Positions 1 through 64,000 of a stretch of 64,000 bases of DNA are shown one piece after another. The position numbers and the translations under genes are program-made. The notes under the pieces are model-generated. The model ran no database searches and was not told the DNA's origin. It was given only the letters and a program-made list of their open reading frames with translations. Origin of the DNA: Sphingobacteriales bacterium 50-39 (lineage in GTDB: Bacteria > Bacteroidota > Bacteroidia > Chitinophagales > Chitinophagaceae); the NCBI GenBank assembly GCA_001898505.1, contig MKTZ01000009.1, positions 372,001 to 436,000 on the forward strand. The letters run 5' to 3'. Within the stretch, counting starts at the first letter, position 1. Every line of letters begins with the position of its first letter.

Positions 1-924
1 AGCTTCTCCCTGAAGAGCTTTTATGCCCTGCGGTCTTCCATCAACGGGACAGACCAGGTATGGCTGTTCTGGCTTTTCTTTATCGCCTTTGCTATCAAGA
101 TGCCGATATGGCCTTTGCATACCTGGCAGCCCGATACATACGAGCAGTCGCCTACCGCCACTACGATGGTGCTCAGCGGCGTCATGGTGAAGATGGGTGT
201 TTTTGGTGTGATCCGCTGGCTGGCGCCCGTGCTTCCACTGGGTACCTGGGCCTGGGGGGATACCGCCTCCGGATTTTGCATCGCGAGTATGATCTATGCT
301 TCGCTGGTGGCTATGCAACAGGACGATCTGAAGCGGCTGATTGCCTATTCATCGATTGCCCACATCGGGCTTATGGCGCTGGCGATCTTTGCCACGACTA
401 CTACCGGCATGCAGGGTGTGATGATCCAGATGTTCAACCACGGTATCAATATCATCGGGATGTGGATAGTTGTCGACCTCATCGAGCGTCAGATGGGTAC
501 CCGTAAGATATCCGAGCTGGGAGGATTGGCGCAAAAAGCCCCTGCCCTGGCTATATTATTGGTGATCGTGGCGCTGGCCAATGTGGCGCTGCCGCTGACA
601 AACGCCTTTGTGGGAGAATTCCTTCTTTTCAGCGGCGTGTATAGCAGCAAGGTGACCGAATACAATGTGGTGTTCACCGTGGTGGCGGCGCTCAGTATCA
701 TCCTGTCGGCCATCTATACGTTGAATATGATACAAAAGGTATTCTTTGGCAACACCAATGCATTGACAGAGAAGGCAAAGGATATCAAGCTGAATGAGAA
801 GGTCGTGCTGGCGGCGATAGTGGTGCTGATCGTGGTCATAGGGGTATATCCGAAGCCGGTGCTGAATCTGACGAAAGAGACGGTGGACATGATCCTGACG
901 AAAATGGATTATAAAAAGATTTAA
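1..924 (+). CDS. nuoM: NADH-quinone oxidoreductase subunit M, 3' part
   Basis: Proton-pumping antiporter-like membrane subunit of respiratory complex I, cut by the window edge. The frame is open from base 1, so the first in-frame ATG at 100 is internal. The conserved NuoM core is visible: the segment reading AFAIKMPIWPLHTWQPDTYE, then SPTATTMVLSGVMVKMG, and later QDDLKRLIAYSSIAHIGLM, including the lysines and histidines of the antiporter fold. Successive hydrophobic helices run to a Lys-rich C-terminus. It lies 25 bp upstream of nuoN in the usual nuo order. Identification is firm; only the missing 5' portion is unknown. Confidence 0.96.
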   Translation, partial: SFSLKSFYALRSSINGTDQVWLFWLFFIAFAIKMPIWPLHTWQPDTYEQSPTATTMVLSGVMVKMGVFGVIRWLAPVLPLGTWAWGDTASGFCIASMIYASLVAMQQDDLKRLIAYSSIAHIGLMALAIFATTTTGMQGVMIQMFNHGINIIGMWIVVDLIERQMGTRKISELGGLAQKAPALAILLVIVALANVALPLTNAFVGEFLLFSGVYSSKVTEYNVVFTVVAALSIILSAIYTLNMIQKVFFGNTNALTEKAKDIKLNEKVVLAAIVVLIVVIGVYPKPVLNLTKETVDMILTKMDYKKI

Positions 925-949
925 AGGAGACTAAGAATCACATTAGAAT

Positions 950-2350
950 ATGAACGCAATTATTATATCGGCAGTTTGGGGGATCATCATGATGTTCAGC
1001 GGCGTCTTTACGAGTAAAGGGTCCGTTGTCCGGAATACCGCTGTTCTCGGTCTCGTCCTGCTGCTGGTAGGCAACTATCTGGATCTGATAGGCTATCATT
1101 TCTTCCCCGTCGACGTGCATAAGATGCTGTTCTTTGACGAATTTGGTCTCCTGGCCAATACCGTCATCTTTGGCAGCACCCTGATCTTTGTGCTGTTGTC
1201 GGGAAGGGATATCGAGAATATTGCCCCACGGATGCCCGTGGCCGAATGTTTTGCCCTTGTCTTTTTTGTATTGTGCGGAGTGAGCCTGGTGACTACATTC
1301 AATACGCTGCTGATGTTGTTCCTCGGTATCGAGATCATTTCCATACCGCTGTATATCCTTACAGGCAGCGACAAACGCAACCTGAAGAGCAATGAGGCTT
1401 CGCTGAAATACTTCCTGATGGGGTGTTTTTCGACGGGATTGATGCTGCTGGGTATTGCATTGTTATATGGCGCCAGCCCCACCGGATCTTTCTCCATCGA
1501 CGAGTTGGGTATCGGAAGGGTTAATCTGTCCGCCCTCTATATGGCAGGGTTGCTGTTGCTGCTGGTGGCGATGGGCTTTAAGGTCTCTGCCGCTCCTTTC
1601 CATTTTTGGACACCCGATGTGTATGACGGGGCGCCCACTGTTTTTACGTCTTTTATGGCGACGATCGTAAAGGCGGGTATTTTTATCGGCTTCATACGGC
1701 TATTCAACGAGACATTTGGCGACAGTCAATCGAAGTGGCAGCTGTTCGTGGCGATCATTACGGCCACGACCTTGTTCATAGGCAATATTACCGCTGTATT
1801 CCAGCAAAGCGTCAAAAGGATGCTGGCTTATTCTTCTATCGCCCAGGCGGGCTTTATGCTGCTGGCTCTGTTGTCCATCAATGGGCTGGCCAGGGATGGG
1901 ATCCTGCTGTATGCGGCGGCGTACAGCCTGGCTACTATCGGTGTTTTTGCCATCCTGATCAAGATGAAGGATTATACCTTCGAGGGTTTCAACGGGCTGG
2001 CGAAACATCATCCCTTGCTGGCGGCCACCTGTACGATATTTCTGCTATCTCTGGCGGGTATTCCTTTGACGGCCGGATTTTTCGCTAAATATTATATGCT
2101 GGCTTCCGTCGTCGAGACAGGGCATTATCTCTGGCTGGTGATCTTTGCGGTGCTGTGCGCTGCGGTCAGCGTCTACTATTATTTCAGGGTGATACAGGCC
2201 ATGTACTTCAAGGATGGGGATGCGCAGACAATGGAATTGAGGCCGGCTTTCAAGGGGCTGCTGGTAGTGGTAGCTGCGTTGATCATCCTGCTGGGGGTAT
2301 TCCCCCAACTGTTGTTGGATAAGCTAAATACGTTGATATATACGTGGTAG
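950..2350 (+). CDS. nuoN: NADH-quinone oxidoreductase subunit N
   Basis: Membrane antiporter-like subunit of complex I, 466 aa, normal for bacterial NuoN. It has about 14 hydrophobic helices. Diagnostic stretches are SLKYFLMGCFSTGLMLLG, FKVSAAPFHFWTPDVYDGAP and QSVKRMLAYSSIAQAGFML, which carry the conserved Lys/His residues of the proton channel. It follows nuoM by 25 bp and is evidently the last gene of the nuo operon here, because a convergent lipoprotein gene ends 4 bp beyond its stop. There is no room for a separate terminator outside the two coding ends. Confidence 0.96.
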   Translation: MNAIIISAVWGIIMMFSGVFTSKGSVVRNTAVLGLVLLLVGNYLDLIGYHFFPVDVHKMLFFDEFGLLANTVIFGSTLIFVLLSGRDIENIAPRMPVAECFALVFFVLCGVSLVTTFNTLLMLFLGIEIISIPLYILTGSDKRNLKSNEASLKYFLMGCFSTGLMLLGIALLYGASPTGSFSIDELGIGRVNLSALYMAGLLLLLVAMGFKVSAAPFHFWTPDVYDGAPTVFTSFMATIVKAGIFIGFIRLFNETFGDSQSKWQLFVAIITATTLFIGNITAVFQQSVKRMLAYSSIAQAGFMLLALLSINGLARDGILLYAAAYSLATIGVFAILIKMKDYTFEGFNGLAKHHPLLAATCTIFLLSLAGIPLTAGFFAKYYMLASVVETGHYLWLVIFAVLCAAVSVYYYFRVIQAMYFKDGDAQTMELRPAFKGLLVVVAALIILLGVFPQLLLDKLNTLIYTW

Positions 2351-2353
2351 AGG

Positions 2354-4159
2354 CTATTCTGGTACTATTTTTAGCCGGAAGTTGCCCGTGACGGTGTGCG
2401 ATGCATTATTTCCATCCAGGTAGTGGATGCAAAACCAGCCTTCTATAAAGCCGTTGGGCTTCGCATCATTCCTATAAATAACAACTTCCGAGTTCTTACT
2501 GTAGTCGAATTTATAGTCGGCATTATTTATTTTCAACGGCAGAGCCATATCGAAGTCACCTTCGTAGTTTGTAATTGACATGTAGCAAAAGATGCCCTTA
2601 TTACCATCCTGTAAAACCATATTCCATCCCGAGTACTGCCCCATTTTATTTATTAGTACGGGTGAAGCATGGCTGGTGTCTCCGTTGATGGAGTAGTAGG
2701 TATTGTCTATCTGGTAATTGCAATACAGGTAGTTGGCGTTAGCGCAAGGATAGAAATTTTCCTTCAGCCTTTTCTGGTTAACGGTATACCGGGACCCTAT
2801 GTAGGTGGATACCTCGAATGCGGTGGCGCCGGAGGCATCACGGAAAGATAATTTTGTCGTGCCAATGACGTCGGTGATCCAATTGGCCGTTGAAAATTTG
2901 CCATTGACAATGGGGACCACATAATCATCCTTTGCGCCATTTTGTGATATGAGAACAGATCCATTCCCAAAAGAACCTCCATTGCAATTGTATACGGCGC
3001 CATCCAGGGTGCCAATGTCGATCCTGTCCGGCAATACGACCTTTTTAGCAACAGTATGCGGGAAACTTCCGATGCTCTGATCCGGAAATACATCCAGTGG
3101 ATAATTGACGTAATGGTCGTTAATTACATTAAAGCTAAGAGTCTTATTGGCGGGGACGAGCACCAGCGCATTCCCATCCATGTCCGTTCGCCCTTCGGCG
3201 ACCTCATAGTTGTTGTTTTTGATTATAAAACGCGTATTGGGTAGAGCGATATCATTGGTGGTTCGCAGTTGAAGGGTCACGTAGGAGGCCGCCAGAGGTC
3301 TGGCAAAGTTCCAGACGCCGGATTGCAGCAAGCCCTTCTCATAGACCCCATTTTTTTTATAGGCATAACCTTTTTGCTCCCATAATAAAGATACGGCGTT
3401 CAGATGCCATGCCTCCACGCTGTCCGGTGCATTCGTCTGCAGACTGTCGGGAATGGGCATTTCCAATGTCACTTCTTTACCAAAAAGATCGGACGATCCC
3501 AGTACACTACAATTACAATAGGTCAGTATCGGCCGGATCTGATAGACGCCATATGAATCGAGAAACCACCGCCCGCCGTTGTAATCGGCAAATGGCAGAG
3601 CTGGGAGGCTCACCGAAAAATCCGTAGTCGTTGGATCAAGATAATCGATGTAGACATTGTAACGCATGTCGAGCCCTATCGAATTGAACACTTGTGCAGG
3701 AAAGGAAAGCTTTCCGTTCCCGTCCACGTTTAGTATACCCCCACTGTTATTTATATTACCGGCAAGGGAATAGTTCAAATACTTGAAGCCCACATAGGTT
3801 CGGGCATTGCCGGGGACATCGAATGATTTGTATTGATAAAACCCGAGCTGGTTGACCATTAGCATCTGGTCATATTCAATGTGAGAAAGATATTTGTCCA
3901 GCGGTAAAGCCTTGGCAAAAAAACGTTGAAAATCGGGTACATAGTCTATCGAGCCCTGGGCGCCGTTATTGTAATTCGCCAGATATAGCGGATTGCTGGA
4001 CTGGTACATATTATAGGAGTAGGCGACCAAGTCCACGTTGACGGGGGAAGGGCCGGGCGGAGCTATTGTGGTTTTGTCAATACTATATCCTCCGTGGCCG
4101 TCATTCTTTTTACATGCAAACAGGAGGAGGGTCAGGAAAGGCAGGAAATACTTTTTCAT
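2354..4159 (-). CDS. Large secreted lipoprotein, function unknown
   Basis: 601 aa. The N-terminus is a clear type II signal (hydrophobic stretch ending LLLFACKKNDG; lipidated Cys near residue 16), so the protein is probably membrane-anchored and surface or periplasmic. The rest is rich in Asn, Tyr and Gly with many alternating hydrophobic residues, typical of beta-sandwich domains. The stretch around residues 290-340 (asking LQLRTTNDIALPNTRF then GRTDMDGNALV) resembles the carboxypeptidase-regulatory-like Ig fold that Bacteroidota use in surface proteins. It is convergent with nuoN and transcribed alone. I do not recognise a specific family; lipoprotein status is solid, function open. Confidence 0.75.
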   Translation of the reverse strand: MKKYFLPFLTLLLFACKKNDGHGGYSIDKTTIAPPGPSPVNVDLVAYSYNMYQSSNPLYLANYNNGAQGSIDYVPDFQRFFAKALPLDKYLSHIEYDQMLMVNQLGFYQYKSFDVPGNARTYVGFKYLNYSLAGNINNSGGILNVDGNGKLSFPAQVFNSIGLDMRYNVYIDYLDPTTTDFSVSLPALPFADYNGGRWFLDSYGVYQIRPILTYCNCSVLGSSDLFGKEVTLEMPIPDSLQTNAPDSVEAWHLNAVSLLWEQKGYAYKKNGVYEKGLLQSGVWNFARPLAASYVTLQLRTTNDIALPNTRFIIKNNNYEVAEGRTDMDGNALVLVPANKTLSFNVINDHYVNYPLDVFPDQSIGSFPHTVAKKVVLPDRIDIGTLDGAVYNCNGGSFGNGSVLISQNGAKDDYVVPIVNGKFSTANWITDVIGTTKLSFRDASGATAFEVSTYIGSRYTVNQKRLKENFYPCANANYLYCNYQIDNTYYSINGDTSHASPVLINKMGQYSGWNMVLQDGNKGIFCYMSITNYEGDFDMALPLKINNADYKFDYSKNSEVVIYRNDAKPNGFIEGWFCIHYLDGNNASHTVTGNFRLKIVPE

Positions 4160-4414
4160 GAGTCTGGAATGGGACTAAGATAAACCAAGATACGGTCATT
4201 TGCAAAGGTGAAGGACGGAGATTGCCCGCCATCGCATCAAAACCGTACACCTGACATATCAAGACCGGACACTGTCCGTTGGCCTGCGGGAATTAATCTA
4301 TTGGTTATCAATATGTAAAGAAAATTGGCATTGCGCTGGAATAGTATCTGGCATGCCCGGGGACGCTCGGGAGCAAACAAAAACCAACACCAAAAACATT
4401 TAAAAAATAATTTT

Positions 4415-4900
4415 ATGAGACAGACAATCAACCTCCGCACTATCCTGAATGCAGTCAAGAAAGCTGCCGTTACCATGGCCCTGTTACTGACTATCAGCGC
4501 AAGTTTCGCTTTCTCCGGCGGAAAGAACACCAATGATATCAACAGCGAGATCAGGACCTCCTTCAAAAAAGACTTCCGGAACGGCCAGATCATGTCCACT
4601 GAGTCACACAAAGCCTTTACAAAGCTGACCTTTAAAATGGACGGTGTGATCATGTCCGCCTTTTATTCCGAAGGCGGGGAATTGCTGGCCTTGACACACA
4701 ACATCCTGTCCACCCAGCTGCCCATCAACCTGATGATGAGCCTGAAAAATGACTATAACAGCTACTGGATCACGGAGTTATTCGAGTTCACGGGCGACAA
4801 TGACAGCTGTTATTATGTCTCTCTGGAGAGCGCCGACAGCAAGGTAACCCTGCGCAGCAACGGTGACACCTGGGAAGTATATAGCTCTGTAAAGAAATAA
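4415..4900 (+). CDS. Small exported protein, function unknown
   Basis: 161 aa from the ATG at 4415. The open frame extends further upstream, but that extension lies in AT-rich leader and has no coding look, whereas from 4415 the protein begins with a signal peptide (MRQTINLRTILNAVKKAAVT followed by an Ala/Leu-rich core ending near SFAFSG). The mature part, about 130 residues, has the pattern of short beta strands and a helix seen in Chitinophagaceae proteins resembling PepSY/BLIP-like folds. The product of 52596-53147 in this window has the same architecture (signal, F-K-x-x-F start, strand pattern). It is followed by a strong terminator at 4921. Function unknown. Confidence 0.72.
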   Translation: MRQTINLRTILNAVKKAAVTMALLLTISASFAFSGGKNTNDINSEIRTSFKKDFRNGQIMSTESHKAFTKLTFKMDGVIMSAFYSEGGELLALTHNILSTQLPINLMMSLKNDYNSYWITELFEFTGDNDSCYYVSLESADSKVTLRSNGDTWEVYSSVKK

Positions 4901-4920
4901 TCCGTTGTTAACTTATGATT

Positions 4921-4948
4921 AAAGGCCCCACCGAATGGTGGGGCCTTT
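4921..4948 (+). terminator. Rho-independent terminator
   Basis: A perfect 12-bp inverted repeat (AAAGGCCCCACC / GGTGGGGCCTTT) with a 4-nt loop, 20 bp after the stop of the small exported protein. Its presence shows that the ATG at 4915 is not the start of the following permease gene, since translation from there would run through the hairpin. Confidence 0.9.
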
Positions 4949-4986
4949 GTGTATGGAAATGCCCGAATTTAGTATCTTACGCCGGT

Positions 4987-6261
4987 ATGCACCTTCTGGA
5001 CACGTTGGGGTTGGCTTTTCGCACGGTGAAGAGCAATAAGCTGCGCACGGGGATCACTGTGGCCATCATTGCTTTTGGGATCATGGCCCTGGTGGGCATC
5101 AATACTGCCATTGACGCCATGAAGCAGAAGTTTATGGAGAGCTTTTCCGCCATGGGGGCCAACGGCTTTACCATTCATTACCGGGAATGGCAGATGAATT
5201 TCAAGCGCAATGATGTGGAAAAAAGGAAGAAAGGGGAGAAGGTCCTGAAGAAATCCAACACGGGCAAACCTATTACAAGATACCAGGCGGAGACTTTTAA
5301 AGAACGTTTTGCCTATCCTGCCAAGGTGGCGGTCACCCTGTTCGGGGTGGGAGATGGGGTCGTCGCTGTAGGCAGTAAGAAGACCAATCCCAATGTAAGG
5401 GTCTATGGGGGGGATGATAACTGGGCCGATCTCAATGGCTATACCATTGCCTCCGGCAGGAACCTGAACGACCTGGATGTACAGTCCGGGCGCAATGTTT
5501 GTATTTTGGGCAATGATGTGGCTTATAAATTCTTCGGGAAGGATCCTTCAAGGAGCGTGGATAAGATGATCCGGGTAAATGGCCTGCCCTTCAGGGTCAT
5601 TGGGGTATTGGAGGCCAAGGGTTCGACCCTGGGGATGAGCTGGGACAATATGATCCTTACCTCCTATAATAATGTCCGTAGGTTCTTTAATTCCAATCAA
5701 AACGCGTCTTTCAGCATACTGGTGAAGGTGGCCGATGTACGGACCATTGACGGGGCCATCGATCAGGCGGAGGGGGGCATGCGCCCTGTCCGGCAGCTGG
5801 ATGTGACGGAAGACAACAATTTCTATATCGATAAGAGCGACAGCGGGGTAGCCATGTTGATGCGCAATCTGAGCTTTATTACTATCAGCGCCTTGCTCAT
5901 CGGTGTGATCACGCTGGTGGGGGCGGCCGTGGGGCTTATGAATATCATGCTGGTGTCCGTGACGGAGCGTACGAAGGAGATAGGGCTGATAAAGGCCATC
6001 GGGGGGAGACAACGCAATGTGCGTCAGCAGTTCCTTTTCGAAAGCATCCTGATCAGCCTGATCGGAGCGGGGTTTGGGGTGGTGCTGGGGGTGATTGTTG
6101 GTAACTCTTTTTCGCTTATTTTACACACCGGATTCGTCGTCCCCTGGCTGTGGTTGGCGGGGGGCATTATCCTGTGTTTTATCGTGGGATTGCTAGCTGG
6201 TCTTTATCCATCCTTGAAAGCATCCCGGCTCAATCCTATCGAAGCATTGAGATACGAGTAG
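4987..6261 (+). CDS. MacB/FtsX-type ABC transporter permease
   Basis: 424 aa inner-membrane permease. The N-terminal helix follows NKLRTGITVAIIAFGIMALV, then comes a MacB-like periplasmic core domain of about 230 residues (ending before residue 300), then three helices of the FtsX domain with the hallmark NIMLVSVTERTKEIGLIKAI and GLYPSLKASRLNPIEALRYE at the C-terminus. I chose ATG 4987 because the upstream ATG at 4915 lies before the terminator stem at 4921. No ATP-binding partner gene is adjacent, so the ATPase must be encoded elsewhere. The family covers lipoprotein/peptide/drug export and mechanotransmission; the substrate cannot be told. Confidence 0.9.
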   Translation: MHLLDTLGLAFRTVKSNKLRTGITVAIIAFGIMALVGINTAIDAMKQKFMESFSAMGANGFTIHYREWQMNFKRNDVEKRKKGEKVLKKSNTGKPITRYQAETFKERFAYPAKVAVTLFGVGDGVVAVGSKKTNPNVRVYGGDDNWADLNGYTIASGRNLNDLDVQSGRNVCILGNDVAYKFFGKDPSRSVDKMIRVNGLPFRVIGVLEAKGSTLGMSWDNMILTSYNNVRRFFNSNQNASFSILVKVADVRTIDGAIDQAEGGMRPVRQLDVTEDNNFYIDKSDSGVAMLMRNLSFITISALLIGVITLVGAAVGLMNIMLVSVTERTKEIGLIKAIGGRQRNVRQQFLFESILISLIGAGFGVVLGVIVGNSFSLILHTGFVVPWLWLAGGIILCFIVGLLAGLYPSLKASRLNPIEALRYE

Positions 6262-6403
6262 TTGGCGCAACTTTCACAATCCGTAAGATTTGAATGACGA
6301 ACAACGCATCCTGACCCATGTATGTAAGATAGGCGCCGAGGGGGGCGCAAAACTTGTCGGGGCGGGCTATTGGGGCGTCATATAACTTACTGAATATTTA
6401 GAA

Positions 6404-6434
6404 TTTGTCAGTTGTTAAAAAATCTTATCTTGTG
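6404..6434 (+). promoter_or_regulatory. Putative sigma-A promoter of the exbB-exbD-exbD-tonB operon
   Basis: TTTG at 6404-6407 is followed 18 bp later by TATCTTGTG at 6426-6434. This matches the Bacteroidota pattern (TTTG about 19 bp TANNTTTG) with one or two mismatches. It lies in the 294-bp gene-free stretch between the permease and exbB and implies a 5' leader of roughly 115 nt. The remainder of that stretch shows nothing else I can name. Confidence 0.5.
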
Positions 6435-6555
6435 AGGCCGATAAAAAATTTTAGTGATCCAATTCGTCTATTGAAAGGCTTTTTTCCTTAGAATTGTACA
6501 ATCATTTTCTATTACATACTTCAATTTTTTTAAAACACACTAAAAACAAACGATC

Positions 6556-7419
6556 ATGGCTGAAACAAAACCGACTGCAGCGCCAGCAGCTAAAAGTTCC
6601 ACATCTGTACAACCGAAGAGAAAAGGCAACTCGATCTCCTGGATCGCACCGTTGGTGTGTATAATTGCCGGCTATAGCATTTGGAGGTTTATCATCGGAA
6701 GCCCCGACAATTTTACAGTACCTGATCCGAGCGGCGGTTTCTGGCCTCATCATAAGGGTCCCAAGAGCGGATTTTCCCGTATGTACGAAGGTGGTATCAT
6801 TGTGCCGATCCTCATCGGTGCATTTTTGACAGTGTTGACCTTCGTTATCGAGCGCTTCCTGACCATCGCCAAGGCTACAGGAAATGGCAATATCGCTGAG
6901 TTCATCCGCAAAGTGCAATACCATCTTGCCAACAAGAATGTCGATTCTGCTATCGCTGAGTGCGATCGTCAAAAAGGCAGTGTTGGTAATGTTATGAAAG
7001 CTGGTCTTCGCAAATACAAAGAAATGATCACCAACGGCGAACTGGATACCGAACAAAAGGTATTGGCCATCCAAAAAGAGGTAGAAGAAGCTACTGCGCT
7101 GGAACTGCCCATGCTGGAAAAGAACCTGGTATTCCTTTCGACCATCGCCTCTGTAGCTACCCTGATGGGTCTGCTGGGTACGGTTATCGGGATGATCACT
7201 TCCTTCGCCGCTCTTGGTGAAGCAGGTGGTGGCGAAGCTGCTCAACAGCTGTCTCAAGGTATCTCTGAAGCTCTTTATAACACGGCATTGGGTATCGGTA
7301 CTTCCGCTATCTCCATTATCATGTACAACATTTTCACTACGAAGATCGACGGTATCACTTATGGTATCGACGAGAGCGGTTTTACGCTGACTCAGAGCTT
7401 CGCATCCCTCTACAAATAA
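6556..7419 (+). CDS. exbB: MotA/TolQ/ExbB proton channel family protein
   Basis: 287 aa. Inner-membrane proton-channel subunit that, with the ExbD proteins and TonB encoded just downstream, converts proton motive force into outer-membrane transport. It has an N-terminal Ala/Lys tail, a first helix (ISWIAPLVCIIAGYSIWRFI), an insertion, a second helix near GGIIVPILIGAFLTVLTFVI, and the conserved paired C-terminal helices containing LMGLLGTVIGMITSFAAL and YNTALGIGTSAISIIMYNIF. This extended N-terminus is typical of Bacteroidota. First gene of a co-oriented cluster with gaps of about 50-160 bp. Confidence 0.93.
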   Translation: MAETKPTAAPAAKSSTSVQPKRKGNSISWIAPLVCIIAGYSIWRFIIGSPDNFTVPDPSGGFWPHHKGPKSGFSRMYEGGIIVPILIGAFLTVLTFVIERFLTIAKATGNGNIAEFIRKVQYHLANKNVDSAIAECDRQKGSVGNVMKAGLRKYKEMITNGELDTEQKVLAIQKEVEEATALELPMLEKNLVFLSTIASVATLMGLLGTVIGMITSFAALGEAGGGEAAQQLSQGISEALYNTALGIGTSAISIIMYNIFTTKIDGITYGIDESGFTLTQSFASLYK

Positions 7420-7578
7420 GAAGAGGGTCCTGGAGTTTTGCCGGATGTGGTCATTTCGGGCTTCCTGTTCAGTCGGGTGGGAGCTTGGAATTTTAGCAAG
7501 GAATCTATGGAATTCCGGTAAAAACGGGTCTTAGAGAAGAGTGAAATAATTAGTTGTAAGTGATTAAAAATTTTTAAA

Positions 7579-8250
7579 ATGCCTAGAGCCAAAATACCGC
7601 GTAAAAGCACCACCATCGACATGACGGCGATGTGTGACGTGGCTTTTCTTCTGCTGTCGTTCTTCATATTGGCGACAAAGTTCAAACCACCAGAGGCGTT
7701 GAGTGTGACGACCCCCAGTTCCGTGTCGTCCAAGGTAGCTCCTGAAAAGAACGTGGTGCTGATCACCATGGATAAAGAAGGGAAGGTCTATTTCAGCGTG
7801 TCTGATGTAAATAAGCAGGAAAAGAAGGACATCATCGATGAGATCAATACATCCAAGAATCTCGGTCTGACGGATGCGGAGAAGGCGAATTTCTCCAAGA
7901 ATCCCACTGCCTATATCGGGGTGCCTTTTTCGATGCTGAAGTCTTACCTGGATAAGTCTGCGGATCAATTGAAGGGTGTGACTTTGCCGGGTATACCCGC
8001 CCAGGACAGCACGAATAACGAGCTCACTGATTGGGTAAGAGCTGCTGTTGGCGCCTTCCAGGGGGGACATATGAACCTGCTGGTGAAAGGTGATGATGCT
8101 GCAAAGTATCCTTCTTTCCAGGGCGTGATCATTGCCTTCAAAAAGAATGATCAGCTGAAATTCCAGTTGGTGACCAGCCCGGTGTCTGCACCGATAGGCT
8201 CCGAGTTGGAGAAGGTTCAGAAGGCCGCTGGTAATAAAGTGTCCGAGTAG
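7579..8250 (+). CDS. exbD: ExbD/TolR family biopolymer transport protein (first copy)
   Basis: 223 aa with a short cytoplasmic N-terminus, one transmembrane helix (MCDVAFLLLSFFILATKF) preceded by the conserved Asp of the ExbD family (TTIDMTAMCDVAF), and a long periplasmic part. It is longer than enterobacterial ExbD (about 140 aa), as usual in Bacteroidota. It acts as proton-channel partner of ExbB and contacts TonB. It is 159 bp downstream of exbB and 48 bp upstream of a second, divergent exbD; the pair probably forms a heteromeric channel. Confidence 0.92.
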   Translation: MPRAKIPRKSTTIDMTAMCDVAFLLLSFFILATKFKPPEALSVTTPSSVSSKVAPEKNVVLITMDKEGKVYFSVSDVNKQEKKDIIDEINTSKNLGLTDAEKANFSKNPTAYIGVPFSMLKSYLDKSADQLKGVTLPGIPAQDSTNNELTDWVRAAVGAFQGGHMNLLVKGDDAAKYPSFQGVIIAFKKNDQLKFQLVTSPVSAPIGSELEKVQKAAGNKVSE

Positions 8251-8298
8251 TGCGGCCGGAGAGGATAATAAATTTGTAACTTTTAAAAAATCTGTGTT

Positions 8299-8838
8299 AT
8301 GGCAGAAATGGATACCTCAGGCGGGGGTGGTCATAAAAAAGGACCAGGCGTAAAAAAGAGCAAAAAGCTCTCAACCCGTGTAGACTTGACTCCGATGGTG
8401 GACCTGGGATTTCTCCTGATCACGTTCTTCATCTTTACCACTACCATGAGCCAGCCGACGGCCATGAAGCTCAACCTGCCGAAGGATACTGACAAGCCCG
8501 ACGAGCAGAACAAGCTGAAAGAGTCTGCTGCCTTGACGGTGATGCCTTCTAAAAGCGATATGGTGTATTATTATGAGGGCCTGGATCCTTCCAAGCTGCA
8601 GTCTTCCACTTTCAAGAAGAATGCCATCCGGGATATTATTCTGGACAAGAAGAGAAGAACGGATCCCAAGGACTTCATGGTGATCATCAAGCCTACCAAG
8701 GACGCTACCTATAAAAATACGGTGGATATCCTGGATGAGATGAAGATCGACGACGTCAAGCGCTATGCCCTGGTAGATATCACCCCGGACGAATACAAGT
8801 TCGTGGCCCTTACCGAGCAGGCTAATGGAATTAAATAA
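8299..8838 (+). CDS. exbD: ExbD/TolR family biopolymer transport protein (second copy)
   Basis: 179 aa. It has a Gly/Lys-rich cytoplasmic N-terminus, then TRVDLTPMVDLGFLLITFFI with the conserved family Asp residue at the entry of its only transmembrane helix, and a periplasmic domain of about 130 residues. It is clearly paralogous to, but diverged from, the ExbD encoded 48 bp upstream. Two exbD genes in series before tonB is the normal Bacteroidota arrangement for the TonB-energising complex. Confidence 0.92.
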   Translation: MAEMDTSGGGGHKKGPGVKKSKKLSTRVDLTPMVDLGFLLITFFIFTTTMSQPTAMKLNLPKDTDKPDEQNKLKESAALTVMPSKSDMVYYYEGLDPSKLQSSTFKKNAIRDIILDKKRRTDPKDFMVIIKPTKDATYKNTVDILDEMKIDDVKRYALVDITPDEYKFVALTEQANGIK

Positions 8839-8916
8839 TTTGGGAAATCCTTATGGATTTTTTCCCAAGCGGAATCTAATAAAGCAGGGCGTGGGCCCTA
8901 AAATAAACCATTCACA

Positions 8917-9747
8917 ATGGAAGTCAATAAAATACTAAACGCCGACATCCTCGACATTATCTTTGAGGGTAGGAACAAGGAGTACGGCGCGTATGACTTG
9001 CGCAAGACCTACAACAAGCGCCTGATCAAAGCTATGATCGGGATGGCTGTTTTCCTGGTATTGCTCTTCGTTGGCTACTTTATATCCAATCTGGATACGG
9101 GTGGCAAGAAGCAGGTAGTACAGGTTCAGGACGTAGATCTGGCCGAAGTCAAAGAAGAAAAGAAAAATGAGCCACCCCCTCCCCCTCCTCCCAAGGTGGA
9201 GCCCCCCAAGGTGGAAATTGCCAAGTTCACGCCTCCTAAGATCGTGAAAGACAATGAAGTAAAAGAAGATGAAAAACCCCCGGAACAAGAGAAGCTGGAG
9301 GATACCAAGATCGGCACTGTAAACCAGGAAGGTATTAAGGATGAAGGGATTACAGCTCCTCCCGTGTCTGACGCCGGTAAGGGTGTGGTAGAGGCCCCCA
9401 AAAAGGATGATGAGGACTATGACAAGACCTTTACGAAGGTGGAGATCGAGTCTGAATATCCAGGTGGACCTGCTGCCTGGTTGCGCTACCTGAACAAGAA
9501 CTTCCGCTACCCTGATGAAGCGGTGAACAATGAAATTCAAGGTACTGTAGTGGTACAGTTCATCGTGGACAAGGAAGGTAACGTAAGTGATGTACAGGCT
9601 ATCAGCGGCCCCACGGAAGGCGGTCTTCGCGATGAAGCCGTCCGGGTAATCAAGAAGAGTGGTAAATGGACGCCTGCGGTACAGAACGGCCGACAGGTAA
9701 AGTCCTACAAGAAACAGCCCATCGTGTTCAAGCTTGAATCTCAATAG
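8917..9747 (+). CDS. tonB: TonB energy transducer (first copy)
   Basis: 276 aa. N-terminal ILNADILDIIFEGRNKEYGA box, one membrane helix (around residues 36-56), a Pro-rich linker including a run of prolines near residues 86-93, and a C-terminal TonB domain (EYPGGPAAWLRYLNKNFRYP, then VVVQFIVDKEGNVSDVQAIS and a C-terminal GKWTPAVQNGRQVKSY). It spans the periplasm to couple the ExbB/ExbD proton channel to TonB-dependent receptors. It is last in the cluster and followed by a bidirectional terminator. A close paralogue lies at 11070, on the other side of the rhomboid gene. Confidence 0.95.
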   Translation: MEVNKILNADILDIIFEGRNKEYGAYDLRKTYNKRLIKAMIGMAVFLVLLFVGYFISNLDTGGKKQVVQVQDVDLAEVKEEKKNEPPPPPPPKVEPPKVEIAKFTPPKIVKDNEVKEDEKPPEQEKLEDTKIGTVNQEGIKDEGITAPPVSDAGKGVVEAPKKDDEDYDKTFTKVEIESEYPGGPAAWLRYLNKNFRYPDEAVNNEIQGTVVVQFIVDKEGNVSDVQAISGPTEGGLRDEAVRVIKKSGKWTPAVQNGRQVKSYKKQPIVFKLESQ

Positions 9748-9763
9748 GCGTAATAAAAGGATT

Positions 9764-9793
9764 GAAAAAACCCTCCGTTAGGAGGGTTTTTTC
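9764..9793. terminator. Bidirectional terminator between tonB and the rhomboid gene
   Basis: Perfect inverted repeat GAAAAAACCCTCC / GGAGGGTTTTTTC with loop GTTA. A-run and T-run flank the GC core on both sides, so it can stop transcription from both convergent genes. The stop codon of the rhomboid gene (9778-9780) is formed by the loop itself. Confidence 0.92.
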
Positions 9794-10854
9794 TTTAATA
9801 CCGGATACAATATATATCCTATCAAAAGACCGCTGATAAGCCCCCCTATATGGGCTGAGTTGTCGATAGTGCCTAATGTGCCAAAGCCCAGGTTAAAGAG
9901 CACGAAAAAACCGATGCTTCTCAATAATGGTTTTCTTTTCTCCGGATGGATCAGATTCGTAGTCAACATGGCGAGGAACACCCCATACATTCCAAAAATG
10001 GCTCCCGATGCCCCGGCGCTGACTGCCGCATCATTCCAGTGCCAATAGAGGCTGGTTGTACTGGCGGCAATGCCGGTAAGCAGGTAGGCGATAGTAAACT
10101 TCCAGCGGCCCAGATAGGGTTCTAATAGCAAGCCGATATAGAGGAAGGCATACATATTCATCAGGATATGTATTATGCCAATATGCACGAAACAGCAGGT
10201 GAGCAGTCTCCACCATTGGCCGTCCAGGGTTAGTGGCTTGTAATTCGCGCCCCATTGGACCAGGCTCTCCACGTCTGGCTGGATGATATTGATACCTGAG
10301 AAGACCATGAGCAGGAATACCAGGATGTTCAGATCGATGATCAGCGGAGTGACAAAATAATTCTTACGGGGGATGAAGTACCCGGCAATCCCAAGCCCTT
10401 TTCCTTGAGAGCCAGGCGAATCCTGGCTCTGCACATTCAGTTCCGGAGGAGCCATGTGTTCCCGATTTTTTTCATATGCCGCGGACAGATGTTCCGGGGT
10501 GTAGAGTTTACGCGCTTCTTCCAGACTGGCGGCGAAATCGTGTATCGTGGCCCCTTTTCGTTGCTCACCGCGGGCGGGGAATTCCGGCTTTGTTTGTGAA
10601 TTCGGGTCAGGCATTTTGACTCCGATGGGCTGACTTTTAACATGTGCGATACCATCGCTGATACGTAGAATGACCCTCTCCCGTGACACAAAAGGCGCTT
10701 CGCTGGTGTTGGCTGTAAGTCCGCTGGAATTGATAAAATAAATGCCCCAGCCCAGCTTTGTAGCGGTGTCTGCTGCAAGTATAATAAATTGTTCGGCGTT
10801 AAGATCTTTCAGGGGGATGTCTATCGATTGATGGGAATTGAAGCCAAAGGCCAT
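9778..10854 (-). CDS. Rhomboid family intramembrane serine protease
   Basis: 358 aa. The N-terminal ~150 residues form a soluble domain; the C-terminal part is a six-helix rhomboid domain. Visible hallmarks are the HIGIIHILMNMYAF helix (His/Asn of the oxyanion region), the catalytic serine in GASGAIFGMYG (about S283) and the catalytic histidine in NSAHIGGLISG (about H335). It cleaves membrane-protein substrates within the bilayer. I take ATG 10854 (MAFGFNSHQS) as start; the open frame continues upstream to 10995, but those residues overlap the promoter region of the divergent second tonB and look non-coding. The gene sits between two tonB paralogues in opposite orientation. Confidence 0.9.
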   Translation of the reverse strand: MAFGFNSHQSIDIPLKDLNAEQFIILAADTATKLGWGIYFINSSGLTANTSEAPFVSRERVILRISDGIAHVKSQPIGVKMPDPNSQTKPEFPARGEQRKGATIHDFAASLEEARKLYTPEHLSAAYEKNREHMAPPELNVQSQDSPGSQGKGLGIAGYFIPRKNYFVTPLIIDLNILVFLLMVFSGINIIQPDVESLVQWGANYKPLTLDGQWWRLLTCCFVHIGIIHILMNMYAFLYIGLLLEPYLGRWKFTIAYLLTGIAASTTSLYWHWNDAAVSAGASGAIFGMYGVFLAMLTTNLIHPEKRKPLLRSIGFFVLFNLGFGTLGTIDNSAHIGGLISGLLIGYILYPVLKKKPS

Positions 10855-11069
10855 GGATCGTGATATTTCGTGAAAAGTAGTGAAATAAATGCATAAAAAG
10901 AAGCTGGTGTTGTATGGAATTATGACAGCTGTGCGTCTTATGTATAATGCCTTGTTTCGGCCTTGCCTGGGCCGCGTTGCGTTCTGCCTGTACACTTCGG
11001 TTGTCCATAATAGTTATAATATAATTGTGAAATCCCGTCTGTGGCGCATCTCATAAGAAACTTCACAAC

Positions 11070-11891
11070 ATGGAGATAAAAAACATTATGGATGCCGACA
11101 TCCTCGATATCATTTTCGAGGGTCGCAATAAGGATTATGGCGCCTATGATCTGCGCAAATCCTACAACCGGCGGTTGATCAAATCCCTTATGTGTATGGC
11201 GCTCGTTCTCGTGTTGCTTTTCATCGGCTATTTTTTGTCCGGTATGACGCCGCATGCGGAGAAGAAAGCGTTGTATGTCACGGACACCGACCTGAGTCAA
11301 TTACAGCAGGAGAAAAAGGAGATCCCGCCGATAGTGATCCCGCCCCCAAAAACGCAGCAGGTGGAGATAAAACAGTTTACTCCTCCCAAGCTCGTAAAAG
11401 AGGATGTACCGCAGGATGAGAAGCCGCCTGAACAAACGGAGCTGGAGGATACAAAGATCGGCAGTGTGAATCAGGCAGGATTGAAGGATGATGGTATTGT
11501 TGCACCTCCGGTGTCGGATGCGGGTAGGGGTGTAGTGGAAGCTCCCAAAAAGGAGGAGGATGATGCAGACAAGATCTTCACCAAGGTAGAGATCGAATCC
11601 AGCTATCCGGGTGGTGATGGTGCGTGGGCGCGGTTCCTGAACAAGAATCTGCATTACCCCGATGAGGCGTTGAATAACAATATAGAAGGGACCGTGATGG
11701 TGCAGTTTGTCGTGGACCAGCAAGGGAATGTGAGTGATGTGCAGGCTGTAAGCGGTCCTTCGGAAGGGGGCTTGCGCGAGGAAGCTATCCGGGTGATCAA
11801 GAAGAGCGGTAAATGGACGGCGGCTATCCAAAATGGACATCCTGTAAAGTCCTATAAACGGCAGCCTGTGGGGTTCAAAACGGGGGAGTAA
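11070..11891 (+). CDS. tonB: TonB energy transducer (second copy)
   Basis: 273 aa paralogue of the TonB at 8917, collinear over its whole length: MDADILDIIFEGRNKDYGAY at the N-terminus, one membrane helix, Pro/Lys/Glu linker, the shared stretch EDTKIGSVNQAGLKDDG, and a C-terminal TonB domain (SSYPGGDGAWARFLNKNLHY and GNVSDVQAVSGPSEGGLREE). The linker has lost the long proline run of the first copy. No exbB/exbD accompanies it. It probably arose by duplication and may serve a different set of receptors. mnmE follows 31 bp downstream but has its own promoter. Confidence 0.94.
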   Translation: MEIKNIMDADILDIIFEGRNKDYGAYDLRKSYNRRLIKSLMCMALVLVLLFIGYFLSGMTPHAEKKALYVTDTDLSQLQQEKKEIPPIVIPPPKTQQVEIKQFTPPKLVKEDVPQDEKPPEQTELEDTKIGSVNQAGLKDDGIVAPPVSDAGRGVVEAPKKEEDDADKIFTKVEIESSYPGGDGAWARFLNKNLHYPDEALNNNIEGTVMVQFVVDQQGNVSDVQAVSGPSEGGLREEAIRVIKKSGKWTAAIQNGHPVKSYKRQPVGFKTGE

Positions 11892-11910
11892 TAAGCGGAG
11901 CCCAATATCG

Positions 11911-11918
11911 TACCTTTG
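11911..11918 (+). promoter_or_regulatory. Putative -7 element of mnmE
   Basis: TACCTTTG, a perfect TANNTTTG element, ends 4 bp before the mnmE ATG. The transcription start would fall on or next to the start codon, giving a leaderless or nearly leaderless mRNA, as at several other genes in this window (29389, 36563). Confidence 0.55.
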
Positions 11919-11922
11919 CGCC

Positions 11923-13422
11923 ATGTTAGGAAAATTAGCCGGCTGGGATGACACTATTGTAGCCCTGGCGACCCCGCCGGGGATAGGCGCTATTGGGGTG
12001 ATCCGGGTCAGTGGTCCGGATTGTTTTAGGATCGTTGGGCGTCTCTTTCCTTCCAAGGATCTGGAACAGCAACCTTCCCATACCCTGCATGTTGGGTTTT
12101 TGAAAGAGGGGGAGGAGACGCTGGATGAGGTGGTGGTTTCGCTGTATCGCGGGCCACGTTCATATACCGGTGAGGATGTAATAGAAGTGTCTTGTCATGG
12201 CAGTCCGTACGTGCTGGAGCGGGTAATGCAAGCCATCCTCCGGCAGGGGGCGCGGTTGGCCAGAGCGGGGGAGTTTACCCAGCGGGCCTTTTTAAAGGGG
12301 AAGCTGGACCTTACACAGGCAGAGGCCGTGGCCGACCTCATCGCCAGCAATACGGCAGCATCGGCGCGGACAGCGCTACATACTATCCGGGGTGGTTTTT
12401 CCCGTGCGTTGTCTGAATTAAGGGAGCAGCTGCTGCAATTTTCGGCACTGATAGAGTTGGAGCTGGATTTTGCGATGGAGGACGTGGAGTTCGCTGACCG
12501 TGGAAAGTTCTATGCGCTGATATCCAACGCCGAGGATATGACGGGGGAGCTGTTGCGGTCATTCAAGTTGGGGAACGTGATACGAAACGGGGTTTCGGTG
12601 GCTATTGTGGGGAAGCCCAATGCAGGCAAGTCCACGCTGCTCAACACGCTATTGAATGAGAACAGGGCCATCGTTTCGGAAATTGCAGGCACCACTCGCG
12701 ATACGATAGAGGAGATATTGAATATCGACGGGATATTGTTCCGGCTGATCGATACGGCGGGTATACGACATCATACGACGGATGTGATCGAAAGTATTGG
12801 GGTGGGGAAGAGTCTGGAGAAGATGCAACAAGCCGATATTGTGGTGTACCTCTTCGATGTGATGGATGGGGTGGAGGAGGTGATGGGGGCAGTGACGACC
12901 GTCCAGGGTCGGGGTGCCGGGCCGGGGGCTTTAGGGGGCGAGGCTGTCGATGGCCGGGGGGGTGAAGCTATTGCCGGGGCCAGGGAAGCCATTTCGGGTC
13001 CTACCAGGGCCGACGTGCAGACGGCGGGCAAGCGCTTTCTCTGGGTGGGTAATAAGGTGGATGCGATGACGGAGGATGCGGCGCGCCGGAAATTCCCTTT
13101 ACTGCCGGAGGCGATCTTCATATCGGCCAAGGAGGGTAGGCAGGTGGATCTGTTGAAACAGCGGCTGGTGGACCAGGTGCTGCAAGGGAATACCCAGACG
13201 GAGGGAACGATCGTGACGAATGCAAGGCATTATCATGCGCTGCAGCAGGTCGATACGGCGTTGAAGGCGATACGTAAGGGGCTGGATGACGGGCTGCCGG
13301 GGGACCTGCTGGCATTGGATATCAGGCATTGTCTATACTATTTGGGCGGAATTACTGGCTCAGAGATCACTAATGAAGATCAATTAGACTATATATTTAG
13401 TAAGTTTTGTATTGGGAAGTAG
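11923..13422 (+). CDS. mnmE: tRNA uridine-5-carboxymethylaminomethyl modification GTPase MnmE
   Basis: 499 aa GTPase that, with MnmG, installs the cmnm5 group at wobble uridine 34 of tRNAs. N-terminal tetrahydrofolate-binding domain (TPPGIGAIGVIRVSGPDC; GSPYVLERVM; GEFTQRAFLKGKLDLTQAEAVADLI), central helical domain, inserted G domain with G1 GKPNAGKST (about residues 230-238), G3 DTAG and G4 NKVD, and the essential C-terminal FCIGK. Usual length is about 455; here a Gly-rich insertion of some 45 residues lies before NKVD. The last six codons form the attachment core of the downstream island, whose integration leaves the reading frame intact. The gene is preceded by its own promoter. Confidence 0.96.
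   Translation: MLGKLAGWDDTIVALATPPGIGAIGVIRVSGPDCFRIVGRLFPSKDLEQQPSHTLHVGFLKEGEETLDEVVVSLYRGPRSYTGEDVIEVSCHGSPYVLERVMQAILRQGARLARAGEFTQRAFLKGKLDLTQAEAVADLIASNTAASARTALHTIRGGFSRALSELREQLLQFSALIELELDFAMEDVEFADRGKFYALISNAEDMTGELLRSFKLGNVIRNGVSVAIVGKPNAGKSTLLNTLLNENRAIVSEIAGTTRDTIEEILNIDGILFRLIDTAGIRHHTTDVIESIGVGKSLEKMQQADIVVYLFDVMDGVEEVMGAVTTVQGRGAGPGALGGEAVDGRGGEAIAGAREAISGPTRADVQTAGKRFLWVGNKVDAMTEDAARRKFPLLPEAIFISAKEGRQVDLLKQRLVDQVLQGNTQTEGTIVTNARHYHALQQVDTALKAIRKGLDDGLPGDLLALDIRHCLYYLGGITGSEITNEDQLDYIFSKFCIGK
13405..13422 (+). other. Left attachment core (attL) within mnmE
   Basis: TTTTGTATTGGGAAGTAG, coding for the terminal FCIGK-stop of MnmE. The 15-bp portion TGTATTGGGAAGTAG recurs exactly at 34235 and 42780 and with one change at 44342. 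It is the crossover region inferred for the tyrosine integrase. Confidence 0.8.
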
Positions 13423-13466
13423 CCGGCGGGCATTTTGCCCGCGATTGGTGCACGATATTTTCAAGG

Positions 13467-13490
13467 CCCCTGATTTTCAGGGGTTTTCTT
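13467..13490 (+). terminator. Terminator just inside the island, downstream of mnmE
   Basis: CCCCTGA / TCAGGGG with a 3-nt loop followed by TTTTCTTTT, 45 bp after the mnmE stop. It ends mnmE transcripts in the left end of the island. The inserted DNA therefore supplies the terminator that integration separated from the gene. Confidence 0.75.
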
Positions 13491-13509
13491 TTGCCGATAG
13501 TTGCCGATT

Positions 13510-13553
13510 TTGGCCAATAGTGGCCAAAAAGTTGTGACGAATCTGGGACGACG
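13510..13553. other. Left-end inverted repeat and diverged arm-type site
   Basis: TTGGCCA-ATAG-TGGCCAA is a perfect 7-bp inverted repeat (13510-13527), preceded by two TTGCCGAT repeats. At 13534 follows GTGACGAATCTGGGACGACG, which matches the right-end 20-mer GTTACTAATCTGGGACTAAA at 15 of 20 positions, in the same orientation. I read these as recombinase or excisionase binding sites of the left end. Confidence 0.5.
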
Positions 13554-13590
13554 ATGGGTTTTGGGGTGATCTTCAGGTTGTGAGCCCTGG

Positions 13591-13640
13591 ATTTTGATAC
13601 GCTATGATACAGTATGATACGTTGTGATACGATATGATAC
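13591..13640 (+). promoter_or_regulatory. Five TGATAC direct repeats at exact 10-bp spacing
   Basis: TGATAC occurs at 13595, 13605, 13615, 13625 and 13635, each separated by four variable bases, so all copies lie on the same face of the helix. The array ends 18 bp before the start of the excisionase-like gene. This is the geometry of cooperative operator or iteron arrays; the natural candidate ligand is that gene's product. The same TGATAC word recurs in the minisatellite at 14471. Confidence 0.6.
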
Positions 13641-13658
13641 ATTTTCCGGGGCGAGATA

Positions 13659-14078
13659 ATGAGTAACACAAACCCAAACAAAAGTTCCCAGCTCATGAGT
13701 AGTAATTTAAGAATCACCAAAGTATGCGAGTTCTGCAAACAGGAATTTATTGCCCAGAAGACTACCACGCAGACCTGTTCTGACCCTTGTGCCAAACGAT
13801 TATATAAGCTCCGGCAGCGGGAGAAGGCAATTAGCCAGGCGGAAGTAGAAACTATGGTTAAGCGGAAGCCGGAGGCGTTTATAACGGAGGAACAGGTGAA
13901 GGCTATCCAGGCGAAGGAGTGGTTGACGTTGAAGGAGGCGGCGTTGTTGCTGAATGTAAGTCCGTTGACGCTGAGGCGTTGGGTGTTGGCCGGGAAGGTG
14001 AGGTCGGAGAAGGTGGGGAGGCAGCATTTGTTTGAAAGAAATCTTTTGTTTGCCCCTAATACTTATTTCAAAACATGA
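13659..14078 (+). CDS. Zinc-ribbon/helix-turn-helix excisionase-like protein
   Basis: 139 aa. The N-terminal zinc-ribbon has CEFCKQEF and CSDPCAKR (Cys at about 23, 26, 40, 44), followed by a basic helix, and the C-terminal half has a MerR/excisionase-type winged helix: WLTLKEAALLLNVSPLTLRR WVLAGKVRSEKVGRQHLF. Proteins of this form sit at the ends of Bacteroidota mobile elements and act as recombination directionality factors or repressors. It is the first gene in the island, immediately after the TGATAC array, and followed by a terminator at 14194. ATG 13659 is used; an internal ATG at 13695 is the alternative. Relics of the same gene lie at 14856 and 17441. Confidence 0.8.
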   Translation: MSNTNPNKSSQLMSSNLRITKVCEFCKQEFIAQKTTTQTCSDPCAKRLYKLRQREKAISQAEVETMVKRKPEAFITEEQVKAIQAKEWLTLKEAALLLNVSPLTLRRWVLAGKVRSEKVGRQHLFERNLLFAPNTYFKT

Positions 14079-14193
14079 ATCTTTGTTCATACTTTTATCA
14101 AACACAAATCCCCCGCTTGTCGCTGATGCCTCCCATACTAAGGGGGCAGGGCAGCTTACACGAGGGTAAGTGTATTGGCATCACCAATTATTT

Positions 14194-14217
14194 AAGGCCC
14201 TGGAAACGGGGCTTTTT
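14194..14217 (+). terminator. Putative terminator after the excisionase-like gene
   Basis: AAGGCCC, 7-nt loop, GGGCTTTTTT: a 7-bp stem with one G-T pair and a T-run, 116 bp after the stop of the excisionase-like gene. Confidence 0.6.
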
Positions 14218-14470
14218 TAATTTATCAAATCTAATTCAGAAACCTTTTTTACTAATCGATAGCAAACTACTTTCTCTGATTTCGGTTGTCCCATGACGAT
14301 ACCTTAATAAGGATAGGGAGAAAATACTTAATCTAAGGTAAACAAAATTATTTTCAATTCAATATTAGTGATTACAAAAATTATTCGTTTTTCTCAGAAG
14401 AGAGAATAATATTCTTAACCGATGAGTTGACAGTAGGCTTCAGGCGATCCCGTCTACTAAAGATTCATAC

Positions 14471-14731
14471 ATGATACAGCACACGATACAACACATGATC
14501 TAGCACATGATACAACAGAGATACAGCACACGATACAGCACACGATACAGCACACGATACAGCACACGATACAGCACATGATCTAGCACATGATACAACA
14601 GAGATACAGCACATGATACAGCACACGATACAGCACATGATACAGCACACGATACAACACATGATCTAGCAAATGACACAACAGAGATACAGCATACGAT
14701 ACAGGACACAATACAGCACACAATACAACAC
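14471..14731. repeat. 12-bp minisatellite with an 83-bp higher-order repeat
   Basis: Twenty-two tandem units of the form ATGATACAGCAC/ACGATACAGCAC, all 12 bp except three of 11 bp (starting 14519, 14602, 14685). A marked three-unit block (ATGATCTAGCAC, ATGATACAACAG, AGATACAGCAC) begins at 14495, 14578 and 14661, so the array has a second period of exactly 83 bp. It stays open on the minus strand only because 12 is a multiple of 3; the resulting Cys/Ser/Ala/Val repeats are not credible proteins. The rest of 14079-15112 holds the terminator at 14194 and a gene relic at 14856; I see nothing else in it. Confidence 0.9.
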
Positions 14732-14855
14732 GAGCCTAAGAATAATGCCGCTTTAAATTTAATCGATAGCGTTTATTGATAATGAAATATTGGTTTTCAA
14801 ATACATGAATTGTAAAGGTCCCCAAGAATGATAGCTATCCGGAACTTGAACTGAA

Positions 14856-15060
14856 TTTTAAGCCGAAGCCGAAGGCGTTTATGAGCGGGGAGCGAGCGAG
14901 TTGAGATGATTCAGGATAAGTGGTTGACGCTGAAGGAGGCACGCTTGTCAAAGTGTCGCCGCTGACGCTGGGACGCTGAGTGCTCTCTGACAAGGTGAAG
15001 TCGGAAAGGTGGGGAAAGACATGTATTTCAACGCATTATGCTGGATTTATTTGCCGGAAC
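14856..15060 (+). pseudogene. Relic of the excisionase-like gene
   Basis: The DNA from about 14856 follows the second half of the gene at 13659: AAGCCGAAGGCGTTTATGA, then GTGGTTGACGCTGAAGGAGG, then CGCTGACGCTGGGACGCTGA and the GAAGTCGGAAAGGTGGGG end, but with indels and stops that destroy the frame (for example TGA near 14905). It encodes remnants of WLTLKEA and of the recognition helix. It lies just after the minisatellite and before the HEPN gene, and is best explained as the left end of an older, related element. Confidence 0.75.
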
Positions 15061-15112
15061 TAAAAAGTAATACATTTAGAGAACGAATCTTGATCAACAA
15101 ATCATTTGCAAT

Positions 15113-16180
15113 ATGGAAATTTTAAGTGAAGACTGCCTCAGCTTACTACCGGCTGATCTTGTGAAAAAGGCAGGTAATATGTCTAAGGCGTATCAATATC
15201 TTTATTGCCTCGAAAACTTGGTGCGAATGTATATAGATGAACATCCTTCTAGGCAATTTATCCGCATTCCGTCAAGCTGCCAGAAAATGGCCAATGGCCG
15301 AAAAGATGACGAATCAAAGCATAAATGGTCTTCATTACGTGGTAATTCAGATTTGTACTATTTAGATTTCAAAGACTTATCAGGCATTCTGACATATAAT
15401 TGGGAACATTTTAGCTCGGATTTTCCCACGCAAAGCTGGATCGCGGCTAAACTTGAAGATATGGCTCGCTGCCGCAATTTAATTGCTCATAACAGTTATC
15501 TTCTCAAGGACGAGCAAGATTTGATACGTGTGCATTTCAATCTGATCACACGACAACTAGGACTAAATAAACTTCGGATAGCAGACAAAGAAACACGCGT
15601 TGTATCTCCTGAAAAGGGTTTTGTGGATGGGTTAAAAAGATTTACAATCTGGACGCATCAACAAGCTTCAAAGGGCGCTGATTTTTCGCTTGAATATCCT
15701 GCCAGTTTGGACGTCGCCCCCGTTTTATTGCAGGCCTTTTACAATCAGACGAGCATAGCATTCTATATCGTTTTTGAAAATGCAAGGGTGCCGATTTTCC
15801 CGAATTTCGAAACTGGCAGAAGAAAAGATATTGCCGAAGAACGCTGGCTAAAAGATAACGTTCTTTTCCAGGTGGGCCAATACGATATTGATCAAGACGG
15901 TATAGATGAGATATTTATCTGTCTTCAAGATTATCAAGAAAAAGTTATAGGCGGTGGCATTGAGATAAAAGTCTTCAAATATTATCCGCCAGCTTTTCGA
16001 CATCATGCTTTCCGTGCACAAAACTGGGAATTGGTTGGCGACTTCCCATTCGATTCGATTGGTGGCGAACCTAAGGCCTATATTCACGATACGTCCATAA
16101 AAGTGCCTCGAAATTTGCGGGGCTTTTTCTATCAATGGACCTATTCTGAGGGCCAATTCAGAAATACTGGATTCTGGTAG
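15113..16180 (+). CDS. Swt1-like HEPN domain protein
   Basis: 355 aa. The N-terminal ~150 residues have the Swt1-type HEPN pattern: helix YLYCLENLVRMYIDEH, aromatic-rich middle, and the RX4H ribonuclease motif in MARCRNLIAHNSYL (R121, H126). HEPN domains are metal-independent RNases common in toxins and antiviral systems. The C-terminal half is unrelated to anything I can name; it includes an acidic DIDQDGIDE loop resembling a calcium-binding or VCBS-type repeat. It is convergent with the REase-HEPN gene (22 bp between stops). Standing in cargo DNA behind an element relic, it is probably defensive; RNase activity is inferred from the motif only. Confidence 0.72.
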   Translation: MEILSEDCLSLLPADLVKKAGNMSKAYQYLYCLENLVRMYIDEHPSRQFIRIPSSCQKMANGRKDDESKHKWSSLRGNSDLYYLDFKDLSGILTYNWEHFSSDFPTQSWIAAKLEDMARCRNLIAHNSYLLKDEQDLIRVHFNLITRQLGLNKLRIADKETRVVSPEKGFVDGLKRFTIWTHQQASKGADFSLEYPASLDVAPVLLQAFYNQTSIAFYIVFENARVPIFPNFETGRRKDIAEERWLKDNVLFQVGQYDIDQDGIDEIFICLQDYQEKVIGGGIEIKVFKYYPPAFRHHAFRAQNWELVGDFPFDSIGGEPKAYIHDTSIKVPRNLRGFFYQWTYSEGQFRNTGFW

Positions 16181-16201
16181 TTGGATGTAAGTAGTAAGTT
16201 T

Positions 16202-16858
16202 TTAGTTTTCTTTCACTATTTGTTCAATAATATCAGTTAATTTTTCAATTGTACTTTTGTTTAAATCGGACGCCAAATAACCATGGACAACTTTGTTTCT
16301 TATGTCAAATAGTTTTTCGAGCAAATCAAGCTCTTTATGTGAAATATATCCAAAGGAAAATAAGGTTTTGATTAAAGTCAATGGGTTCTTGTTTTTTAAA
16401 TTTTTATTATCATCAAGCAGCAATTGTCTCGATAAGCTTTCTAAGCAGCTCCATGATAGGATAAATGCTTCCCTGAAGAATTTCAATTTAGTTAGTGTTT
16501 TAACTTCGCTTAACACCCTGCTAAGATCAGTGGTTTTTATAAATTCTAATTGAGGCTTTCTTATGGATTCAACTTCTTGCCTAGAAGTTGTGACTACAAG
16601 TTCAAACCTCCAACCCTTTCTTTCATTAATTAAATCTGCGACATCCTTCAGTTTCTCAATTGCTGCCATGTCCGATCTTGTTGTAATTTCGATCACAACA
16701 TTCTCTGAATCATTCGAAGCAATTATGTCAGGAAGATAATTGTGAATAAAAGAAGGTATATCCTTTCCTTTGGGTTCAACTATTACGCGATACCCTCTTT
16801 TTTCGTAATCACGGGCGACCTGCTTAATTTTATTTTGCTCGATTACTTTTGTGTCCAT
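16202..16858 (-). CDS. REase-like nuclease fused to HEPN domain
   Basis: 218 aa. Residues 1-100 show a restriction-endonuclease-like core as in the REase_AHJR family: GYRVIVEP, then LPDIIA (D44) and VVIEITT (E57), with Thr where the catalytic Lys of PD-(D/E)XK usually stands, so cleavage may be altered or lost. Residues ~120-210 form a HEPN helical bundle with RNKVVHG (R187, H192), the RX4H motif. The ATG at 16858 begins 1 bp after the RusA stop; an alternative ATG at 16873 overlaps it. Either way the two genes are translationally coupled. Target, DNA or RNA, is unknown. Confidence 0.68.
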   Translation of the reverse strand: MDTKVIEQNKIKQVARDYEKRGYRVIVEPKGKDIPSFIHNYLPDIIASNDSENVVIEITTRSDMAAIEKLKDVADLINERKGWRFELVVTTSRQEVESIRKPQLEFIKTTDLSRVLSEVKTLTKLKFFREAFILSWSCLESLSRQLLLDDNKNLKNKNPLTLIKTLFSFGYISHKELDLLEKLFDIRNKVVHGYLASDLNKSTIEKLTDIIEQIVKEN

Positions 16859-16859
16859 C

Positions 16860-17261
16860 TTATATCTCTTCAAAATTAGTGGATAGAATTACCTTGACAT
16901 GAATGAAATCTGCATCCATCACGAAACCGTCCGCCATAGCGCGGGATAATCCCTTAACTTTAAAAGAACCTGTAATTTTTCTTTTTTTTGTCATGCAATC
17001 CGTAATCTGACTGTCGTCATTGTAAACAACACCGATCAAGGCGTCTTGAATGGGTTTTACAATGTTGTCAACATCGGGAGCAGCATCCTCGTAGAAATTC
17101 GTAACAATTATGGTAAGTTCATCAGCGGATGGAGGATCACCCGCAGGCCAATAGATCTGTGCAGCCTGCCGTACTCTTTGCTTCCATGCTTGCAGTCTTG
17201 CCCTTTTTTTGGTTTGCTGCGAAACGGGAGGTCCCTTAACAACAAAATCAAATGGTATCAT
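16860..17261 (-). CDS. rusA: RusA-family Holliday junction resolvase-like nuclease
   Basis: 133 aa from ATG 17261 (MIPFDFVVKGPPVSQQ, the typical RusA opening strand); the open frame extends further upstream to 17306 without support. It has the family signature DVDNIVKPIQDALIGVVYND with the metal-binding Asp residues (about D63, D65, D73, D82) and the Asn-Lys pair. Classic RusA cleaves Holliday junctions in phage and element DNA. Here it is the first gene of a two-gene operon with the REase-HEPN protein, an unusual pairing for a resolvase. Confidence 0.85.
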   Translation of the reverse strand: MIPFDFVVKGPPVSQQTKKRARLQAWKQRVRQAAQIYWPAGDPPSADELTIIVTNFYEDAAPDVDNIVKPIQDALIGVVYNDDSQITDCMTKKRKITGSFKVKGLSRAMADGFVMDADFIHVKVILSTNFEEI

Positions 17262-17366
17262 TAAAAAATTTAGGTTAATTAATTGCCCATATATTACTTG
17301 TGTCATTTGAAGATAAAATAATTTGTGCTGATTAAGGTAAAAAAAATAGGTTAGGACGGAGTGGAT

Positions 17367-17394
17367 ATTTTAAAGGATGAAACTCCTTTAAAAT
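17367..17394. other. Perfect 11-bp inverted repeat upstream of the rusA operon
   Basis: ATTTTAAAGGA-TGAAAC-TCCTTTAAAAT. It lies 105 bp upstream of the minus-strand rusA start, within the 303-bp divergent spacer between rusA and the relic/OLD region. It could be an operator or a structured leader; there is no T-run beyond the stem to make it a convincing terminator. Confidence 0.45.
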
Positions 17395-17440
17395 AGGACA
17401 AAAGTAAGGGTAAGTAAAAGCTTGGTAATTTTTTCACACT

Positions 17441-17528
17441 GAGATGGGCGCTCGCGGGGAGGGTGAGGCCGGAGAAGGAGGGGAGTAAGCATATCTTTAG
17501 CAGGGTGGATTTGAAGGAAATACCGTGA
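17441..17528 (+). pseudogene. Second relic of the excisionase-like gene
   Basis: About 85 bp matching the 3' end of the gene at 13659: GATGGGCGCTCGCGGGGAGG then GTGAGGCCGGAGAAGGAGGG, corresponding to RRWVLAGKVRSEKVGRQHLF, followed by TTTAGCAGGGTGGATTTGAAGG and a stop. The rest of the gene is missing. It is GC-rich in AT-rich surroundings, as the intact copy is. Another old left-end trace. Confidence 0.65.
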
Positions 17529-17609
17529 AAACACCTGTCAATAATTCAATGCATTAAGGTAGCTTGCTGTTCATTCCATTCGTTAAAAGTAGTAAAACCC
17601 CGTTGCTAA

Positions 17610-19274
17610 ATGAAACTGCAAAAACTTATTATTAAAAATTTTAGAGGGCTAAAAGGAGAAAGTAACACTATTGACTTTTCAAAGTCAAATATTATCTTTT
17701 TAATTGGTCAAAACAATGTTGGTAAGTCTTCATTCTTGAGAGGATATGAGTTTTTTGTTAGTGCAAAACAGACAGCAAGTGAATCTGATTTTTACGACCA
17801 TAATAAAGAGATTCCTATAGAGATTGAAGGAGTTTTTTTAAAGGAACAGACTGATGATGCCGAGGCTGATTTTGTAGGGAAAGGAAAGCAGTCAGAGCCA
17901 GATTGGGTTAATAAATGGGTTGATGAAAGCAACTTAGTTAAGATTAAGAAGATATGGAGAGCTCCTGACGAAGTAGGGGAAAAATATACTTTTTCACCCG
18001 CGCAAAATGAATGGATGAAAGATGGATTTGGAGGAATGCCTTCATTATTTCAGAAATACTCTCCTACACCAATTTGTATAAGTGCAATGGAGACTGAATC
18101 AACTCTTGAAGAAAAGGTAAATAAGTTGATTCAAGATGAAATGTTAAAAAAATTACGTGAGGATTATCCAGATGATTTTAATAATCTTCTCAACGGAGTT
18201 AAAGAGTTACAGAAGAAAATTTTAGGGTCAGATATTGTGGCCTCTTATAATGAGGATATTAATGAGCAGTTCAGAAAGGTATTCACCAATCTGACTCTAA
18301 AGATTGACCCCAAGAATGATGAATATATAAAGCTTGAAGATGCTTTTAAGAAAAATCACTCTGTTAATGTAACTAAAGACGGAATTGAACGTAGTGAAGT
18401 ATTTACTCAACATGGGCATGGCGTAATAAGGCAGGCGCTTTATAATTTTATCTCCTTCCTTAAAAGAGAAAGAGGCGGAAATAAAAAGGAATATCTTATT
18501 TTATTTGAAGAACCGGAATTATTCCTTCATCCAGAAGTATCCTTTAGATTAAGGAAAAGTCTATACGAATTGGCAGAAAATAGCCCATTTCAAATTCTTT
18601 GTGCTACTCATTCCCCTTTAATGATTGATATATCAAAACCTCATTCTTCTCTAGTTCGAGTAATAAAAAACGAGGATGAGACAACCGAAACACATCAAGT
18701 TGGCGATGATGTTTTTAGGAGCAGCCATGAAAAAAGACAAAGAATTCAGATGGTAAACCGATTTAACCCCCACGTCTGTGAATCATTTTATGCACGTAAG
18801 GTAATAATTGTTGAGGGCGATACGGAAGCTATAGTGTTTCGTGACTTAATTAACAGATTCTATAATCAATTCGAAGTATATGTCTTAAATGCAGGTACAA
18901 AGAATAATATTCCTTTCTTTCAGGAAATATTTACCGCGTTTCATATAGAACACCATGTGATACATGACAGCGATTCTCGGGTCAATGAAAATGGAAATGC
19001 AAACAGTGCATGGACTTTGAATGGTTCAATTTGGGAAAAAGTAGAACAGGCAAATGCAAAAAGAAATGGATTGGCAAGAAGATATGTTCATGTTGAGAAT
19101 TTCGAGTTGGCTCATGGGGTAGATTTGACGGGGAAGGATAAACCTTTAAAGGCATATGATTATGTGATAGCACTTACACACGAATCTGATGTGCCTTGTT
19201 TAAATTATTTGAAGGATTTATTGGGTGCTAAGGTTATTGTTCATGATAGTGCTTTTGTCGACGCCTTACCTTAG
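17610..19274 (+). CDS. OLD-family nuclease (ABC ATPase plus TOPRIM)
   Basis: 554 aa. The N-terminal ATPase has LIIKNFRGLKG and Walker A GQNNVGKSS (residues ~33-41); Walker B is in YLILFEEPELFLHP (~300), with the ATHSPLMID switch. The C-terminal TOPRIM domain has IIVEGDTEAIVFRDLI and, after it, VIHDSDSR for metal binding. Overcoming-lysogenisation-defect nucleases nick or degrade DNA in an ATP-regulated way and act against phages. No gajB-type helicase or other partner is adjacent on the same strand, so it fits class 1 (stand-alone) OLD. It is divergent from the rusA operon; the next gene downstream is convergent radC. Confidence 0.88.
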   Translation: MKLQKLIIKNFRGLKGESNTIDFSKSNIIFLIGQNNVGKSSFLRGYEFFVSAKQTASESDFYDHNKEIPIEIEGVFLKEQTDDAEADFVGKGKQSEPDWVNKWVDESNLVKIKKIWRAPDEVGEKYTFSPAQNEWMKDGFGGMPSLFQKYSPTPICISAMETESTLEEKVNKLIQDEMLKKLREDYPDDFNNLLNGVKELQKKILGSDIVASYNEDINEQFRKVFTNLTLKIDPKNDEYIKLEDAFKKNHSVNVTKDGIERSEVFTQHGHGVIRQALYNFISFLKRERGGNKKEYLILFEEPELFLHPEVSFRLRKSLYELAENSPFQILCATHSPLMIDISKPHSSLVRVIKNEDETTETHQVGDDVFRSSHEKRQRIQMVNRFNPHVCESFYARKVIIVEGDTEAIVFRDLINRFYNQFEVYVLNAGTKNNIPFFQEIFTAFHIEHHVIHDSDSRVNENGNANSAWTLNGSIWEKVEQANAKRNGLARRYVHVENFELAHGVDLTGKDKPLKAYDYVIALTHESDVPCLNYLKDLLGAKVIVHDSAFVDALP

Positions 19275-19349
19275 TTGGGAGATCATTTAACCTGTCCTTT
19301 CTACCGATAGTTGCTGTACAGGCCAATAATACAATGAGCCATACATTTT

Positions 19350-19829
19350 TTATATGCGCCCCTGTATATATAAAGACGACCACCCATACACTGTAATGAT
19401 ATAGTGATCATACAACTTTACGTCAATTAGGTTGAGCGCAGCCTTCACCTTCTTTGTTGTTTCGATATCGGCTATACTAGGCGTTAAATTTCCAGAGGGG
19501 TGATTGTGAGCGAGTATGACGGAAGAAGCGAGCGAATGAAGTGCAAGGCTGACAATCAATTGTACGTCAAGTAGGCAGCCTGTCCTGGTGCCCGTACAAA
19601 TTACCCTGTAGCCAATTACTTTATGCTGGCTATTTAAAAAGAAAGCCATAACCTGCTCCTGTAAACTGATAAGTTCTTTGTTCCAAACGGATAGTATAAA
19701 GTCACCGGCTTTCGCGGTCGTATTCAGTATCTTATTGGATTTCACGCCAGGCTTATAATGGATGGACAATTCGGATGCTGTCCACTCTCCTTGCTGCAGT
19801 TGCAGGAGCTTTTGCTTTTTGGATGACAT
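19350..19829 (-). CDS. radC: RadC-like JAB/MPN domain protein
   Basis: 159 aa, the C-terminal RadC domain only (chromosomal RadC is about 220 aa). The JAMM metal motif is intact: AHNHPSGNLTPSIADIE (H108, H110, D121). Such short RadC proteins mark Bacteroidota integrative elements; despite the old name, their role in DNA repair is doubtful. It is last of a minus-strand series with two small unknown genes and a Crp-like regulator. A remnant of its 3' end recurs at 36318-36404 in another island segment. Confidence 0.85.
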   Translation of the reverse strand: MSSKKQKLLQLQQGEWTASELSIHYKPGVKSNKILNTTAKAGDFILSVWNKELISLQEQVMAFFLNSQHKVIGYRVICTGTRTGCLLDVQLIVSLALHSLASSVILAHNHPSGNLTPSIADIETTKKVKAALNLIDVKLYDHYIITVYGWSSLYIQGRI

Positions 19830-19894
19830 ATATGAGAGGGTGAGACCGGGAATTCCGGTCGGGTGATGAATTATTGGTTATTCTTTTTCTCTGG

Positions 19895-20152
19895 CTAATT
19901 GAGGGCAAAGGCAGCTTCTATTAGCTCTTCAAGCCGCCTATATCGATACAAGAGTGTAGCACGATCTTCCGGATCGCTGTACACATCATTGTCAGAGGTA
20001 ATAGCAGCCTCAAACCATGTCCATAAGATGTCACGAAGCTCTGATAAGGAGAAATCTGCAAAGAAGCGGTCAATTACTTTTGTCGGTTCAACATTTGCAT
20101 TTAAGCGTATTGGCTTGTTGAAGAAGTCGGGATGATCTATAAAACAGTACAT
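19895..20152 (-). CDS. Small conserved-looking element protein, unknown
   Basis: 85 aa, acidic, with the helical stretch FFADFSLSELRDILWTWFEA and a C-terminal RYRRLEELIEAAFALN. Proteins of this size commonly accompany short radC genes in Bacteroidota elements. It lies 66 bp upstream of radC on the same strand. No function is known to me. Confidence 0.6.
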   Translation of the reverse strand: MYCFIDHPDFFNKPIRLNANVEPTKVIDRFFADFSLSELRDILWTWFEAAITSDNDVYSDPEDRATLLYRYRRLEELIEAAFALN

Positions 20153-20170
20153 ATAAGGGAGTATTATTTT

Positions 20171-20818
20171 TTAGCGTAGGGGAAATATTTTTATAGACTT
20201 AGTAGCAGGACTGGCACAGATAAACTTTTTTTCCAATTTCGTCTCTTTTACAAAGGTGACAGGGTGAATATTTCCTTTTTTCAGAGAGAGAAGCAGAGCT
20301 GTTTTTAGTTCCTGCTTTCTCAATTCCTTGACGGGGTATTTAGATAATATAGTATCGAGGTTGTACGTATCCCCATATTTCACGAATTTATAGTTGCCCA
20401 AAGTGTCTGTTCTTGAAAAATCCAATTGAAACCAAAAGCGGAGATTTTCCGACGAAGCTGTATAATTTTTATAGACAGCTCTTCCCTGTAAAAGATTGAA
20501 TATCTCTTTTGCTGAAAAGAACGGAATATCCAGACCATAAAACACCTGAGACCGATGTTGCGCGGGAGATTTTGTGTTTACAAGGGAGGTTGATATTTTT
20601 TCAAGGAAATATTCCTGCTCCGTTTCGGAATATTTTATGTAGGCAATAAAATCCAGAACAAAATCATTTTCGAAAGGAAGTGAGCTCTTAATTTCAAACA
20701 TAAGTAAATTACCTTTTTTAAAAAAATGGTCATCAGTAATCTGCTCAAAAACGTCATGAGGGCAGAATCCCATAACAGCAAGATGACGACATACTGATCT
20801 CAGTTTTTTGTTGATCAT
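20171..20818 (-). CDS. Hypothetical element protein
   Basis: 215 aa with no membrane segment. It reads as a mixed alpha/beta protein (LLMFEIKSSLPFENDFVLDF; LRFWFQLDFSRTDTLGNYKF) and ends in a basic tail. It follows the Crp-like gene by 4 bp and is therefore in one transcription unit with it, and is 18 bp before the next small gene. I do not recognise a family; its position in the integrase/radC backbone suggests element maintenance rather than cargo. Confidence 0.6.
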   Translation of the reverse strand: MINKKLRSVCRHLAVMGFCPHDVFEQITDDHFFKKGNLLMFEIKSSLPFENDFVLDFIAYIKYSETEQEYFLEKISTSLVNTKSPAQHRSQVFYGLDIPFFSAKEIFNLLQGRAVYKNYTASSENLRFWFQLDFSRTDTLGNYKFVKYGDTYNLDTILSKYPVKELRKQELKTALLLSLKKGNIHPVTFVKETKLEKKFICASPATKSIKIFPLR

Positions 20819-20822
20819 ATAA

Positions 20823-21386
20823 TTACAATTTTGGATTAATTCTGCTTAGCATTACTTCAGTTATTCCGATAAAGGAAGCAAGGTGTCTGGCTGGAATTCT
20901 TCGGACTATTTCTGGGTGAGATTGAATCAGCCATTTGTATCGGCCGGCGGCATTCATCATCCTAAGGATATTGGAAAGTTCAATGCTCTGTAATAGGGAT
21001 TGATAATAAAGGGACAATAAAACAACATTAAATTCAGAGAACTGTTGCTGGACGAACTGGAGGTCTTCGTTACTGATATAGTAAAGCAAGGAATCCTCCA
21101 TTGCTATAATGTATTCAGGATAAGGAGGCCGAGAATTGGATCCTTCTATAGAAAAACACAGGCCGCCTTCCTTTATAAATTGGCTGGAAAATGTTTTACT
21201 CCTTTGAACATGGTATGTCATTAATAGGCCAGACTCTACGAAATATATATTCTTGTTAATATGATCAGGTGTGACGAGATGCTTTTTTCGGGGTAGTCTT
21301 ACTTCGTGAAGTAGATTAAGCAAGCAATCTATTAATTCAAGTGATGGAGACTCTAGGACACTAAAGTTCTTGAAAACACTATTCAT
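20823..21386 (-). CDS. Crp/Fnr-like transcriptional regulator
   Basis: 187 aa. The N-terminal cyclic-nucleotide-binding beta-roll is visible in KKHLVTPDHINKNIYFVESG and LLMTYHVQRSKTFSSQFIKE, with the connecting helix after residue 110 and a short C-terminal helix-turn-helix (IPARHLASFIGITEVMLSRI). It is shorter than typical Crp (about 210-230), ending right after the recognition helix. It heads the minus-strand unit (hypothetical, small protein, radC) and probably regulates it. The ligand is unknown; the cAMP-contact residues are not obvious. Confidence 0.82.
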   Translation of the reverse strand: MNSVFKNFSVLESPSLELIDCLLNLLHEVRLPRKKHLVTPDHINKNIYFVESGLLMTYHVQRSKTFSSQFIKEGGLCFSIEGSNSRPPYPEYIIAMEDSLLYYISNEDLQFVQQQFSEFNVVLLSLYYQSLLQSIELSNILRMMNAAGRYKWLIQSHPEIVRRIPARHLASFIGITEVMLSRINPKL

Positions 21387-21626
21387 AGCCTGTTCTTTTA
21401 CAGATTATTTGGATGGTTGGATACCTTGTTACTAAATCTGGATGCACCTTCCTATGTGGGTTTGACCTGACCAACATAAGCATGAAAATTATTTGAATTG
21501 ATGGAGAGCAGGCGAGTTGATAGAGATGGAAAAACCAAAGGTAAACATATCTGAATCACGATATAATGAAGGAGAGGGCCATTTTGTAACACATAGGAGT
21601 ATTTTCAAGCAAAATATTTTGAGATA

Positions 21627-22091
21627 ATGAGAATTGAATTTGAAGGCAATGAGTTTACTACTTGGGACTTGCTAGAATACCTGCAACGGGGTTACGGGAC
21701 TCAAATCAGTGGTCAGCCATTTACTATTTACAATGTCAATTGTTGGATTAGGATAAAGAAACTGCCTGATGCGTATGGAGGGAATAGGATATTGCAAGTA
21801 GATCGTTACAAGGAGCTTGGCAATCTTCGTATTCTTACCATTGAGCGATTGAATAGAGAAGATATCGAAGCCGTTTATGGATCATTGAGTAAGTTTACAG
21901 AAACGCTGAATAAACGAAGAGCTAATATGCCGAGAGAAGGAAAGAGGAAACTTCGTACAGAGCTGTATTATCAATTGCTCGGAAGCAAAGGAAAAAGAAG
22001 CCGAGCGCTGGTGATCTCTGATAATTATAAGGAGATGGGTATTCGAGAGAACCAATTTAAAGGTAGGTCGGCATCCAAAAAACGTGTATAG
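21627..22091 (+). CDS. Hypothetical element protein upstream of the integrase
   Basis: 154 aa, basic, beginning MRIEFEGNEFTTWDLLEYLQ and ending in a Lys/Arg/Ser tail, which suggests nucleic-acid binding. The middle reads NVNCWIRIKKLPDAYGG. It stands alone between the divergent Crp-like operon and the integrase. I recognise no family. The 312 bp that follow carry two ATTTTAATGA direct repeats near 22130-22150, and the arm-type site at 22368. Confidence 0.55.
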   Translation: MRIEFEGNEFTTWDLLEYLQRGYGTQISGQPFTIYNVNCWIRIKKLPDAYGGNRILQVDRYKELGNLRILTIERLNREDIEAVYGSLSKFTETLNKRRANMPREGKRKLRTELYYQLLGSKGKRSRALVISDNYKEMGIRENQFKGRSASKKRV

Positions 22092-22367
22092 CCGTTAGTA
22101 TTCGAATAAACCGGCGATCGTTTTAATGAGTACGCTTTCATTTTAATGAATAGAGTTGGAATTTGACGGGCTTTAACGCGTTAAAAACTATTTTAAGGCA
22201 ATCTGTCTGTCATAGGGTTAGAAACCCGGTTTTGTATGAAGAATCCGCTAAAATATCGCTTAAAAAATAGGTATTTTCTGATAAGGAATATACCGAAAGA
22301 TAAAATCCTGCTTTGAAACCCGCATAAATAGGGATGCCTGTTGTTTGGTCGGCTGATCTCGGGGAAG

Positions 22368-22387
22368 TTTAGTCCCAGATTAGTAAC
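22368..22387 (-). promoter_or_regulatory. Inverted arm-type site upstream of the integrase gene
   Basis: TTTAGTCCCAGATTAGTAAC, the reverse complement of GTTACTAATCTGGGACTAAA, ends 16 bp before the integrase start. The complement matches the right-end site at 42722 at 19 of 20 positions. It is best read as an integrase-binding site that lets the recombinase regulate its own gene, or as part of a former attP. Confidence 0.7.
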
Positions 22388-22403
22388 AAAAAAACGACAA
22401 ACA

Positions 22404-23540
22404 ATGCGAATCCATCTAAGAAAGCGGGTTAGTCAGCTATCGGGAGATAGCACGGCCAAAGGAACAAAGAAAATGAGTAGTCTCTATCTTGCCTTCCAGG
22501 CACCCAGACAGAAGACGCGCTATGAATGGCTGAAACTGTATGTTTACGAGAGCCCCAAAACCAATCTTGAAAAAGAACACAACAAAGAGACGATGCAACT
22601 TGCTGAATCCATCCGGGCTAAGCGGATGCTAGATTTCCAGACCACAGGCAACGGTTTTGCCAGCAGTGAGAAAGGCAAAATATCTTTCCTTGAGTACTTC
22701 CGTCTATTGGCAGAAAAGAAAGCCGATATATCGAACGGTAACGGGGGTAATTGGAAAAGGACTTATGAGCACCTAAAGGACTATTGCAACGGGGCTGATT
22801 ACACACTTGAAAGTATCGACGATCGTTTTCTGGACGGGTTTAAAGATTACTTATCTAAGGATATCAGCCGTCGGGGAAAAGGCAACATAAATCCGAATTC
22901 GGCACTTTCATACTTTAACAAAGTGCGAGCTTCTTTACGGGAGGCCTATATAAATAAGATGATTAGGGAGAACCCATGCGCTCGGATCAAAGGGATAAAA
23001 GGAAAGGAAACGCACCGACAGTTCCTCACTTTCGAAGAATTGAAACAACTGGTGGCGACTCCTTGCGATAACGAGCTATTGAGAAAAGCCTTCCTTTTTA
23101 GCGCCCTCACCGGACTTCGCTGGAGCGACGTGAGAGCCATGACTTGGGATAAGATCAGTTATTCGGAGGCCAGCGCCTGGACGATCAACTATACACAGAA
23201 GAAGACTAAAGGATCGGAGGTGCTGCCGGTCTCAGAACAGGCGATCCGGGTACTCGGGGAGCGGCTGCCGGGCGATCAGGAGATATTCGACGGGCTGAAA
23301 TACCACACCTGGATGAATGAGCAGCTACAGAACTGGGTAGACGAAGCTGGTATAAAGAAGAAGATCACTTTCCATTGCGCCAGGCACTCCTTCGCCACCC
23401 TCCAGCTCGCCAATGATACGGATATCTACACTGTAAGTAAGTTGCTGGGACATAAGCACTTAAAGACAACTGAAATATATACAAAAGTAATTGATAGGAA
23501 GAAAATAGATGCCGCCAAAAGGATACCGGAATTAATTTAG
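22404..23540 (+). CDS. Tyrosine recombinase / site-specific integrase
   Basis: 378 aa from ATG 22404 (MRIHLRKRV); the open frame continues to 22341 but that would run through the inverted arm-type site. N-terminal arm-binding domain ([10 protein letters not shown]...), SAM-like core-binding domain ([13 protein letters not shown] ... LKDYCNG), and the catalytic domain with [10 protein letters not shown] (R239), [10 protein letters not shown] (H324, R327), [10 protein letters not shown] (H350) and EIYTKV (Y359). This is the only complete integrase of the island and the probable agent of integration at mnmE. It sits about 9 kb from the left core rather than at an end, consistent with cargo having accreted outside it. 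Confidence 0.93.
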
Positions 23541-23570
23541 GCGATATCGACGATTTTTAGTCGGTAGTTT

Positions 23571-23578
23571 TATATTTG
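23571..23578 (+). promoter_or_regulatory. Putative -7 element for the 23599 gene
   Basis: TATATTTG, a perfect TANNTTTG element, 20 bp before the ATG at 23599 and 30 bp after the integrase stop. Confidence 0.5.
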
Positions 23579-23598
23579 CCCATCACAATGATATGTAG

Positions 23599-24345
23599 AT
23601 GGGCACTTCCTTGCTAGCCTCCGATTATAAACGGTTTGCGGATGATCTAAAGGATCAAGATAATGCGAATATTATTGCAGACTTCATTATGGAATGGCGG
23701 CTGACAAATAAGGCTTCTAACCCCTCCTTTTTAGATTTTTTGCTAACTGCTATTATAGAGTCTTATCCTATATTCGGGTTGGAGGCAGATTCGGAGACAA
23801 TTGAATTATATGATCTGGATGCCTATCAGGAATATGATTATCCCTCACTTGAGTTTGCATGCGATTTTATTGTTTATACATTGGAGCGAGAAAGGAAGAA
23901 AGGGGCAGATGATAAGCATGTAAAAGATAAGCTATCCTTTAAAATTGATAAGCGGCATAGAACAAGTTTACTTGCACTGACGAAGAAGTTGAATGTGACG
24001 ATTGATTTTTTACGGGAGAGGAATGGTGCAGATGTAGCTGAATTGTTTGCTGATATCATGACTGCGGACGATCTGTCGGGACTGGATAAAAATCACTTCA
24101 GCGTTTATTTTAGCTGCCAAACGCGTTATGTTGTATATGTGTTCAACAACATTAAGGAGAGTTATAACCCGACGAATTTGGAAACAGTAATTGATAAGTC
24201 TGGTATTTTTTTCAGTAAACAGGGAATACCGCTAAGCAGGACGCTCCTCTATAAGGAGAAGAATAAATTGAAAACTGCCGATACATTGGAATATAGAAGT
24301 CTGATAAACAAGATATTCCACGAATGCCATCCTGATAATTTTTGA
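23599..24345 (+). CDS. Hypothetical protein downstream of the integrase
   Basis: 248 aa, acidic N-terminal half, mostly helical (YKRFADDLKDQDNANIIADF; ACDFIVYTLERERKKGADDK) with a C-terminal part rich in Lys/Asn/Leu ending KIFHECHPDNF. It resembles in layout the RteC-like regulators of Bacteroidota elements (helical, C-terminal ISxTLLYKEKN-like stretch), but I cannot confirm this. It has its own promoter element at 23571 and is followed by a palindromic operator at 24396. Confidence 0.5.
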   Translation: MGTSLLASDYKRFADDLKDQDNANIIADFIMEWRLTNKASNPSFLDFLLTAIIESYPIFGLEADSETIELYDLDAYQEYDYPSLEFACDFIVYTLERERKKGADDKHVKDKLSFKIDKRHRTSLLALTKKLNVTIDFLRERNGADVAELFADIMTADDLSGLDKNHFSVYFSCQTRYVVYVFNNIKESYNPTNLETVIDKSGIFFSKQGIPLSRTLLYKEKNKLKTADTLEYRSLINKIFHECHPDNF

Positions 24346-24395
24346 CAAGCACTTTAATTGAATGACTTTTAATGAGTTATATTTCTTTCTCTGAC

Positions 24396-24431
24396 TAAGG
24401 TAAGAAAGGTAAGATTCTTACCCTCACCTTA
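24396..24431. promoter_or_regulatory. Nested palindromic operator before the second excisionase gene
   Basis: GGTAAGATTCTTACC is a perfect 15-bp palindrome (24408-24422), flanked by TAAGGT at 24396 and its complement ACCTTA ending 24431, nearly concentric. AAGGTAAG also repeats directly. It lies 110 bp upstream of the excisionase-like gene, so it is a likely binding site for a dimeric regulator. Confidence 0.6.
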
Positions 24432-24540
24432 CTGTTCGCTTCTTCACGCAAGCCACTCTTCGCAATTTTACATCATCGAATTACAATTGATTCGATGCCC
24501 CGCTGGCCAGCAGGCTTTTCTTAATCAAAAAATTTTAACA

Positions 24541-24774
24541 GTGGAAAAATCCATTTTAAACAGTAAAGAAGCGGCTTCCTACCTGGATATCAGTTTGGAC
24601 CAGCTTTACAAATTAAGCGCGGCCGGGAAACTGCCGACTTATTCACCAACGGGAGGTAAGGTCTATTTTGTTAAATCTGAACTCGAAGATTGGATTTTAA
24701 GTAGCCGACGTGCGACCGTCTCTCAAATCAAAAAAGCGACAATTTTATCGTTAACCCCAAAATTTAAAAGATAG
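24541..24774 (+). CDS. Excisionase-family helix-turn-helix protein
   Basis: 77 aa if started at GTG 24541; the open frame reaches an ATG at 24487, but the protein from 24541 (MEKSILNSKEAASYLDISLD) begins exactly at the winged-helix domain. Domain: LNSKEAASYLDISLDQLYKL, then KLPTYSPTGGKVYFVKSELED, the usual excisionase/AlpA pattern. It probably directs excision with the integrase or regulates the following genes. Its TAG stop overlaps the GTG start of the next gene (TAGTG), so the two are coupled. Confidence 0.8.
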   Translation: MEKSILNSKEAASYLDISLDQLYKLSAAGKLPTYSPTGGKVYFVKSELEDWILSSRRATVSQIKKATILSLTPKFKR

Positions 24775-25172
24775 TGAAAACTAATAACATCATTTTCAGC
24801 GGCATCGAAATCCCAGTATATAATATTAAAAAATCGACCGAATTTTATATCGGCCTGGGATTCAAGGTAACTTCTTCTAGCGCAACGAATGCAGCTATTA
24901 CAGTAGAGTTAAGGACGTCCAAGACCAGCCCCATTTTTATAACATTAATTCAAAAATTGGGGGGTACTGATCTTGTTGAGACAACTCCTGGATTCATCAT
25001 TACTCCGGGACGGGGCTCAGATTTTATGTCGATATTTAATCAGATATACATAAATATTGGTGAAGATCCAGAATCTACTGTTGAGTCAAAAATACAAAGC
25101 AAATTTTGCAAGGATGGATTTGCTTATGATCCTACATTCAATAGATGGTTTTTGAAAGACCGGATAGCGTAG
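24774..25172 (+). CDS. VOC-fold-like small protein
   Basis: 132 aa with a GTG start that overlaps the stop of the excisionase gene by one base. The opening (IIFSGIEIPVYNIKKSTEFY followed by IGLGFKVT) looks like the first beta-alpha-beta unit of a glyoxalase/bleomycin-resistance (VOC) fold, but the typical metal-binding His/Glu are not evident, so it may be a catalytically silent relative. It is followed by a terminator at 25189. Confidence 0.5.
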   Translation: MKTNNIIFSGIEIPVYNIKKSTEFYIGLGFKVTSSSATNAAITVELRTSKTSPIFITLIQKLGGTDLVETTPGFIITPGRGSDFMSIFNQIYINIGEDPESTVESKIQSKFCKDGFAYDPTFNRWFLKDRIA

Positions 25173-25188
25173 TCGTAATTAATAACAT

Positions 25189-25217
25189 AAAGGGCGGCTG
25201 ACCATTGGCCGTCCTTT
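25189..25217 (+). terminator. Terminator after the excisionase/VOC pair
   Basis: AAAGGGCGGC / GCCGTCCTTT, a 10-bp stem with one G-T pair and a 9-nt loop, followed by T-rich sequence, 17 bp after the stop at 25172. Confidence 0.75.
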
Positions 25218-25236
25218 TCAATATTCTTATCAAAAA

Positions 25237-26661
25237 ATGAAATGCTTTATACCAGAGGCGCTGGACATTGACCAGTTAATGCTAATATGGCCGCCTCAGC
25301 ACATTGAACGATTTCAAAGAGACTATCTTGTATATATTCCGCATCTGTTAACGGCTATCCCTGCAATGGATAAAGGGCTGGAAATGAGAGATGGCTTTGT
25401 CCCTATCAATGCCTCCATGCTTCAAAGCATAATCAGGAACTACAAAAGCTATCTAGCATATCTGATCGAAGCCGAAATTATAATCTCGGACGGCCGATAT
25501 GTACCAGGCAAGAAATGCATCGGTTATAAGTTCACGGCTTTCTATTCCGGGCGCGTTCGCGGTATAGAACTACAAGATCAAAGGATAGCCAAGAAGCTGT
25601 TTAAACCAAAGCCGATCGGCTTTGCCATCAAGAAGAACTACGGACACCTGATTCGCTGGTTCGGTGATGGGCTGGAAATCCGTCACGATCTGGCGCTTGA
25701 CTTCATCACTTGCGATCTGGAACGCAAGTTGGGGAATCCAGAGTTGAGAGAACGCCATGCCCGAACCGGCGAATTCAAAAATCCCATCACACAATACAAC
25801 AAAGCATTGTGCGCCATCGAAAAAATTGCGGCCCGCGCCTTTCCTATATCTATTGATAGCGCGGGGTTTAGGCTTCATTCTGTGTTGACTAACCTTAGGA
25901 GCGATCTTAGGAATTGTTTGGTTTATAATGGGTTAAAGTTGGTTTCTATTGATATCTGTAATAGTCAACCATATTTGGTTACTTTATTGTTGAGTTCTTC
26001 TTTCTGGGAGAAGGATTACTTTACAGGCACACTTCACTATGATAATCTTCAATTATCTAATACTAAAGTGTTTACTACTGATTGCTTTTCTTCTTTCATT
26101 ATGCTAGTCAAAAATTTTGAAAAGCAGACGGAGAGTGACTTTCAGGCATACAAAGAATTGGTAAGAAGCGGGCAATTCTATGGCCACATGGCGGAAAGGA
26201 TATGGAAAGAGTTCGGAATCAGATATGCAGACCGTAAGATCGTAAAGGCTACCCTGTTCCAGGTGCTGTTCACAGACAACCGTTATATTGGACAAAAGGA
26301 TGCAGAACCTAAGCGGATATTCCAGAGGCTATTCCCCAGCGTCTACAAGCTATTGAGCATGATCAAAAGGAAGGACAAGCGAAACCTTCCGCTATTGCTG
26401 CAGCAGATTGAAAGCCATCTTATTTTGAAAGTCATTACGAAACGTATAACCAAGGAAAGGCCTTCTATGCCCCTATTTACCATCCATGACAGCGTTATCA
26501 CCACGGCAGGAAATGAAAGCTATGTCCAAGAGATCATCATGCAGGAAATGGAGAAGGCCGTCGGCTTTGGGCCAAGTCTGCGAATGGAACGGTGGACACC
26601 TGAAAACTTACAGTTCGGAGATGGAACACCGTTTATCCATAGCGGAAAGGCGGCTGCGTAG
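25237..26661 (+). CDS. Divergent single-subunit (family A / T7-like) polymerase-like protein
   Basis: 474 aa. The C-terminal half carries what read as the three palm/fingers motifs of family A polymerases and T7-like RNA polymerases: GFRLHSVLTNLRSDLRNCL leading to motif A SIDICNSQP (D239), an O-helix-like DRKIVKATLFQVLFTDNRYIG (R333, K337), and motif C FTIHDSVIT (H417, D418). The first ~200 residues match no exonuclease or other domain I know. It follows the excisionase pair and a terminator, apart from cargo genes, so it may be part of element replication or a defence polymerase. Codon use turns AT-rich between about 25860 and 26120. Motif assignment is by eye. Confidence 0.6.
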   Translation: MKCFIPEALDIDQLMLIWPPQHIERFQRDYLVYIPHLLTAIPAMDKGLEMRDGFVPINASMLQSIIRNYKSYLAYLIEAEIIISDGRYVPGKKCIGYKFTAFYSGRVRGIELQDQRIAKKLFKPKPIGFAIKKNYGHLIRWFGDGLEIRHDLALDFITCDLERKLGNPELRERHARTGEFKNPITQYNKALCAIEKIAARAFPISIDSAGFRLHSVLTNLRSDLRNCLVYNGLKLVSIDICNSQPYLVTLLLSSSFWEKDYFTGTLHYDNLQLSNTKVFTTDCFSSFIMLVKNFEKQTESDFQAYKELVRSGQFYGHMAERIWKEFGIRYADRKIVKATLFQVLFTDNRYIGQKDAEPKRIFQRLFPSVYKLLSMIKRKDKRNLPLLLQQIESHLILKVITKRITKERPSMPLFTIHDSVITTAGNESYVQEIIMQEMEKAVGFGPSLRMERWTPENLQFGDGTPFIHSGKAAA

Positions 26662-26918
26662 CTTTAAGCCTCCGTCCACAGGCTGGTAGGCTTGGATAAA
26701 TGCATTTAAAGCCATAGGGCTTTCTGAATTTTCGACTATCTTTCCACGATAGTATATCTCTATGGTCGGGGGGATCGTCGATTTTTTGAGCTAGCCTAGA
26801 TATAAATTCGACGGTTCTCAGTCTAGTGTAGCCGGAACTTTGGAAAAAAGCGCATAGAAGGGGGAACTTTGGGTATTTTGCGGTATTTTTAGGCCGCAAA
26901 CATCTAAACTCAAAAGCT

Positions 26919-27596
26919 ATGAAATCAGCACAAAGACGGCTTGCCTTTTATGCCCTCTCCTTACTCTTGATAGCCATTTTGACCACAGTTATGCCTGGAT
27001 GCGGAGCATCGTCTTCCCAGGGGACATCGAATCAATACACGATAACTCCCGGACGGGTTAACAATTTCTATGTCGTAAGTTCCGATCTTGATCCAGCGAG
27101 GAAACCCCGCTATATTGAATACTTGTTCACTGGGACGATAAAGAACAATACAGCAAACATATATGCCAGCGTGTATATAAAAATGAGGGTGTCCATTGAA
27201 CTTGGGAATGGAAACGTACTGGAAGAAAAAGATTTGAACGATATTCCTTTCAACAATATACTTTCCAATAAGTCAATTCAAAACTGGAAGCCGGGACAGG
27301 CAATTGAAGTAAATCGTTTGGTGTCGATATCAATACCCATTGAGTATGCCGACTATCCGGTAAAGGATGTAATTATTCAATATACGGCTAAGTTGGAGAA
27401 TAAAATAAATCAGACCCAGGAGGAAGACGTTATTGCATCGGTCAGCGTAATAGATAAATGGCAGACTGCCGTCAAGAAGGTTAGGATAGGCAGGGCTGAT
27501 TCCGATGATGGAAATTTTCCAAACAGTATTCTGAATGGAAAGCCTGCGGACGGTTTGTCGGTGGATAATGGCAAGAAGGAGCTCATTGATGAATGA
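26919..27596 (+). CDS. Lipoprotein, unknown
   Basis: 225 aa. Signal sequence with hydrophobic core and a lipobox-like end (LTTVMPGCGASSSQ, Cys near 28). The mature part is beta-rich (VNNFYVVSSDLDPARKPRYI; TGTIKNNTANIYASVYIKMR), resembling an Ig-like or FxLYD-type domain that describes long hydrophilic extracytoplasmic proteins. It is preceded by 257 bp with no recognisable feature. Its presence inside the island, just before the nuclease operon, may be accidental cargo. Confidence 0.6.
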   Translation: MKSAQRRLAFYALSLLLIAILTTVMPGCGASSSQGTSNQYTITPGRVNNFYVVSSDLDPARKPRYIEYLFTGTIKNNTANIYASVYIKMRVSIELGNGNVLEEKDLNDIPFNNILSNKSIQNWKPGQAIEVNRLVSISIPIEYADYPVKDVIIQYTAKLENKINQTQEEDVIASVSVIDKWQTAVKKVRIGRADSDDGNFPNSILNGKPADGLSVDNGKKELIDE

Positions 27597-27666
27597 TGCC
27601 GACACCTGGAAGTTGCTTCTGGGTACTCTACTTTGTTTTCCATAGACGACATTGAAGTGTAACACC

Positions 27667-27738
27667 GAAAGGGACACAAATAGCGGATATTGCATGATTA
27701 AAGTATCTTGTAATGCTCGCTTCAATTATTTATATTTG
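27667..27738 (+). promoter_or_regulatory. Promoter cassette shared with 36486-36557
   Basis: A 72-bp stretch (GGGACACAAATAGCGGATAT ... AAAGTATCTTGTAATGCTCG ... TATATTTG) is repeated, with substitutions, at 36486-36557. Both copies end in a perfect TANNTTTG element and carry TTG about 20 bp upstream of it, and both stand directly before gene groups that encode PD-(D/E)XK nucleases. Here the ATG follows 23 bp after the -7 element. Confidence 0.65.
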
Positions 27739-27761
27739 ATCGTTTACAGTAAACCCCTGCC

Positions 27762-28394
27762 ATGATATACAGAGACATTTTAGAAGAAGAAATGAAAAAA
27801 ATTGGAAAATGTTTTGCTGAAGACGAGCTCGCGTACCTTGCGCTTACCTCCAAAGTTGAATTTCCCATTAGAGATAAACTTGCATATAACTTATACAAAA
27901 GATTTTATGAGAAAGACATTATTGTATCGAGAGAATGGAGGAGATCAGATTTAGTTCTTCTTGCTGGCGGTGAGCCGGCTTTCATTTGTGAATTAAAAGC
28001 GGCTTACACTTTTGATATCTTTAATTATCACGACTACTTGGGGCTTATTGAAAAAGATATTACTAAGGCAAAATCCATTAGCACATCGAAAACAGAAATT
28101 GCATCGTTGTTTTTGACGACCCATGTACACCAAATCGTGAATAACAAATTTAAAAGAGTGATAAAATACGATGGAGGGATCAACAACGCTTTAAAGAAGT
28201 TCGATACTCAACTAAAAATGATAGAAGCAGCGATGAAGATAATGAAAGATGGATTTTCACATTTTTATATGAAGGAAGGAAAAATAGAGTGTGGGAGGGC
28301 TTTTGAATATGACGTTGAGATTTATTATTGGATATTTTCTGAGCAAAATTTGATGATAAATAATTCTGCAAACAATGGACAAAACATATCTTAA
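27762..28394 (+). CDS. PD-(D/E)XK nuclease-like protein
   Basis: 210 aa. Restriction-endonuclease-like core: VSREWRRSDLVLLAGGEPAF then ICELKAAYTF gives D63 and E77-x-K79, the PD-(D/E)XK triad in order; the second half is helical. It is the first gene of an apparent operon: its last 20 bases overlap the HNH gene, and the GIY-YIG gene follows. It lies behind the shared promoter cassette. I infer a DNA-cleaving, probably defensive, role; no methyltransferase is nearby, so a classical restriction-modification pair is excluded here. Confidence 0.72.
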   Translation: MIYRDILEEEMKKIGKCFAEDELAYLALTSKVEFPIRDKLAYNLYKRFYEKDIIVSREWRRSDLVLLAGGEPAFICELKAAYTFDIFNYHDYLGLIEKDITKAKSISTSKTEIASLFLTTHVHQIVNNKFKRVIKYDGGINNALKKFDTQLKMIEAAMKIMKDGFSHFYMKEGKIECGRAFEYDVEIYYWIFSEQNLMINNSANNGQNIS

Positions 28395-28776
28395 TAAAAT
28401 CTACAATTCTAAAAAGAAAAGACTGGATACAAGTACAGGAAAAGTAACACCTGGGTTTGAGGAAATTACGTTCGATACATTTTTGGATTGGTTTCTGCAT
28501 AGCAAATTTATTGATGGGTGTTACTACTGCGGAACTACTAACGAACAAAGCTCAAGATTGTACGAAATACGAAAGAATAGAACTAGAGGCGGGAAAAGGG
28601 GAAAGAGACTTGAAATGGACAGAATTAATCCTGACTTACCATACGATAGCCTTGATAACGTTGTATGGTGCTGTTATTGGTGTAATAATGCCAAATCTAA
28701 TTTCTTTTCGGGCCAGGAGTTTAAATCCATTGCTGTTGAAATGGGAAAGGTACTTCGTAGAATTTTGGAAGACTAG
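28375..28776 (+). CDS. HNH-type endonuclease
   Basis: 133 aa. Zinc-binding pairs CYYC (C49, C52) and CYWC (C100, C103) enclose KRLEMDRINPDLPYDSLDN VVWCCYWCNNAKSNF, an HNH/McrA-like treble-clef of the DRI(D/N) subtype; the usual first His is Arg (MDRINP), as seen in several phage and element HNH relatives. It starts 20 bp before the end of the PD-(D/E)XK gene, so the two are translationally coupled. Confidence 0.82.
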   Translation: MDKTYLNKIYNSKKKRLDTSTGKVTPGFEEITFDTFLDWFLHSKFIDGCYYCGTTNEQSSRLYEIRKNRTRGGKRGKRLEMDRINPDLPYDSLDNVVWCCYWCNNAKSNFFSGQEFKSIAVEMGKVLRRILED

Positions 28777-28805
28777 AGAAAACAAGTAAGGGCAATTTAA
28801 GCAAT

Positions 28806-29198
28806 ATGAATATTCAAGTCATACAAATTGAAAAGATAACATTAGAGTGGTCGGGATGGCATTCATTTTCTGAAATAAGTTTGGATGTCCGGAATGCTAA
28901 ACTTAAAATACCAGACAAAGCAGGTGTCTATGAAGTGATTCCCAGAAAAGGGTGTGATAAAAAGCTAACTATTGGACAAACTAGTAATTTGCGAGACAGA
29001 ATAAGGCAAGGGCTTGTGAGCGGTACGGCTCCTCATAGTACAGGCAAACGAATCAGAAAGGCTTTTAGTAATGCTGATTTTAAAAATATTAAAGTACGGT
29101 GGGCTGTTACAATACGACCAAAAGCTGTTGAAGAAGATCTACACAAATCTTATAGGGCAATGTTTAACTGTCTTCCTAAATATACAAAAATAACGTAA
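28806..29198 (+). CDS. GIY-YIG family nuclease
   Basis: 130 aa. The motif AGVYEV (G40-V41-Y42) pairs with LTIGQTSNLRDRIRQGL (IG at 56-57, catalytic-type Arg at 63), and a Glu (VEEDLHKSY, about E109/E110) plus NCLPKY complete the GIY-YIG fold. An N-terminal extension of about 35 residues precedes the fold. It is 29 bp downstream of the HNH gene and is the third nuclease fold in a row. No homing-intron context is present. Confidence 0.82.
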   Translation: MNIQVIQIEKITLEWSGWHSFSEISLDVRNAKLKIPDKAGVYEVIPRKGCDKKLTIGQTSNLRDRIRQGLVSGTAPHSTGKRIRKAFSNADFKNIKVRWAVTIRPKAVEEDLHKSYRAMFNCLPKYTKIT

Positions 29199-29371
29199 TT
29201 TTGAATGGTGTTCTAAGTTCTTGAAAGGCCTACTGAAAGATATAAAAACAGCAATTGAAGATTGGATTAAAGATAACTCTGCTGTATCTATAAAACTTAA
29301 ACCTTTAACTTCTTCTTTGCGATATTTCTGCATTGGTTAAAGTATGGACGGCCAATTCTCGCAATGATCAG

Positions 29372-29379
29372 TAGCTTTG
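29372..29379 (+). promoter_or_regulatory. Putative -7 element for the 29389 gene
   Basis: TAGCTTTG, a perfect TANNTTTG match, 9 bp before the ATG at 29389. It separates this gene from the three-nuclease unit and favours the 29389 start over the upstream TTG at 29377, which lies within the element. Confidence 0.5.
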
Positions 29380-29388
29380 TTACAAATC

Positions 29389-30336
29389 ATGCCCATGGCC
29401 AAGAATGCAGTCTATAAGGTTAACAGCTTGTCTAATCTGTCTGCCGATCCATTGATAAAACGGTTAGCTCTAGGTTTTGATACAATCTATATCGATCGCC
29501 CCCTAGCTAGCTTTACAGAAGAAGAACTGTCTGATCCCGATTTTCCCGAGGATTTTGCTGAAAGGAATTGTCAGGATAGTGCATTGTCTGACTACCTCCT
29601 AGATATGAAGGTTATATCGTTCTTTGAACTTCCTTTTGTACCGGACATAAGCAAATTGGATGGCGTCGAAAGGGCTTTGCTGGAAAAAGCAATTTCGTAT
29701 ATCCAACAAAGCGACGAGCCAAAAAAACAACTGGAGGAAGCTCAAAGTATCAATGAAATAAATGAATTGTCTTATAAGTCTAATCATTTATTTGAAAGAG
29801 CTTCGGACTCCTTAAGCCGGTACAAAGCAATTGGTCTTAGCAAACACGTTCAGGGAGAATTCTATCCAATTTTGCGATCGGAGCAATCTTTTACTGGTGA
29901 GGGTACCAAAACTACAGTTGTTCAATTGGTGTTGAACAATCTGCCGCAACCAGGACCTGATACACCTTGGGAGGCCATCATTGATTTTCGGAGGGACGAG
30001 TCGACGCGGCTCCAATATTTGGCGCTCATTAACTGGATCAATGAAATGGCTACATCGTCTTTAACCGTTAATGAGATCAGCGAAAAATTGGAATACTTAA
30101 GCCTCGATTATAAACGTAGTATCGAGCGGCACCGATTGAAATGGAAGACAGAAATCTTGGAGATAATTGCCGCCGTCGGAGTGGGTTTGTTTACAGGCAA
30201 TTTACCCGCCGCCGTAAATCTCGCGTCGAATTTTGTAAAGATGGGAACAACTGTCTTGAATTTGCGGGGGGAAGAAGGTAAATTGCCAGGCAAAGAGATC
30301 GCCTATATTTACCGAGCAAACCGGGCATTTTATTGA
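29389..30336 (+). CDS. Hypothetical protein with C-terminal hydrophobic segment
   Basis: 315 aa. The N-terminus reads MPMAKNAVYKVNSLSNLSAD; acidic, helical middle (SYIQQSDEPKKQLEEAQSIN); then TTVVQLVLNNLPQPGPDTPW and a C-terminal hydrophobic stretch LEIIAAVGVGLFTGNLPAAV that could be one membrane helix or amphipathic hairpin. No family recognised. It lies between two putative defence units and has its own promoter, so it may be an independent single-gene system. The 181 bp after it show nothing I can identify. Confidence 0.55.
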   Translation: MPMAKNAVYKVNSLSNLSADPLIKRLALGFDTIYIDRPLASFTEEELSDPDFPEDFAERNCQDSALSDYLLDMKVISFFELPFVPDISKLDGVERALLEKAISYIQQSDEPKKQLEEAQSINEINELSYKSNHLFERASDSLSRYKAIGLSKHVQGEFYPILRSEQSFTGEGTKTTVVQLVLNNLPQPGPDTPWEAIIDFRRDESTRLQYLALINWINEMATSSLTVNEISEKLEYLSLDYKRSIERHRLKWKTEILEIIAAVGVGLFTGNLPAAVNLASNFVKMGTTVLNLRGEEGKLPGKEIAYIYRANRAFY

Positions 30337-30517
30337 CAATTTCTGAGTCGGAACGGGAATTTTTCTCTCCTGTTCTGTGTATTGCCATGATTATTAGCAT
30401 TTTATAGCTAATTTAATTGGCATTTTCATGAATTTGTTCACAATTGTGACTTACTTATGGCCACTAGTCCTCCTGCGTAGGGCTAAAAATTGTAATTTCG
30501 GTAAACATCTACATTAG

Positions 30518-30955
30518 ATGGAGCAAGAAAAAGATACAAAATCTAATGGTGATGATGTATCACGATTAGAAAAATATAAGGAAGAATTAATTGCAATACA
30601 TCATAAGAGCCAGGAAACTTTTGAACAACAGTTGTCATATATAAGCGCAGGAAGTTTGGCTTTGTCTATCGGCTTTGTTAAGGATATCGTGAAGGACATT
30701 GACTGCGCCGGTTACAGGCCCCTTTTGGGGATAGGATGGGTACTAATGGTTATTACTTTACTATTAAACCTTGTTTCTCATTTGTTGGCGGTCAAATTCT
30801 ATAGGAAGTCAATCTCAGAGATTCATCGGAATGAATTTGTTTCTTCTAAGTCAGATACACGATTTGATAAAATTACATGGCTTAATTGGACTTGTGTTGG
30901 GACATTAGTTTTGGGAATTTTATTAATAATAATTTTTGTTAATCACAATTTATAA
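30518..30955 (+). CDS. Three-TM membrane protein of the protease module
   Basis: 145 aa. A charged N-terminal helix (LEKYKEELIAIHHKSQETFE) precedes three hydrophobic segments at about 40-58, 70-93 and 124-143, ending on the short tail NHNL. The layout resembles the small membrane effector proteins seen in bacterial immune operons. It ends 5 bp before the first Pro-rich microprotein, so the genes form one unit with the protease. The three-TM protein at 38385 has a similar layout, with a Pro-rich tail fused to it. Confidence 0.6.
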   Translation: MEQEKDTKSNGDDVSRLEKYKEELIAIHHKSQETFEQQLSYISAGSLALSIGFVKDIVKDIDCAGYRPLLGIGWVLMVITLLLNLVSHLLAVKFYRKSISEIHRNEFVSSKSDTRFDKITWLNWTCVGTLVLGILLIIIFVNHNL

Positions 30956-30959
30956 AGTA

Positions 30960-31133
30960 ATGAAGATTGAAAAATGTATAGCTAAGAATACCGAGGTGGG
31001 CAAAGGCAAAAATGGGTATATACCTACCCCGCCGCCTATTATGAGCAATATTGAAACTAGGGGGATGGTTCCGTCACCGGCGCCAAGCTCTGCGTCTAAT
31101 CCGCAACCGCCTTCTCCAACGACAAAAAAATAA
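30960..31133 (+). CDS. Pro-rich microprotein A
   Basis: 57 aa from the ATG at 30960, 5 bp after the membrane-protein stop. Features: EVGKGKNGYIPTPPP, then NIETRGMVPSPAPSSASN and a C-terminal PTTKK. It aligns along its whole length with the microprotein encoded 12 bp downstream, sharing GK-x-K-x-GY-x-P-x-P-x-P, the ET(R/K)G-x-VPSPAPS block and the terminal KK. No signal peptide. Duplication with conserved blocks argues it is translated and selected. Possible protease substrate, peptide effector or modified peptide; unproven. Confidence 0.65.
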   Translation: MKIEKCIAKNTEVGKGKNGYIPTPPPIMSNIETRGMVPSPAPSSASNPQPPSPTTKK

Positions 31134-31144
31134 AAGTACGCATA

Positions 31145-31312
31145 ATGGAAAGACATATAACTCGAGCTACTGAGATGGGCAAAGATAAATATGGCTATGC
31201 ACCTTCGCCCTCCCCTGTTGTTAATCAACTTGAAACGAAGGGGCTTGTTCCATCGCCAGCACCTTCAACAGCAGTGCCTCAGCCAACTCCTGCGCAATCG
31301 ACCAAAAAATAA
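31145..31312 (+). CDS. Pro-rich microprotein B
   Basis: 55 aa, ATG at 31145. It reads MERHITRATEMGKDKYGYAP, SPSPVVNQLETKGLVPSPAP, then Pro/Ala/Thr-rich to STKK. It is a tandem paralogue of microprotein A with about half of positions identical. It is followed after 33 bp by the trypsin-like protease gene. The basic residue in ETKG (ETRG in A) would suit a trypsin-type cleavage site, which is an inference. Confidence 0.65.
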   Translation: MERHITRATEMGKDKYGYAPSPSPVVNQLETKGLVPSPAPSTAVPQPTPAQSTKK

Positions 31313-31345
31313 TAGATTAGTCTTGCACAGGCAAATAAGTAAGTA

Positions 31346-32410
31346 ATGCAACTTGCTCACGAGCTTTTAAGCTTTTTTAATGATGGCTATAATGATGGGA
31401 GCTCCTTCCGACCTTTTTCTTTGATGCAATTCGTTGAAAAGAACAAGGAAATTGTAAGTGGTGTTTATAAGATTACCCATTATTGCAAAAAACTTGAACA
31501 AGAGGGCTTATTAGATCATATGGGTCGAACAGGAGATCACCCGTTTTTTGGGCATCATTATTATACAAACAAAAGATTTTACAACCCCGATTTAAGCATC
31601 TATGGAAGTTATGATTTGCTAGTCAACGGTTTTTCAGCTGTTAGAGAAAGGTTTAAAGAGACATGCTTGGCTATTTCAGTATTGCAGCAAGATGATGAGT
31701 ATTCAATTGGGTCATCGTTCGTTTACAATCATGATACGATTATCACGGCAAGGCATTGCCTTGAAGGGCATAAAAGCTTTAAACTCCTGGATTTTTCCGG
31801 TAACTCTATACCGATTGAGGACATATATTTTTCGATTGATACTCAACTGGACTTGGCTGTATTAAAAACTTCAAAGAATTATTTTCATTCTCTTCCAGTG
31901 CATGCCTTGCCTCCAAAGCCGGAACACATTGGAAATACTCCTACAGATGATGTAAATATAATAGGGGCACCTTCAGTGGTCTATTTTGGCGTCGGTAAGG
32001 TTTTAGATGATATTATTACATTAGGCTATCCTCCAATAGCTGGCTTTGAAAGCATATTAATTGCTGATAAATCATCGATTAATTCAGTGCTACTTCGATC
32101 TTCAATTGGGCAGGTGCTCAGCGAAGAAAAGAAATATTATGGCGATATTGAATACTTATTAATGAATGCTAAGGTAAAAGGTGGAAATAGCGGGGGGCCT
32201 GTATTTGACCGGAAAGGGAGGGTTATTGGTATTGTTGTTGAGATTTCCGCAGACTTTAAGAATCCGGAATTGATAGATAAGCTGGGATATGGAATTATTA
32301 TTCCATCGAGGTATATTAAAGATCTATTAGTAGCAATTCAAAATGGGGATGAATTAGCGGTAAAAGTTAAAGTTCAGCCCGTAGGGGAAGACTCTTATAA
32401 ATTGGCTTAA
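31346..32410 (+). CDS. Trypsin-like serine protease with N-terminal winged-helix-like domain
   Basis: 354 aa, no signal peptide, so cytoplasmic. Residues 1-105 look like a helical/winged-helix module (SGVYKITHYCKKLEQEGLLD; HHYYTNKRF). The S1 domain has the full triad: ITARHCLEG (H137), TQLDLAVLK (D169) and KGGNSGGPVF (S282); an insertion of about 30 residues lies between Asp and Ser strands. Cytoplasmic trypsin-like domains are known effectors in bacterial conflict systems (for example fused to STAND ATPases or effector-associated domains). Last gene of the unit 30518-32410. Confidence 0.82.
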   Translation: MQLAHELLSFFNDGYNDGSSFRPFSLMQFVEKNKEIVSGVYKITHYCKKLEQEGLLDHMGRTGDHPFFGHHYYTNKRFYNPDLSIYGSYDLLVNGFSAVRERFKETCLAISVLQQDDEYSIGSSFVYNHDTIITARHCLEGHKSFKLLDFSGNSIPIEDIYFSIDTQLDLAVLKTSKNYFHSLPVHALPPKPEHIGNTPTDDVNIIGAPSVVYFGVGKVLDDIITLGYPPIAGFESILIADKSSINSVLLRSSIGQVLSEEKKYYGDIEYLLMNAKVKGGNSGGPVFDRKGRVIGIVVEISADFKNPELIDKLGYGIIIPSRYIKDLLVAIQNGDELAVKVKVQPVGEDSYKLA

Positions 32411-32421
32411 TCGCCGTTCAT

Positions 32422-32486
32422 GTTACTAATCTGTCACTAAATCTTCTGTAACGCCCTAAAACCGGGCGTTTTCATTTTCTGTATTG
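32422..32486 (+). other. Broken right-end copy (arm, hairpin, truncated core)
   Basis: GTTACTAATCTGTCACTAAA at 32422, hairpin AACGCCC/GGGCGTT, TTCATTTTC, then TGTATTG at 32480, 58 bp after the arm start, exactly as in the intact copies. After TGTATTG the sequence diverges (TCACCTAGG). I read it as an old right end whose crossover core has been lost or was used by another event. Confidence 0.7.
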
Positions 32487-32645
32487 TCACCTAGGAACAT
32501 TATGATTTTTGATTCTACGAGTTGATACTCAAAGGGTGAATTTATTGGCGAAATAATGAGCCGATCACTAAGTTCCGGGAAAGAAATTACTATGGCAATA
32601 TCGTAAATTGTAATTTAGTTGACTAAGGGGTGACCCAATAAATTT

Positions 32646-32981
32646 ATGGAAAGAAATTCACCGGACTTTGTAGCGATGCTGAAATATCGTACGGCCGAGG
32701 AAGGGGGTCGTACAATGCCCGCGCATTCCGGGTATAGGCCACAGATCAAATTTGGGTTTGAAGTAATGCAGACGTCTGGTCAACAAGTGTTCATCGGTAA
32801 GGATACGGTACGGCCTGGCGAAACTGTGACTGCTGAAATTACGATGGTGTCGCCACATTTATTTCATGGCAGGCTTTTGTGCGGAATGGCTTTTGAGTTT
32901 CGGGAAGGCGCTAAGGTTATCGGAACCGGTGAAATAATTGAGCTGCTTAACACCAAGCTGGAAATTGTATCCAAAGAATAA
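32646..32981 (+). CDS. Stand-alone EF-Tu domain III-like protein
   Basis: 111 aa. The sequence DFVAMLKYRTAEEGGRTMPA followed by HSGYRPQIKFGFEVMQTSGQ is that of EF-Tu domain III (compare the family's [20 protein letters not shown]), continuing with RPGETVTAEITMVSPHLFHG and FREGAKVIGTGEI. The GTPase and domain II are absent. Such proteins occur singly in Bacteroidota. Possible roles are as decoy or partner for a toxin that attacks EF-Tu, but this is inference. It is followed 7 bp later by a DUF4262 gene. Confidence 0.8.
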   Translation: MERNSPDFVAMLKYRTAEEGGRTMPAHSGYRPQIKFGFEVMQTSGQQVFIGKDTVRPGETVTAEITMVSPHLFHGRLLCGMAFEFREGAKVIGTGEIIELLNTKLEIVSKE

Positions 32982-32988
32982 TCAATAT

Positions 32989-33465
32989 ATGGCTGAACTT
33001 TCAAAGACGGATAAGAAACTACTTGACGATGTCGAAAATTATGGGTGGCACGTTGTAAAGGTAATGGAGGACGAAACAGGACCTGGGTTTGGATATTCAA
33101 TTGGTTTTTTCAAAACTTTTGGACATCCGGAAGTTATAATTACTGGATTAGGCCTTGATCTAATTCATTCGATAATCAATGGCATTGGGGAGGATCTTAG
33201 AGAAGGGAAGAGTTTTCGCTCAGGCGTATTTTATCCGGGTATTATTGAAGGATACGATTGTTATTTTGTGACGGTCGATCTAAAATATTATCACGATTAC
33301 GTAGGCTACTGTCGATGGTTCTATAAAGGGAATGATTTCCCAATGCTTCAATGCATCTATCCAACAAAAAAGAATGTTTATCCCTGGCAGACTGAATGGC
33401 CCAAGGAAATTTCGAATTTGCAGCCTATTTTGGTGGAAGAAGGGTTGACTTTACCGGAGCAGTAG
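32989..33465 (+). CDS. DUF4262 domain protein
   Basis: 158 aa from ATG 32989; the open frame begins earlier within the preceding gene. Family features: the opening YGWHVVKVMEDETGPGFGYS, IGFFKTFGHPEVIITGLGLD, and FVTVDLKYYHDYVGYCRWFY with the conserved aromatic C-terminal PWQTEWP. DUF4262 function is unknown; members are frequent in islands, often as immunity-like partners. It is 7 bp downstream of the EF-Tu-like gene, so probably co-transcribed. Confidence 0.8.
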   Translation: MAELSKTDKKLLDDVENYGWHVVKVMEDETGPGFGYSIGFFKTFGHPEVIITGLGLDLIHSIINGIGEDLREGKSFRSGVFYPGIIEGYDCYFVTVDLKYYHDYVGYCRWFYKGNDFPMLQCIYPTKKNVYPWQTEWPKEISNLQPILVEEGLTLPEQ

Positions 33466-33592
33466 GCGTAAAACGGTTTATTGGCGAAATCGATTGTTGT
33501 AATAAAAGGTTGTAAATCAATTTTGTATGCGTTGTATTTTGTATTTAGAAACTCAAAAAAGAATAACGATCTTTGAGATATAATAGTAAGTT

Positions 33593-33820
33593 ATGCTTTA
33601 TACTGATTATATAGAATCTAACGCAGGTGTTATGCTGGGAAAGCCTGTTATCAAAGGAACCAGGATCACGGTGGCCCTGATCTTGAAAAAGTTATCTGAG
33701 GGGGCTACTCAACAGCAACTCTTGACCGCATATCCGGGCCTTTCTGCCACGGCTATAAATGCGGTGCTCGCTTATGCTTCCGATGTAATTTCTAACGAAA
33801 CAATAATTGCCGTTGCATGA
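33593..33820 (+). CDS. DUF433 antitoxin
   Basis: 75 aa. VMLGKPVIKGTRITVALILK followed by LSEGATQQQLLTAYPGLSAT and INAVLAYASDVI is the standard DUF433 (VapB-like) helix-turn-helix protein. It overlaps the PIN-like toxin gene by 4 bp (ATGA), the usual arrangement. It neutralises and auto-represses. Confidence 0.88.
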   Translation: MLYTDYIESNAGVMLGKPVIKGTRITVALILKKLSEGATQQQLLTAYPGLSATAINAVLAYASDVISNETIIAVA

Positions 33821-34161
33821 TCCTTGCCGATGAGAACATCCCTTTTGAGATTACCAAGTCTCTTCGGGAACAAGGATTTGAAGTCACTTCTATCTACGAA
33901 ACTTCACGGGGGATCAGCGACGAACAGGTAATTGAGCTGGCGCTGAAGTATGATTTTTTACTGCTTACTGAAGATAAGGATTTTGGGGAATGGGTATTTG
34001 CTCATCATGCCAAGGGATTGAGTGTTTTATTCCTTCGGTATTCGGTCGATGAATTGCAGGATATTATTCAAGCCCTTATTTATTTATTGAAAAGCCAAGC
34101 TCTCGAGCGGCCTTTTTTTGCGACCATTACGACGAAGAAAATACGAGTTCGGCAGCTTTAG
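33817..34161 (+). CDS. DUF5615 PIN-like toxin
   Basis: 114 aa. ILADENIPFEITKSLREQGF, then SDEQVIELALKYDFLLLTED and KDFGEWVF show the acidic residues of the PIN-like/Mut7-C nuclease fold (D4, E5; E/D near 53-57; TEDKDF). Partner of the DUF433 antitoxin encoded just before it with ATGA overlap. Presumed RNase toxin; stabilises the island segment whose right end follows 16 bp later. Confidence 0.86.
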   Translation: MILADENIPFEITKSLREQGFEVTSIYETSRGISDEQVIELALKYDFLLLTEDKDFGEWVFAHHAKGLSVLFLRYSVDELQDIIQALIYLLKSQALERPFFATITTKKIRVRQL

Positions 34162-34176
34162 AGTCCTCGGTTATAT

Positions 34177-34249
34177 GTTACTAATTCAGGACTAAAATCG
34201 GTGAAACCCGCTAAGATGGCGGGTTTTTATTTTCTGTATTGGGAAGTAG
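34177..34249 (+). other. Right-end copy 2: arm, hairpin and intact core
   Basis: Arm GTTACTAATTCAGGACTAAA at 34177, hairpin AACCCGC/GCGGGTT (34204-34225), and the core TGTATTGGGAAGTAG at 34235-34249, 58 bp after the arm start. The core equals the end of mnmE exactly. The hairpin also terminates transcripts of the DUF433/PIN pair. It marks a complete internal attachment site. Confidence 0.8.
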
Positions 34250-34352
34250 GCGGGGCGCGCTGGACGCGGGTTTTGCACTGAAAATCAGGTGTTTTCACGG
34301 TGCCGACTTGTTGATTTTAGTGCTTTATTTGTCTTTGTTTATGGTTTTTATG

Positions 34353-34403
34353 GTGGGAATCTGGTTGCTAGTTTTGAAATTAGTGACCACAGGGACGTGT
34401 TGG
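34353..34403 (+). repeat. Degenerate ~50-bp repeat, copy 1
   Basis: GTGGGAATCTGGTTGCTAGT followed by TTTGAAATTAGTGACCACAG recurs as copy 2 at 35113-35167. Translation gives GNLV-x-(S/T)F-x-x-SDHR-x-x-VL, resembling the start of KilA-N-type phage proteins, but neither copy continues into a full domain. The stretch 34250-34502 is otherwise empty. Confidence 0.45.
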
Positions 34404-34502
34404 TGCATGAGGAAAGTGGTTTCAAGCTGATGAGGAAGATTTCCTATAAATCCTATGGTTCCTATAAATCCGCAGAATCAGAACTAATTTGGTTTAAATA
34501 GT

Positions 34503-35104
34503 ATGAAAAAGCGCGTTTTAAAATTTTCTTTTCTTCGAGATGGTATCTTCTGGACAGCTTTGGGCGTTATTATCACTGGAGCGCTGTGCTGGGTTGCGTA
34601 TTCCCAACTGGCTGAATCTAACCGTGAGGCCAAAAACCAGAATAAGATAGCCGCTGAAACTTTTTTGCATAACTTAAAAACCGACTTCTTCACGCCTGAG
34701 GCTAGAAGCATTATTTGCCTGATGGAAATAAATGCGCTCCGATTTAAGGTTATCCAAGACTCGGGCACTACTGGAAAAAGGGAATTGGCGATTTTTGAAA
34801 AAATATCCCTGGAAAATTTAAAAGATACACCGATTCAATCTTGCCTGGTAAGTCATTTTTCTACGATAATGAAATTGATGATCATTTGCTCAATCATCTT
34901 GAAGACCTGGGAATTTTATATCGAAAGCACTTGATTGATAGCTCTGATATTTATGAAGATTTCAGCTATTATATTTCAACTTGTCATCAAGATAGCTCGA
35001 TAATTAATTATATATCATGGCTTAGGAGGCAAAATAACAATAATAAGGATTTATACCAGAATTTTGATAATGTCTATCATCTCGTGCAGTCCATGTCACG
35101 ATGA
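34503..35104 (+). pseudogene. Frameshifted small membrane-anchored protein
   Basis: The first frame (34503 onward) encodes MKKRVLKFSFLRDG, one membrane helix (IFWTALGVIITGALCWVAYS) and a helical region to about SLENLKDTPIQS. The sensible continuation then lies in another frame (from about 34830: FFYDNEIDDHLLNHLEDLGI, then YEDFSYYISTCHQDSSIINY) ending at 35104. Together about 200 residues resemble DUF4760-type proteins. A single indel near 34820-34850 explains it; a sequencing error is the alternative. Confidence 0.65.
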
Positions 35105-35112
35105 CACTAATA

Positions 35113-35167
35113 GTGGGAATTTGGTTGTTACTTTCAAAAGTAGTGACCATCGGGTGAACGTGTTGGG
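35113..35167 (+). repeat. Degenerate ~50-bp repeat, copy 2
   Basis: GTGGGAATTTGGTTGTTACT followed by TAGTGACCATCGGG, partner of the copy at 34353. The two copies bracket the frameshifted gene 34503-35104. Confidence 0.45.
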
Positions 35168-35251
35168 GAACGTGATGACCAAGAACGGCCCACCAATGAT
35201 TGATTCAAGGGCTAAATAATAGTGCTTGATCTTTAAAAATTATCGTGCATT

Positions 35252-36160
35252 ATGATGCAATTAATAATAGGTTTTTTCCTTACTGTAGCAGGAGGCGTGG
35301 CTGGGTTATTTGATAAATGGAAGAAAAAGACGGAAACCGGATATAGGAGGAGCAACCGACTTTCAATTTTTTTATTGTCGATTTCTTTAGGAGGCGGGTT
35401 GATGACTTTTTGGGCCGGGATCGATGCAGCAAGAACAAGTGAACGAAACGAAAAAATTGCAAATGATCGGCAGAAAAGGATCGACTCTCAAAACCTATTA
35501 ATTTACAGGTCAGAGTTGGTTAATCAAAATTTAATAGATAAAAACTTGCAATATAACATAAGGCTGGATTCGAGCACCAATTTAAATTATCGACTCGCTA
35601 GCAAGATTACAAACCAGGCTCAGTATATTGAAAAATATATATCTGGAGGAGAGAGTTACCCACATGTTGAAATGAAAAGAGTTGCAGGGCAGAATGGGAG
35701 AGATGACAGTTTTTTATTTAGTGTTGAAAATTCATTTGCTCTTCCAATTTATGATATAGCAATTCAGGCATTCGATTACGATAAAATAAGTTCTTTGACC
35801 AACTCAGCTGGAGCAGCTAATAAGAGCACAATTAAATTGGATGATTATTTAAGTTGTAGACTATTTGAATTTAACACAGCTGTTATTCCTCCGAAAGAAC
35901 ATCGAATGTCTCCCGATCAGTACACTCAGAAATCAGGAAGGCTTTTTATAGTTATTCATTCAAGAAACAAAAGAGTTATTAAGAAAATTGCGCTAATACA
36001 GAGAGGGAATAATTCTTATGGAGGGTATTTGATATCAGATGACAAAGGGAATATATTAAAAGAGTTTATTTATAATAATCCTTCGGGTGACATTAAATTG
36101 GAAATTAAAAATAAGCTAAACACCATTCCCAGCGAACTAGACAATAATTTTGTCAGATAA
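35252..36160 (+). CDS. Two-TM membrane protein, unknown
   Basis: 302 aa. Two hydrophobic segments near the N-terminus (MMQLIIGFFLTVAGGVAGLF and LSIFLLSISLGGGLMTFWAG), a coiled-coil-like stretch (RTSERNEKIANDRQKRIDSQ), and a beta-rich soluble domain to the C-terminus. The arrangement suggests a membrane-anchored sensor. It is followed by an imperfect inverted repeat at 36183 (GCCGGCCCACCATT / GATGGCCCGGC). No family recognised. Confidence 0.6.
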   Translation: MMQLIIGFFLTVAGGVAGLFDKWKKKTETGYRRSNRLSIFLLSISLGGGLMTFWAGIDAARTSERNEKIANDRQKRIDSQNLLIYRSELVNQNLIDKNLQYNIRLDSSTNLNYRLASKITNQAQYIEKYISGGESYPHVEMKRVAGQNGRDDSFLFSVENSFALPIYDIAIQAFDYDKISSLTNSAGAANKSTIKLDDYLSCRLFEFNTAVIPPKEHRMSPDQYTQKSGRLFIVIHSRNKRVIKKIALIQRGNNSYGGYLISDDKGNILKEFIYNNPSGDIKLEIKNKLNTIPSELDNNFVR

Positions 36161-36182
36161 TTGATCAATAGACTTCAAAAAA

Positions 36183-36212
36183 GCCGGCCCACCATTGAGT
36201 GATGGCCCGGCC
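36183..36212 (+). terminator. Imperfect terminator-like hairpin
   Basis: GCCGGCCCACCATTGAGTGA then TGGCCCGGCC: two GC-rich arms with a mismatch or bulge, 22 bp after the stop at 36160. It is flanked by A-rich sequence on the left and TAGTTT on the right. Confidence 0.5.
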
Positions 36213-36317
36213 TAGTTTCCAAAGGAACCCCTTCTCGGCATATAGTATAGAACCTGTCTTTTTCGGAAATAATCAGATAATCCAGAGGTCAGCGCCCAGA
36301 ACGTCAGCCTTCAAAGC

Positions 36318-36404
36318 CGCCCCTGTATATATAAAGACGACCAGCCATACACTGTAATGATATAGTGATCGTGCAATTGTACATCAATTAGGTTTAGCGC
36401 CGCT
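36318..36404 (-). pseudogene. Remnant of the 3' end of radC
   Basis: About 87 bp, roughly 86 percent identical by eye to the 3' end of the radC gene at 19357-19442 (shared blocks such as CGCCCCTGTATATATAAAGA and CATACACTGTAATGATATAG). It encodes only the last ~28 residues. It shows that the backbone of a second, related element once occupied this segment. Confidence 0.8.
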
Positions 36405-36485
36405 GTCCTAAAAACGGTATGTCTTCAGATATATCACCAAAAAGCAAAATAATCTTTAGAAAGCTTCAGTAGGACAAAAAGCTCT

Positions 36486-36557
36486 GAAGGGTACACTAAT
36501 AGCGGGTATTGCAGGATGAAAGTGTCTTGTAATGCTCGCTTTCTTTGTTTACATTTG
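36486..36557 (+). promoter_or_regulatory. Promoter cassette shared with 27667-27738
   Basis: Copy of the cassette at 27667 (GGGTACACTAATAGCGGGTA ... GTGTCTTGTAATGCTCGCTT ... TACATTTG). The -7 element at 36550-36557 ends 5 bp before the ATG at 36563, so the mRNA would start at or next to that codon. Confidence 0.65.
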
Positions 36558-36562
36558 GTGAA

Positions 36563-36799
36563 ATGCCAAATAATATGAATGGGAAGCAAGTTATTTCGAA
36601 AAAATCCTATAACAAGGATGGAGTGCCAATGAGCTTAAAGGAGCCAATAAAGGGAGTATTCCAAAGATGGGGAGATGAGGTTCTATATGAAGATGAAAGG
36701 ACGTTCGGCAGAACCATTGCTATTGTTTTAGGCGAAGATGGGATTGTATATACTGCTCCTCCAAGTGCGGTTACATTGTTAAATGAACGGTATTGTTAA
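36563..36799 (+). CDS. Small protein, first gene of the coupled nuclease operon
   Basis: 78 aa from ATG 36563, next to the promoter element; ATG 36575 is a possible internal start. Lys-rich N-terminus, then VFQRWGDEVLYEDERTFGRT and IAIVLGEDGIVYTAPPSAVT, a small beta-rich protein. Its end overlaps the next micro-ORF by 17 bp. It could be the operon's regulator or antitoxin. No family recognised. Confidence 0.6.
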   Translation: MPNNMNGKQVISKKSYNKDGVPMSLKEPIKGVFQRWGDEVLYEDERTFGRTIAIVLGEDGIVYTAPPSAVTLLNERYC

Positions 36800-36887
36800 A
36801 AGTGTAGACTTGGGTAAAGAAGATGATAAATACAAGCCTCCAGCTAGTACTGACATAGGCGGCTATATCATATGTAATATATCATGA
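36783..36887 (+). CDS. 34-residue micro-ORF, coupled
   Basis: MNGIVKSVDLGKEDDKYKPP then ASTDIGGYIICNIS. It overlaps the preceding gene by 17 bp and the nuclease gene by 4 bp (ATGA at 36884), which is why I accept so short an ORF. The middle (DLGKEDDKYKPPAS) vaguely recalls the GK-x-K-x-x-Y-x-P block of the microproteins at 30960 and 31145, but this may be chance. Confidence 0.5.
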   Translation: MNGIVKSVDLGKEDDKYKPPASTDIGGYIICNIS

Positions 36888-38290
36888 CTGAACGTCAAAT
36901 ACAAACATACTTGTGGGAAAATAGGGATAGGTGGGATGAGCTAATTGAAGAAATTACTTTCCCGGAGAAATATAGTTTTGATGAGAGCGAAGAAGCGATA
37001 TATGAGCGTACACCCGACAAAGTTTTATTTAATGAAATTGTAGACAGGTATTCCAAGCTTTACGAAAACCTTTTTGGTCTTAGGCTTTTTGGTTGCGAAG
37101 TTCCATTAAAGAAAGATGGAGATAGCACGATCCGCGCAGATTTGCTTGGATTGGTTGACGGTGTATCAGGTATTGCAATAGTTGAGATTAAGAAGAGTTC
37201 ACAGACTGAAAGGCAGGCATTTACCGAATTGTTTGCATATGCATCGCATTTGCAAGCGATTTTCCCAACTATGACAGACGATGATGTCCATTATGTGCTA
37301 ATTTCACCAATGCAAGAAAGGATCGTAAGGGAAGCATCAATATTAAGTTTTCTATTCGATGAAAAGCCTGTCTTTGCTTTTATACCTACATATGAAAATG
37401 ATAATGTAGACACAATTAGGTTAAAGCCTTGGATACCTGTTATTGACGAAATAATTAAAATATCTGAATCTGCTTTTTCTCAAAAAAATTTCGAAATATT
37501 TAAGGTGACGTGGGAGGAAATACAAGGTTGGAATCCCTCAAAAAATAAGAACCCAGACGAGCACATGGCTGAGAGAATGAATAGGATTTCATCGTACGCA
37601 GCTCAACTTATGGAGTCAAAGAGGATTCATGGTTTTGTTTTTACCTCGCAAGGATATCCCGAATTACCGTTTTTAAATAATGCTATTATAGTTGCTGGGT
37701 TGAACCCCTTTAAAGTTGCCAAAGACAACTACTTGATTTCTGAACATAAAATTCGTCCTCATAAACTGGAGTCTATTGGTGATGAGGAAATTAATTTAAC
37801 TCAAATTATTCCAGAGCTTCTAAAAAGAGCAAAGGAAGTCAATGAAGAAGGTGACTTTTTTTATGAGTTAGTCACCACTTGGGACGATAATTTGATTAGA
37901 ATTGCATTTAACACAGTTGAGGTAATGACTACAAATGATAAGAATCTTTCTTTTGAAAGGGGATGGGGAGGAATGACTTGGAAAGAATATCAAGGAGTTT
38001 TACTGGAAGATGGACTTTGTTTCAACTACGATATGAAGGCGACTGGGTTAGTTCGAAAATTATTTGTAAGCTATACAATTGAGGACTACAAGTATATGGC
38101 AAAATTTGGAACTGAGAAGCATCCATATTTGGGTCATGGCGATGTTCCTGATTTTATGGTGGATTACTTGAACGAGCAAACATATTTTAGGGATTTTTTA
38201 TATAATATTTTTGAATCCTATAAGGACATTTATGAAGAATTTGATGAAGACTTGGATGGAGATGAAAAATCAGACCAAGACTCCTTATGA
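36884..38290 (+). CDS. PD-(D/E)XK nuclease of the coupled operon
   Basis: 468 aa. An N-terminal nuclease domain shows VPLKKDGDSTIRADLLGLVD (D86) and GIAIVEIKKSSQTERQAFTE (E101-x-K103) with a following Gln/Glu helix, the PD-(D/E)XK order. The remaining ~300 residues (from about 170) are a large helical/beta region with no family I know, ending in an acidic tail EEFDEDLDGDEKSD. Stop overlaps the following 30-residue membrane ORF by 4 bp. No methylase is present. I infer a defence nuclease with its own sensing domain. Confidence 0.72.
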   Translation: MTERQIQTYLWENRDRWDELIEEITFPEKYSFDESEEAIYERTPDKVLFNEIVDRYSKLYENLFGLRLFGCEVPLKKDGDSTIRADLLGLVDGVSGIAIVEIKKSSQTERQAFTELFAYASHLQAIFPTMTDDDVHYVLISPMQERIVREASILSFLFDEKPVFAFIPTYENDNVDTIRLKPWIPVIDEIIKISESAFSQKNFEIFKVTWEEIQGWNPSKNKNPDEHMAERMNRISSYAAQLMESKRIHGFVFTSQGYPELPFLNNAIIVAGLNPFKVAKDNYLISEHKIRPHKLESIGDEEINLTQIIPELLKRAKEVNEEGDFFYELVTTWDDNLIRIAFNTVEVMTTNDKNLSFERGWGGMTWKEYQGVLLEDGLCFNYDMKATGLVRKLFVSYTIEDYKYMAKFGTEKHPYLGHGDVPDFMVDYLNEQTYFRDFLYNIFESYKDIYEEFDEDLDGDEKSDQDSL

Positions 38291-38379
38291 CAAATACTAA
38301 TTGTACTCATGCCATTGAAAAATGGGTGTTTTTCACGTTTTTCATTTGTCTAATTCTCCTTATTTTGCTTCATAGGTAA
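38287..38379 (+). CDS. 30-residue single-TM peptide
   Basis: ATGA-coupled to the nuclease gene. The peptide begins MTNTNCTHAIEKW and continues into VFFTFFICLILLILLHR, i.e. a short polar head and one transmembrane helix with a basic end. Only 5 bp separate its stop from the next ATG. Size and layout resemble type I toxin or membrane-leader peptides; inside this operon it may be the membrane effector or an assembly partner of the three-TM protein. Confidence 0.6.
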   Translation: MTNTNCTHAIEKWVFFTFFICLILLILLHR

Positions 38380-38384
38380 TTTAT

Positions 38385-39131
38385 ATGACGAGATTCGAGT
38401 TTTATAAAGATATATATTATAAAGAGCTTGAAAGGAAGAAGTCGTTGAGCGATTCTTTGACATTACCGATCGGAATTATAACCGGACTTATAGCATGGCT
38501 CTTCTATTTCTTCAATACCTATATTACTAAGGTAGAATCAAAGGTTCCGATGTGGACTTTTGTCATTTATATTTCAGCTCTTGTTGCATTGGTTGTTGCA
38601 ATTTATTTTCTAACGTTATCTTATTTTGAACCCAAGTTCAAATGGAAGAAATATTACTTTAATATTACCACAGCGTATAATTACTATTACATTGCTTTAG
38701 CAAATGAGTACGAAAAATATTATACCAAGACAAATAAAGAGGATGATTTAGAAAAAATCTTGATTGAAGATTTTATAAACTGTGCTCAATATAATACAAC
38801 GCTAAACGAACGAAAGACTGCTAGACTTTTGAAAGCTAAAATATGTATGGTTGGTTGCTTATTTCTGAGCTTCGGTTTACTTGTATTTCCAATGACAAAT
38901 AGATCCGCACTAAGCGAAAGTAAACCGCAAGAAGTTAGGATTATTGACACTGTTAAAATAAAGCATATGAACCTCGCTACCGAAAATCAACCTCCAAAGG
39001 AGGATAAACCAAAGGCTCAACCTGGTCCTGAGCCTAAAATTTTGCCAGAGAAGCCGGTGGAAGATAGACCCAAAATAAGGATAATACCGGAAACTAAGGT
39101 GCCTCCCCCTGGGAAGCGGTTACACTCTTAA
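38385..39131 (+). CDS. Three-TM protein with Pro-rich cytoplasmic or periplasmic tail
   Basis: 248 aa. N-terminal amphipathic helix (FYKDIYYKELERKKSLSDSL), hydrophobic segments at about 27-45, 57-79 and 150-168, and a C-terminal tail of ~70 residues dominated by Pro, Lys and Glu (PPKEDKPKAQPGPEPKILPE). Last gene of the coupled operon. The layout parallels the separate three-TM protein plus Pro-rich microproteins at 30518-31312. Confidence 0.62.
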   Translation: MTRFEFYKDIYYKELERKKSLSDSLTLPIGIITGLIAWLFYFFNTYITKVESKVPMWTFVIYISALVALVVAIYFLTLSYFEPKFKWKKYYFNITTAYNYYYIALANEYEKYYTKTNKEDDLEKILIEDFINCAQYNTTLNERKTARLLKAKICMVGCLFLSFGLLVFPMTNRSALSESKPQEVRIIDTVKIKHMNLATENQPPKEDKPKAQPGPEPKILPEKPVEDRPKIRIIPETKVPPPGKRLHS

Positions 39132-39154
39132 AGAAGACCTTCCATATTGCGGAT

Positions 39155-39225
39155 GCTATCTTGGTGATAAATTTCGTCAAAACGCCCTAAAATCGAGAGT
39201 TTTCATTTTCTGTATTGGGAAATGA
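39155..39225 (+). other. Right-end copy 3, degraded
   Basis: A worn arm (GCTATCTTGGTGATAAAT at 39155), AACGCCCTAAAATCGAGAGTT where the hairpin should be, TTTCATTTTC, and the core TGTATTGGGAAATGA at 39211-39225, which has three changes in its last four bases. Its layout matches the other right ends. It is probably no longer a substrate. Confidence 0.65.
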
Positions 39226-39264
39226 TTACTAAGATGCCCGCTCAAGATCCATAAGCCTATTATT

Positions 39265-41994
39265 TCATACGTATTTATGGCTTTTCCTGCGCCCAATTTT
39301 AGCTGCATGTAAATGTGCAGTCTTTTTACAATGGTTACGAAAGCCCGTTATTCCGCCAAAAGCACGAATAGCGTTGGCAATCCACCCCATTTCCAAATCT
39401 TTTAGTTCCGAGTTCGAAAGATGGCGCTTTTGTTTGAGGCAAATCTTTTCATAGGCCTTTATTGTCATGCGCTTTTTCTTTTCCCGGCGTTTTTCATAAA
39501 TTAATCTATATTTTGAAATATGAGCAGGAGATCTATAAGGGAGGTCTAAATTTATCATTTTCTTAATCACGGGATATTTGAATTCTTTCAAAATGAACCG
39601 GGCCAGCTTTCCTTCTCCCAATTGAACGAGTCTATTCATCGTAACGTGATATTTTTCACGGATACAAATTTTTCGGTATTTGTCGACGGCCTCTTCTCGT
39701 GAAATCTGGGGCCGGTTCTGTTTGACAACCAATTTCAGACCAGACAATTTACGGATACGCGAAAGCCCGACCACGCCGTCGATATATACTGCCAGCTTGA
39801 TCGGCATACATTGCCGGGCTTCTCTCCCCGTAAGAAAATATCCCTTTTCGTGGCAAATTTTTGTATAAGCCGCCACAGCATAAGCCTCTGTATAATAACC
39901 GACAGGCAGGACCTTTGGCAAATAGTCCAGCCGGGTCATCTTCCGAAGCCGGTGTATACCGATCTTCTTCCTTTTCATAAAATTGAGGAGCTGTCCAAAG
40001 CCCTTTTCCTTAGCCTCCTTCAGAGTAAGAAACTTTTGTTCTTTCTCACATAGATCCTTGTACTCGCATACAGCTCTTCTAATCGTATAAGGGTCCGGGC
40101 GACCTCCAATCCGATCCCCATGTTTACGTTCCAGAAAACTTCGAAGACTTTTTATACATCTTGTTCTGTCTATCGCATTGGCCAGATTTATCTTTCCCAG
40201 TGATCTAAGCTCGCTCACACTCATTGTCCGCCCCTGCTCCAGACAAATTTCAACATATTCCTGTCGGATTCTGGCCGCCGTATAATGCCCTTTACGAACA
40301 CCCTTGGTTTCCAGACCCCATTTTTCAGCCAGATCAAATAAGGAATTATGATACTTTGTGACAGCACTTACAAGAGCTCCCAGACCTTCCCGCTTCAGCT
40401 CGCTTCCCTGGGGCATCCGGCCGTATTTTTCGATATGGGGTTGTAATATAACCTTTATATTTTCAGCATTGGACCAAAATATCCTGGGCATGATTCCATG
40501 CCCGCTTCCTGTATTCTTTATTTTTCGTTTAAGCCCTTTGATTTTTTTCAGAATAGACAACACTTCCATCTCGATCAACTCCGGTCTTTGTTTAAAAACC
40601 CGGGCGGGTATAATAATTACGTCTTTGTTAAGCCTTTTGTATATCCTTTCCTTTTTCTGCATATTTCTTTCATATGTATCATCTCCCTTTCTATAGTAGC
40701 CGGCAATTTCAATATAGGTTTTCTGTATAAGGAAATCGCATTTATATCGGAGATCAGGAGTGATCAACACATGCGTTTGATGAGGAATATGATGTTTATT
40801 GAGAATATTGTCAAAAATGCATTCGTAAGAGCTTTGAAGATAATGCCCATCATCGGCTTTATGCAAAGTACGAATCGGAACATTCATCAATTCGGAAAAT
40901 CGGCGCACACCGCCATGCTTCCTCATAGCGGCTATCAGATCCTGTCTTTTTATCGACCTGAGCACGGTCTGGCTCGGTATACAATCGAATTGTTTGACTA
41001 TGGGCTCTAATCCGACCACGATCGTATCATCATTCCAATGCTTGTACTTCCTGCCCGGAGCGCCTATTTCCTCCCTTATCTTGCTTAGCCAGCCGTATCG
41101 ATGAATATTGCCCGCGAGATCTGCATGTCCGATTTTCCGAAGATTCCTTTTGCTCAGATCATGACCCTCCGAATGCAGTATTTTCAATCTCGAAATCACC
41201 TTTTCCTTATTCCATTTCTTTCCGACAATGTACAGACCTAACTTATATTTTTTATTCAGAAAGGAAAGACCGCCATGAATTCCTATAGCATGAATCAGAC
41301 CAAGTTCCTTTTTATCTGTCAGGACCCGATGCATAGATGTACGATGGATCTCATCGGCATACGTCTTATAGAATAAGCGTAAGCTCTTCAGCGTATTTCT
41401 AAGCGACCAATGATGATTGGGTTTCTTTGCAAGCGGGATCTTTAGTTTTCTTTTGAGGGCAGTGATCGATCCGAAGTGAGTACGTATGCGAGACGGCAAA
41501 GCAGAATAGCCATTTTCTTCGAGATAAACACATGTTGGTGCCACACCAAGCGAAATATACAATTTACGATATGTTTCAAGTACCTCATCGGCGGTAGTAT
41601 CTTGTTTTTCTACCGCCTTGAATCCCATTTCTCTTTTTATAGAGGACAAGGTTCCCAAATGCCTGATCACAGAAAGCAGTTCCGACCGCCCCATATTGAT
41701 CAGGGACAGCTTGGTTATCGGATGCCCTTCGTTATGAATACGCCAGAGCTCATCCATCAGCTGCTCTTTTGTCCATTTCTCGTGGTGACAGGGTAATTCA
41801 AGCCCTAACTCCTTTCTGACCGCCTTAGTGCCGCCTAAAGCCTTTATGGCCTCCCACAATTCCGGCTCATTGTGTACCCTGAAAACGTGGTAGGTAAAAG
41901 TATGTGTCTTAAAATACTCTTTGTGAATTTTTAAAAATTTCTTCAGTCTGGATTGTAGCTTCCTTCTAGTCCATTGATTGTTGAAAGTGTTCAT
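39265..41994 (-). CDS. Giant repeat-array nuclease (homing-endonuclease-associated-type repeats with Vsr-like core)
   Basis: 909 aa, strongly basic. About twelve diverged repeats of ~60 residues, each with a W/Y-(T/N)-x-E-x-x-x opening, a helix ending IHNEGH or ICLEQG, a short N/L-x-x-x-G loop and a closing GG-x-x-x-(I/L)-(R/K) helix. Clear examples are KWTKEQLMDELWRIHNEGH (~74-92), KWNKEKVISRLKILHSEGH (~260-278) and later YTEAYAVAAYTKICHEKGY. These resemble the HNH-associated repeat of homing endonucleases. Between repeats six and seven (~388-470) sits a nuclease core: SSYECIFDN (E391), KCDFLIQKTYIEIAGYYRKG (D420, E429), as in Vsr/EDxHD enzymes. Six repeats on each side suggest extended sequence-specific DNA binding. 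It fills the third island segment. Confidence 0.72.
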   Translation of the reverse strand: MNTFNNQWTRRKLQSRLKKFLKIHKEYFKTHTFTYHVFRVHNEPELWEAIKALGGTKAVRKELGLELPCHHEKWTKEQLMDELWRIHNEGHPITKLSLINMGRSELLSVIRHLGTLSSIKREMGFKAVEKQDTTADEVLETYRKLYISLGVAPTCVYLEENGYSALPSRIRTHFGSITALKRKLKIPLAKKPNHHWSLRNTLKSLRLFYKTYADEIHRTSMHRVLTDKKELGLIHAIGIHGGLSFLNKKYKLGLYIVGKKWNKEKVISRLKILHSEGHDLSKRNLRKIGHADLAGNIHRYGWLSKIREEIGAPGRKYKHWNDDTIVVGLEPIVKQFDCIPSQTVLRSIKRQDLIAAMRKHGGVRRFSELMNVPIRTLHKADDGHYLQSSYECIFDNILNKHHIPHQTHVLITPDLRYKCDFLIQKTYIEIAGYYRKGDDTYERNMQKKERIYKRLNKDVIIIPARVFKQRPELIEMEVLSILKKIKGLKRKIKNTGSGHGIMPRIFWSNAENIKVILQPHIEKYGRMPQGSELKREGLGALVSAVTKYHNSLFDLAEKWGLETKGVRKGHYTAARIRQEYVEICLEQGRTMSVSELRSLGKINLANAIDRTRCIKSLRSFLERKHGDRIGGRPDPYTIRRAVCEYKDLCEKEQKFLTLKEAKEKGFGQLLNFMKRKKIGIHRLRKMTRLDYLPKVLPVGYYTEAYAVAAYTKICHEKGYFLTGREARQCMPIKLAVYIDGVVGLSRIRKLSGLKLVVKQNRPQISREEAVDKYRKICIREKYHVTMNRLVQLGEGKLARFILKEFKYPVIKKMINLDLPYRSPAHISKYRLIYEKRREKKKRMTIKAYEKICLKQKRHLSNSELKDLEMGWIANAIRAFGGITGFRNHCKKTAHLHAAKIGRRKSHKYV

Positions 41995-42203
41995 ATCCTT
42001 ATTACGTCAATGGTACCATTTTCCACTCAATAAGCGCGCAATTTGCCCATAAATTGAGGCGAAAAGAGAATAGAAGAATACCGGGAATGGCTGGGACTGG
42101 ATTTGCTGATCTGAATCAATTGTTTTATTTTCAATATGTTAGTTGTTTTTTGGGTTTTGCAATTGGCTTTCAAAACTGGATATTTATAGGTAATTTTGTT
42201 GGA

Positions 42204-42486
42204 ATGACTTGCAAGGATGTATTATTTAGTGATCATGCTATCACCCAGATGTTTAAAAGAAATATTTCGATAGATCAAGTGAAGCGAGTCATTGAGAGTG
42301 GAGAGAGAATAGCTGAGTATCCAACTGACAAACCTTATCCCAGTTGCCTTATGTTTGCCTATATCGGCAATCGACCAATATGTAGTAGCAGGAAAAGACG
42401 AAGAAGAAAGCCGGTGTATTATTATCACAGCTTATGAGCCAGACTCGACCATTTGGGAACCTGGCTTTAAATCAAAAAGGAGTTAA
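42204..42486 (+). pseudogene. Frameshifted DUF4258 toxin
   Basis: From ATG 42204: MTCKDVLFSDHAITQMFKRN, ISIDQVKRVIESGERIAEYP and LMFAYIGNRP, standard DUF4258 (RelE/MqsR-like). Near 42378 the frame is lost; the expected end (YVVAGKDEEESRCIIITAYE then PDSTIWEPGFKSKRS-stop) is in another frame and stops at 42486, 1 bp before the antitoxin gene. A single indel inactivates the toxin, while the antitoxin remains intact. Confidence 0.82.
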
Positions 42487-42487
42487 T

Positions 42488-42715
42488 ATGGATTGTGTTT
42501 TGTGTAAAGCGGGAACCACTGAAAAAGGAACGATAACAGTAACCTTGGAGCGGGATGGCGCAATTGTTTTAATTAAAAACGTTCCGGCAGAAGTTTGTGC
42601 TAATTGCGGCCACTATTACCTTTCAGAAGAAATTACCCGTATAATCATGCAAACGGGAAATGAGGCTATTGAAAAAGGTGCCGAGCTAGAAGTGGTAAAG
42701 CTGAAAGTGGCTTGA
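42488..42715 (+). CDS. YgiT-type zinc-finger antitoxin
   Basis: 75 aa from ATG 42488 (the open frame extends upstream through the toxin end). CVLCKAGTTEKGTITVTLER and EVCANCGHYYLSEEITRIIM give the two CxxC pairs of the YgiT/MqsA N-terminal zinc domain, here without the C-terminal helix-turn-helix. Cognate of the broken DUF4258 toxin immediately before it. Confidence 0.85.
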   Translation: MDCVLCKAGTTEKGTITVTLERDGAIVLIKNVPAEVCANCGHYYLSEEITRIIMQTGNEAIEKGAELEVVKLKVA

Positions 42716-42721
42716 TATCCT

Positions 42722-42794
42722 GTCACTAATCTGGGACTAAATTTGTTAAAACCCGCGATTATGGCGGGTTTTCATTTTCTGTATTGGGAAGTAG
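42722..42794 (+). other. Right-end copy 4: arm, hairpin and intact core
   Basis: Arm GTCACTAATCTGGGACTAAA at 42722, hairpin AAAACCCGC/GCGGGTTTT around 42749-42772, core TGTATTGGGAAGTAG at 42780-42794. Spacing between arm start and core is 58 bp, as in copy 2; the core is identical to the mnmE end. Confidence 0.82.
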
Positions 42795-42849
42795 GCGGCG
42801 GATCTGATATTCAACAAGAGAACTTATTGGCGAAAATAATTCATCTTTT

Positions 42850-43470
42850 TTATGTTTTGGAACAGAAAGTATTATCAAAGTATTTTAAGAGATTATCCGT
42901 TGGAGTTGTATTAGCATTATGCCGTTGTAGGGGTTCAGTGACTAGGGGGTATTCATCAATGAAATTCAGGTCATCGATTTGATCAAGCGAAAAAGCCTGC
43001 ATTATTTTTTTAAACGATTCTGGGTTGACTCCCCAATATTGTACATATTTGGCAGGCACTACAAAAAACTCTTCAAAGTAGTCATCGGTTTGAAACGCAA
43101 TGCCGAATTTTAGAAGGCCATCCTGTGTCAATTCGATTTCATACGGAAATAAGGTATTGAGAATTTCAAATTTATCTTTATAAGGGCTGCAATTGGGAGT
43201 TTCATCATCTTTATGCCCATAGATGAAATAAACCTCGTCCGGGAATTGAAGCAAGAATACCTGGAACAAATGCCATAGATTTACATTGTCAATATTTATC
43301 TCACAAAAGAATGCAAAAGGTTCTCCGTGTGATGTGTTTGGTTTCAAAGTGTACCCTTGGACAATGTTAGCCGTTTGGCGGCGTTTTATGTTCTCCAGTA
43401 TATCCTTATGCTGAGGTACTTCATCCGGGCGAGGAGTTCTTATCGTTGGGGCCAATTGTAATTCGCGCAT
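42850..43470 (-). CDS. Hypothetical protein
   Basis: 206 aa from ATG 43470 (MRELQLAPTIRTPRPDEVPQ); the frame extends to 43521, but that would overlap the divergent zeta-toxin start. Acidic alpha/beta protein with FAFFCEINIDNVNLWHLFQV, FPDEVYFIYGHKDDETPNC and EEFFVVPAKYVQYWGVNPES. I see no motif that names a function. Divergent from the zeta relic and the only intact gene besides the 44086 ORF in the fourth segment. Confidence 0.6.
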   Translation of the reverse strand: MRELQLAPTIRTPRPDEVPQHKDILENIKRRQTANIVQGYTLKPNTSHGEPFAFFCEINIDNVNLWHLFQVFLLQFPDEVYFIYGHKDDETPNCSPYKDKFEILNTLFPYEIELTQDGLLKFGIAFQTDDYFEEFFVVPAKYVQYWGVNPESFKKIMQAFSLDQIDDLNFIDEYPLVTEPLQRHNANTTPTDNLLKYFDNTFCSKT

Positions 43471-43514
43471 ATTGGCGTAAGATAGGGAAAGCCGATATAT
43501 TTGCAAATCACCCA

Positions 43515-44067
43515 ATGCCAAATTTATATATTATAGCGGGATGCAACGGTGCTGGCAAGACGACTGCCAGTTTTACCATTTTGCCGGAAATACTTGAATG
43601 CAGGGAATTCATCAATGCGGATAGTATAGCGGCTGGACTATCTCCTTTTAATCCTGCGAGAGTTGCAATAGAAGCCGGCCGGCTTATGCTTCAAAGGATT
43701 GGCCAATTAATGAGGGAAGAGGTGGATCTTGCTTTTGAAACTACACTGGCAGCAAGAGGCTATGTATCACTGATCAAGGCTGCCAGAGAAAAGAGCTATG
43801 AGGTTACATTACTATAGTTCTGGCTAAGCTCGCCTGCGGTGGCGAAAGAGAGGGTAGCAAGAAGAGTCAGTATGGGTGGTCATGATATCCCGACAGAGAC
43901 AATAGAGCGCAGATATTTTTGCAGGCATTCGAAACTTGATCGATCTGTACGCTCCCATCTGTGATAATTGGATGGTTATTAATAATTTAGGAAATCGCCC
44001 CGAGTTGATAGCCAACGGCACAATGGGAGGCGAAACTCTGATAAAAAATAACGATATTGGGAGATAA
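43515..44067 (+). pseudogene. Zeta-toxin-like kinase, two frameshifts
   Basis: Starts MPNLYIIAGCNGAGKTTASF (Walker A at residues ~9-17), then ECREFINADSIAAGLSPFNP and VDLAFETTLAARGYVSLIK, the zeta/UDP-GlcNAc-kinase pattern, until a stop at 43817. The continuation lies in a second frame (FWLSSPAVAKERVARRVSMG, GGHDIPTETIERRYF) and after another indel near 43920 in a third (AGIRNLIDLYAPICDNWMVI to 44067). The toxin is inactive as read. Confidence 0.82.
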
Positions 44068-44085
44068 CTTTAATGCAATCCAAGC

Positions 44086-44277
44086 ATGCTTAATAGCAAC
44101 ACAAATATTGCTGATTTATCCGATAAGGTTCTGAGAGGGGTCCAAAAGGCCGTTGACAATCTCACAGAGGCTAACGCCGCAAAGGGTGAAGATATGGTCA
44201 TTGGTGATAAAGATGGAAGTTTTAAGATCGTTCCCGCTAAGGACCTTTTACCTCACCCAATGCCGAAAAAGGATTAA
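44086..44277 (+). CDS. Small partner of the zeta toxin
   Basis: 63 aa: MLNSNTNIADLSDKVLRGVQ, KAVDNLTEANAAKGEDMVIG and a C-terminal KIVPAKDLLPHPMPKKD. Small helical proteins of this type follow zeta-like kinases in Bacteroidota and may act as antitoxins. It is 18 bp after the end of the frameshifted toxin and just before the right end of the island. Confidence 0.6.
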   Translation: MLNSNTNIADLSDKVLRGVQKAVDNLTEANAAKGEDMVIGDKDGSFKIVPAKDLLPHPMPKKD

Positions 44278-44282
44278 TCCCT

Positions 44283-44356
44283 GTTACAAATCTGTTACTA
44301 AATTCGCTGAAACACCCTAAAACCAGGCGTTTTCACCTTTTTGTATTGGGAAGCAG
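44283..44356 (+). other. Right end of the island (attR): arm, imperfect hairpin, core
   Basis: Arm GTTACAAATCTGTTACTAAA at 44283, AACACCCTAAAACCAGGCGTTTT region, then TTTTTGTATTGGGAAGCAG with the core at 44342-44356, 59 bp after the arm start. The core differs from the mnmE end at one base (GCAG for GTAG). Beyond it comes the sequence expected in an empty site: 27 bp to the stop of the convergent glycoside hydrolase. Confidence 0.82.
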
Positions 44357-44383
44357 CCACACCGCCCCGCACGCGACCGTCCC

Positions 44384-46825
44384 TCACCGCTTCTTCTTTA
44401 TCAACCATACCTCCGTCAACCTCGAATGCTGCCGCCAGTTCAGAAAATCTTCATTCAACGGGTCCCAGGTCAATACGAGCCTGCCATGCTCTATGAATGA
44501 AGGCGGGATTGGGAATTCTTTTATCGCACCGATGGTTCTCCCGTAGCGGGACGGCGTCACACGCCGGCCATTGGCCTTTAACAGGGTCTCTCCGTAGCCC
44601 GTAATGCGTACTGTATAATTTGCCGTCGAATCGAGGCCGTTGTATTCCATACCCAGGGGCCAGCCCATATTTGTTATCCAGGACAGTCTCTGCCTGCTGA
44701 AGCCATTATCCCACCAGGAAAAACCAGGGAGATCCTCGCTCTTGCGCGCCAGGGGGTCAGTTACCCACGGCTCGCCCCTATATACGTGAGGCGATTTGGA
44801 AACATTTCCGATATCATCATAAAAACCTCCCGGACCGGGGTTCTCCCAGTTAGCAATCGTATCAAGGGCCTTTACCTGTACATTTTCAGGCAATTTCCCA
44901 ATCCTTTTGAATTCGTCTTCCAGCCACCAGCGGTTGTTCAGCGGTATGTCCAGGAAATCCAACACGGCTCCCCGCTCCTCGCCGGAAGCCTGGTATTTTG
45001 CCACGCTGGTCTGCAGACTCACCGATTTGAACAAGGCATCACAGAGGTCGATGATACGTTGATGCCAGGCGGGCTCGACAGGTTTCGTTTCCGCCCTCGC
45101 CAGGATGCTCAATGCCGTCTCCATCGCCGCCGCAGGCCCTGTTTTACCGGCCTGTAACAATGCATCATTTGCTTCGCGCTCCAGCCTATCTTCGTAAATA
45201 AACCTTTTTCGCGTATAGGCGTCGTAGTAAGCACGCAGCAGACACATCTGCCAGCGCCAGTTGCCCGCCAGATCCGGGTTTGCAGTTTCCAGCCCCTTCC
45301 ATGTCTCCAGACAGGATTGGATATTGCCATTCTCCACAATCGGCCCTTCCCAATTCTTTTCCAGGCCCAATATGGCATCGGCCCCATCTTCCGCTAACGC
45401 ACTGCCGAAGAAGAAATTTGAATATTCAGTAAGGATCTCCCGCTGGTTGGCATGAAGGTCCCAGGACAGCCGGGTCCAGACTATCTTGTTGACATCATCA
45501 TGGCAGCCATCTGAGTACGAGATAAACCCGTCCGTATATTGTTCAAGGGCCTTGTAGACGGCGGCGAAAAAATAAGGACGGGGATTGACGGCTTCTCGTC
45601 CCAGCGTCAGATTAAATGCGGGATCCCACCAGGGAATAGGGGAGTCGCAGCGGACGTTGTGGGTGAGGTCGGGGTAATAACGCAATTTGTATCGGGACGG
45701 CAGAGCAGCCCTTGTCTCTTCCACCGGCGGACTACTGGGGCCCGTCACTAACCCACCCAGCCACACCGGTAGTTTCTCCTGTACATATTTATAAACGTAT
45801 TGGCTTTGTTCAGCCGTGAAGTTTTGCAGGGAAAGCCATATGCCTGCTTTGGGGTGGCGCTTTTTTAAAATAACGGCCATATCCTCCAGCAAGGGCATTA
45901 CCAATTCCGGGGGATTATCCCCGGGGTCGCCGCCGGGAAAGAACACCCCATTTATCCGGACTGAATAATTGCAGATCTTCTCGAAAGTTTCCAGGTATTT
46001 TCTTCGCTTATCTTTATCGTTGAGGTCTATCTGAGCGGGGACCCACATCCAATAATCAAGATCGTAGGTTTCACAGATGGCACTGATCCGGGCATTCATT
46101 TCATCCGGCGGGGTCTTGAAATGCGGACTTTTTTCTTCCTCGAATATAGGGATGGATTCGATGCTGTTGGCTCCAAAGATCACCAGTTCACGAATGTACT
46201 GCTCAAATTGCTCCGGCGACCATCCATCATAGGAGTTTGCCGTATTCCGGAAGCCCAGCTGGTGTCCGCGGATCTCCTTAGCAGGGCTCTCCGCCAGGGC
46301 GAGCCCGCTTTTCAGGAATACGCTGCCCTTATTGTATTGCAGCATCCGCAACATTTTTCCTGCCCCGAACAAAACGCCACGGCTATCCGAACCTTCGATC
46401 AGGATGACTGTCCTGCCCGGCTGCCCGGACGAGACTATCCTGAAAGATTCCGGCGCCCGCGATAATTCAGGCGCCCCGGGAAAGGCTGGCGCTCCTTTAA
46501 TATTCATCCCTTCGCGTTTCAGGATGATTACATCTCCTGTCGCGGGGCATGTGGAAGATACCTGCCAGTTCAGTCCCGTCCTTTTCCGAACCTCTTCCGT
46601 CAAGATCTTTACCGCAGATTTTTCTCCGTTTGTCAACGCTGTGCTTCCTGTAACGATGGTCACACCGGAGAAAAATGTCTGTAGGCCTTCGGACGAGCCG
46701 CCGACAGCGGCTCCTATGGTGGTCTGCTGCCTGGGCGATAAGGGCTGCGATATCGCCGTCGTCTGGAACAGTATTCCGGCTAAACAGGAGATCATCCAGG
46801 ATCCTGGCAATCGAAAATTCATCAT
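44384..46825 (-). CDS. Secreted glycoside hydrolase, alpha-glucuronidase (GH67/GH115)-like fold
   Basis: 813 aa with a signal peptide (SWMISCLAGILFQTTAISQP). Residues ~60-180 form a GH20b/GH67N-like domain (SAVKILTEEVRKRTGLNWQV; SFRIVSSGQPGRTVILIEGS; GVLFGAGKMLRML), followed by a TIM-barrel-like part (EQFEQYIRELVIFGANSIES; YDLDYWMWVPAQI; GVFFPGGDPGDNPPE; WDLHANQREIL) and a C-terminal beta domain. This order is typical of GH67 and GH115 glucuronidases and GH84-like enzymes; catalytic residues cannot be assigned by eye. It is the second gene of an operon with the lipoprotein at 46838 (12 bp apart). Core gene immediately right of the island. Confidence 0.72.
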   Translation of the reverse strand: MMNFRLPGSWMISCLAGILFQTTAISQPLSPRQQTTIGAAVGGSSEGLQTFFSGVTIVTGSTALTNGEKSAVKILTEEVRKRTGLNWQVSSTCPATGDVIILKREGMNIKGAPAFPGAPELSRAPESFRIVSSGQPGRTVILIEGSDSRGVLFGAGKMLRMLQYNKGSVFLKSGLALAESPAKEIRGHQLGFRNTANSYDGWSPEQFEQYIRELVIFGANSIESIPIFEEEKSPHFKTPPDEMNARISAICETYDLDYWMWVPAQIDLNDKDKRRKYLETFEKICNYSVRINGVFFPGGDPGDNPPELVMPLLEDMAVILKKRHPKAGIWLSLQNFTAEQSQYVYKYVQEKLPVWLGGLVTGPSSPPVEETRAALPSRYKLRYYPDLTHNVRCDSPIPWWDPAFNLTLGREAVNPRPYFFAAVYKALEQYTDGFISYSDGCHDDVNKIVWTRLSWDLHANQREILTEYSNFFFGSALAEDGADAILGLEKNWEGPIVENGNIQSCLETWKGLETANPDLAGNWRWQMCLLRAYYDAYTRKRFIYEDRLEREANDALLQAGKTGPAAAMETALSILARAETKPVEPAWHQRIIDLCDALFKSVSLQTSVAKYQASGEERGAVLDFLDIPLNNRWWLEDEFKRIGKLPENVQVKALDTIANWENPGPGGFYDDIGNVSKSPHVYRGEPWVTDPLARKSEDLPGFSWWDNGFSRQRLSWITNMGWPLGMEYNGLDSTANYTVRITGYGETLLKANGRRVTPSRYGRTIGAIKEFPIPPSFIEHGRLVLTWDPLNEDFLNWRQHSRLTEVWLIKKKR

Positions 46826-46837
46826 ATAAAATATTTT

Positions 46838-49192
46838 TTAGTCCGCCATCTTACGATCGTCCGCCTCTTTTATGGGAGCAGAGATGACATCCAAATAGCG
46901 CCCCATCCAGTAAGGCAGGAGCCAGACATCACCAGGGGTATCTTCAGATGAACCATTACCAGCCTGGTCCAACTCAAATCGGGTGCCATTGTGTTTTTGA
47001 ACAACTCCTTCTGCAGGAGAGATCACCTCTTTGGTATAACGATTCATGAAGTTTTTTGGAAGCTTTTCAATGTCCTGCCTTTGTGAGTTCTCTATATTCC
47101 ACGAGATATTATCCAGCGGATGTCTTTTAAGCCACCAGATCGACTCATCCAGGTCAAAGTCCTTTGCTCCGGTCATAGCATAGGTAAAATTCCAGGTAGG
47201 ATCTTTTTCAGGACGCAACATTTCCCAATGATCACGGATGGCCTCTTTGTATTTTCCCTTGAGATCTTCGTTAAGTGCGTAGGGATAGAGACACCAATAG
47301 CCTAAAAAATACATTTCATCATCGGAATGATTCCATTCATTAGAAAGCATTTCCGCCCAACTTGTGTATTTACCCGAATCTTTACTTTCGACCCTGCCAA
47401 TTTCTTTCATGGGCCGCATCAAATTTTCAAGATAGCCATGCTTCTCGAATAGTTCGAGCACTTTCTGTTTATATTTTTCGTCTTTGGTAACATGATAAGC
47501 CGACTGCAGAAAACCTGTGACATTAGATGAAGTCAATTTTCTGTCTCCTACCTGGGGAGTAAATCCATTGACATAGTCCGGATTCCATTTGCCCCATGTT
47601 GTTGGTTTTCCGTCCCAGTCCACCAGGTATAGATTGTTCTTGTATATATGCTCGGAAAGTGCCGTTAAGAGATTTTTTGCCCGTGCTCTCCACGAACTGT
47701 CATCAGCCAGGTCTACAAAGAGGGATAGCGCAAAATAATGTCCCAACACCTCATCGCTGCTGGTGGTCGATTTCCATACCCAGCCGTTAGAGGTTCCCCT
47801 GCGCCAGGGAGAGCTTTTTACATCATAACCACTTGCCTCGAAAAGTTGGCGCGACCTTTCGCTAAAGGCATTTGTATATCCCGATGATTCATATCCCATC
47901 CATTCATAGGCCCTTGCAGGAAGACCGGGAACTCCTGTGATCGCGTACAGGCGTTCAAAGCCCATAAGGGCCTCTTTACAATTCTCCCATGCTTCGGGAT
48001 CTTTGGTGGCTGCATACCGAAACAACTGCCCTCCAAGGTACATGGCAGTCCAAAGGCCATCATTGTCTGAATCCGCCAGTACCATGGCCGATCGGTTGCC
48101 TTTGGACATGCCTTCACCGGTGCAGCTAAATCCATAACGTATATGATATTTCCGGGTCTGCTCCTCTAATATCATGGCTTTTTCCTCCAGGGTCATTTTT
48201 TTAAAACAAATCTGACCTAACCCGGTTTCGGTTAAAACAAGAACGCTTCCTTCAGGACCGGGCGCAATATCCACCACTTTATTGTCTGGCAGCCATCGTT
48301 CCGAGGCATAATAGTCGTATGTATTCCCTTCTGTTAACTTAAAAGCTCCCCGGGTGGAACCAAACCAGAGCACGTCATTTATTTCTTCCAAATCGGTGAT
48401 CTCCGGGCAGGGGACTTTTGTGATCAATTCTCCTTCGGGCATGCCGGATCCCTTGAGCCATTGGTAGCCCCTTTTAGTTCCGACGATGATCTTTTCCCCT
48501 GCTTTTGCGGGTATTGCACAAGTGATATCGACTCCTTTAAAAATAGAGACCATTTTTTTCTCTGCCGGTGAGAACAGGGATAAGGAATCTGCCGTAACAA
48601 TAAGAAAATTGTTCTTTGCCTCATTGAATTTTATGGAAATAACATGGGGGATCCGGGCCGTCCAAAGGGCGCTTCCATCCTTACCCAGATAGACAAGATC
48701 CGATCCGTCCGTCAACAAAAAATTAAAGTCTTTATCACCGGCAAATACGGACGGTTTCTTCATATTATGCGCGGCGAAAAAATTTCCTGCCCAGGCATTC
48801 GAAAAGAGAAGATGATCGTCGGTGTAAACAAACTGGTTTTGGTAAGAAATAACACCGTCGATGTGTTTGTTCTTCATATGACGGTAGGTGGTGACGGGCA
48901 ATAATTCTCCCGGGGCAAGGAAATGACCGTTGTACGGCAAAAGCAACCCATCCGAGGATGAAACTTCTATGTTGTGATTCCGGTCGGCTGCGACCTGATA
49001 AAGAGATATTTTACTTTTATTTTGCTTGGGGAAATAATATTTTATACTGTAATCCTGCCAAAACGGTTTATCCTGATAAACTCGCTGCCCCAGCTTATTT
49101 GTCTCGGCTTGTATTTTACTTTCATGGGCACCCGGAGTACAGGCCGGGAAAAGAAAGATGGCGAACAACGCGAATGGCAGCATGTATTTCAT
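46838..49192 (-). CDS. Large lipoprotein with propeller-like and (alpha/alpha)-toroid-like parts
   Basis: 784 aa. Lipobox: FALFAIFLFPACTPGAHES (Cys about 18). Residues ~40-330 contain repeated beta units (VISYQNQFVYTDDHLLFSNA; FLLTDGSDLVYLGKDGSALW; EEINDVLWFGSTRGAFKLTE) like a beta-propeller sensor. The C-terminal ~450 residues are helical and Trp-rich (AMVLADSDNDGLWTAMYLGG; SNGWVWKSTTSSDEVLGHYF; EWNHSDDEMYFLGYWCLYPY), recalling glycan-degrading toroid domains. In an operon with the glycoside hydrolase. Substrate unknown. Confidence 0.68.
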   Translation of the reverse strand: MKYMLPFALFAIFLFPACTPGAHESKIQAETNKLGQRVYQDKPFWQDYSIKYYFPKQNKSKISLYQVAADRNHNIEVSSSDGLLLPYNGHFLAPGELLPVTTYRHMKNKHIDGVISYQNQFVYTDDHLLFSNAWAGNFFAAHNMKKPSVFAGDKDFNFLLTDGSDLVYLGKDGSALWTARIPHVISIKFNEAKNNFLIVTADSLSLFSPAEKKMVSIFKGVDITCAIPAKAGEKIIVGTKRGYQWLKGSGMPEGELITKVPCPEITDLEEINDVLWFGSTRGAFKLTEGNTYDYYASERWLPDNKVVDIAPGPEGSVLVLTETGLGQICFKKMTLEEKAMILEEQTRKYHIRYGFSCTGEGMSKGNRSAMVLADSDNDGLWTAMYLGGQLFRYAATKDPEAWENCKEALMGFERLYAITGVPGLPARAYEWMGYESSGYTNAFSERSRQLFEASGYDVKSSPWRRGTSNGWVWKSTTSSDEVLGHYFALSLFVDLADDSSWRARAKNLLTALSEHIYKNNLYLVDWDGKPTTWGKWNPDYVNGFTPQVGDRKLTSSNVTGFLQSAYHVTKDEKYKQKVLELFEKHGYLENLMRPMKEIGRVESKDSGKYTSWAEMLSNEWNHSDDEMYFLGYWCLYPYALNEDLKGKYKEAIRDHWEMLRPEKDPTWNFTYAMTGAKDFDLDESIWWLKRHPLDNISWNIENSQRQDIEKLPKNFMNRYTKEVISPAEGVVQKHNGTRFELDQAGNGSSEDTPGDVWLLPYWMGRYLDVISAPIKEADDRKMAD

Positions 49193-49301
49193 GTAATACT
49201 ATTTACATGACATTAGAGACATGCTTTGGCAATTAATACTATGTAAATGAATACTATTTTTTCAAAGACTATTTTACTGCCTGGTAACCTTGAACATTGA
49301 T

Positions 49302-50045
49302 TTAGTATTTTTTTGCGATCCGGAAGAGAAATCGGGTGGGTTCTCCAATTACGCCGGCTGCCGCTCTTCTTTTCTTCAACTCATCCGATTTGTAGTAAGC
49401 GAAGGCTTTGGCAGTATCAGTTAAGGCTGTCACCACGAATACTTTTTTATTGTCGTTCAGATCATGTCCGACGACCCGGTCCATGATACCATTATCGGTG
49501 CGGATCTGCTTGCCATCTTCAAATCCCTTTACAAAAGCATCCCAGTCTTTGACCGTCATCGAGGTCATGGAACGAATGACTGGTCCGATGGTTGCGGTAT
49601 CCTGCCAGGTGTTTGTGGTAAGGGAAATCGTTGGGGCGCCAAGAACTCCCGCTTTTTGCATTGCTTGCTTGAGGCCGGGGGATTTTTCAAATGCTTTTGC
49701 CTTGGCGGTATCATCTACTTTCAAGGCAACCATGACCATATTGGAATCTTCCAGACCGCGGCCAATAACATAACTGTGCAACCCACTGGCCAGCCGGGCG
49801 GAATCGTGCGCCTCGTAGGCGACCAGCCATTTGGCATAGTTGGCTACTTTGTGTGTTACGACCACCATATTTTGAGGTGTCGTAATAATGGTATTTACGA
49901 CTTGTGCTTTCGCTGCGCTGTCATTTGCAGCGGTTGTGTCCGTAGCGGTTGTTTTTTCGTTGCTGCCGGATCCACATGAGGATAGAAGAATTACCACCCC
50001 TGTGTAAAATAGGGAGTTGCTGAACCTGAAAAGTTTCATCGACAT
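49302..50045 (-). CDS. Lipoprotein with two dimeric alpha/beta-barrel-like repeats
   Basis: 247 aa. Signal and lipobox LLSSCGSGSNEKTT, a Thr/Ala-rich linker, then two similar ~90-residue units: MVVVTHKVANYAKWLVAYEA and MTSMTVKDWDAFVKGFEDGK, each followed by a GLEDSNMVMVALKVDDTAKA / GHDLNDNKKVFVVTALTDTA strand-loop and a helix with FEKSPGLKQAM / YKSDELKKRRAA. The pattern resembles the ABM-like ferredoxin fold. Monocistronic. Function unknown. Confidence 0.68.
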   Translation of the reverse strand: MSMKLFRFSNSLFYTGVVILLSSCGSGSNEKTTATDTTAANDSAAKAQVVNTIITTPQNMVVVTHKVANYAKWLVAYEAHDSARLASGLHSYVIGRGLEDSNMVMVALKVDDTAKAKAFEKSPGLKQAMQKAGVLGAPTISLTTNTWQDTATIGPVIRSMTSMTVKDWDAFVKGFEDGKQIRTDNGIMDRVVGHDLNDNKKVFVVTALTDTAKAFAYYKSDELKKRRAAAGVIGEPTRFLFRIAKKY

Positions 50046-50185
50046 TGAGTTTAAAGCGTTAAAAAATAGAGAGGAGGTAAGAACGATTCAGATAAAGTGG
50101 TAAGGTGATATTAAATCTAAGAATAATATATGTAACGCCAAAATTTTATTCAAATGGACAAATACAAACTAACGAGATAGATCAG

Positions 50186-50740
50186 TTATTTTGGCAATTT
50201 ATAGTTGATATTCAGAGACCATTGGTCCAGCCTGGAAAAGATGAAAGCGCTATCGTAACTCCAGCCCCCCAGCCAGGGGAAGCTAATAGAATTAACGACT
50301 GTAATGCCACCGGGATTAGTAGTGTCCCGCCAGGTATAATAGTCACTATGGCTGGATGTAGCCCCGGAAAAAGGTTCGGGAATAACAAATTGATTCGAAT
50401 CTTCAGTAACTACCACCCTATCATGAATGCTCATATCGGCCTGCTTTAAGGTTACAATACTGTTGATGATGGGCGGTTCGGCGATGCACATAACATTAAC
50501 TTGTGTGATCAGGTTCATCCGCGATAGGAGAGAACCATTTATGTTTTCCCTATACTTGACATGGTAAATGACATCTCCTACAGTCAAAGGGGTCATAAAT
50601 TTTTTCCAGTCGGAATACGTTGCAATGGCAATGGAGGTGGTGCGCGCGTCCCCGCATTTGTTTGTTTTATTACCAGTTTTGACGCAGGAAGCCAGGCAGG
50701 TTAGAAAAACCATGCCCACGCAAAAGAAAGAGAGTTTCAT
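50186..50740 (-). CDS. Small lipoprotein, unknown
   Basis: 184 aa from ATG 50740 (MKLSFFCVGMVFLTCLASCV, a clean lipobox); the open frame extends ten codons upstream without support. The mature part is beta-rich with paired Cys (KCGDART; VMCIAEPP) and ends SLNINYKLPK. The 1.0-kb stretch around it has no other feature. Family unknown. Confidence 0.62.
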   Translation of the reverse strand: MKLSFFCVGMVFLTCLASCVKTGNKTNKCGDARTTSIAIATYSDWKKFMTPLTVGDVIYHVKYRENINGSLLSRMNLITQVNVMCIAEPPIINSIVTLKQADMSIHDRVVVTEDSNQFVIPEPFSGATSSHSDYYTWRDTTNPGGITVVNSISFPWLGGWSYDSAFIFSRLDQWSLNINYKLPK

Positions 50741-50823
50741 GGTTTTTTTTATAAAGTTACCCTCTTTCAAATGCTATAAAAAACTTTTGTATATTATATT
50801 GAAATATAGATAGTAAGAGCTCT

Positions 50824-52059
50824 TTAAAACACCTCTCCCAGGTTGGCAAAGATGCCCTTTGAACCATGCAATCCAAATCCGTAATCAAGTGCAATATTGG
50901 TGTGGGAGAATTTATTCAGCTTGATACGAATACCAGCCCCCCAGCCAGGGGATATTGATTCGAACCTTCCGGAGGACGGCTCCGTATAGGATTGGGCATT
51001 GGCAAACACCACTCCCCCCAGCAACCCGTTGGCCATTATACCAAAACGGTATTCCGACTCCAGATACAACACATTCTTACTGCGGAACCTTCCCTGTATA
51101 TATCCCCTTCCCATATTCACATACGTGTCGGACGCAGTAGAAGGCAGAAGAAGATAGGGCGGATCGCCATGCAGTGTCAGCCAATCGAATGTCCAGAACG
51201 CCAGGGTGTTCTTACCATCGCCCGGCAAATGAATGTATTTCCTCCCGTCGATCAGTAAGGTCTGCCAATTCGCATCACTGCCTAAAAAAGTAAAGTTGGG
51301 ACGGTAAACTACATTCAGATAATTACCCGGCTCGGGATTGATCGCATTGCGCCTGCTATCATACAGCAGGTTGAAAGTGACACCTGACGACGTTGACGTA
51401 GGATGTAATCCATAGCGCTGGAAGTCGGTGACCTTCCCCGGAGGCAGACCCACCTCCCGGACACTCCAGAAATAATCCAGGTCATAACCCAACCCCAGGT
51501 AGAAGTCGGGAGCGACGGTCTTGAGGATGGTCTGATAAAACCGAATGTAGGAGAAGTCGATGAGATATCCACTGTCCGCCTGAGTAAGGCCACCCAATCC
51601 GTAGGTGTCCTGGGGAAATTTCTCGTACCGCCAGTCGCTGAGAATATTATACCTGTTGCCCCTGGTCCATATATTCACATCCAGGGGAATTACGAACTGG
51701 TGTTTTTGTGTATAGGTTAAATTCAGGTAAATATTGGAGATATTGTCCTCCGCCCGCTCGCCCGTATAGAAGGCCGCATTGCCCGTAAGGTTGACAGCAA
51801 AGGCAGTTTGAAGCGTATATTCGGCCGAGGGCAACAAGGACCCATAGACCTTACCCACTTTTTTCGCCGCACTATCGTTCCTGACGCCCGGATGCTTCAG
51901 GAATAAATGTCTGCCGATATCGATCAGGTCTACCTGCTCCCGCTGACTCCCGCGCCGGGCCACCGTCGTATCCTGGGCGCCAACATCCAGCACGCATAAA
52001 ATAAGGGCCAGGGCCGGAAAGATATTCGATAAAGAAAAGGCGGATGTTCGGGGCAACAA
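50824..52059 (-). CDS. BamA/TamA-type outer-membrane barrel protein
   Basis: 411 aa with a signal peptide (LALILCVLDVGAQ). No POTRA repeats are visible; the protein is essentially a 16-strand surface-antigen (D15) barrel: SLLPSAEYTLQTAFAVNLTG, FNLLYDSRRNAINPEPGNYL (the conserved DSRxxxxxPxxG stretch), YLESEYRFGIMANGLLGGVV and PGWGAGIRIKLNKFSHTNIA LDYGFG at the C-terminus ending in Phe. POTRA-less BamA-like barrels are common in Bacteroidota; the function is unclear (possibly partner of a patatin or export factor). Confidence 0.85.
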   Translation of the reverse strand: MLPRTSAFSLSNIFPALALILCVLDVGAQDTTVARRGSQREQVDLIDIGRHLFLKHPGVRNDSAAKKVGKVYGSLLPSAEYTLQTAFAVNLTGNAAFYTGERAEDNISNIYLNLTYTQKHQFVIPLDVNIWTRGNRYNILSDWRYEKFPQDTYGLGGLTQADSGYLIDFSYIRFYQTILKTVAPDFYLGLGYDLDYFWSVREVGLPPGKVTDFQRYGLHPTSTSSGVTFNLLYDSRRNAINPEPGNYLNVVYRPNFTFLGSDANWQTLLIDGRKYIHLPGDGKNTLAFWTFDWLTLHGDPPYLLLPSTASDTYVNMGRGYIQGRFRSKNVLYLESEYRFGIMANGLLGGVVFANAQSYTEPSSGRFESISPGWGAGIRIKLNKFSHTNIALDYGFGLHGSKGIFANLGEVF

Positions 52060-52160
52060 AAGGTAATTTGCGATAATTAACGCTATAACCAGTACGAAGC
52101 CAAATATATTGCTGCCTTTTATAAATCATTAACAATATTCTCCGGTAATCTGGCGCTTAT

Positions 52161-52168
52161 TATCTTTG
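52161..52168 (+). promoter_or_regulatory. Putative -7 element for the 52177 gene
   Basis: TATCTTTG, a perfect TANNTTTG element, 8 bp before the ATG at 52177. It argues against the GTG at 52168, which would lie inside the element. Confidence 0.5.
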
Positions 52169-52176
52169 TGGCATCT

Positions 52177-52548
52177 ATGACAAACAACATGAAAAACGAA
52201 GAGCTGATCCGGCAACATCCGGACTCCCTGGTCAAAAAGATCGTGAAAGAAGTAGTAGGTGCGAAAGCCGTCGACATTCACTTTGAAGACGAGGACGATG
52301 AACAATGGGCGGTGGTAAAGATCCATATGTATGAAGAAGACAAGGAGATGGCCCTTCGATTGCTGCCCGAAAATAAATGGGTGCTGCAACTGGGATACTA
52401 TGATGATGAGGATGAATTCATTGAATTGCTTCAGCCGCTGACCCAGGCAGAAATAGACCTGATCCCCACAGGTCTGCAAAAGGTTATGCTGAAAGTGCTG
52501 GTGAGTGAAGAAGGCCTGCGGGTTCCTGGGAGTTTTTTAGCAAAGTAG
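52177..52548 (+). CDS. Acidic cytoplasmic protein, unknown
   Basis: 123 aa from ATG 52177. Very acidic (HFEDEDDEQWAVVKIHMYEE), no signal or membrane segment, with the ordered stretch EFIELLQPLTQAEIDLIPTG. It is not a family I can name, but the coding look is strong and it has its own promoter element and a terminator-like hairpin at 52555. Confidence 0.7.
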   Translation: MTNNMKNEELIRQHPDSLVKKIVKEVVGAKAVDIHFEDEDDEQWAVVKIHMYEEDKEMALRLLPENKWVLQLGYYDDEDEFIELLQPLTQAEIDLIPTGLQKVMLKVLVSEEGLRVPGSFLAK

Positions 52549-52554
52549 CTATAT

Positions 52555-52580
52555 GAAGCGCCCCGCAGGAGGAGCGCTTC
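52555..52580. terminator. Hairpin between convergent genes
   Basis: GAAGCGC / GCGCTTC with a 12-nt loop, 6 bp after the stop at 52548. There is no strong T-run on either side, so it is a modest terminator candidate for the two convergent genes. Confidence 0.5.
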
Positions 52581-52595
52581 CGTAACGGCGATGTA

Positions 52596-53147
52596 TCAGT
52601 TGATCTTTGTAAGATCCTGAAGCACATCCATTTCACCTTCTTCGCTTACGCGAATTACCTTTAGGGTTTTGGGATCCTCCAGATCAACCACATAGGCAAC
52701 GTGGTTGGGGACTTCGCATATGATCACCGTGGTGATGGCAAGGTCATAGTAAGTGCGTTTTATGACGTCACGGATAAAGTGGGGCAATTGGGACTCGTTG
52801 CAGTATTTCATGGATCCCTGCCAGTTGCCTCGCGGGTCATAGTAGGCGCGGGTTTTGAAGCCATTCGATGTGAAATAGACCGAGGATCCTTTGCCCGTGT
52901 GAGACCACTGTTCGTCCGCGACTTTTGTAAATCTCGACTTGAAGTCTTTGGTCACCCGGGCGGCGGTTTTGCTAAGGGCTGCTTCGTGCAAGGTTGATAC
53001 GCCTGAGGTTGCGGCGGCCGATGAAATAGTTTTGACCGGCTGATTAGCTGCGAGGTTCGCGCCGGCCATGCTATCCTGTGCATGGAGCTGACCGTAGATG
53101 AGTGCGCCCGACAGCAGGCCGCTTACGAGAATAGCTGCTTTTTTCAT
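52596..53147 (-). CDS. Exported small protein, unknown
   Basis: 183 aa with a signal peptide (AILVSGLLSGALIYGQLHAQ). The mature part begins with an Ala/Ser-rich spacer and then a compact domain: VTKDFKSRFTKVADEQWSHT, GFKTRAYYDPRGNWQGSMKY and DVIKRTYYDLAITTVIICEV. This is the pattern of PepSY-like (BLIP-fold) periplasmic proteins, and it parallels the product of 4415-4900. Divergent from the sigma-factor operon. Confidence 0.72.
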   Translation of the reverse strand: MKKAAILVSGLLSGALIYGQLHAQDSMAGANLAANQPVKTISSAAATSGVSTLHEAALSKTAARVTKDFKSRFTKVADEQWSHTGKGSSVYFTSNGFKTRAYYDPRGNWQGSMKYCNESQLPHFIRDVIKRTYYDLAITTVIICEVPNHVAYVVDLEDPKTLKVIRVSEEGEMDVLQDLTKIN

Positions 53148-53226
53148 TTCAGTAATATTAGGTGGTGAATAAAATTGATCGACGACTATGTGTCGCGGCG
53201 GTCACCCATTAGGGAAACAGAAATTG

Positions 53227-53255
53227 TTGGAATTATTTTTTTTGCCTATATTTAG
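53227..53255 (+). promoter_or_regulatory. Putative promoter of the sigma/CHAT operon
   Basis: TTG at 53227, 17 bp, then TATATTTAG at 53247-53255, close to the Bacteroidota consensus; the sigma-factor ATG follows 19 bp later. Confidence 0.45.
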
Positions 53256-53274
53256 TAAAACTTACCGATTGGCC

Positions 53275-53859
53275 ATGCGCGGCTCCAATTTTGAAAAGGA
53301 CGGGCAGATAATCGGGTTACTCCGTCAAAGGGGTGTGGACAAAAGAAAAGGCGAAGAAAGCTTGTTCAGTGAGTATGCTTATCTCATCCGGGATGGCATC
53401 CGCAAGCACCGGTTGTCCGAAGATGAGGCGTTCGACGCGTATTCCGACAGCGTCCTGGCTGTGATCGAGAGCATTTCCAACGAAACGTTCCAGGGCAACT
53501 CCTCACTCAAATCCTATCTCTACAAAATCTTTCACAACAAATGTGTTGACCTTTTCCGGAGGAATGCGACTAATAAGAACAGTGTGAACCGGGCCTTGTC
53601 GATCAACGAGGAATTATTTCGTTTGTCAGACAAATCCCGATCGATCGTACAAACGCTGATTGAGCAGGCCGACTGGAAGGTGCTAAAGGAGAGGCTGGAA
53701 CAATTAGGCGAGGACTGCAGGAGGATGCTGCTCCTATGGTCAGACAGCTACAGCGACAAAGAGATTGCCGTCGTAATGGAATATAAGACGGCAAATGTAG
53801 TTAAGACCAGTCGCCTGCGTTGTCTCTCGAAATTGAGGCAATTGTATCATGTCGAATAA
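53275..53859 (+). CDS. ECF-like RNA polymerase sigma factor
   Basis: 194 aa from ATG 53275. Region 2 is seen in LFSEYAYLIRDGIRKHRLSE DEAFDAYSDSVLAVIE and SSLKSYLYKIFHNKCVDLFR (2.3/2.4); region 4 in CRRMLLLWSDSYSDKEIAVV MEYKTANVVKTSRLRCLSKL. The frame begins earlier, at 53188, but that part overlaps the divergent promoter region. It is followed after 8 bp by a membrane TPR protein in anti-sigma position, then a lipoprotein and a CHAT protease, all co-oriented. This set recurs in Chitinophagaceae. Confidence 0.88.
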   Translation: MRGSNFEKDGQIIGLLRQRGVDKRKGEESLFSEYAYLIRDGIRKHRLSEDEAFDAYSDSVLAVIESISNETFQGNSSLKSYLYKIFHNKCVDLFRRNATNKNSVNRALSINEELFRLSDKSRSIVQTLIEQADWKVLKERLEQLGEDCRRMLLLWSDSYSDKEIAVVMEYKTANVVKTSRLRCLSKLRQLYHVE

Positions 53860-53867
53860 CTCCCCAA

Positions 53868-54608
53868 ATGGAAAGTCTTGAATATATCGACGCGTATTTC
53901 GGTGGGGAATTCCCTCCGGAAGAAGCGAGTCGATTTGAGAAGAGGATACAGGAAGACCCGGCATTCGCGGACGAAGTAGCCTATTACCTTGGCGCTCTCT
54001 CCGCCGCCAGAGAGGCGAATCGCACAGAGCGGAAGGAGCGATTCCGGGAGTTATACAAGGAGGGCGCCGGGAAGGGCAGAACGGCGACGGTGAGGCGGAT
54101 GAACCCCCGAAAGTGGCTGGCTGTTACAGCGGCCGCGGCGGTATTGGCTATGATCGTCCTGGCCTGGCTGCTCTACCTGAGGCCGGCAAATCCTGCAAGA
54201 CTGGCGGAAGGGTATATCCGGCAGAATCTGGCATCGTTGCCGGTGAAAATGGGTCGTGGGGACTCCCTGGCGACGGGCATTGGTCTGTACAACTCGGGAA
54301 AATTTGCCGAGGCCTTGCAGCAATATGAGGGGCTGCTGCGAGCGGATTCCCTAAATCCGACTGCATTGAATTATGCGGGGATTGTTTCCCTCCGAATGGA
54401 GAATTACGACAAAGCTCTTGACTATTTTATAAGACTGCAACACCACACCGACCCCCATGTAAATCCCGCCCTTTTTTACCAGGCGCTTACACTGCTGAAA
54501 CGCAATTATGCCGGAGACTCCGACCATGCAAAACAATTATTGAGACAGATCGTGGAGAATGATCTGAACAAAAAGGTCGATGCGCAGGAATTGTTGGGCA
54601 AATTGTAA
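53868..54608 (+). CDS. Membrane TPR protein in anti-sigma position
   Basis: 246 aa from ATG 53868. The N-terminal cytoplasmic part (MESLEYIDAYFGGEFPPEEA SRFEKRIQEDPAFADEVAYY) has the zinc-less anti-sigma-like helical pattern seen after ECF factors; one membrane helix (WLAVTAAAAVLAMIVLAWLL); then periplasmic TPR-like repeats (LYNSGKFAEALQQYEGLLRA; LNYAGIVSLRMENYDKALDY). It probably holds the sigma factor inactive until a periplasmic signal arrives. 8 bp after the sigma gene. Confidence 0.8.
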   Translation: MESLEYIDAYFGGEFPPEEASRFEKRIQEDPAFADEVAYYLGALSAAREANRTERKERFRELYKEGAGKGRTATVRRMNPRKWLAVTAAAAVLAMIVLAWLLYLRPANPARLAEGYIRQNLASLPVKMGRGDSLATGIGLYNSGKFAEALQQYEGLLRADSLNPTALNYAGIVSLRMENYDKALDYFIRLQHHTDPHVNPALFYQALTLLKRNYAGDSDHAKQLLRQIVENDLNKKVDAQELLGKL

Positions 54609-54637
54609 TTCAATTATATCACCTGAACTTTTCTGTT

Positions 54638-54976
54638 ATGAAAAACAAACCTACCTGCAAGCTGGCTACGGCATTGTTCGTGACCCTTATTTTCTTTTTC
54701 AGCTTTCAAATTGTTTCATGCGGCGGCAGCGGAGGCAATGAGGCTGTTGGGTCATCTTCCCCCGGATCAAAAGGTTCCAGTGGGTCGGCTTCCGCAGCTA
54801 CTCTTAATTGTGCCGATTCTATCTGCCCTACAGTAACATTCGCCGTTAAATACGATTCGACCCGAGGTCCCGGCCCGAAGCTAAAAATCTATGAGGGCAC
54901 AACGGGTTCCACTATCCCTGCCGGAACGCATCTTAGACTGGTAGTTCCTTTTGAGACGGATTCAGCAAGTCATTAG
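54638..54976 (+). CDS. Small lipoprotein of the sigma/CHAT operon
   Basis: 112 aa. Signal and lipobox FSFQIVSCGGSGGNEAVG, a Ser/Gly-rich linker, and a short mature domain (LNCADSICPTVTFAVKYDST) with one Cys pair. The unusually short domain may be a periplasmic sensing or substrate module. 29 bp after the TPR gene and 7 bp before the CHAT gene. Confidence 0.65.
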   Translation: MKNKPTCKLATALFVTLIFFFSFQIVSCGGSGGNEAVGSSSPGSKGSSGSASAATLNCADSICPTVTFAVKYDSTRGPGPKLKIYEGTTGSTIPAGTHLRLVVPFETDSASH

Positions 54977-54983
54977 AAGAAAT

Positions 54984-57746
54984 GTGCGAAAGCTAAAATA
55001 CATTCTTGCACTTGTTACGTTGGTATTCGCATTGACATCTCCGGGTCAGGAGGTTTCCATTGAATCGATCCGACAAGGGCTTATAAGCCTTGATGCAAAT
55101 CAAAAGCTTAGCCAAAAGGATAAGCTGCAGTTGCTGTATGCCTGGAAGAGGCAGGCGGACGCGCGACGGTTGCCGCAGGACTCTGTCTATGCACGACTCC
55201 TGCACAAGATTGGCGTTTATGAATTCTATGTCACCCATCGATATACTGTCGCGCTCGAAGTGACGTTGCAAGCTCTGCGGATCAATACCTCCGGCAAGGC
55301 GGGAGCATCGGCGGCGGCGGCCGCAACAGATCTGTACAACGTCGGCATCTACTATGATAACCTGACCTTGCACAAAAAGGCATTGGCCTATTATGACAGC
55401 GCCATTCTTTTTGCCAGTAGGGGCCCCGATATAGATGATGTGGCGGCGAGCTCCTGGGAAAACAAAGCATTCATCTATTTCCGGATGGGGGACTATGAGA
55501 AGGCGGTGGAAGAAGGCGAGCGAGCCAGGGTTTACGCCTTGCAACGACGTGACACGGTCGGCTACCTGTATGCGTTGATCCAACGATCTCAGGCGCTTTG
55601 TGTTCAGGGTAAGATGTCCCTTGCCCAGGCGGACGTCCGGATTGCCATCGCCCTTGCCCGGGCGATACACGAGGATTTTCTGCTGGCCGGGGCGTTGAGG
55701 TGCCAGGGTATTATTTTTAGCGATTTGCGGGAATACCCGAAGGCAGAGGCTTCCTTTTCCGAATGCATTGCCACGAGGATCCGATCCAAAGATTTGCGGC
55801 AGGTAGCGGGAGATTACAATGATTTCGGTGTTTTCTATCGTGATACCCTTAGACAATTTCATAAGGCGACTACCTGCTTTTTACAGGCGATCCAATATGC
55901 CAAAAAGGAGAGGGATTCTATTCGAATAGCGGAGGTGTCGATCAACTTAGGCGGGAACTATTATCATCAGGGAAAATTGGATAGTGCTGTTTCCTGTTAT
56001 TTGACGGCGATGAATTTGCTGAAAATTGCTACGGGAGCGGATTTTATCCGCAACCCGACGGCCGGTGAGCTAAGACCAATGGGAAATAAGGAAATGATCC
56101 AGAAGCTATTTAACTCCAAAACAGAGCTGCTACTTCGGATGCACAAGCAGACGCACGACGTCAAATGGCTGAAAGCCTGTTTACAGACTGCTTTGTTGAC
56201 GGATAGTTTGATCAGGGACATCCGCCATGAACAATTGGAGGAACAGAGTAAACTGTACTGGCGGGACAAGACGAGGGGTTTTTTCGCTAATGCGTTGGAA
56301 GCTTGCTATCTGGCCCAGGATGATGGGCTTGCCTTATATTTTATGGAAGAAAGCCGGAGTGTATTGCTACAGGATAAATTGAACGAGTTAGGCGCAAACG
56401 CGTATCTTCCTCCTGGGGAGGCAGCAAAAGGAGAGCGGCTCCGGATCAATATCGTTGAGCTGCAACAGAAGCTTAGCGCTCTGCCCGATACTTCCCGTGA
56501 GGGCAGGGACGTCCTGCAGGAGCTATTGGCAGCAAAGGAGTCACTGGAGCAGTATATCCGGGCTTTGGAGGGAAATTATCCGGCTTATTACCAGTATAAA
56601 TATGCCGACGAAGTACGATCCGTATCTTCATTGCAAGCGTTCCTCTTAAAGAGCAAGCAAAGTTTTGTAGAATATTTTATTCGGGATACGCTGTGTTTCG
56701 CGTTGTGTGTGCAACCTGGCGGTACAAAGTATCTTCGGATCGTGGATGACCAACCGGGGTTCGAGGACCGGCTTGGGCGGTTTGTAAATTTTTGCGCGGA
56801 TGAAGACGCCTTGAATCGGGGTTTCCCTGAATTTTTAGCCAGCGCCAACGGGCTTTATAATTTATTGCTTGAGCCGTTTCACCTCACCGGCGGAAGGGTT
56901 ATCATTTGCCAGGATAATGGTCTTGTTCCCTTCGAGGCGTTGAGCTCGTCTCCTGCAAAGGCCGACTTTCTTATCAGGAATTTTTCTTTTAGTTATGTAT
57001 ACTCGGCGCGGTATCTTATTAATCAGCGCGAGCAGGTGGCGGGAAAGGGCGATTTTTTGGGCATCGCGCCGGTGAATTTTGCTGCGTATAATGGTCTGGC
57101 GGATCTAAAACTGTCCGAAGCGGCCTTGCGGAATTGTTCGGCGCCGTATGGACGGGTGAGGTTGTTGTTGCGTGACGAGGCCAACCGGAAAAATTTTATC
57201 CGGCAGGTATGCGACTTTAATACAGCGACCATTCTCACGCATGCGAGAGCCGATAGCGCCGATACGGAGCCGGTGCTTTTTATGAATGATAGCGTCATTC
57301 ATCTGTCTGAGCTGCAACTGTTGGGAAAACCTGCTGCCCGGCTCATCGTTCTTAGCGCTTGCCAAACCAATGCGGGGAAGAATCGTAGCGGGGAAGGTAT
57401 TTTTAGCCTGGCCCGGGGCTTCTCAGCCGTTGGGATCCCTGCTGTAGCAGCGACGCAGTGGATGGCCGATGAATCAGCCATTTATGACATCTCGGAGAAA
57501 TTCAACGAATATATTTTTCTTGGGATGAACAAGGACGAGGCTCTACGGAAGGCGAAGCTGTTTTATATGTTCGAGGACAAGAGAGGCAGTGTGTTGCCCT
57601 GCTATTGGGCGGACATGATACTGATCGGCAATACGGAGCCGGTGGCCTTTTCCAGGGGATTGGGGATCGGGTGGGATGCGGCGATTGGAGTCCTCGTTGT
57701 TCTTTTGGGTGTTTTGGTTTTTTATTGGGTCAGAAAGGGGAGGTAA
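54984..57746 (+). CDS. TPR-CHAT protease-like membrane protein
   Basis: 920 aa from GTG 54984; a TTG at 54951 is possible but would overlap the lipoprotein gene. Signal-like N-terminus (YILALVTLVFALTSPGQE), ~10 TPR-type repeats (residues ~40-400: TDLYNVGIYYDNLTLHKKAL; NKAFIYFRMGDYEKAVEEGE), a helical linker, and a C-terminal CHAT domain with the caspase-like His (ATILTHARAD, ~753) and Cys (IVLSACQTNAGKNRSGEG, ~793), then a final membrane helix (AAIGVLVVLLGVLVFYWV). CHAT proteins are relatives of separases/caspases and can process partner proteins; here the putative substrate may be the co-encoded lipoprotein or anti-sigma factor. Stop is 1 bp from the convergent NHL gene. Confidence 0.85.
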   Translation: MRKLKYILALVTLVFALTSPGQEVSIESIRQGLISLDANQKLSQKDKLQLLYAWKRQADARRLPQDSVYARLLHKIGVYEFYVTHRYTVALEVTLQALRINTSGKAGASAAAAATDLYNVGIYYDNLTLHKKALAYYDSAILFASRGPDIDDVAASSWENKAFIYFRMGDYEKAVEEGERARVYALQRRDTVGYLYALIQRSQALCVQGKMSLAQADVRIAIALARAIHEDFLLAGALRCQGIIFSDLREYPKAEASFSECIATRIRSKDLRQVAGDYNDFGVFYRDTLRQFHKATTCFLQAIQYAKKERDSIRIAEVSINLGGNYYHQGKLDSAVSCYLTAMNLLKIATGADFIRNPTAGELRPMGNKEMIQKLFNSKTELLLRMHKQTHDVKWLKACLQTALLTDSLIRDIRHEQLEEQSKLYWRDKTRGFFANALEACYLAQDDGLALYFMEESRSVLLQDKLNELGANAYLPPGEAAKGERLRINIVELQQKLSALPDTSREGRDVLQELLAAKESLEQYIRALEGNYPAYYQYKYADEVRSVSSLQAFLLKSKQSFVEYFIRDTLCFALCVQPGGTKYLRIVDDQPGFEDRLGRFVNFCADEDALNRGFPEFLASANGLYNLLLEPFHLTGGRVIICQDNGLVPFEALSSSPAKADFLIRNFSFSYVYSARYLINQREQVAGKGDFLGIAPVNFAAYNGLADLKLSEAALRNCSAPYGRVRLLLRDEANRKNFIRQVCDFNTATILTHARADSADTEPVLFMNDSVIHLSELQLLGKPAARLIVLSACQTNAGKNRSGEGIFSLARGFSAVGIPAVAATQWMADESAIYDISEKFNEYIFLGMNKDEALRKAKLFYMFEDKRGSVLPCYWADMILIGNTEPVAFSRGLGIGWDAAIGVLVVLLGVLVFYWVRKGR

Positions 57747-57747
57747 C

Positions 57748-59622
57748 CTATCGTACCAATATCACTGTCCCCCTGGCCTGGGACACTTTCCCCGTAAGAG
57801 GGTTCTCATATTCGATGAACCATATATAGGTCCCCACGGGCTGCGGCTGTCCACCGAGCGTGCCATCCCATCCAATAGCGCTGTCGGTAGAATAGAAGAC
57901 CTTTATTCCCCAGCGATCATACACAGCAAAGGCTTTTATCTTCACAGTCATCGATGGCGGTATGCGGAACACGTCATTCTTTCCATCCCCGTTTGGAGTA
58001 AAAGCGCCGGGCAGCGCCAGGCCTTTAAATACCCCAATGGTGACCTTTCCAGCGGCCATGCAATGGGCGTCTGTGGCGACGACTACCTGGTAGGTTGTAG
58101 TAATTTGCGGAGCTGCTACCGGCGCTGCGATATATGGGTTGTCCAGACCGATGGCGGGTGTCCATTGATAGCTTGTCACGGGACCCGTAACGTCCGCCTT
58201 TAACAACACTGACTGGCCCGGACGTATTGTTGTATCGGGCATCGGGACCACGGTCGGATTGGTATTCACGGTCATCACCACGCGATTTTGAGAAGCCGTC
58301 TGGGTGCTGCAGCTCATGCTGCTGGTCAGGATACAACTGACTACATCTCCATTGGCCAGACCATTGGTGATGAATATAGCCTTATCAGAACCTACGTTTG
58401 CCCCATTCACCTGCCACTGATATCCTGACGAGGCGCCTCCGTTTACCGGCGTCGCCGTAAAAACCACTTGTGTTCCGGAACATATGGTTGAACTGTTGGT
58501 GCTGATCGTCAGGGAAGGCGCCAAGGTGGCCGTTAAGCAATTCGTGACCTTGCGGATGACCTGATTATAAGCGTCTACAATATACATATTGCCGGCTGCG
58601 TCCTGATCTATATTTTCGATCTCGGTGATCTGTGCCAGGTTGGCTGGTCCCCCATCACCCGAATAGCCATAGGTTCCATTGCCTGCATAGTCGGTGACGA
58701 TGCCGGACGGATCGATCTTCCTTACTTCATAAGAAGAGCTCTCCCCTACATAGATGTTTCCTGCATTGTCCACGCAAATAGATGAAGGAAGAGCGAACTC
58801 TGCGAGCGCTGCGGGTCCGCCATCGCCCGTGGAATTCTGGACGCCATTTCCGCCAATGGTGGTGATGATCCCGCTGGTATTGACCTTCCTCACCCGGCCG
58901 TTATCTGCATCCGGAATATAGATATTTCCCGCGATGTCCACCCCCACCTGGCAGGGATACCAAAGCTGCGCGGAGGTTGCAGGGCCACCGTCGCCCGAGA
59001 AGCCGGTCGTGCCATTTCCCGCCACCGTCGTTACGATCCTGCTGGTGCTGATCTTGCGTACGGTGTTACAGGTCTGATCAGACGCGTAGATATTACCTGC
59101 GTTGTCTTTTGCTAACCCAATCACACCGACAAAAACTGCCTGAGACAGAGGCACCCCTTCACCAGAGCATAATCCTCCCGTATAGGGCCCTGAAATGGTT
59201 GTTATATTCCCCACAGGATCGATCTGTCGTAGAACCTCCCCATTCTGATCGGCGAAAATGATATTATTGGCGTTATCGACTATGATCGCACCGGGATGAT
59301 ATAATCTTGCAGCGAGTGCCGGTCCTCCGTCTCCGGTATAACCTATTACTCCGGCGCCGGCGATCGTGGTGATGACGCCGGCTTTGTTTACCTTTCTAAT
59401 TGTATTACTTTCCGGCGCCGTCATATACGTGTTGCCTGCGGCATCAAACGCTACCGAGACATGATACAAGTCTCCCAGATGCGCATTCAGTGCTGGCCCG
59501 CCGTCACCGGAAACTGCATAAGGGGGTGGGGGCGCCCCGGCGTACGTAGTAATGATCTGAGCCCGGCAGATCACGGTTAGCAATGCGAGAAGAAGACAAA
59601 ACAGCGGTCGCATAAACGACAT
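57748..59622 (-). CDS. Secreted NHL-repeat protein with type IX secretion C-terminal domain
   Basis: 624 aa from ATG 59622 (MSFMRPLFCLLLALLTVICR, signal peptide); the frame extends upstream into the GH9 gene. Residues ~25-360 contain six or more NHL-type repeats (YTGDGGPALAARLYHPGAII VDNANNIIF; FSGDGGPATSAQLWYPCQVG), then Ig/PKD-like domains (VVFTATPVNGGASSGYQW), and at the end the gliding-motility/T9SS type-B sorting domain (GAFTPNGDGKNDVFRIPPSM; YDRWGIKVFYST; GTYIWFIEYENPLTGK). It is exported to the surface by T9SS. 4 bp after the GH9 gene in the same orientation. Confidence 0.88.
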   Translation of the reverse strand: MSFMRPLFCLLLALLTVICRAQIITTYAGAPPPPYAVSGDGGPALNAHLGDLYHVSVAFDAAGNTYMTAPESNTIRKVNKAGVITTIAGAGVIGYTGDGGPALAARLYHPGAIIVDNANNIIFADQNGEVLRQIDPVGNITTISGPYTGGLCSGEGVPLSQAVFVGVIGLAKDNAGNIYASDQTCNTVRKISTSRIVTTVAGNGTTGFSGDGGPATSAQLWYPCQVGVDIAGNIYIPDADNGRVRKVNTSGIITTIGGNGVQNSTGDGGPAALAEFALPSSICVDNAGNIYVGESSSYEVRKIDPSGIVTDYAGNGTYGYSGDGGPANLAQITEIENIDQDAAGNMYIVDAYNQVIRKVTNCLTATLAPSLTISTNSSTICSGTQVVFTATPVNGGASSGYQWQVNGANVGSDKAIFITNGLANGDVVSCILTSSMSCSTQTASQNRVVMTVNTNPTVVPMPDTTIRPGQSVLLKADVTGPVTSYQWTPAIGLDNPYIAAPVAAPQITTTYQVVVATDAHCMAAGKVTIGVFKGLALPGAFTPNGDGKNDVFRIPPSMTVKIKAFAVYDRWGIKVFYSTDSAIGWDGTLGGQPQPVGTYIWFIEYENPLTGKVSQARGTVILVR

Positions 59623-59626
59623 TTTT

Positions 59627-62110
59627 TTAATCGGACAGAAACTTCGGAATGGGCAGGCATCGATATCCATTAGATTCCAACCAATTGAGCAACGCGTCGA
59701 GTCGAAGGTACAGCTTATCCTTCCTCCGTGGATCAGTCCCGGCATGAATAAGTATAATGGCTCCATTAAGGCCGGCAGGTCGGGCTGTTTCGAATTTTTT
59801 CAGGGATTCGACAATAGCATTGCTGCTAAGGTAGCTACCCCCCATTTCAGGGTAGGTATAGTCGGCATTGGTGCGAATACCGGGAGTAAAATTGATCAGC
59901 TGCCAGCCGACGGCGCGGCTCCAGGCAGCGAGGGTATCATTCCACCATTCATAGGGAGGTATAAAATAATGCGGACCGGTGGTATCTATGCCGAGGGCAT
60001 GGATGGCGGCGAGGTTGTTATGAAGATCAGTTCGAAAGCTGTCCGCGGTGACGAGGGTGCTGTCGCGACGGGTCCAGTCGGCGTAGAGCAGGTGGGTATT
60101 GGAATGCGGCCCTAAATAATTATGTTGTCGATAGAGCTCCTTTATCGCAGGCTGGAAGGCGGGATTGCGATAGCAGCCGCCGGTGAAGAAGAACGACCCG
60201 GTGACATGGTGTTTGCTTAACGCCTTTGCGATCGTCGGAAGGCCGTCGCCGAATTCATCACCGGTGAAGACAAGAGCTACGGTCTTGCGGCTGGTGTCGC
60301 CTCTGACAATGGCGCCGTGGGAAATGGTCCAGTGCAGTGGGTTGGAGGCCTGGTCTTGCCGGGCCGCCTGATCCTGCTGCGCGGCGAGAAGATATACCAG
60401 CGATGCGGTGCCATCCATGGTGGGCTCGTTCGTGCTGTAGTCGCCATAGTCATCATGATAGACGGCAAGACTGCTTTGGAATTCCTTATAAGTATCCTCA
60501 TGGGTGAGTTGGATGCCAATGAGATGATCATAAATACCGGTATAGACCGGTCCATCCACCAACCCGCCATCGATGGGGTAGTTCTTCAGATGCGTGAAGG
60601 CCGAATGAGGATCGGAAGGAGTGTCGCCACCGGCGGGCAATCCGTAGACCATGCTGGTGCCCCAGGGATTGCAACCGAAAAGCCAATCAAAGCAGGACTG
60701 TTCGAGCGACTGATACATAGCGTCGCCTGTGAGTCGCCGATACCAATAGCATTGGATCGCGAAGCTGACCGTTAGGTTGTTGCTGCACCAGATGAAAGGG
60801 ATATGCCGATAAAAGGCGTTGGTCTTTGCTTTTTGCCAGACGCGATCGATGCCTTCACGGTACCAGGCGATAAGGGAGTCACGGCGGCTGCCCGTCAGGA
60901 TCTTTGCCAGCTCATAATGACCGAGATTGATGAACGGATACCATTGATAGTGTTTTGCCGTATCCATGCCCAGCCAGGGGGTGATCTTCTCCTGTTGGGC
61001 GTACTGCCAGGCTTTATCGGGTTGGGCAAGAGCGGCGGTGGCAAGCTCCATATCATCGGTCCAATTGTCCTCAGCATAGATATAGGGCGAGAGCACGGAG
61101 GCGGTTTGACAAACGCCGGGTTTGGCGAGACCAAGCTTCAGCGAAGTGGATGCTTTTTGGCTGAGGGTTCTTGCGTAGGTGCTGTCCATCGGCGCCAGCA
61201 AGCGGCTGCCAAGGGCGAAGGCGGCGGCGAATTTGCCGGCGGTGGAGGCGACACCGGTGGATTGGTTGAGGAACTTACCCCGCACCTGCGGGACGCCTGT
61301 ACAGAAATAGACCGGTCGTTCGAGACCCCGCCCGTAGAAGTTGGTATCTTCTTTTGGAATGCGCATGCCGCGATGATCCCGGTCGTCGCCCAGCTGGTTG
61401 AAGAGCCAATCGGGGCGGGGGTGCATTTTCAGTAACCAGTCCATGCCCCATTTTGCTTCGTCGAGCACATCGGGGATATGGTTGGCGCCATCGAGGCCAT
61501 TGGCTTGCTTCCTGTCACTGAATACGCCAGGAAAGTCGCGCCAGGCGGCGAGGAGATGGTAGACCGCATTGGCGGTGGTGGTGGAATATTGGAGATAGTC
61601 GCTGGCATCATGCCAGCCGCCGACCACATCGATGTGTGTGCTGTCCGGAACGGGGGCATAGAGTGTATAGCCATCGTGGGTATGGCACGAGTCCTTTAAG
61701 AAAGGGTTGAAACCGCTGCGTTGCTGACGGAGATAGCGAAGACAGAAATCCGCAGCGCCGTCATAGACCTGGTTGCCGATGGCGAAGACGGGGGAAGTGA
61801 CATCGCCGGCCTTTATATAATACCGGCCTGGTTTTTTGCAGGCGGAGAAATCCAGACGACGGGTGTCGGTGAAAGGGCCATAGTGGCCGAAGGACCGACC
61901 GATGGGGGCGCTGAAAACGGTGTGCTGGGAGGCGGCATCGACGAGCTCGAAGGTCGTTTCGTGAAGGGCGGCCTTAGCGGCGAGTACGGCGGTTTTGAGT
62001 CCATCGGGAGCATAACCGAGCTGGTTTATACGGATCCAGCCGCCGGTGTGTTGACCATATGAATTACTGAGCGCCATGCAGAACAGGGTGGCAAAGAGCG
62101 ATCTTATCAT
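59627..62110 (-). CDS. GH9 glycoside hydrolase fused to a polysaccharide deacetylase
   Basis: 827 aa with a signal peptide (LFATLFCMALSNSYGQ). N-terminal Ig-like domain (IRINQLGYAPDGLKTAVLAA), (alpha/alpha)6 GH9 barrel with catalytic base in VGGWHDASDYLQY and acid in YSTNEPTMDGTASLVYLLA, then from ~590 a NodB-like CE4 domain: VALVFTGDEFGDGLPTIAKA (motif 1), GPHSNTHLLYAD (HSxxH, motif 2), YFIPPYEWWN (motif 3), IILIHAG (motif 5). Motif 1 lacks the canonical TFDD. This combination suggests a chitosan/glucosamine-containing substrate, which GH9 members of Bacteroidota can attack. Upstream gene of the NHL protein. Confidence 0.85.
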   Translation of the reverse strand: MIRSLFATLFCMALSNSYGQHTGGWIRINQLGYAPDGLKTAVLAAKAALHETTFELVDAASQHTVFSAPIGRSFGHYGPFTDTRRLDFSACKKPGRYYIKAGDVTSPVFAIGNQVYDGAADFCLRYLRQQRSGFNPFLKDSCHTHDGYTLYAPVPDSTHIDVVGGWHDASDYLQYSTTTANAVYHLLAAWRDFPGVFSDRKQANGLDGANHIPDVLDEAKWGMDWLLKMHPRPDWLFNQLGDDRDHRGMRIPKEDTNFYGRGLERPVYFCTGVPQVRGKFLNQSTGVASTAGKFAAAFALGSRLLAPMDSTYARTLSQKASTSLKLGLAKPGVCQTASVLSPYIYAEDNWTDDMELATAALAQPDKAWQYAQQEKITPWLGMDTAKHYQWYPFINLGHYELAKILTGSRRDSLIAWYREGIDRVWQKAKTNAFYRHIPFIWCSNNLTVSFAIQCYWYRRLTGDAMYQSLEQSCFDWLFGCNPWGTSMVYGLPAGGDTPSDPHSAFTHLKNYPIDGGLVDGPVYTGIYDHLIGIQLTHEDTYKEFQSSLAVYHDDYGDYSTNEPTMDGTASLVYLLAAQQDQAARQDQASNPLHWTISHGAIVRGDTSRKTVALVFTGDEFGDGLPTIAKALSKHHVTGSFFFTGGCYRNPAFQPAIKELYRQHNYLGPHSNTHLLYADWTRRDSTLVTADSFRTDLHNNLAAIHALGIDTTGPHYFIPPYEWWNDTLAAWSRAVGWQLINFTPGIRTNADYTYPEMGGSYLSSNAIVESLKKFETARPAGLNGAIILIHAGTDPRRKDKLYLRLDALLNWLESNGYRCLPIPKFLSD

Positions 62111-62187
62111 GGTAGAATTGAATAGCCCGAAAATTACGATGTTTGCTGATCTTTGATGTATATGTTTTTTGATGTATATTTAGTCAT

Positions 62188-62851
62188 ATGCACAATTCCT
62201 GGGTCAAAATAACCCATTGGATAGGGACGATCAGCTTTCTGACCATGTCCCCGGCCGTGGCCGCATCGCATCCATTGGCTATATCGAACGGTGAAATCTC
62301 CGCAAGTTCCTACCTACGGCAGTATCCTGCGCGCCGGAGATAATTTTACTTATGAAGCGCAACGTGCGCTCCTGTCGAAAAGGGCCCTGGTGAAGGAATA
62401 TTCACGCAGCGATATTTCCTCCTTCCCTGCCACAGGCACCCTCGACCCCGGGGACGAGAAGAGCAAGTACTATAGTAAGGACTACGCGCTGACACATCGT
62501 AATGGTTTTTCGGATTGGAAACTGTCGGTGGAAGGCCGTGTGGCCCGACCGGCATTATATTCTCTCAGCACGCTGCAAAGCAGCGCCCGCCCGTACACAG
62601 ATCACACGACATACTTGCGAAGAGGGATGGACAGCCGTGGGTGAATGGACAGGCGTTCAACTGAGCCAGCTGCTGCTGCACGCAGGGATCTTTCCATCTG
62701 CACGATTCGTCAATTTTTATGCATACGATGATTTTCAGGATAGCATCGATATGATCGACGCCTTTCATCCGCATACCTTCGACGCATAGTTGTTACGGAT
62801 GAATATGTCGATCCGGGAGACAGCGGATGGGCATGGTATACGGGGATTTAA
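62188..62851 (+). pseudogene. Decayed cytochrome b / molybdopterin-dependent oxidoreductase
   Basis: Four pieces in order. From ATG 62188: MHNSWVKITHWIGTISFLTM, the start of a cytochrome b561-like subunit. From about 62291 in another frame: LVKEYSRSDISSFPATGTLD then DWKLSVEGRVARPALYSLST, the YedY/sulfite-oxidase-like family. From about 62582 in a third frame: RTQITRHTCEEGWTAVGEWT (with the molybdenum-ligand Cys) to SIDMIDAFHPHT. From 62786: IVVTDEYVDPGDSGWAWYTG I-stop. At least two frameshifts and deletions of several hundred bases relative to an intact pair. Clearly non-functional. Confidence 0.8.
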
Positions 62852-63156
62852 GTACGGCCAAGATCCTTCTTTACATTCTCCAGGTCCCCCCGCAAACGTT
62901 CATTATCGGTTTTTAAAGTTTTGACGAGGATTCTGATGCTCAATAGATGATCCAATTGTTGTGCTGACTCATAGAAGTATTTGGCTTCGGTGTCGTAAAA
63001 TTTTGCCAGTTTCCGGGCCTGGGCGTAGTCCATCAGAACATTCCCGGATTCCAGGTCTTTGTACAGCGAGATAGGCATTTCCAACATTTCGGCGACTTTT
63101 TGAGGAGTGAAATGCATGCTTCTACGGCAATAAAGCATTAACATGTTCTGATACAT
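62848..63156 (-). CDS. XRE-family helix-turn-helix regulator
   Basis: 102 aa. LMLYCRRSMHFTPQKVAEML followed by MPISLYKDLESGNVLMDYAQ is an XRE-type domain (residues ~5-60); then the coiled-coil-like tail SIRILVKTLKTDNERLRGDL. Its 3' end overlaps the end of the oxidoreductase relic by 4 bp (convergent). Likely local regulator; target unknown. Confidence 0.82.
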   Translation of the reverse strand: MYQNMLMLYCRRSMHFTPQKVAEMLEMPISLYKDLESGNVLMDYAQARKLAKFYDTEAKYFYESAQQLDHLLSIRILVKTLKTDNERLRGDLENVKKDLGRT

Positions 63157-63269
63157 AAGGATAGGGGTTATTGGGTAAAATGGTATAGTCTACGGAATAC
63201 TATACCGGGCACATTAGGTAGACAGGAAATATGCGAGGGTGGTCCTATTGCCGGTGGGAAAAGCTTTTG

Positions 63270-63743
63270 TTAATGAACCCTTCTTTCTGTTGGATAGACG
63301 GGGTAACTGTTTCTTTCGACGCGTACATGGCCCGAGATAGAAAAGGTCTTTGCATCATTGGTGTAGATGAGGCCGCCCTGTATGCCGGGAGTGAGACCCA
63401 TTCCATATCCTCCCTGGAAGGGATAGCCGTGGTAGTTGGGGTCGCCGACAGGCAGCGTGGAGAGACTATTGATATTAAAGAAGGTCGGTGTGATGGTGGC
63501 GGCGCCATAGGCAGTCCAATTGGAACTCAATGGACGGAAGAGCGCGAGTCCAACAGGGGCAGACATATATGACATACTGCTGCCACCATTGAAAAACATA
63601 TAACCTGCTGTAAGACTTGCAAAGGGTCTTAGCTGCCATTTGCTTTTTACAGCATCCACATTAAACGAAGGGACAAATAAATGCGTCTGGGCGGTGGCGC
63701 CTAAAATTATCATCGAGAAAGTAATCGTAAAAAGCAATCTCAT
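63270..63743 (-). CDS. Small outer-membrane beta-barrel-like protein
   Basis: 157 aa with a signal peptide (LLFTITFSMIILGATAQ) and a mature part of alternating aromatic/polar strands: WQLRPFASLTAGYMFFNGGS, VGLALFRPLSSNWTAYGAAT, GMGLTPGIQGGLIYTNDAKT. Compatible with an eight-strand OmpX-type barrel, though the usual C-terminal aromatic is absent. Function unknown. Confidence 0.65.
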   Translation of the reverse strand: MRLLFTITFSMIILGATAQTHLFVPSFNVDAVKSKWQLRPFASLTAGYMFFNGGSSMSYMSAPVGLALFRPLSSNWTAYGAATITPTFFNINSLSTLPVGDPNYHGYPFQGGYGMGLTPGIQGGLIYTNDAKTFSISGHVRVERNSYPVYPTERRVH

Positions 63744-64000
63744 AGTTTCAAAAACTGGATATAAGTTACTGATTTTTTCTGTAAGTTAATTATTTCTTCA
63801 AGTTGGAAACGCCGCCGATGCTGTAATTTTGGCGCTTAAATACCTCCGCGTCCTCGGGTCTGTATTATCGCACAGTCCTTGTTTCGGAAGCGAACACCGG
63901 AGTAGGGTCTTGCTGCCTAAACAAGCTTGAAATCAAACGATTATGGCATTGGCACAGGCTTTGGTGCCTCCTTGTAAAAAGAAAATCCATGCCTTTCAAA
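63744..64000 (+). other. Gene-free end of the window; possible CDS start at 63943
   Basis: 257 bp upstream of the barrel gene. Near the end an open frame begins at ATG 63943 (MALAQALVPPCKKKIHAFQ) and is cut by the window edge. It is too short to judge. I see no RNA gene or repeat here. Confidence 0.3.

Follow-up and report, generated by a model that had tools for sequence, protein, structure and literature searches.

A segment of the window carries five co-directional ORFs at positions 36563–39131 and is best explained as a cargo cassette in which the defence nuclease stands alone and the membrane protein is independent of it. Confidence in this explanation is moderate because the function of both the nuclease and the TM protein is predicted, and the defence role, the membrane action and the regulation are putative. 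The window is the whole stretch of 64,000 nt analyzed here (G000:C9:372001-436000; loci of relatives are labelled L and genomes G, each with a number). The segment is a single unit of cargo in a tandem att array at the mnmE 3' end; a tyrosine recombinase presumably built the array. One promoter would serve the nuclease gene and then the gene of the three-TM, proline-tailed protein. The nuclease most likely works alone, perhaps restrained by a small upstream product, and under attack by a phage or plasmid would cut the DNA of the invader or of the cell. The three-TM protein probably acts at the membrane.

The att array at mnmE and the contents of the segment

The features of the segment are listed in Table 1. 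The five ORFs and their four junctions were already described in an earlier sequence-only reading, and their coordinates are confirmed.

Table 1. Positions of the features of the segment and of the mnmE core in the window
Feature	Positions	Strand	Remarks
mnmE 3'-end core TTTTGTATTGGGAAG	13405		
Left att core TTCTGTATTGGGAAG	34232–34246	+	one base off the mnmE 3'-end core
Two overlapping ORFs (143 and 87 aa)	34503–35104		
302-aa gene, intact	35252–36160	+	no family match
radC-like 3'-end remnant	36318–36403	-	91% to 19357–19442
Promoter-like module with TACATTTG	36486–36557	+	83% copy at 27667–27738
78-aa ORF (ORF78)	36563–36799	+	alternative starts 36575, 36629
34-aa ORF (ORF34)	36783–36887	+	17-bp overlap with ORF78
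468-aa PD-(D/E)XK nuclease	36884–38290	+	ATGA overlap with ORF34
30-aa single-TM ORF (ORF30)	38287–38379	+	ATGA overlap with nuclease gene
248-aa TM protein gene	38385–39131	+	5-bp gap after ORF30
Right att core	39208–39222	+	one mismatch

Further copies of the mnmE core are at 34232, 39208, 42777 and 44339, and near 32476 there is a partial one. A motif covering the core is present at the mnmE loci of the window genome (G000), G681 and G682, either exact or with a single mismatch; elsewhere in G000 it has one single-mismatch match. Directly after an att copy, G681 has the right flank that the window shows from position 44340 onward (89% identity), and a cassette region of the window (~33536–34299) is shared with G681 and G682 at 77–81%. 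Because of this right flank and this common region, the comparison supports a tandem array at the mnmE 3' end with exchanged units that vary among genomes of the genus, two others of which show the array. G682 has at least seven further att copies over ~35 kb and one cassette region in common with the window. A tandem att array at the mnmE 3' end, with small units that have no integrase of their own, is seen at window positions 13405–44353 and at loci L046, L050 and L052.

Elements are known to integrate at the trmE/mnmE 3' end, to form tandem arrays and to accrete there in decayed form (PMC8409611, PMC5704250). SGI1-type islands and CIME accretion share with the present array the site, the tandem arrangement and the accretion of decayed elements. 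In contrast to these, the array described here is in Bacteroidota and its units are small (1.6–5 kb) and without their own integrase. A literature search on mnmE arrays in Bacteroidota gave no direct match.

The att bounds of the segment hold, but the operon does not fill it as had been proposed: it takes up ~2.6 of 5.0 kb, and an intact 302-aa gene is co-resident. The two overlapping ORFs at the left appear to be a single gene interrupted by a frameshift. The radC remnant adjoins the operon, and the radC-like gene that it matches at 91% is at 19350–19829. The next att unit encodes a 909-aa protein of repeated units (39265–41994, minus strand), part of which has a PADLOC PDC-S69 match.

Only two copies of the promoter-like module were found in the genome, both listed in Table 1. 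The second copy precedes a second nuclease-like gene (210 aa; region 27667–28394). The TACATTTG box is at positions 36550–36557 and matches the Bacteroidota -7 box consensus. Because this -7-like box almost abuts the first ATG of ORF78, the true start may be one of the two alternative starts and not 36563.

The nuclease, its relatives and their neighbours

The assignment of the 468-aa protein to the PD-(D/E)XK nucleases is borne out. Residues D86, E101, K103, R110 and E115 are invariant in eight proteins, and the conserved D and ExK are present with suitable spacing. On this sequence evidence the protein is a convincing PD-(D/E)XK nuclease, predicted to cut DNA. Pfam HSDR_N models match it weakly, under the cut-off, and a PHROG of unknown function also matches. 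No NCBIfam or PADLOC model matches the nuclease, PADLOC, Pfam and NCBIfam show no match to Shedu (SduA), and a PDB sequence search gave no match. The AF2 model has a pLDDT of ~80 in the N-terminal region. With only this part well modelled, the top Foldseek match is EndoMS (E 5.5e-3, prob 1.00, low TM-scores), followed at weak scores by Can2, BspD6I and McrC. The fold support provided by the model is modest because these PD-(D/E)XK enzymes are mixed with irrelevant chaperonin matches. HsdR N-terminal and EndoMS-type nucleases have the same D...ExK motif, and the model suggests an alpha/beta core like theirs, but the 468-aa protein reaches no curated Pfam cut-off and has an architecture of its own. 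It represents a rare, unnamed family that has no Pfam, NCBIfam or PADLOC model.

Relatives are found on plasmids of Rhizobium, Gluconobacter and E. coli, and also at four alphaproteobacterial loci. Two are from Bacteroidota MAGs (L009, 59% identity; L010, 39%), with no further relatives in the orders of these two. A profile search of 395 genomes of the phylum found the nuclease only in the window's own genome, and 294 genomes of the family gave only fragments or N-terminal matches. G183 keeps only a C-terminal remnant, whose neighbours are presumably xseB-like and DUF4365-like, judging from their translations. No match to the nuclease was found in phage records or viral contigs. On a Rhizobium plasmid the setting includes Shedu, a GajA-like ATPase with a UvrD helicase, and SLATT and nucleotidyltransferase genes. 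Loci L006, L010 and L012 have no obvious defence neighbours.

A restriction-like nuclease that acts only on modified or foreign DNA, and is not abortive, is an alternative; the TM protein would then be unrelated cargo. The stand-alone occurrence of the nuclease and its HSDR_N-like core are consistent with this, as is a type II R-M pair (restriction enzyme and methyltransferase) beside one relative of the TM protein. However, no methyltransferase match was found among the segment proteins scanned, and the C-terminal half of the nuclease, which is poorly modelled with low pLDDT, has no known domain. This alternative is considered unlikely.

The E. coli relative bears on a second alternative, in which the 78-aa product (together with ORF34) serves as antitoxin to the nuclease as toxin, and tight coupling keeps the toxin low. 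This distant relative matches weakly, at 21% identity. Of 5426 genomes 19 have it, in every case on a plasmid; it has no match in phage records and no NCBIfam model. In favour of this alternative, a small gene is directly upstream of the nuclease in the window, and an AbiGi antitoxin gene, as in AbiG (AbiGi antitoxin, AbiGii toxin), is directly upstream of the E. coli relative. Locus L007:4141-6200, from ~111-kb E. coli plasmids, has the AbiGi antitoxin gene and a PD-(D/E)XK-like protein that matches no AbiGii model. In contrast to AbiG, the segment proteins scanned include no AbiGi (PF10899) match. ORF78 has no antitoxin family match in the Pfam scan; searches of plasmids, viral contigs and 296 genomes gave only spurious matches in unrelated reading frames. 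Moreover, a small gene directly upstream is missing from most relatives of the nuclease, and we regard a toxin-antitoxin pair as rather improbable. ORF78 is probably a translated orphan. Its codon score is intermediate between those of coding genes and shadow ORFs.

The short ORFs

The sequence-only reading held that the coupled junctions strongly favour translation of ORF34 and ORF30. Base rate and codon usage do not favour this. With a first-order Markov simulation as the null for coupling, 2.7% of the simulations give an ATG ORF of 34 aa or more that lies upstream and ends in the ATGA of a gene start; where an ATG overlaps the stop, 12% give an ORF of 30 aa or more downstream. In a sample of 84 genes from AT-rich loci, which takes in the window itself and the loci of relatives, a coupled ORF of 25–80 aa is upstream of eight genes and downstream of eight (~10% per gene end). 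From these two counts about one gene with a coupled micro-ORF at both ends is expected in the sample. The codon scores of ORF34 and ORF30 are inside the shadow-ORF distribution and those of the two long genes are coding-like, although at 30 codons such a score discriminates poorly and also responds to hydrophobic composition. Only 0.13% of random ORFs of equal size are as hydrophobic as ORF30; this is the strongest point for ORF30 and the sole unusual feature. Geometry alone is no proof of micro-ORF translation. ORF34 is most likely a translational-coupling leader, with a chance ORF also possible, and ORF30 is most likely a chance or weakly used ORF.

A tblastn comparison of all five ORFs with 19 loci gave no relatives of ORF78, ORF34 or ORF30, and micro-ORFs of this size may lie under BLAST sensitivity. 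The proposed check of homologous neighbourhoods went largely against the short ORFs: in the nine other nuclease loci, of which seven are full or near-full and two broken, no relative of ORF34, ORF30 or the TM protein is detectable. At L010 an unrelated 29-aa ORF is ATGA-coupled upstream of the nuclease, in line with chance. At L009, where the contig begins at the upstream side of the nuclease and only the downstream side is comparable, a 48-aa single-TM ORF with an AGGAGGT motif is found 44 bp after the nuclease gene. It has no detectable similarity to ORF30; it is a partial echo of the arrangement, by which a tiny membrane partner of the nuclease remains conceivable.

The three-TM protein and its relation to the nuclease

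The 248-aa protein has three hydrophobic stretches and a proline-rich tail, as described earlier. It matches in 8 of the 395 Bacteroidota genomes sampled, its own included, and none of the plasmids searched has a match. The relatives have the same layout, several with the proline tail, and this is a separate three-TM Bacteroidota family missed by current libraries. None of the relatives is preceded by a hydrophobic micro-ORF like ORF30. One member is inside a phage (viral) contig, and another is downstream of a type III-A retron RT on the same strand. At this locus (L029:4042-8463) ORFs of 212, 504 and 65 aa and the TM-family member come after the RT, all on the same strand; the member is possibly a retron accessory.

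PADLOC 2TM effector models match the window protein weakly (E 7e-4) and match only some relatives. A PDB search with the family profile gave no match, and the structure model (pLDDT 48) is too poor for fold comparison. As a family of helical membrane proteins with weak PADLOC 2TM matches in some members, it may resemble the 2TM/SLATT effectors of CBASS and the 2TM-beta effector of Panoptes (PMC12657230), but it differs in its three hydrophobic stretches and proline tail. A cyclase, which is a feature of CBASS and Panoptes, has no match among the operon proteins.

The close, co-directional position of the nuclease and TM genes in the window means that they may be co-regulated. Contiguous co-directional ORFs with coupled junctions, the strong hydrophobicity of ORF30 and the L009 ORF with its SD-like lead would also agree with a single five-gene abortive or guarding system, with a nuclease arm, a membrane arm and translated micro-proteins as regulators. 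However, the nuclease and the TM protein are found only in separate loci (0 of 19 together), and the base rate of coupled ORFs and the codon usage of the micro-ORFs also argue against it; such a system is improbable. The broader idea of defence is kept, as some relatives of both large genes are in defence settings, and the two-step abortive or guarding part of it is not. Least probable is a two-arm system in which a tiny single-TM protein that evolves fast (of 30 aa here and 48 aa in L009) follows the unnamed nuclease and the three-TM protein has been recruited as membrane effector, the whole moving as a unit of an integron-like mnmE cassette array.

The explanation preferred here, a cassette with a stand-alone nuclease and an independent membrane protein, makes the segment nothing unusual as a type: it is a unit of cargo whose genes are probably for defence, with two unnamed families and an interesting hint, the tiny TM ORF after the nuclease. 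Overlap geometry by itself is a poor argument for micro-proteins. The nuclease family and the three-TM proline-tailed family are both missed by current libraries and are both found in some defence settings, and here both lie in the tandem att array at mnmE, which differs between genomes of one genus.

Follow-up and report, generated by a model that had tools for sequence, protein, structure and literature searches.

We find that a 7.9-Mb genome, that of Sphingobacteriales bacterium 50-39, encodes a 909-residue protein in which a single nuclease core lies between two arms of six repeats each. The gene occupies positions 39265 to 41994, on the minus strand, of the 64,000-nucleotide stretch of contig MKTZ01000009.1 that was analysed (here, the window). 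We consider the chances about even that the protein is a site-specific DNA endonuclease that arose from free-standing homing endonucleases of phages, recognizes a long site, and is now cargo directed against rivals.

The open reading frame comprises 909 codons, starts with ATG, and has a ribosome-binding-like AAGGAT immediately 5′ of its start. The product is basic (net charge +94, pI 10.1), and every one of its repeats carries a net positive charge (+3 to +18). Six repeats of 59 to 65 residues stand on either side of residues 381 to 505, which hold the one nuclease core. The N-terminal arm consists of R1 (residues 8 to 72; 41779 to 41973), R2 (73 to 131; 41602 to 41778), R3 (132 to 194; 41413 to 41601), R4 (195 to 259; 41218 to 41412), R5 (260 to 318; 41041 to 41217), and R6 (319 to 380; 40855 to 41040). 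The Vsr-like PD-(D/E)XK core (381 to 475; 40570 to 40854) is followed by a basic linker (476 to 505; 40480 to 40569) and the C-terminal arm: R7 (506 to 568; 40291 to 40479), R8 (569 to 633; 40096 to 40290), R9 (634 to 698; 39901 to 40095), R10 (699 to 761; 39712 to 39900), R11 (762 to 825; 39520 to 39711), and R12 (826 to 909; 39268 to 39519). All of these lie on the minus strand. An original prediction, made from the letters of the window and its translated reading frames, had described this frame with about six repeats per side. Both the layout and the periodicity on which that prediction depended are borne out. A self dot-plot shows off-diagonals at multiples of ~60 to 65 residues, and leave-one-out hidden Markov models recover all 12 repeats at 5.1 to 37.6 bits, compared with at most 4.3 bits for shuffled versions of the same repeats. 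The weakest are R4 and R7; R3 to R10 are also present in relatives.

No match to the protein was found in Pfam, NCBIfam, or PDB by phmmer. A PHROGs search gave phrog_22655 (0.0012; residues 32 to 177), which is the counterpart of the HNH_repeat family, PF18780; proteins fetched with phrog_22655 match PF18780 at up to 1e-28. PF18780 itself did not match the window protein, and no protein genome-wide exceeded its curated Pfam cut-off of 26 bits; one relative matched it below that cut-off (20.7 bits, 5e-4). Profile-profile alignment with hhalign matched the whole repeat to PF18780 with 96% probability (E 2e-9), and the score of 40.2 compares with at most 12.5 in 60 column shuffles. At the profile level, the repeats are thus related to the homing-endonuclease-associated repeat, as the original prediction had proposed. 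They differ from PF18780 in being ~8 residues longer, in scoring under the curated cut-off, and in number, with twelve copies here versus one to four in the members examined. The literature on the homing endonuclease associated repeat or on PDC-S69, a PADLOC candidate discussed below, yielded nothing informative.

In a two-repeat model (pLDDT 86, pTM 0.50), each repeat forms a self-contained four-helix unit, and the relative orientation of neighbouring units is loosely defined, as in beads on a string. The top solved-structure matches are helix-turn-helix domains, all weak (Z 4.5). These small units probably grip DNA. We rejected a TALE-like code of one repeat per base; the repeats are 59 to 65 residues long, and R2 to R12 are just 11 to 28% identical to the first repeat, rather than short and near-identical. 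Repeat positions conserved among orthologs and variable among paralogs were not found beyond chance. The few columns that differ between the window protein and its relatives in every repeat are close to the number expected by chance, and we claim no specificity-determining positions.

It had also been suggested that the protein recognizes its site symmetrically about the cut. The repeat counts are symmetrical (6+6), but the arms do not consistently resemble each other in mirror order: the observed value was reached in 1% of permutations for the window protein, and in 46% and 33% for two relatives. Symmetric recognition is unsupported, given that all repeats run N-to-C and each chain has one active site. 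The arms would instead extend along the DNA to either side of the cut and jointly specify a long site. This site would not be palindromic, because the repeats share one orientation and neither arm mirrors the other. Since each chain has one active site, a double-strand break would require either a dimer or two nicks.

The acidic residues E391, D420, and E429 were verified in the core and are invariant in all relatives found, so that the triad named in the original prediction is not lost in homologues. Predicted core elements are helices at 390 to 400 and 440 to 454 and strands at 406 to 410, 417 to 423, 426 to 432, and 458 to 462. In a low-confidence model of the core (pLDDT ~50), their order is alpha-beta-beta-beta-alpha-beta; helix 1, strand 2, and strand 3 carry the acidic residues. 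The best structural match is the homing endonuclease domain of I-Bth0305I (92 of 98 residues), at a Z of 7.7 that sits slightly below the tool's safe level and was obtained with this low-confidence model as query; Foldseek gives a TM of 0.55 for the same pair, but at an E of 5. The whole model had no significant Foldseek match. Sequence and model together point to a Vsr/PD-(D/E)XK nuclease domain. Of the Vsr/EDxHD-like core originally predicted, the Vsr-like fold stands and the literal EDxHD motif does not: histidine is absent from the stretch between D420 and residue 495, strand 3 reads E429-I-A, and the active-site motif is E-D-E...K.

I-Bth0305I, which binds as a dimer to a site of nearly 60 bp (PMC3943268), shares with the window protein the core fold, the E and D positions, and the link to extended DNA-binding regions. 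It differs in having a His-Asp pair where the window core has E429/K448; the window core is also central, with twelve repeats distributed on both sides. The nuclease core is further shared with PDC-S69 (E 6e-8; residues 374 to 465), although the match is limited to positions 177 to 268 of the 289 in that model. Invariant in the core and PDC-S69-type nucleases are D-G-H-Y, E391, D420, E429, G432, and K448. PDC-S69 proteins carry a KilAC/winged-helix-like part at the N-terminus and have none of the window protein's repeats.

Vsr-like folds also serve RNA-binding proteins, such as FASTKD4, in which the fold acts on RNA without cleavage (PMC11879112). Helical repeats that read RNA and a core that binds or cuts it, as in RAP/FASTK proteins, would agree with the second structural match of the core, a Toxoplasma mitoribosome chain, whose Z of 6.4 comes with an rmsd of 13; RAP/FASTK proteins showed no sequence match to the window protein. 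We regard an RNA target as improbable: the catalytic residues are invariant in bacteria and phage, the nearest repeat is one named for DNA homing endonucleases, and the phage relatives described below lie in DNA-homing settings. The site-specific endonuclease that we favor would bind and cut DNA, not RNA.

Relatives are rare. A family-level search of ~300 Chitinophagaceae genomes retrieved the gene's own genome and two others, with relatives of 627 aa (35% identity to the window protein; genome G461) and 571 aa (genome G646); one further relative, of 628 aa, came from a Chitinophagaceae metagenome-assembled genome in a scan of 84,980 species. The window repeat profile found only the own genome among 395 genomes of the phylum, and single-sequence searches of INPHARED phages, plasmids, and IMG/VR retrieved no full-length relatives. 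The homologues align to residues 128 to 755 at 35 to 36% identity, with 63% identity in the core and 23 to 38% in the repeats, and the three are 60 to 69% identical to one another.

The original prediction had proposed a survey of homologues for variable repeat number, and the number does vary: the window protein has 6+6 repeats and the three relatives 4+4, 4+4, and 4+3, around the same core and in the same order. A profile built from window repeats alone finds 8, 8, and 6 repeats in the relatives at the positions predicted by alignment; alignment gives 7 for the 571-aa relative, which ends after R9. Relatives retain R3 to R6, the core, and R7 to R9 or R10, and are without R1 to R2 and R11 to R12. 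R1 and R2 are nearest to the relatives' R4 and R5, R11 is nearest to R8/R9, and R12 within that pair is nearest to R8. These extra repeats therefore look like internal duplications, or else like losses in the relatives. If duplications, the arms would have lengthened from within, with R4-R5 giving rise to R1-R2 and the R8/R9 type to R11 and R12.

Synonymous sites are saturated, whereas non-synonymous differences among relatives are 0.18 to 0.24, with dN/dS of 0.03 to 0.09 where measurable; the core evolves about three times slower than the arms. The gene is under long purifying selection. The repeats themselves correspond one-to-one between relatives. This correspondence bears on whether the protein might be a structure-specific or general nuclease, similar to Bax1 or a Holliday-junction resolvase, whose repeats provide affinity only. 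The core stretch YIEIAG resembles Bax1 (a weak sequence match), the structural matches include Hjc, a junction resolvase (Z 4.7), and phrog_9019 weakly matches a core relative. However, a mere-affinity role hardly explains divergent repeats that correspond one-to-one, and we consider a general nuclease quite unlikely.

One candidate, a large repeat protein of another genome (locus L034, 1 to 6094), matched the core and was rejected as a full relative; its repeats are not detectably homologous to those of the window protein. Its Vsr-like core is N-terminal to its own repeats, and its gene lies ~2.4 kb from a tyrosine-recombinase-like gene.

The most telling relatives came from a core profile search of IMG/VR, which retrieved two phage proteins, of 389 aa and 511 aa, both smaller than the window protein and both with repeats flanking the core. 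In the former, one repeat precedes the core and two follow it; this protein matches the core profile at 5e-19 and the window's own repeat profile at 1.4e-10, on both sides of the core. Its gene is directly 3′ of a gp23 major capsid gene (3.9e-87) and is followed by two genes of the phrog_559 nuclease family. On this 85-kb phage contig (L071, 4001 to 8512), three homing-type nuclease genes thus stand in a row straight after gp23. The 511-aa gene lies between a terminase gene with a Vsr/DUF559 nuclease gene and a portal-like gene (so labeled from reading its sequence), and the N-terminus of its product weakly matches phrog_12131, a homing endonuclease. The Vsr/DUF559 gene (L072, 2216 to 3673), directly upstream of the 511-aa relative, follows an apparently split terminase gene and encodes several helix-turn-helix units and then a DUF559/Vsr core.

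Free-standing homing endonucleases classically occupy sites beside phage capsid and terminase genes (PMC10448857), and some phrog_559 members are Vsr-type nucleases of terminase-gene introns (PMC11878797); genes of this family directly adjoin that of the 389-aa relative. A large, previously unrecognised group of phage intron homing endonucleases has three to five beads of ~60 aa and then a Vsr core (PMC12350094), a likeness in both bead size and nuclease. Taken with the settings of the phage relatives, this likeness makes the window protein most readily understood as an expanded bacterial variant of these bead-plus-Vsr homing endonucleases, one whose core has a central position. It differs from them in that helical, HNH_repeat-like beads stand on either side of its core and its gene is cargo of a bacterial island, whereas their beads are CapR/DUF4379/DUF723-like and precede a C-terminal EDxHD/Vsr core. 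The T5orf172/CapR class V repeat homing nucleases also have beads-on-a-string DNA-binding domains, whose number changes via internal recombination, but another nuclease domain and zinc-finger beads (PMC10448857). Descent would most plausibly run from phage genes to the bacterial gene, not the reverse.

Kinship of this kind raises the possibility that the gene is a still-active selfish homing endonuclease, a free-standing gene that spreads by cutting alleles without it. The gp23 and terminase neighborhoods, shared with other homing nucleases, agree with this, as does the sporadic distribution of the gene (three of ~300 family genomes, its own included, and one more among the 84,980 species). 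The relatives, in spite of their mutual identity, lie at unrelated loci, beside sbcCD-like genes, a FAD-oxidoreductase gene, and a contractile-tail cluster, respectively, and no shared flanks or flanking motifs were found around the four genes. However, three relatives at three loci have no common homing site, the window gene is within an att-bounded element that has its own means of moving, and long purifying selection needs no homing. We regard selfish homing as possible, though on the unlikely side. Comparisons for two relatives revealed no target site or empty site; one flank stops at a contig end, and the other is without synteny in its relatives.

The window gene lies in an array of elements at the 3′ end of mnmE (11923 to 13422, plus strand), which is the integration target. 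The 3′-end sequence TTTTCTGTATTGGGAAG occurs at 13403, in mnmE itself, and again at 34230, 39206, 42775, and 44337, where 0.27 matches are expected by chance; the copies sit within 52-nt repeats. Two of these att-like repeats, both on the plus strand, bound the nuclease segment on the left (39170 to 39221) and right (42739 to 42790). The gene fills 77% of this 3.55-kb segment, and the remainder is a toxin-antitoxin remnant: a frameshifted DUF4258 toxin (42054 to 42437, plus strand; positions 1 to 53 of the 71 in the profile) and an MqsA-like antitoxin (42434 to 42715, plus strand; E 7e-6, under the Pfam cut-off) whose frame is open. The att boundaries and decayed pair had both been predicted, and the DUF4258 toxin does appear frameshifted.

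From 13403 to 44353, the window holds four or more att-bounded segments in tandem, with the sole recognised integrase in the first (22341 to 23540). Site-specific elements are known to accrete at gene 3′ ends, including that of trmE/mnmE, and integrase-less segments resemble cis-mobilizable elements (PMC5704250); the mnmE array fits this accretion. On the best reading, an integrase-less att segment stacked at mnmE has the nuclease gene as its main cargo.

That the gene dominates such a segment might suggest a helper of the island, one that cuts mnmE attachment sites and so promotes or protects integration. The original prediction had raised action on these sites, an idea now weakened by the locations of the three relatives, which occupy unrelated places away from mnmE. 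None of the three is flanked by an mnmE-like att pair, and other integrase-less segments of the array carry no nuclease gene, which makes a helper role highly improbable. The metagenome-assembled genome has scattered partial mnmE-att matches, two of them inside the nuclease gene and one inside a DUF1016-like gene. For an endonuclease of phage descent, the role is the least certain step. Its context suggests that the most likely targets would be rival phages or mobile elements whose DNA bears its site.

Repeat number varies between relatives, and the protein is therefore perhaps a naturally modular long-site DNA cutter. Each helical repeat might add DNA contacts with separable specificity, the arms around the central nuclease might vary by repeat duplication, and islands might thereby gain new long sites against rivals; we think such a modular meganuclease unlikely, if worth stating. 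If confirmed, the protein would combine two long helical-bead arms with a Vsr-type nuclease, a layout described by no curated family searched here, and would add another phage homing nuclease turned bacterial island cargo. The natural series of 1+2, 4+3, 4+4, and 6+6 repeats could then reveal how repeat number sets target length, and the protein might offer a scaffold for long-site DNA cutters.

Other segments of the mnmE array carry further genes. In the first, a cluster at 15113 to 19274 encodes a HEPN-type protein, a REase_AHJR-HEPN fusion, and an OLD-family ATPase/TOPRIM nuclease. A trypsin-like peptidase gene within the island (31346 to 32410) adjoins small unknown proteins. The 34.2- to 39.2-kb segment encodes, at 36884 to 39131, a 468-aa protein that weakly matches the N-terminal part of type I restriction HsdR, adjoining a two-transmembrane protein with a match to the PADLOC 2TM effector model (7e-4); the two are possibly an undescribed defence pair. 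The same segment, second in the array, contains a 45-nt direct repeat (34350 to 34394 and 35110 to 35154; 80% identical, 760 bp apart). In the last segment, a zeta-toxin-like frame (43446 to 43817) is cut short, covering positions 12 to 126 of a 199-position profile, and therefore suggests a decayed toxin-antitoxin module.
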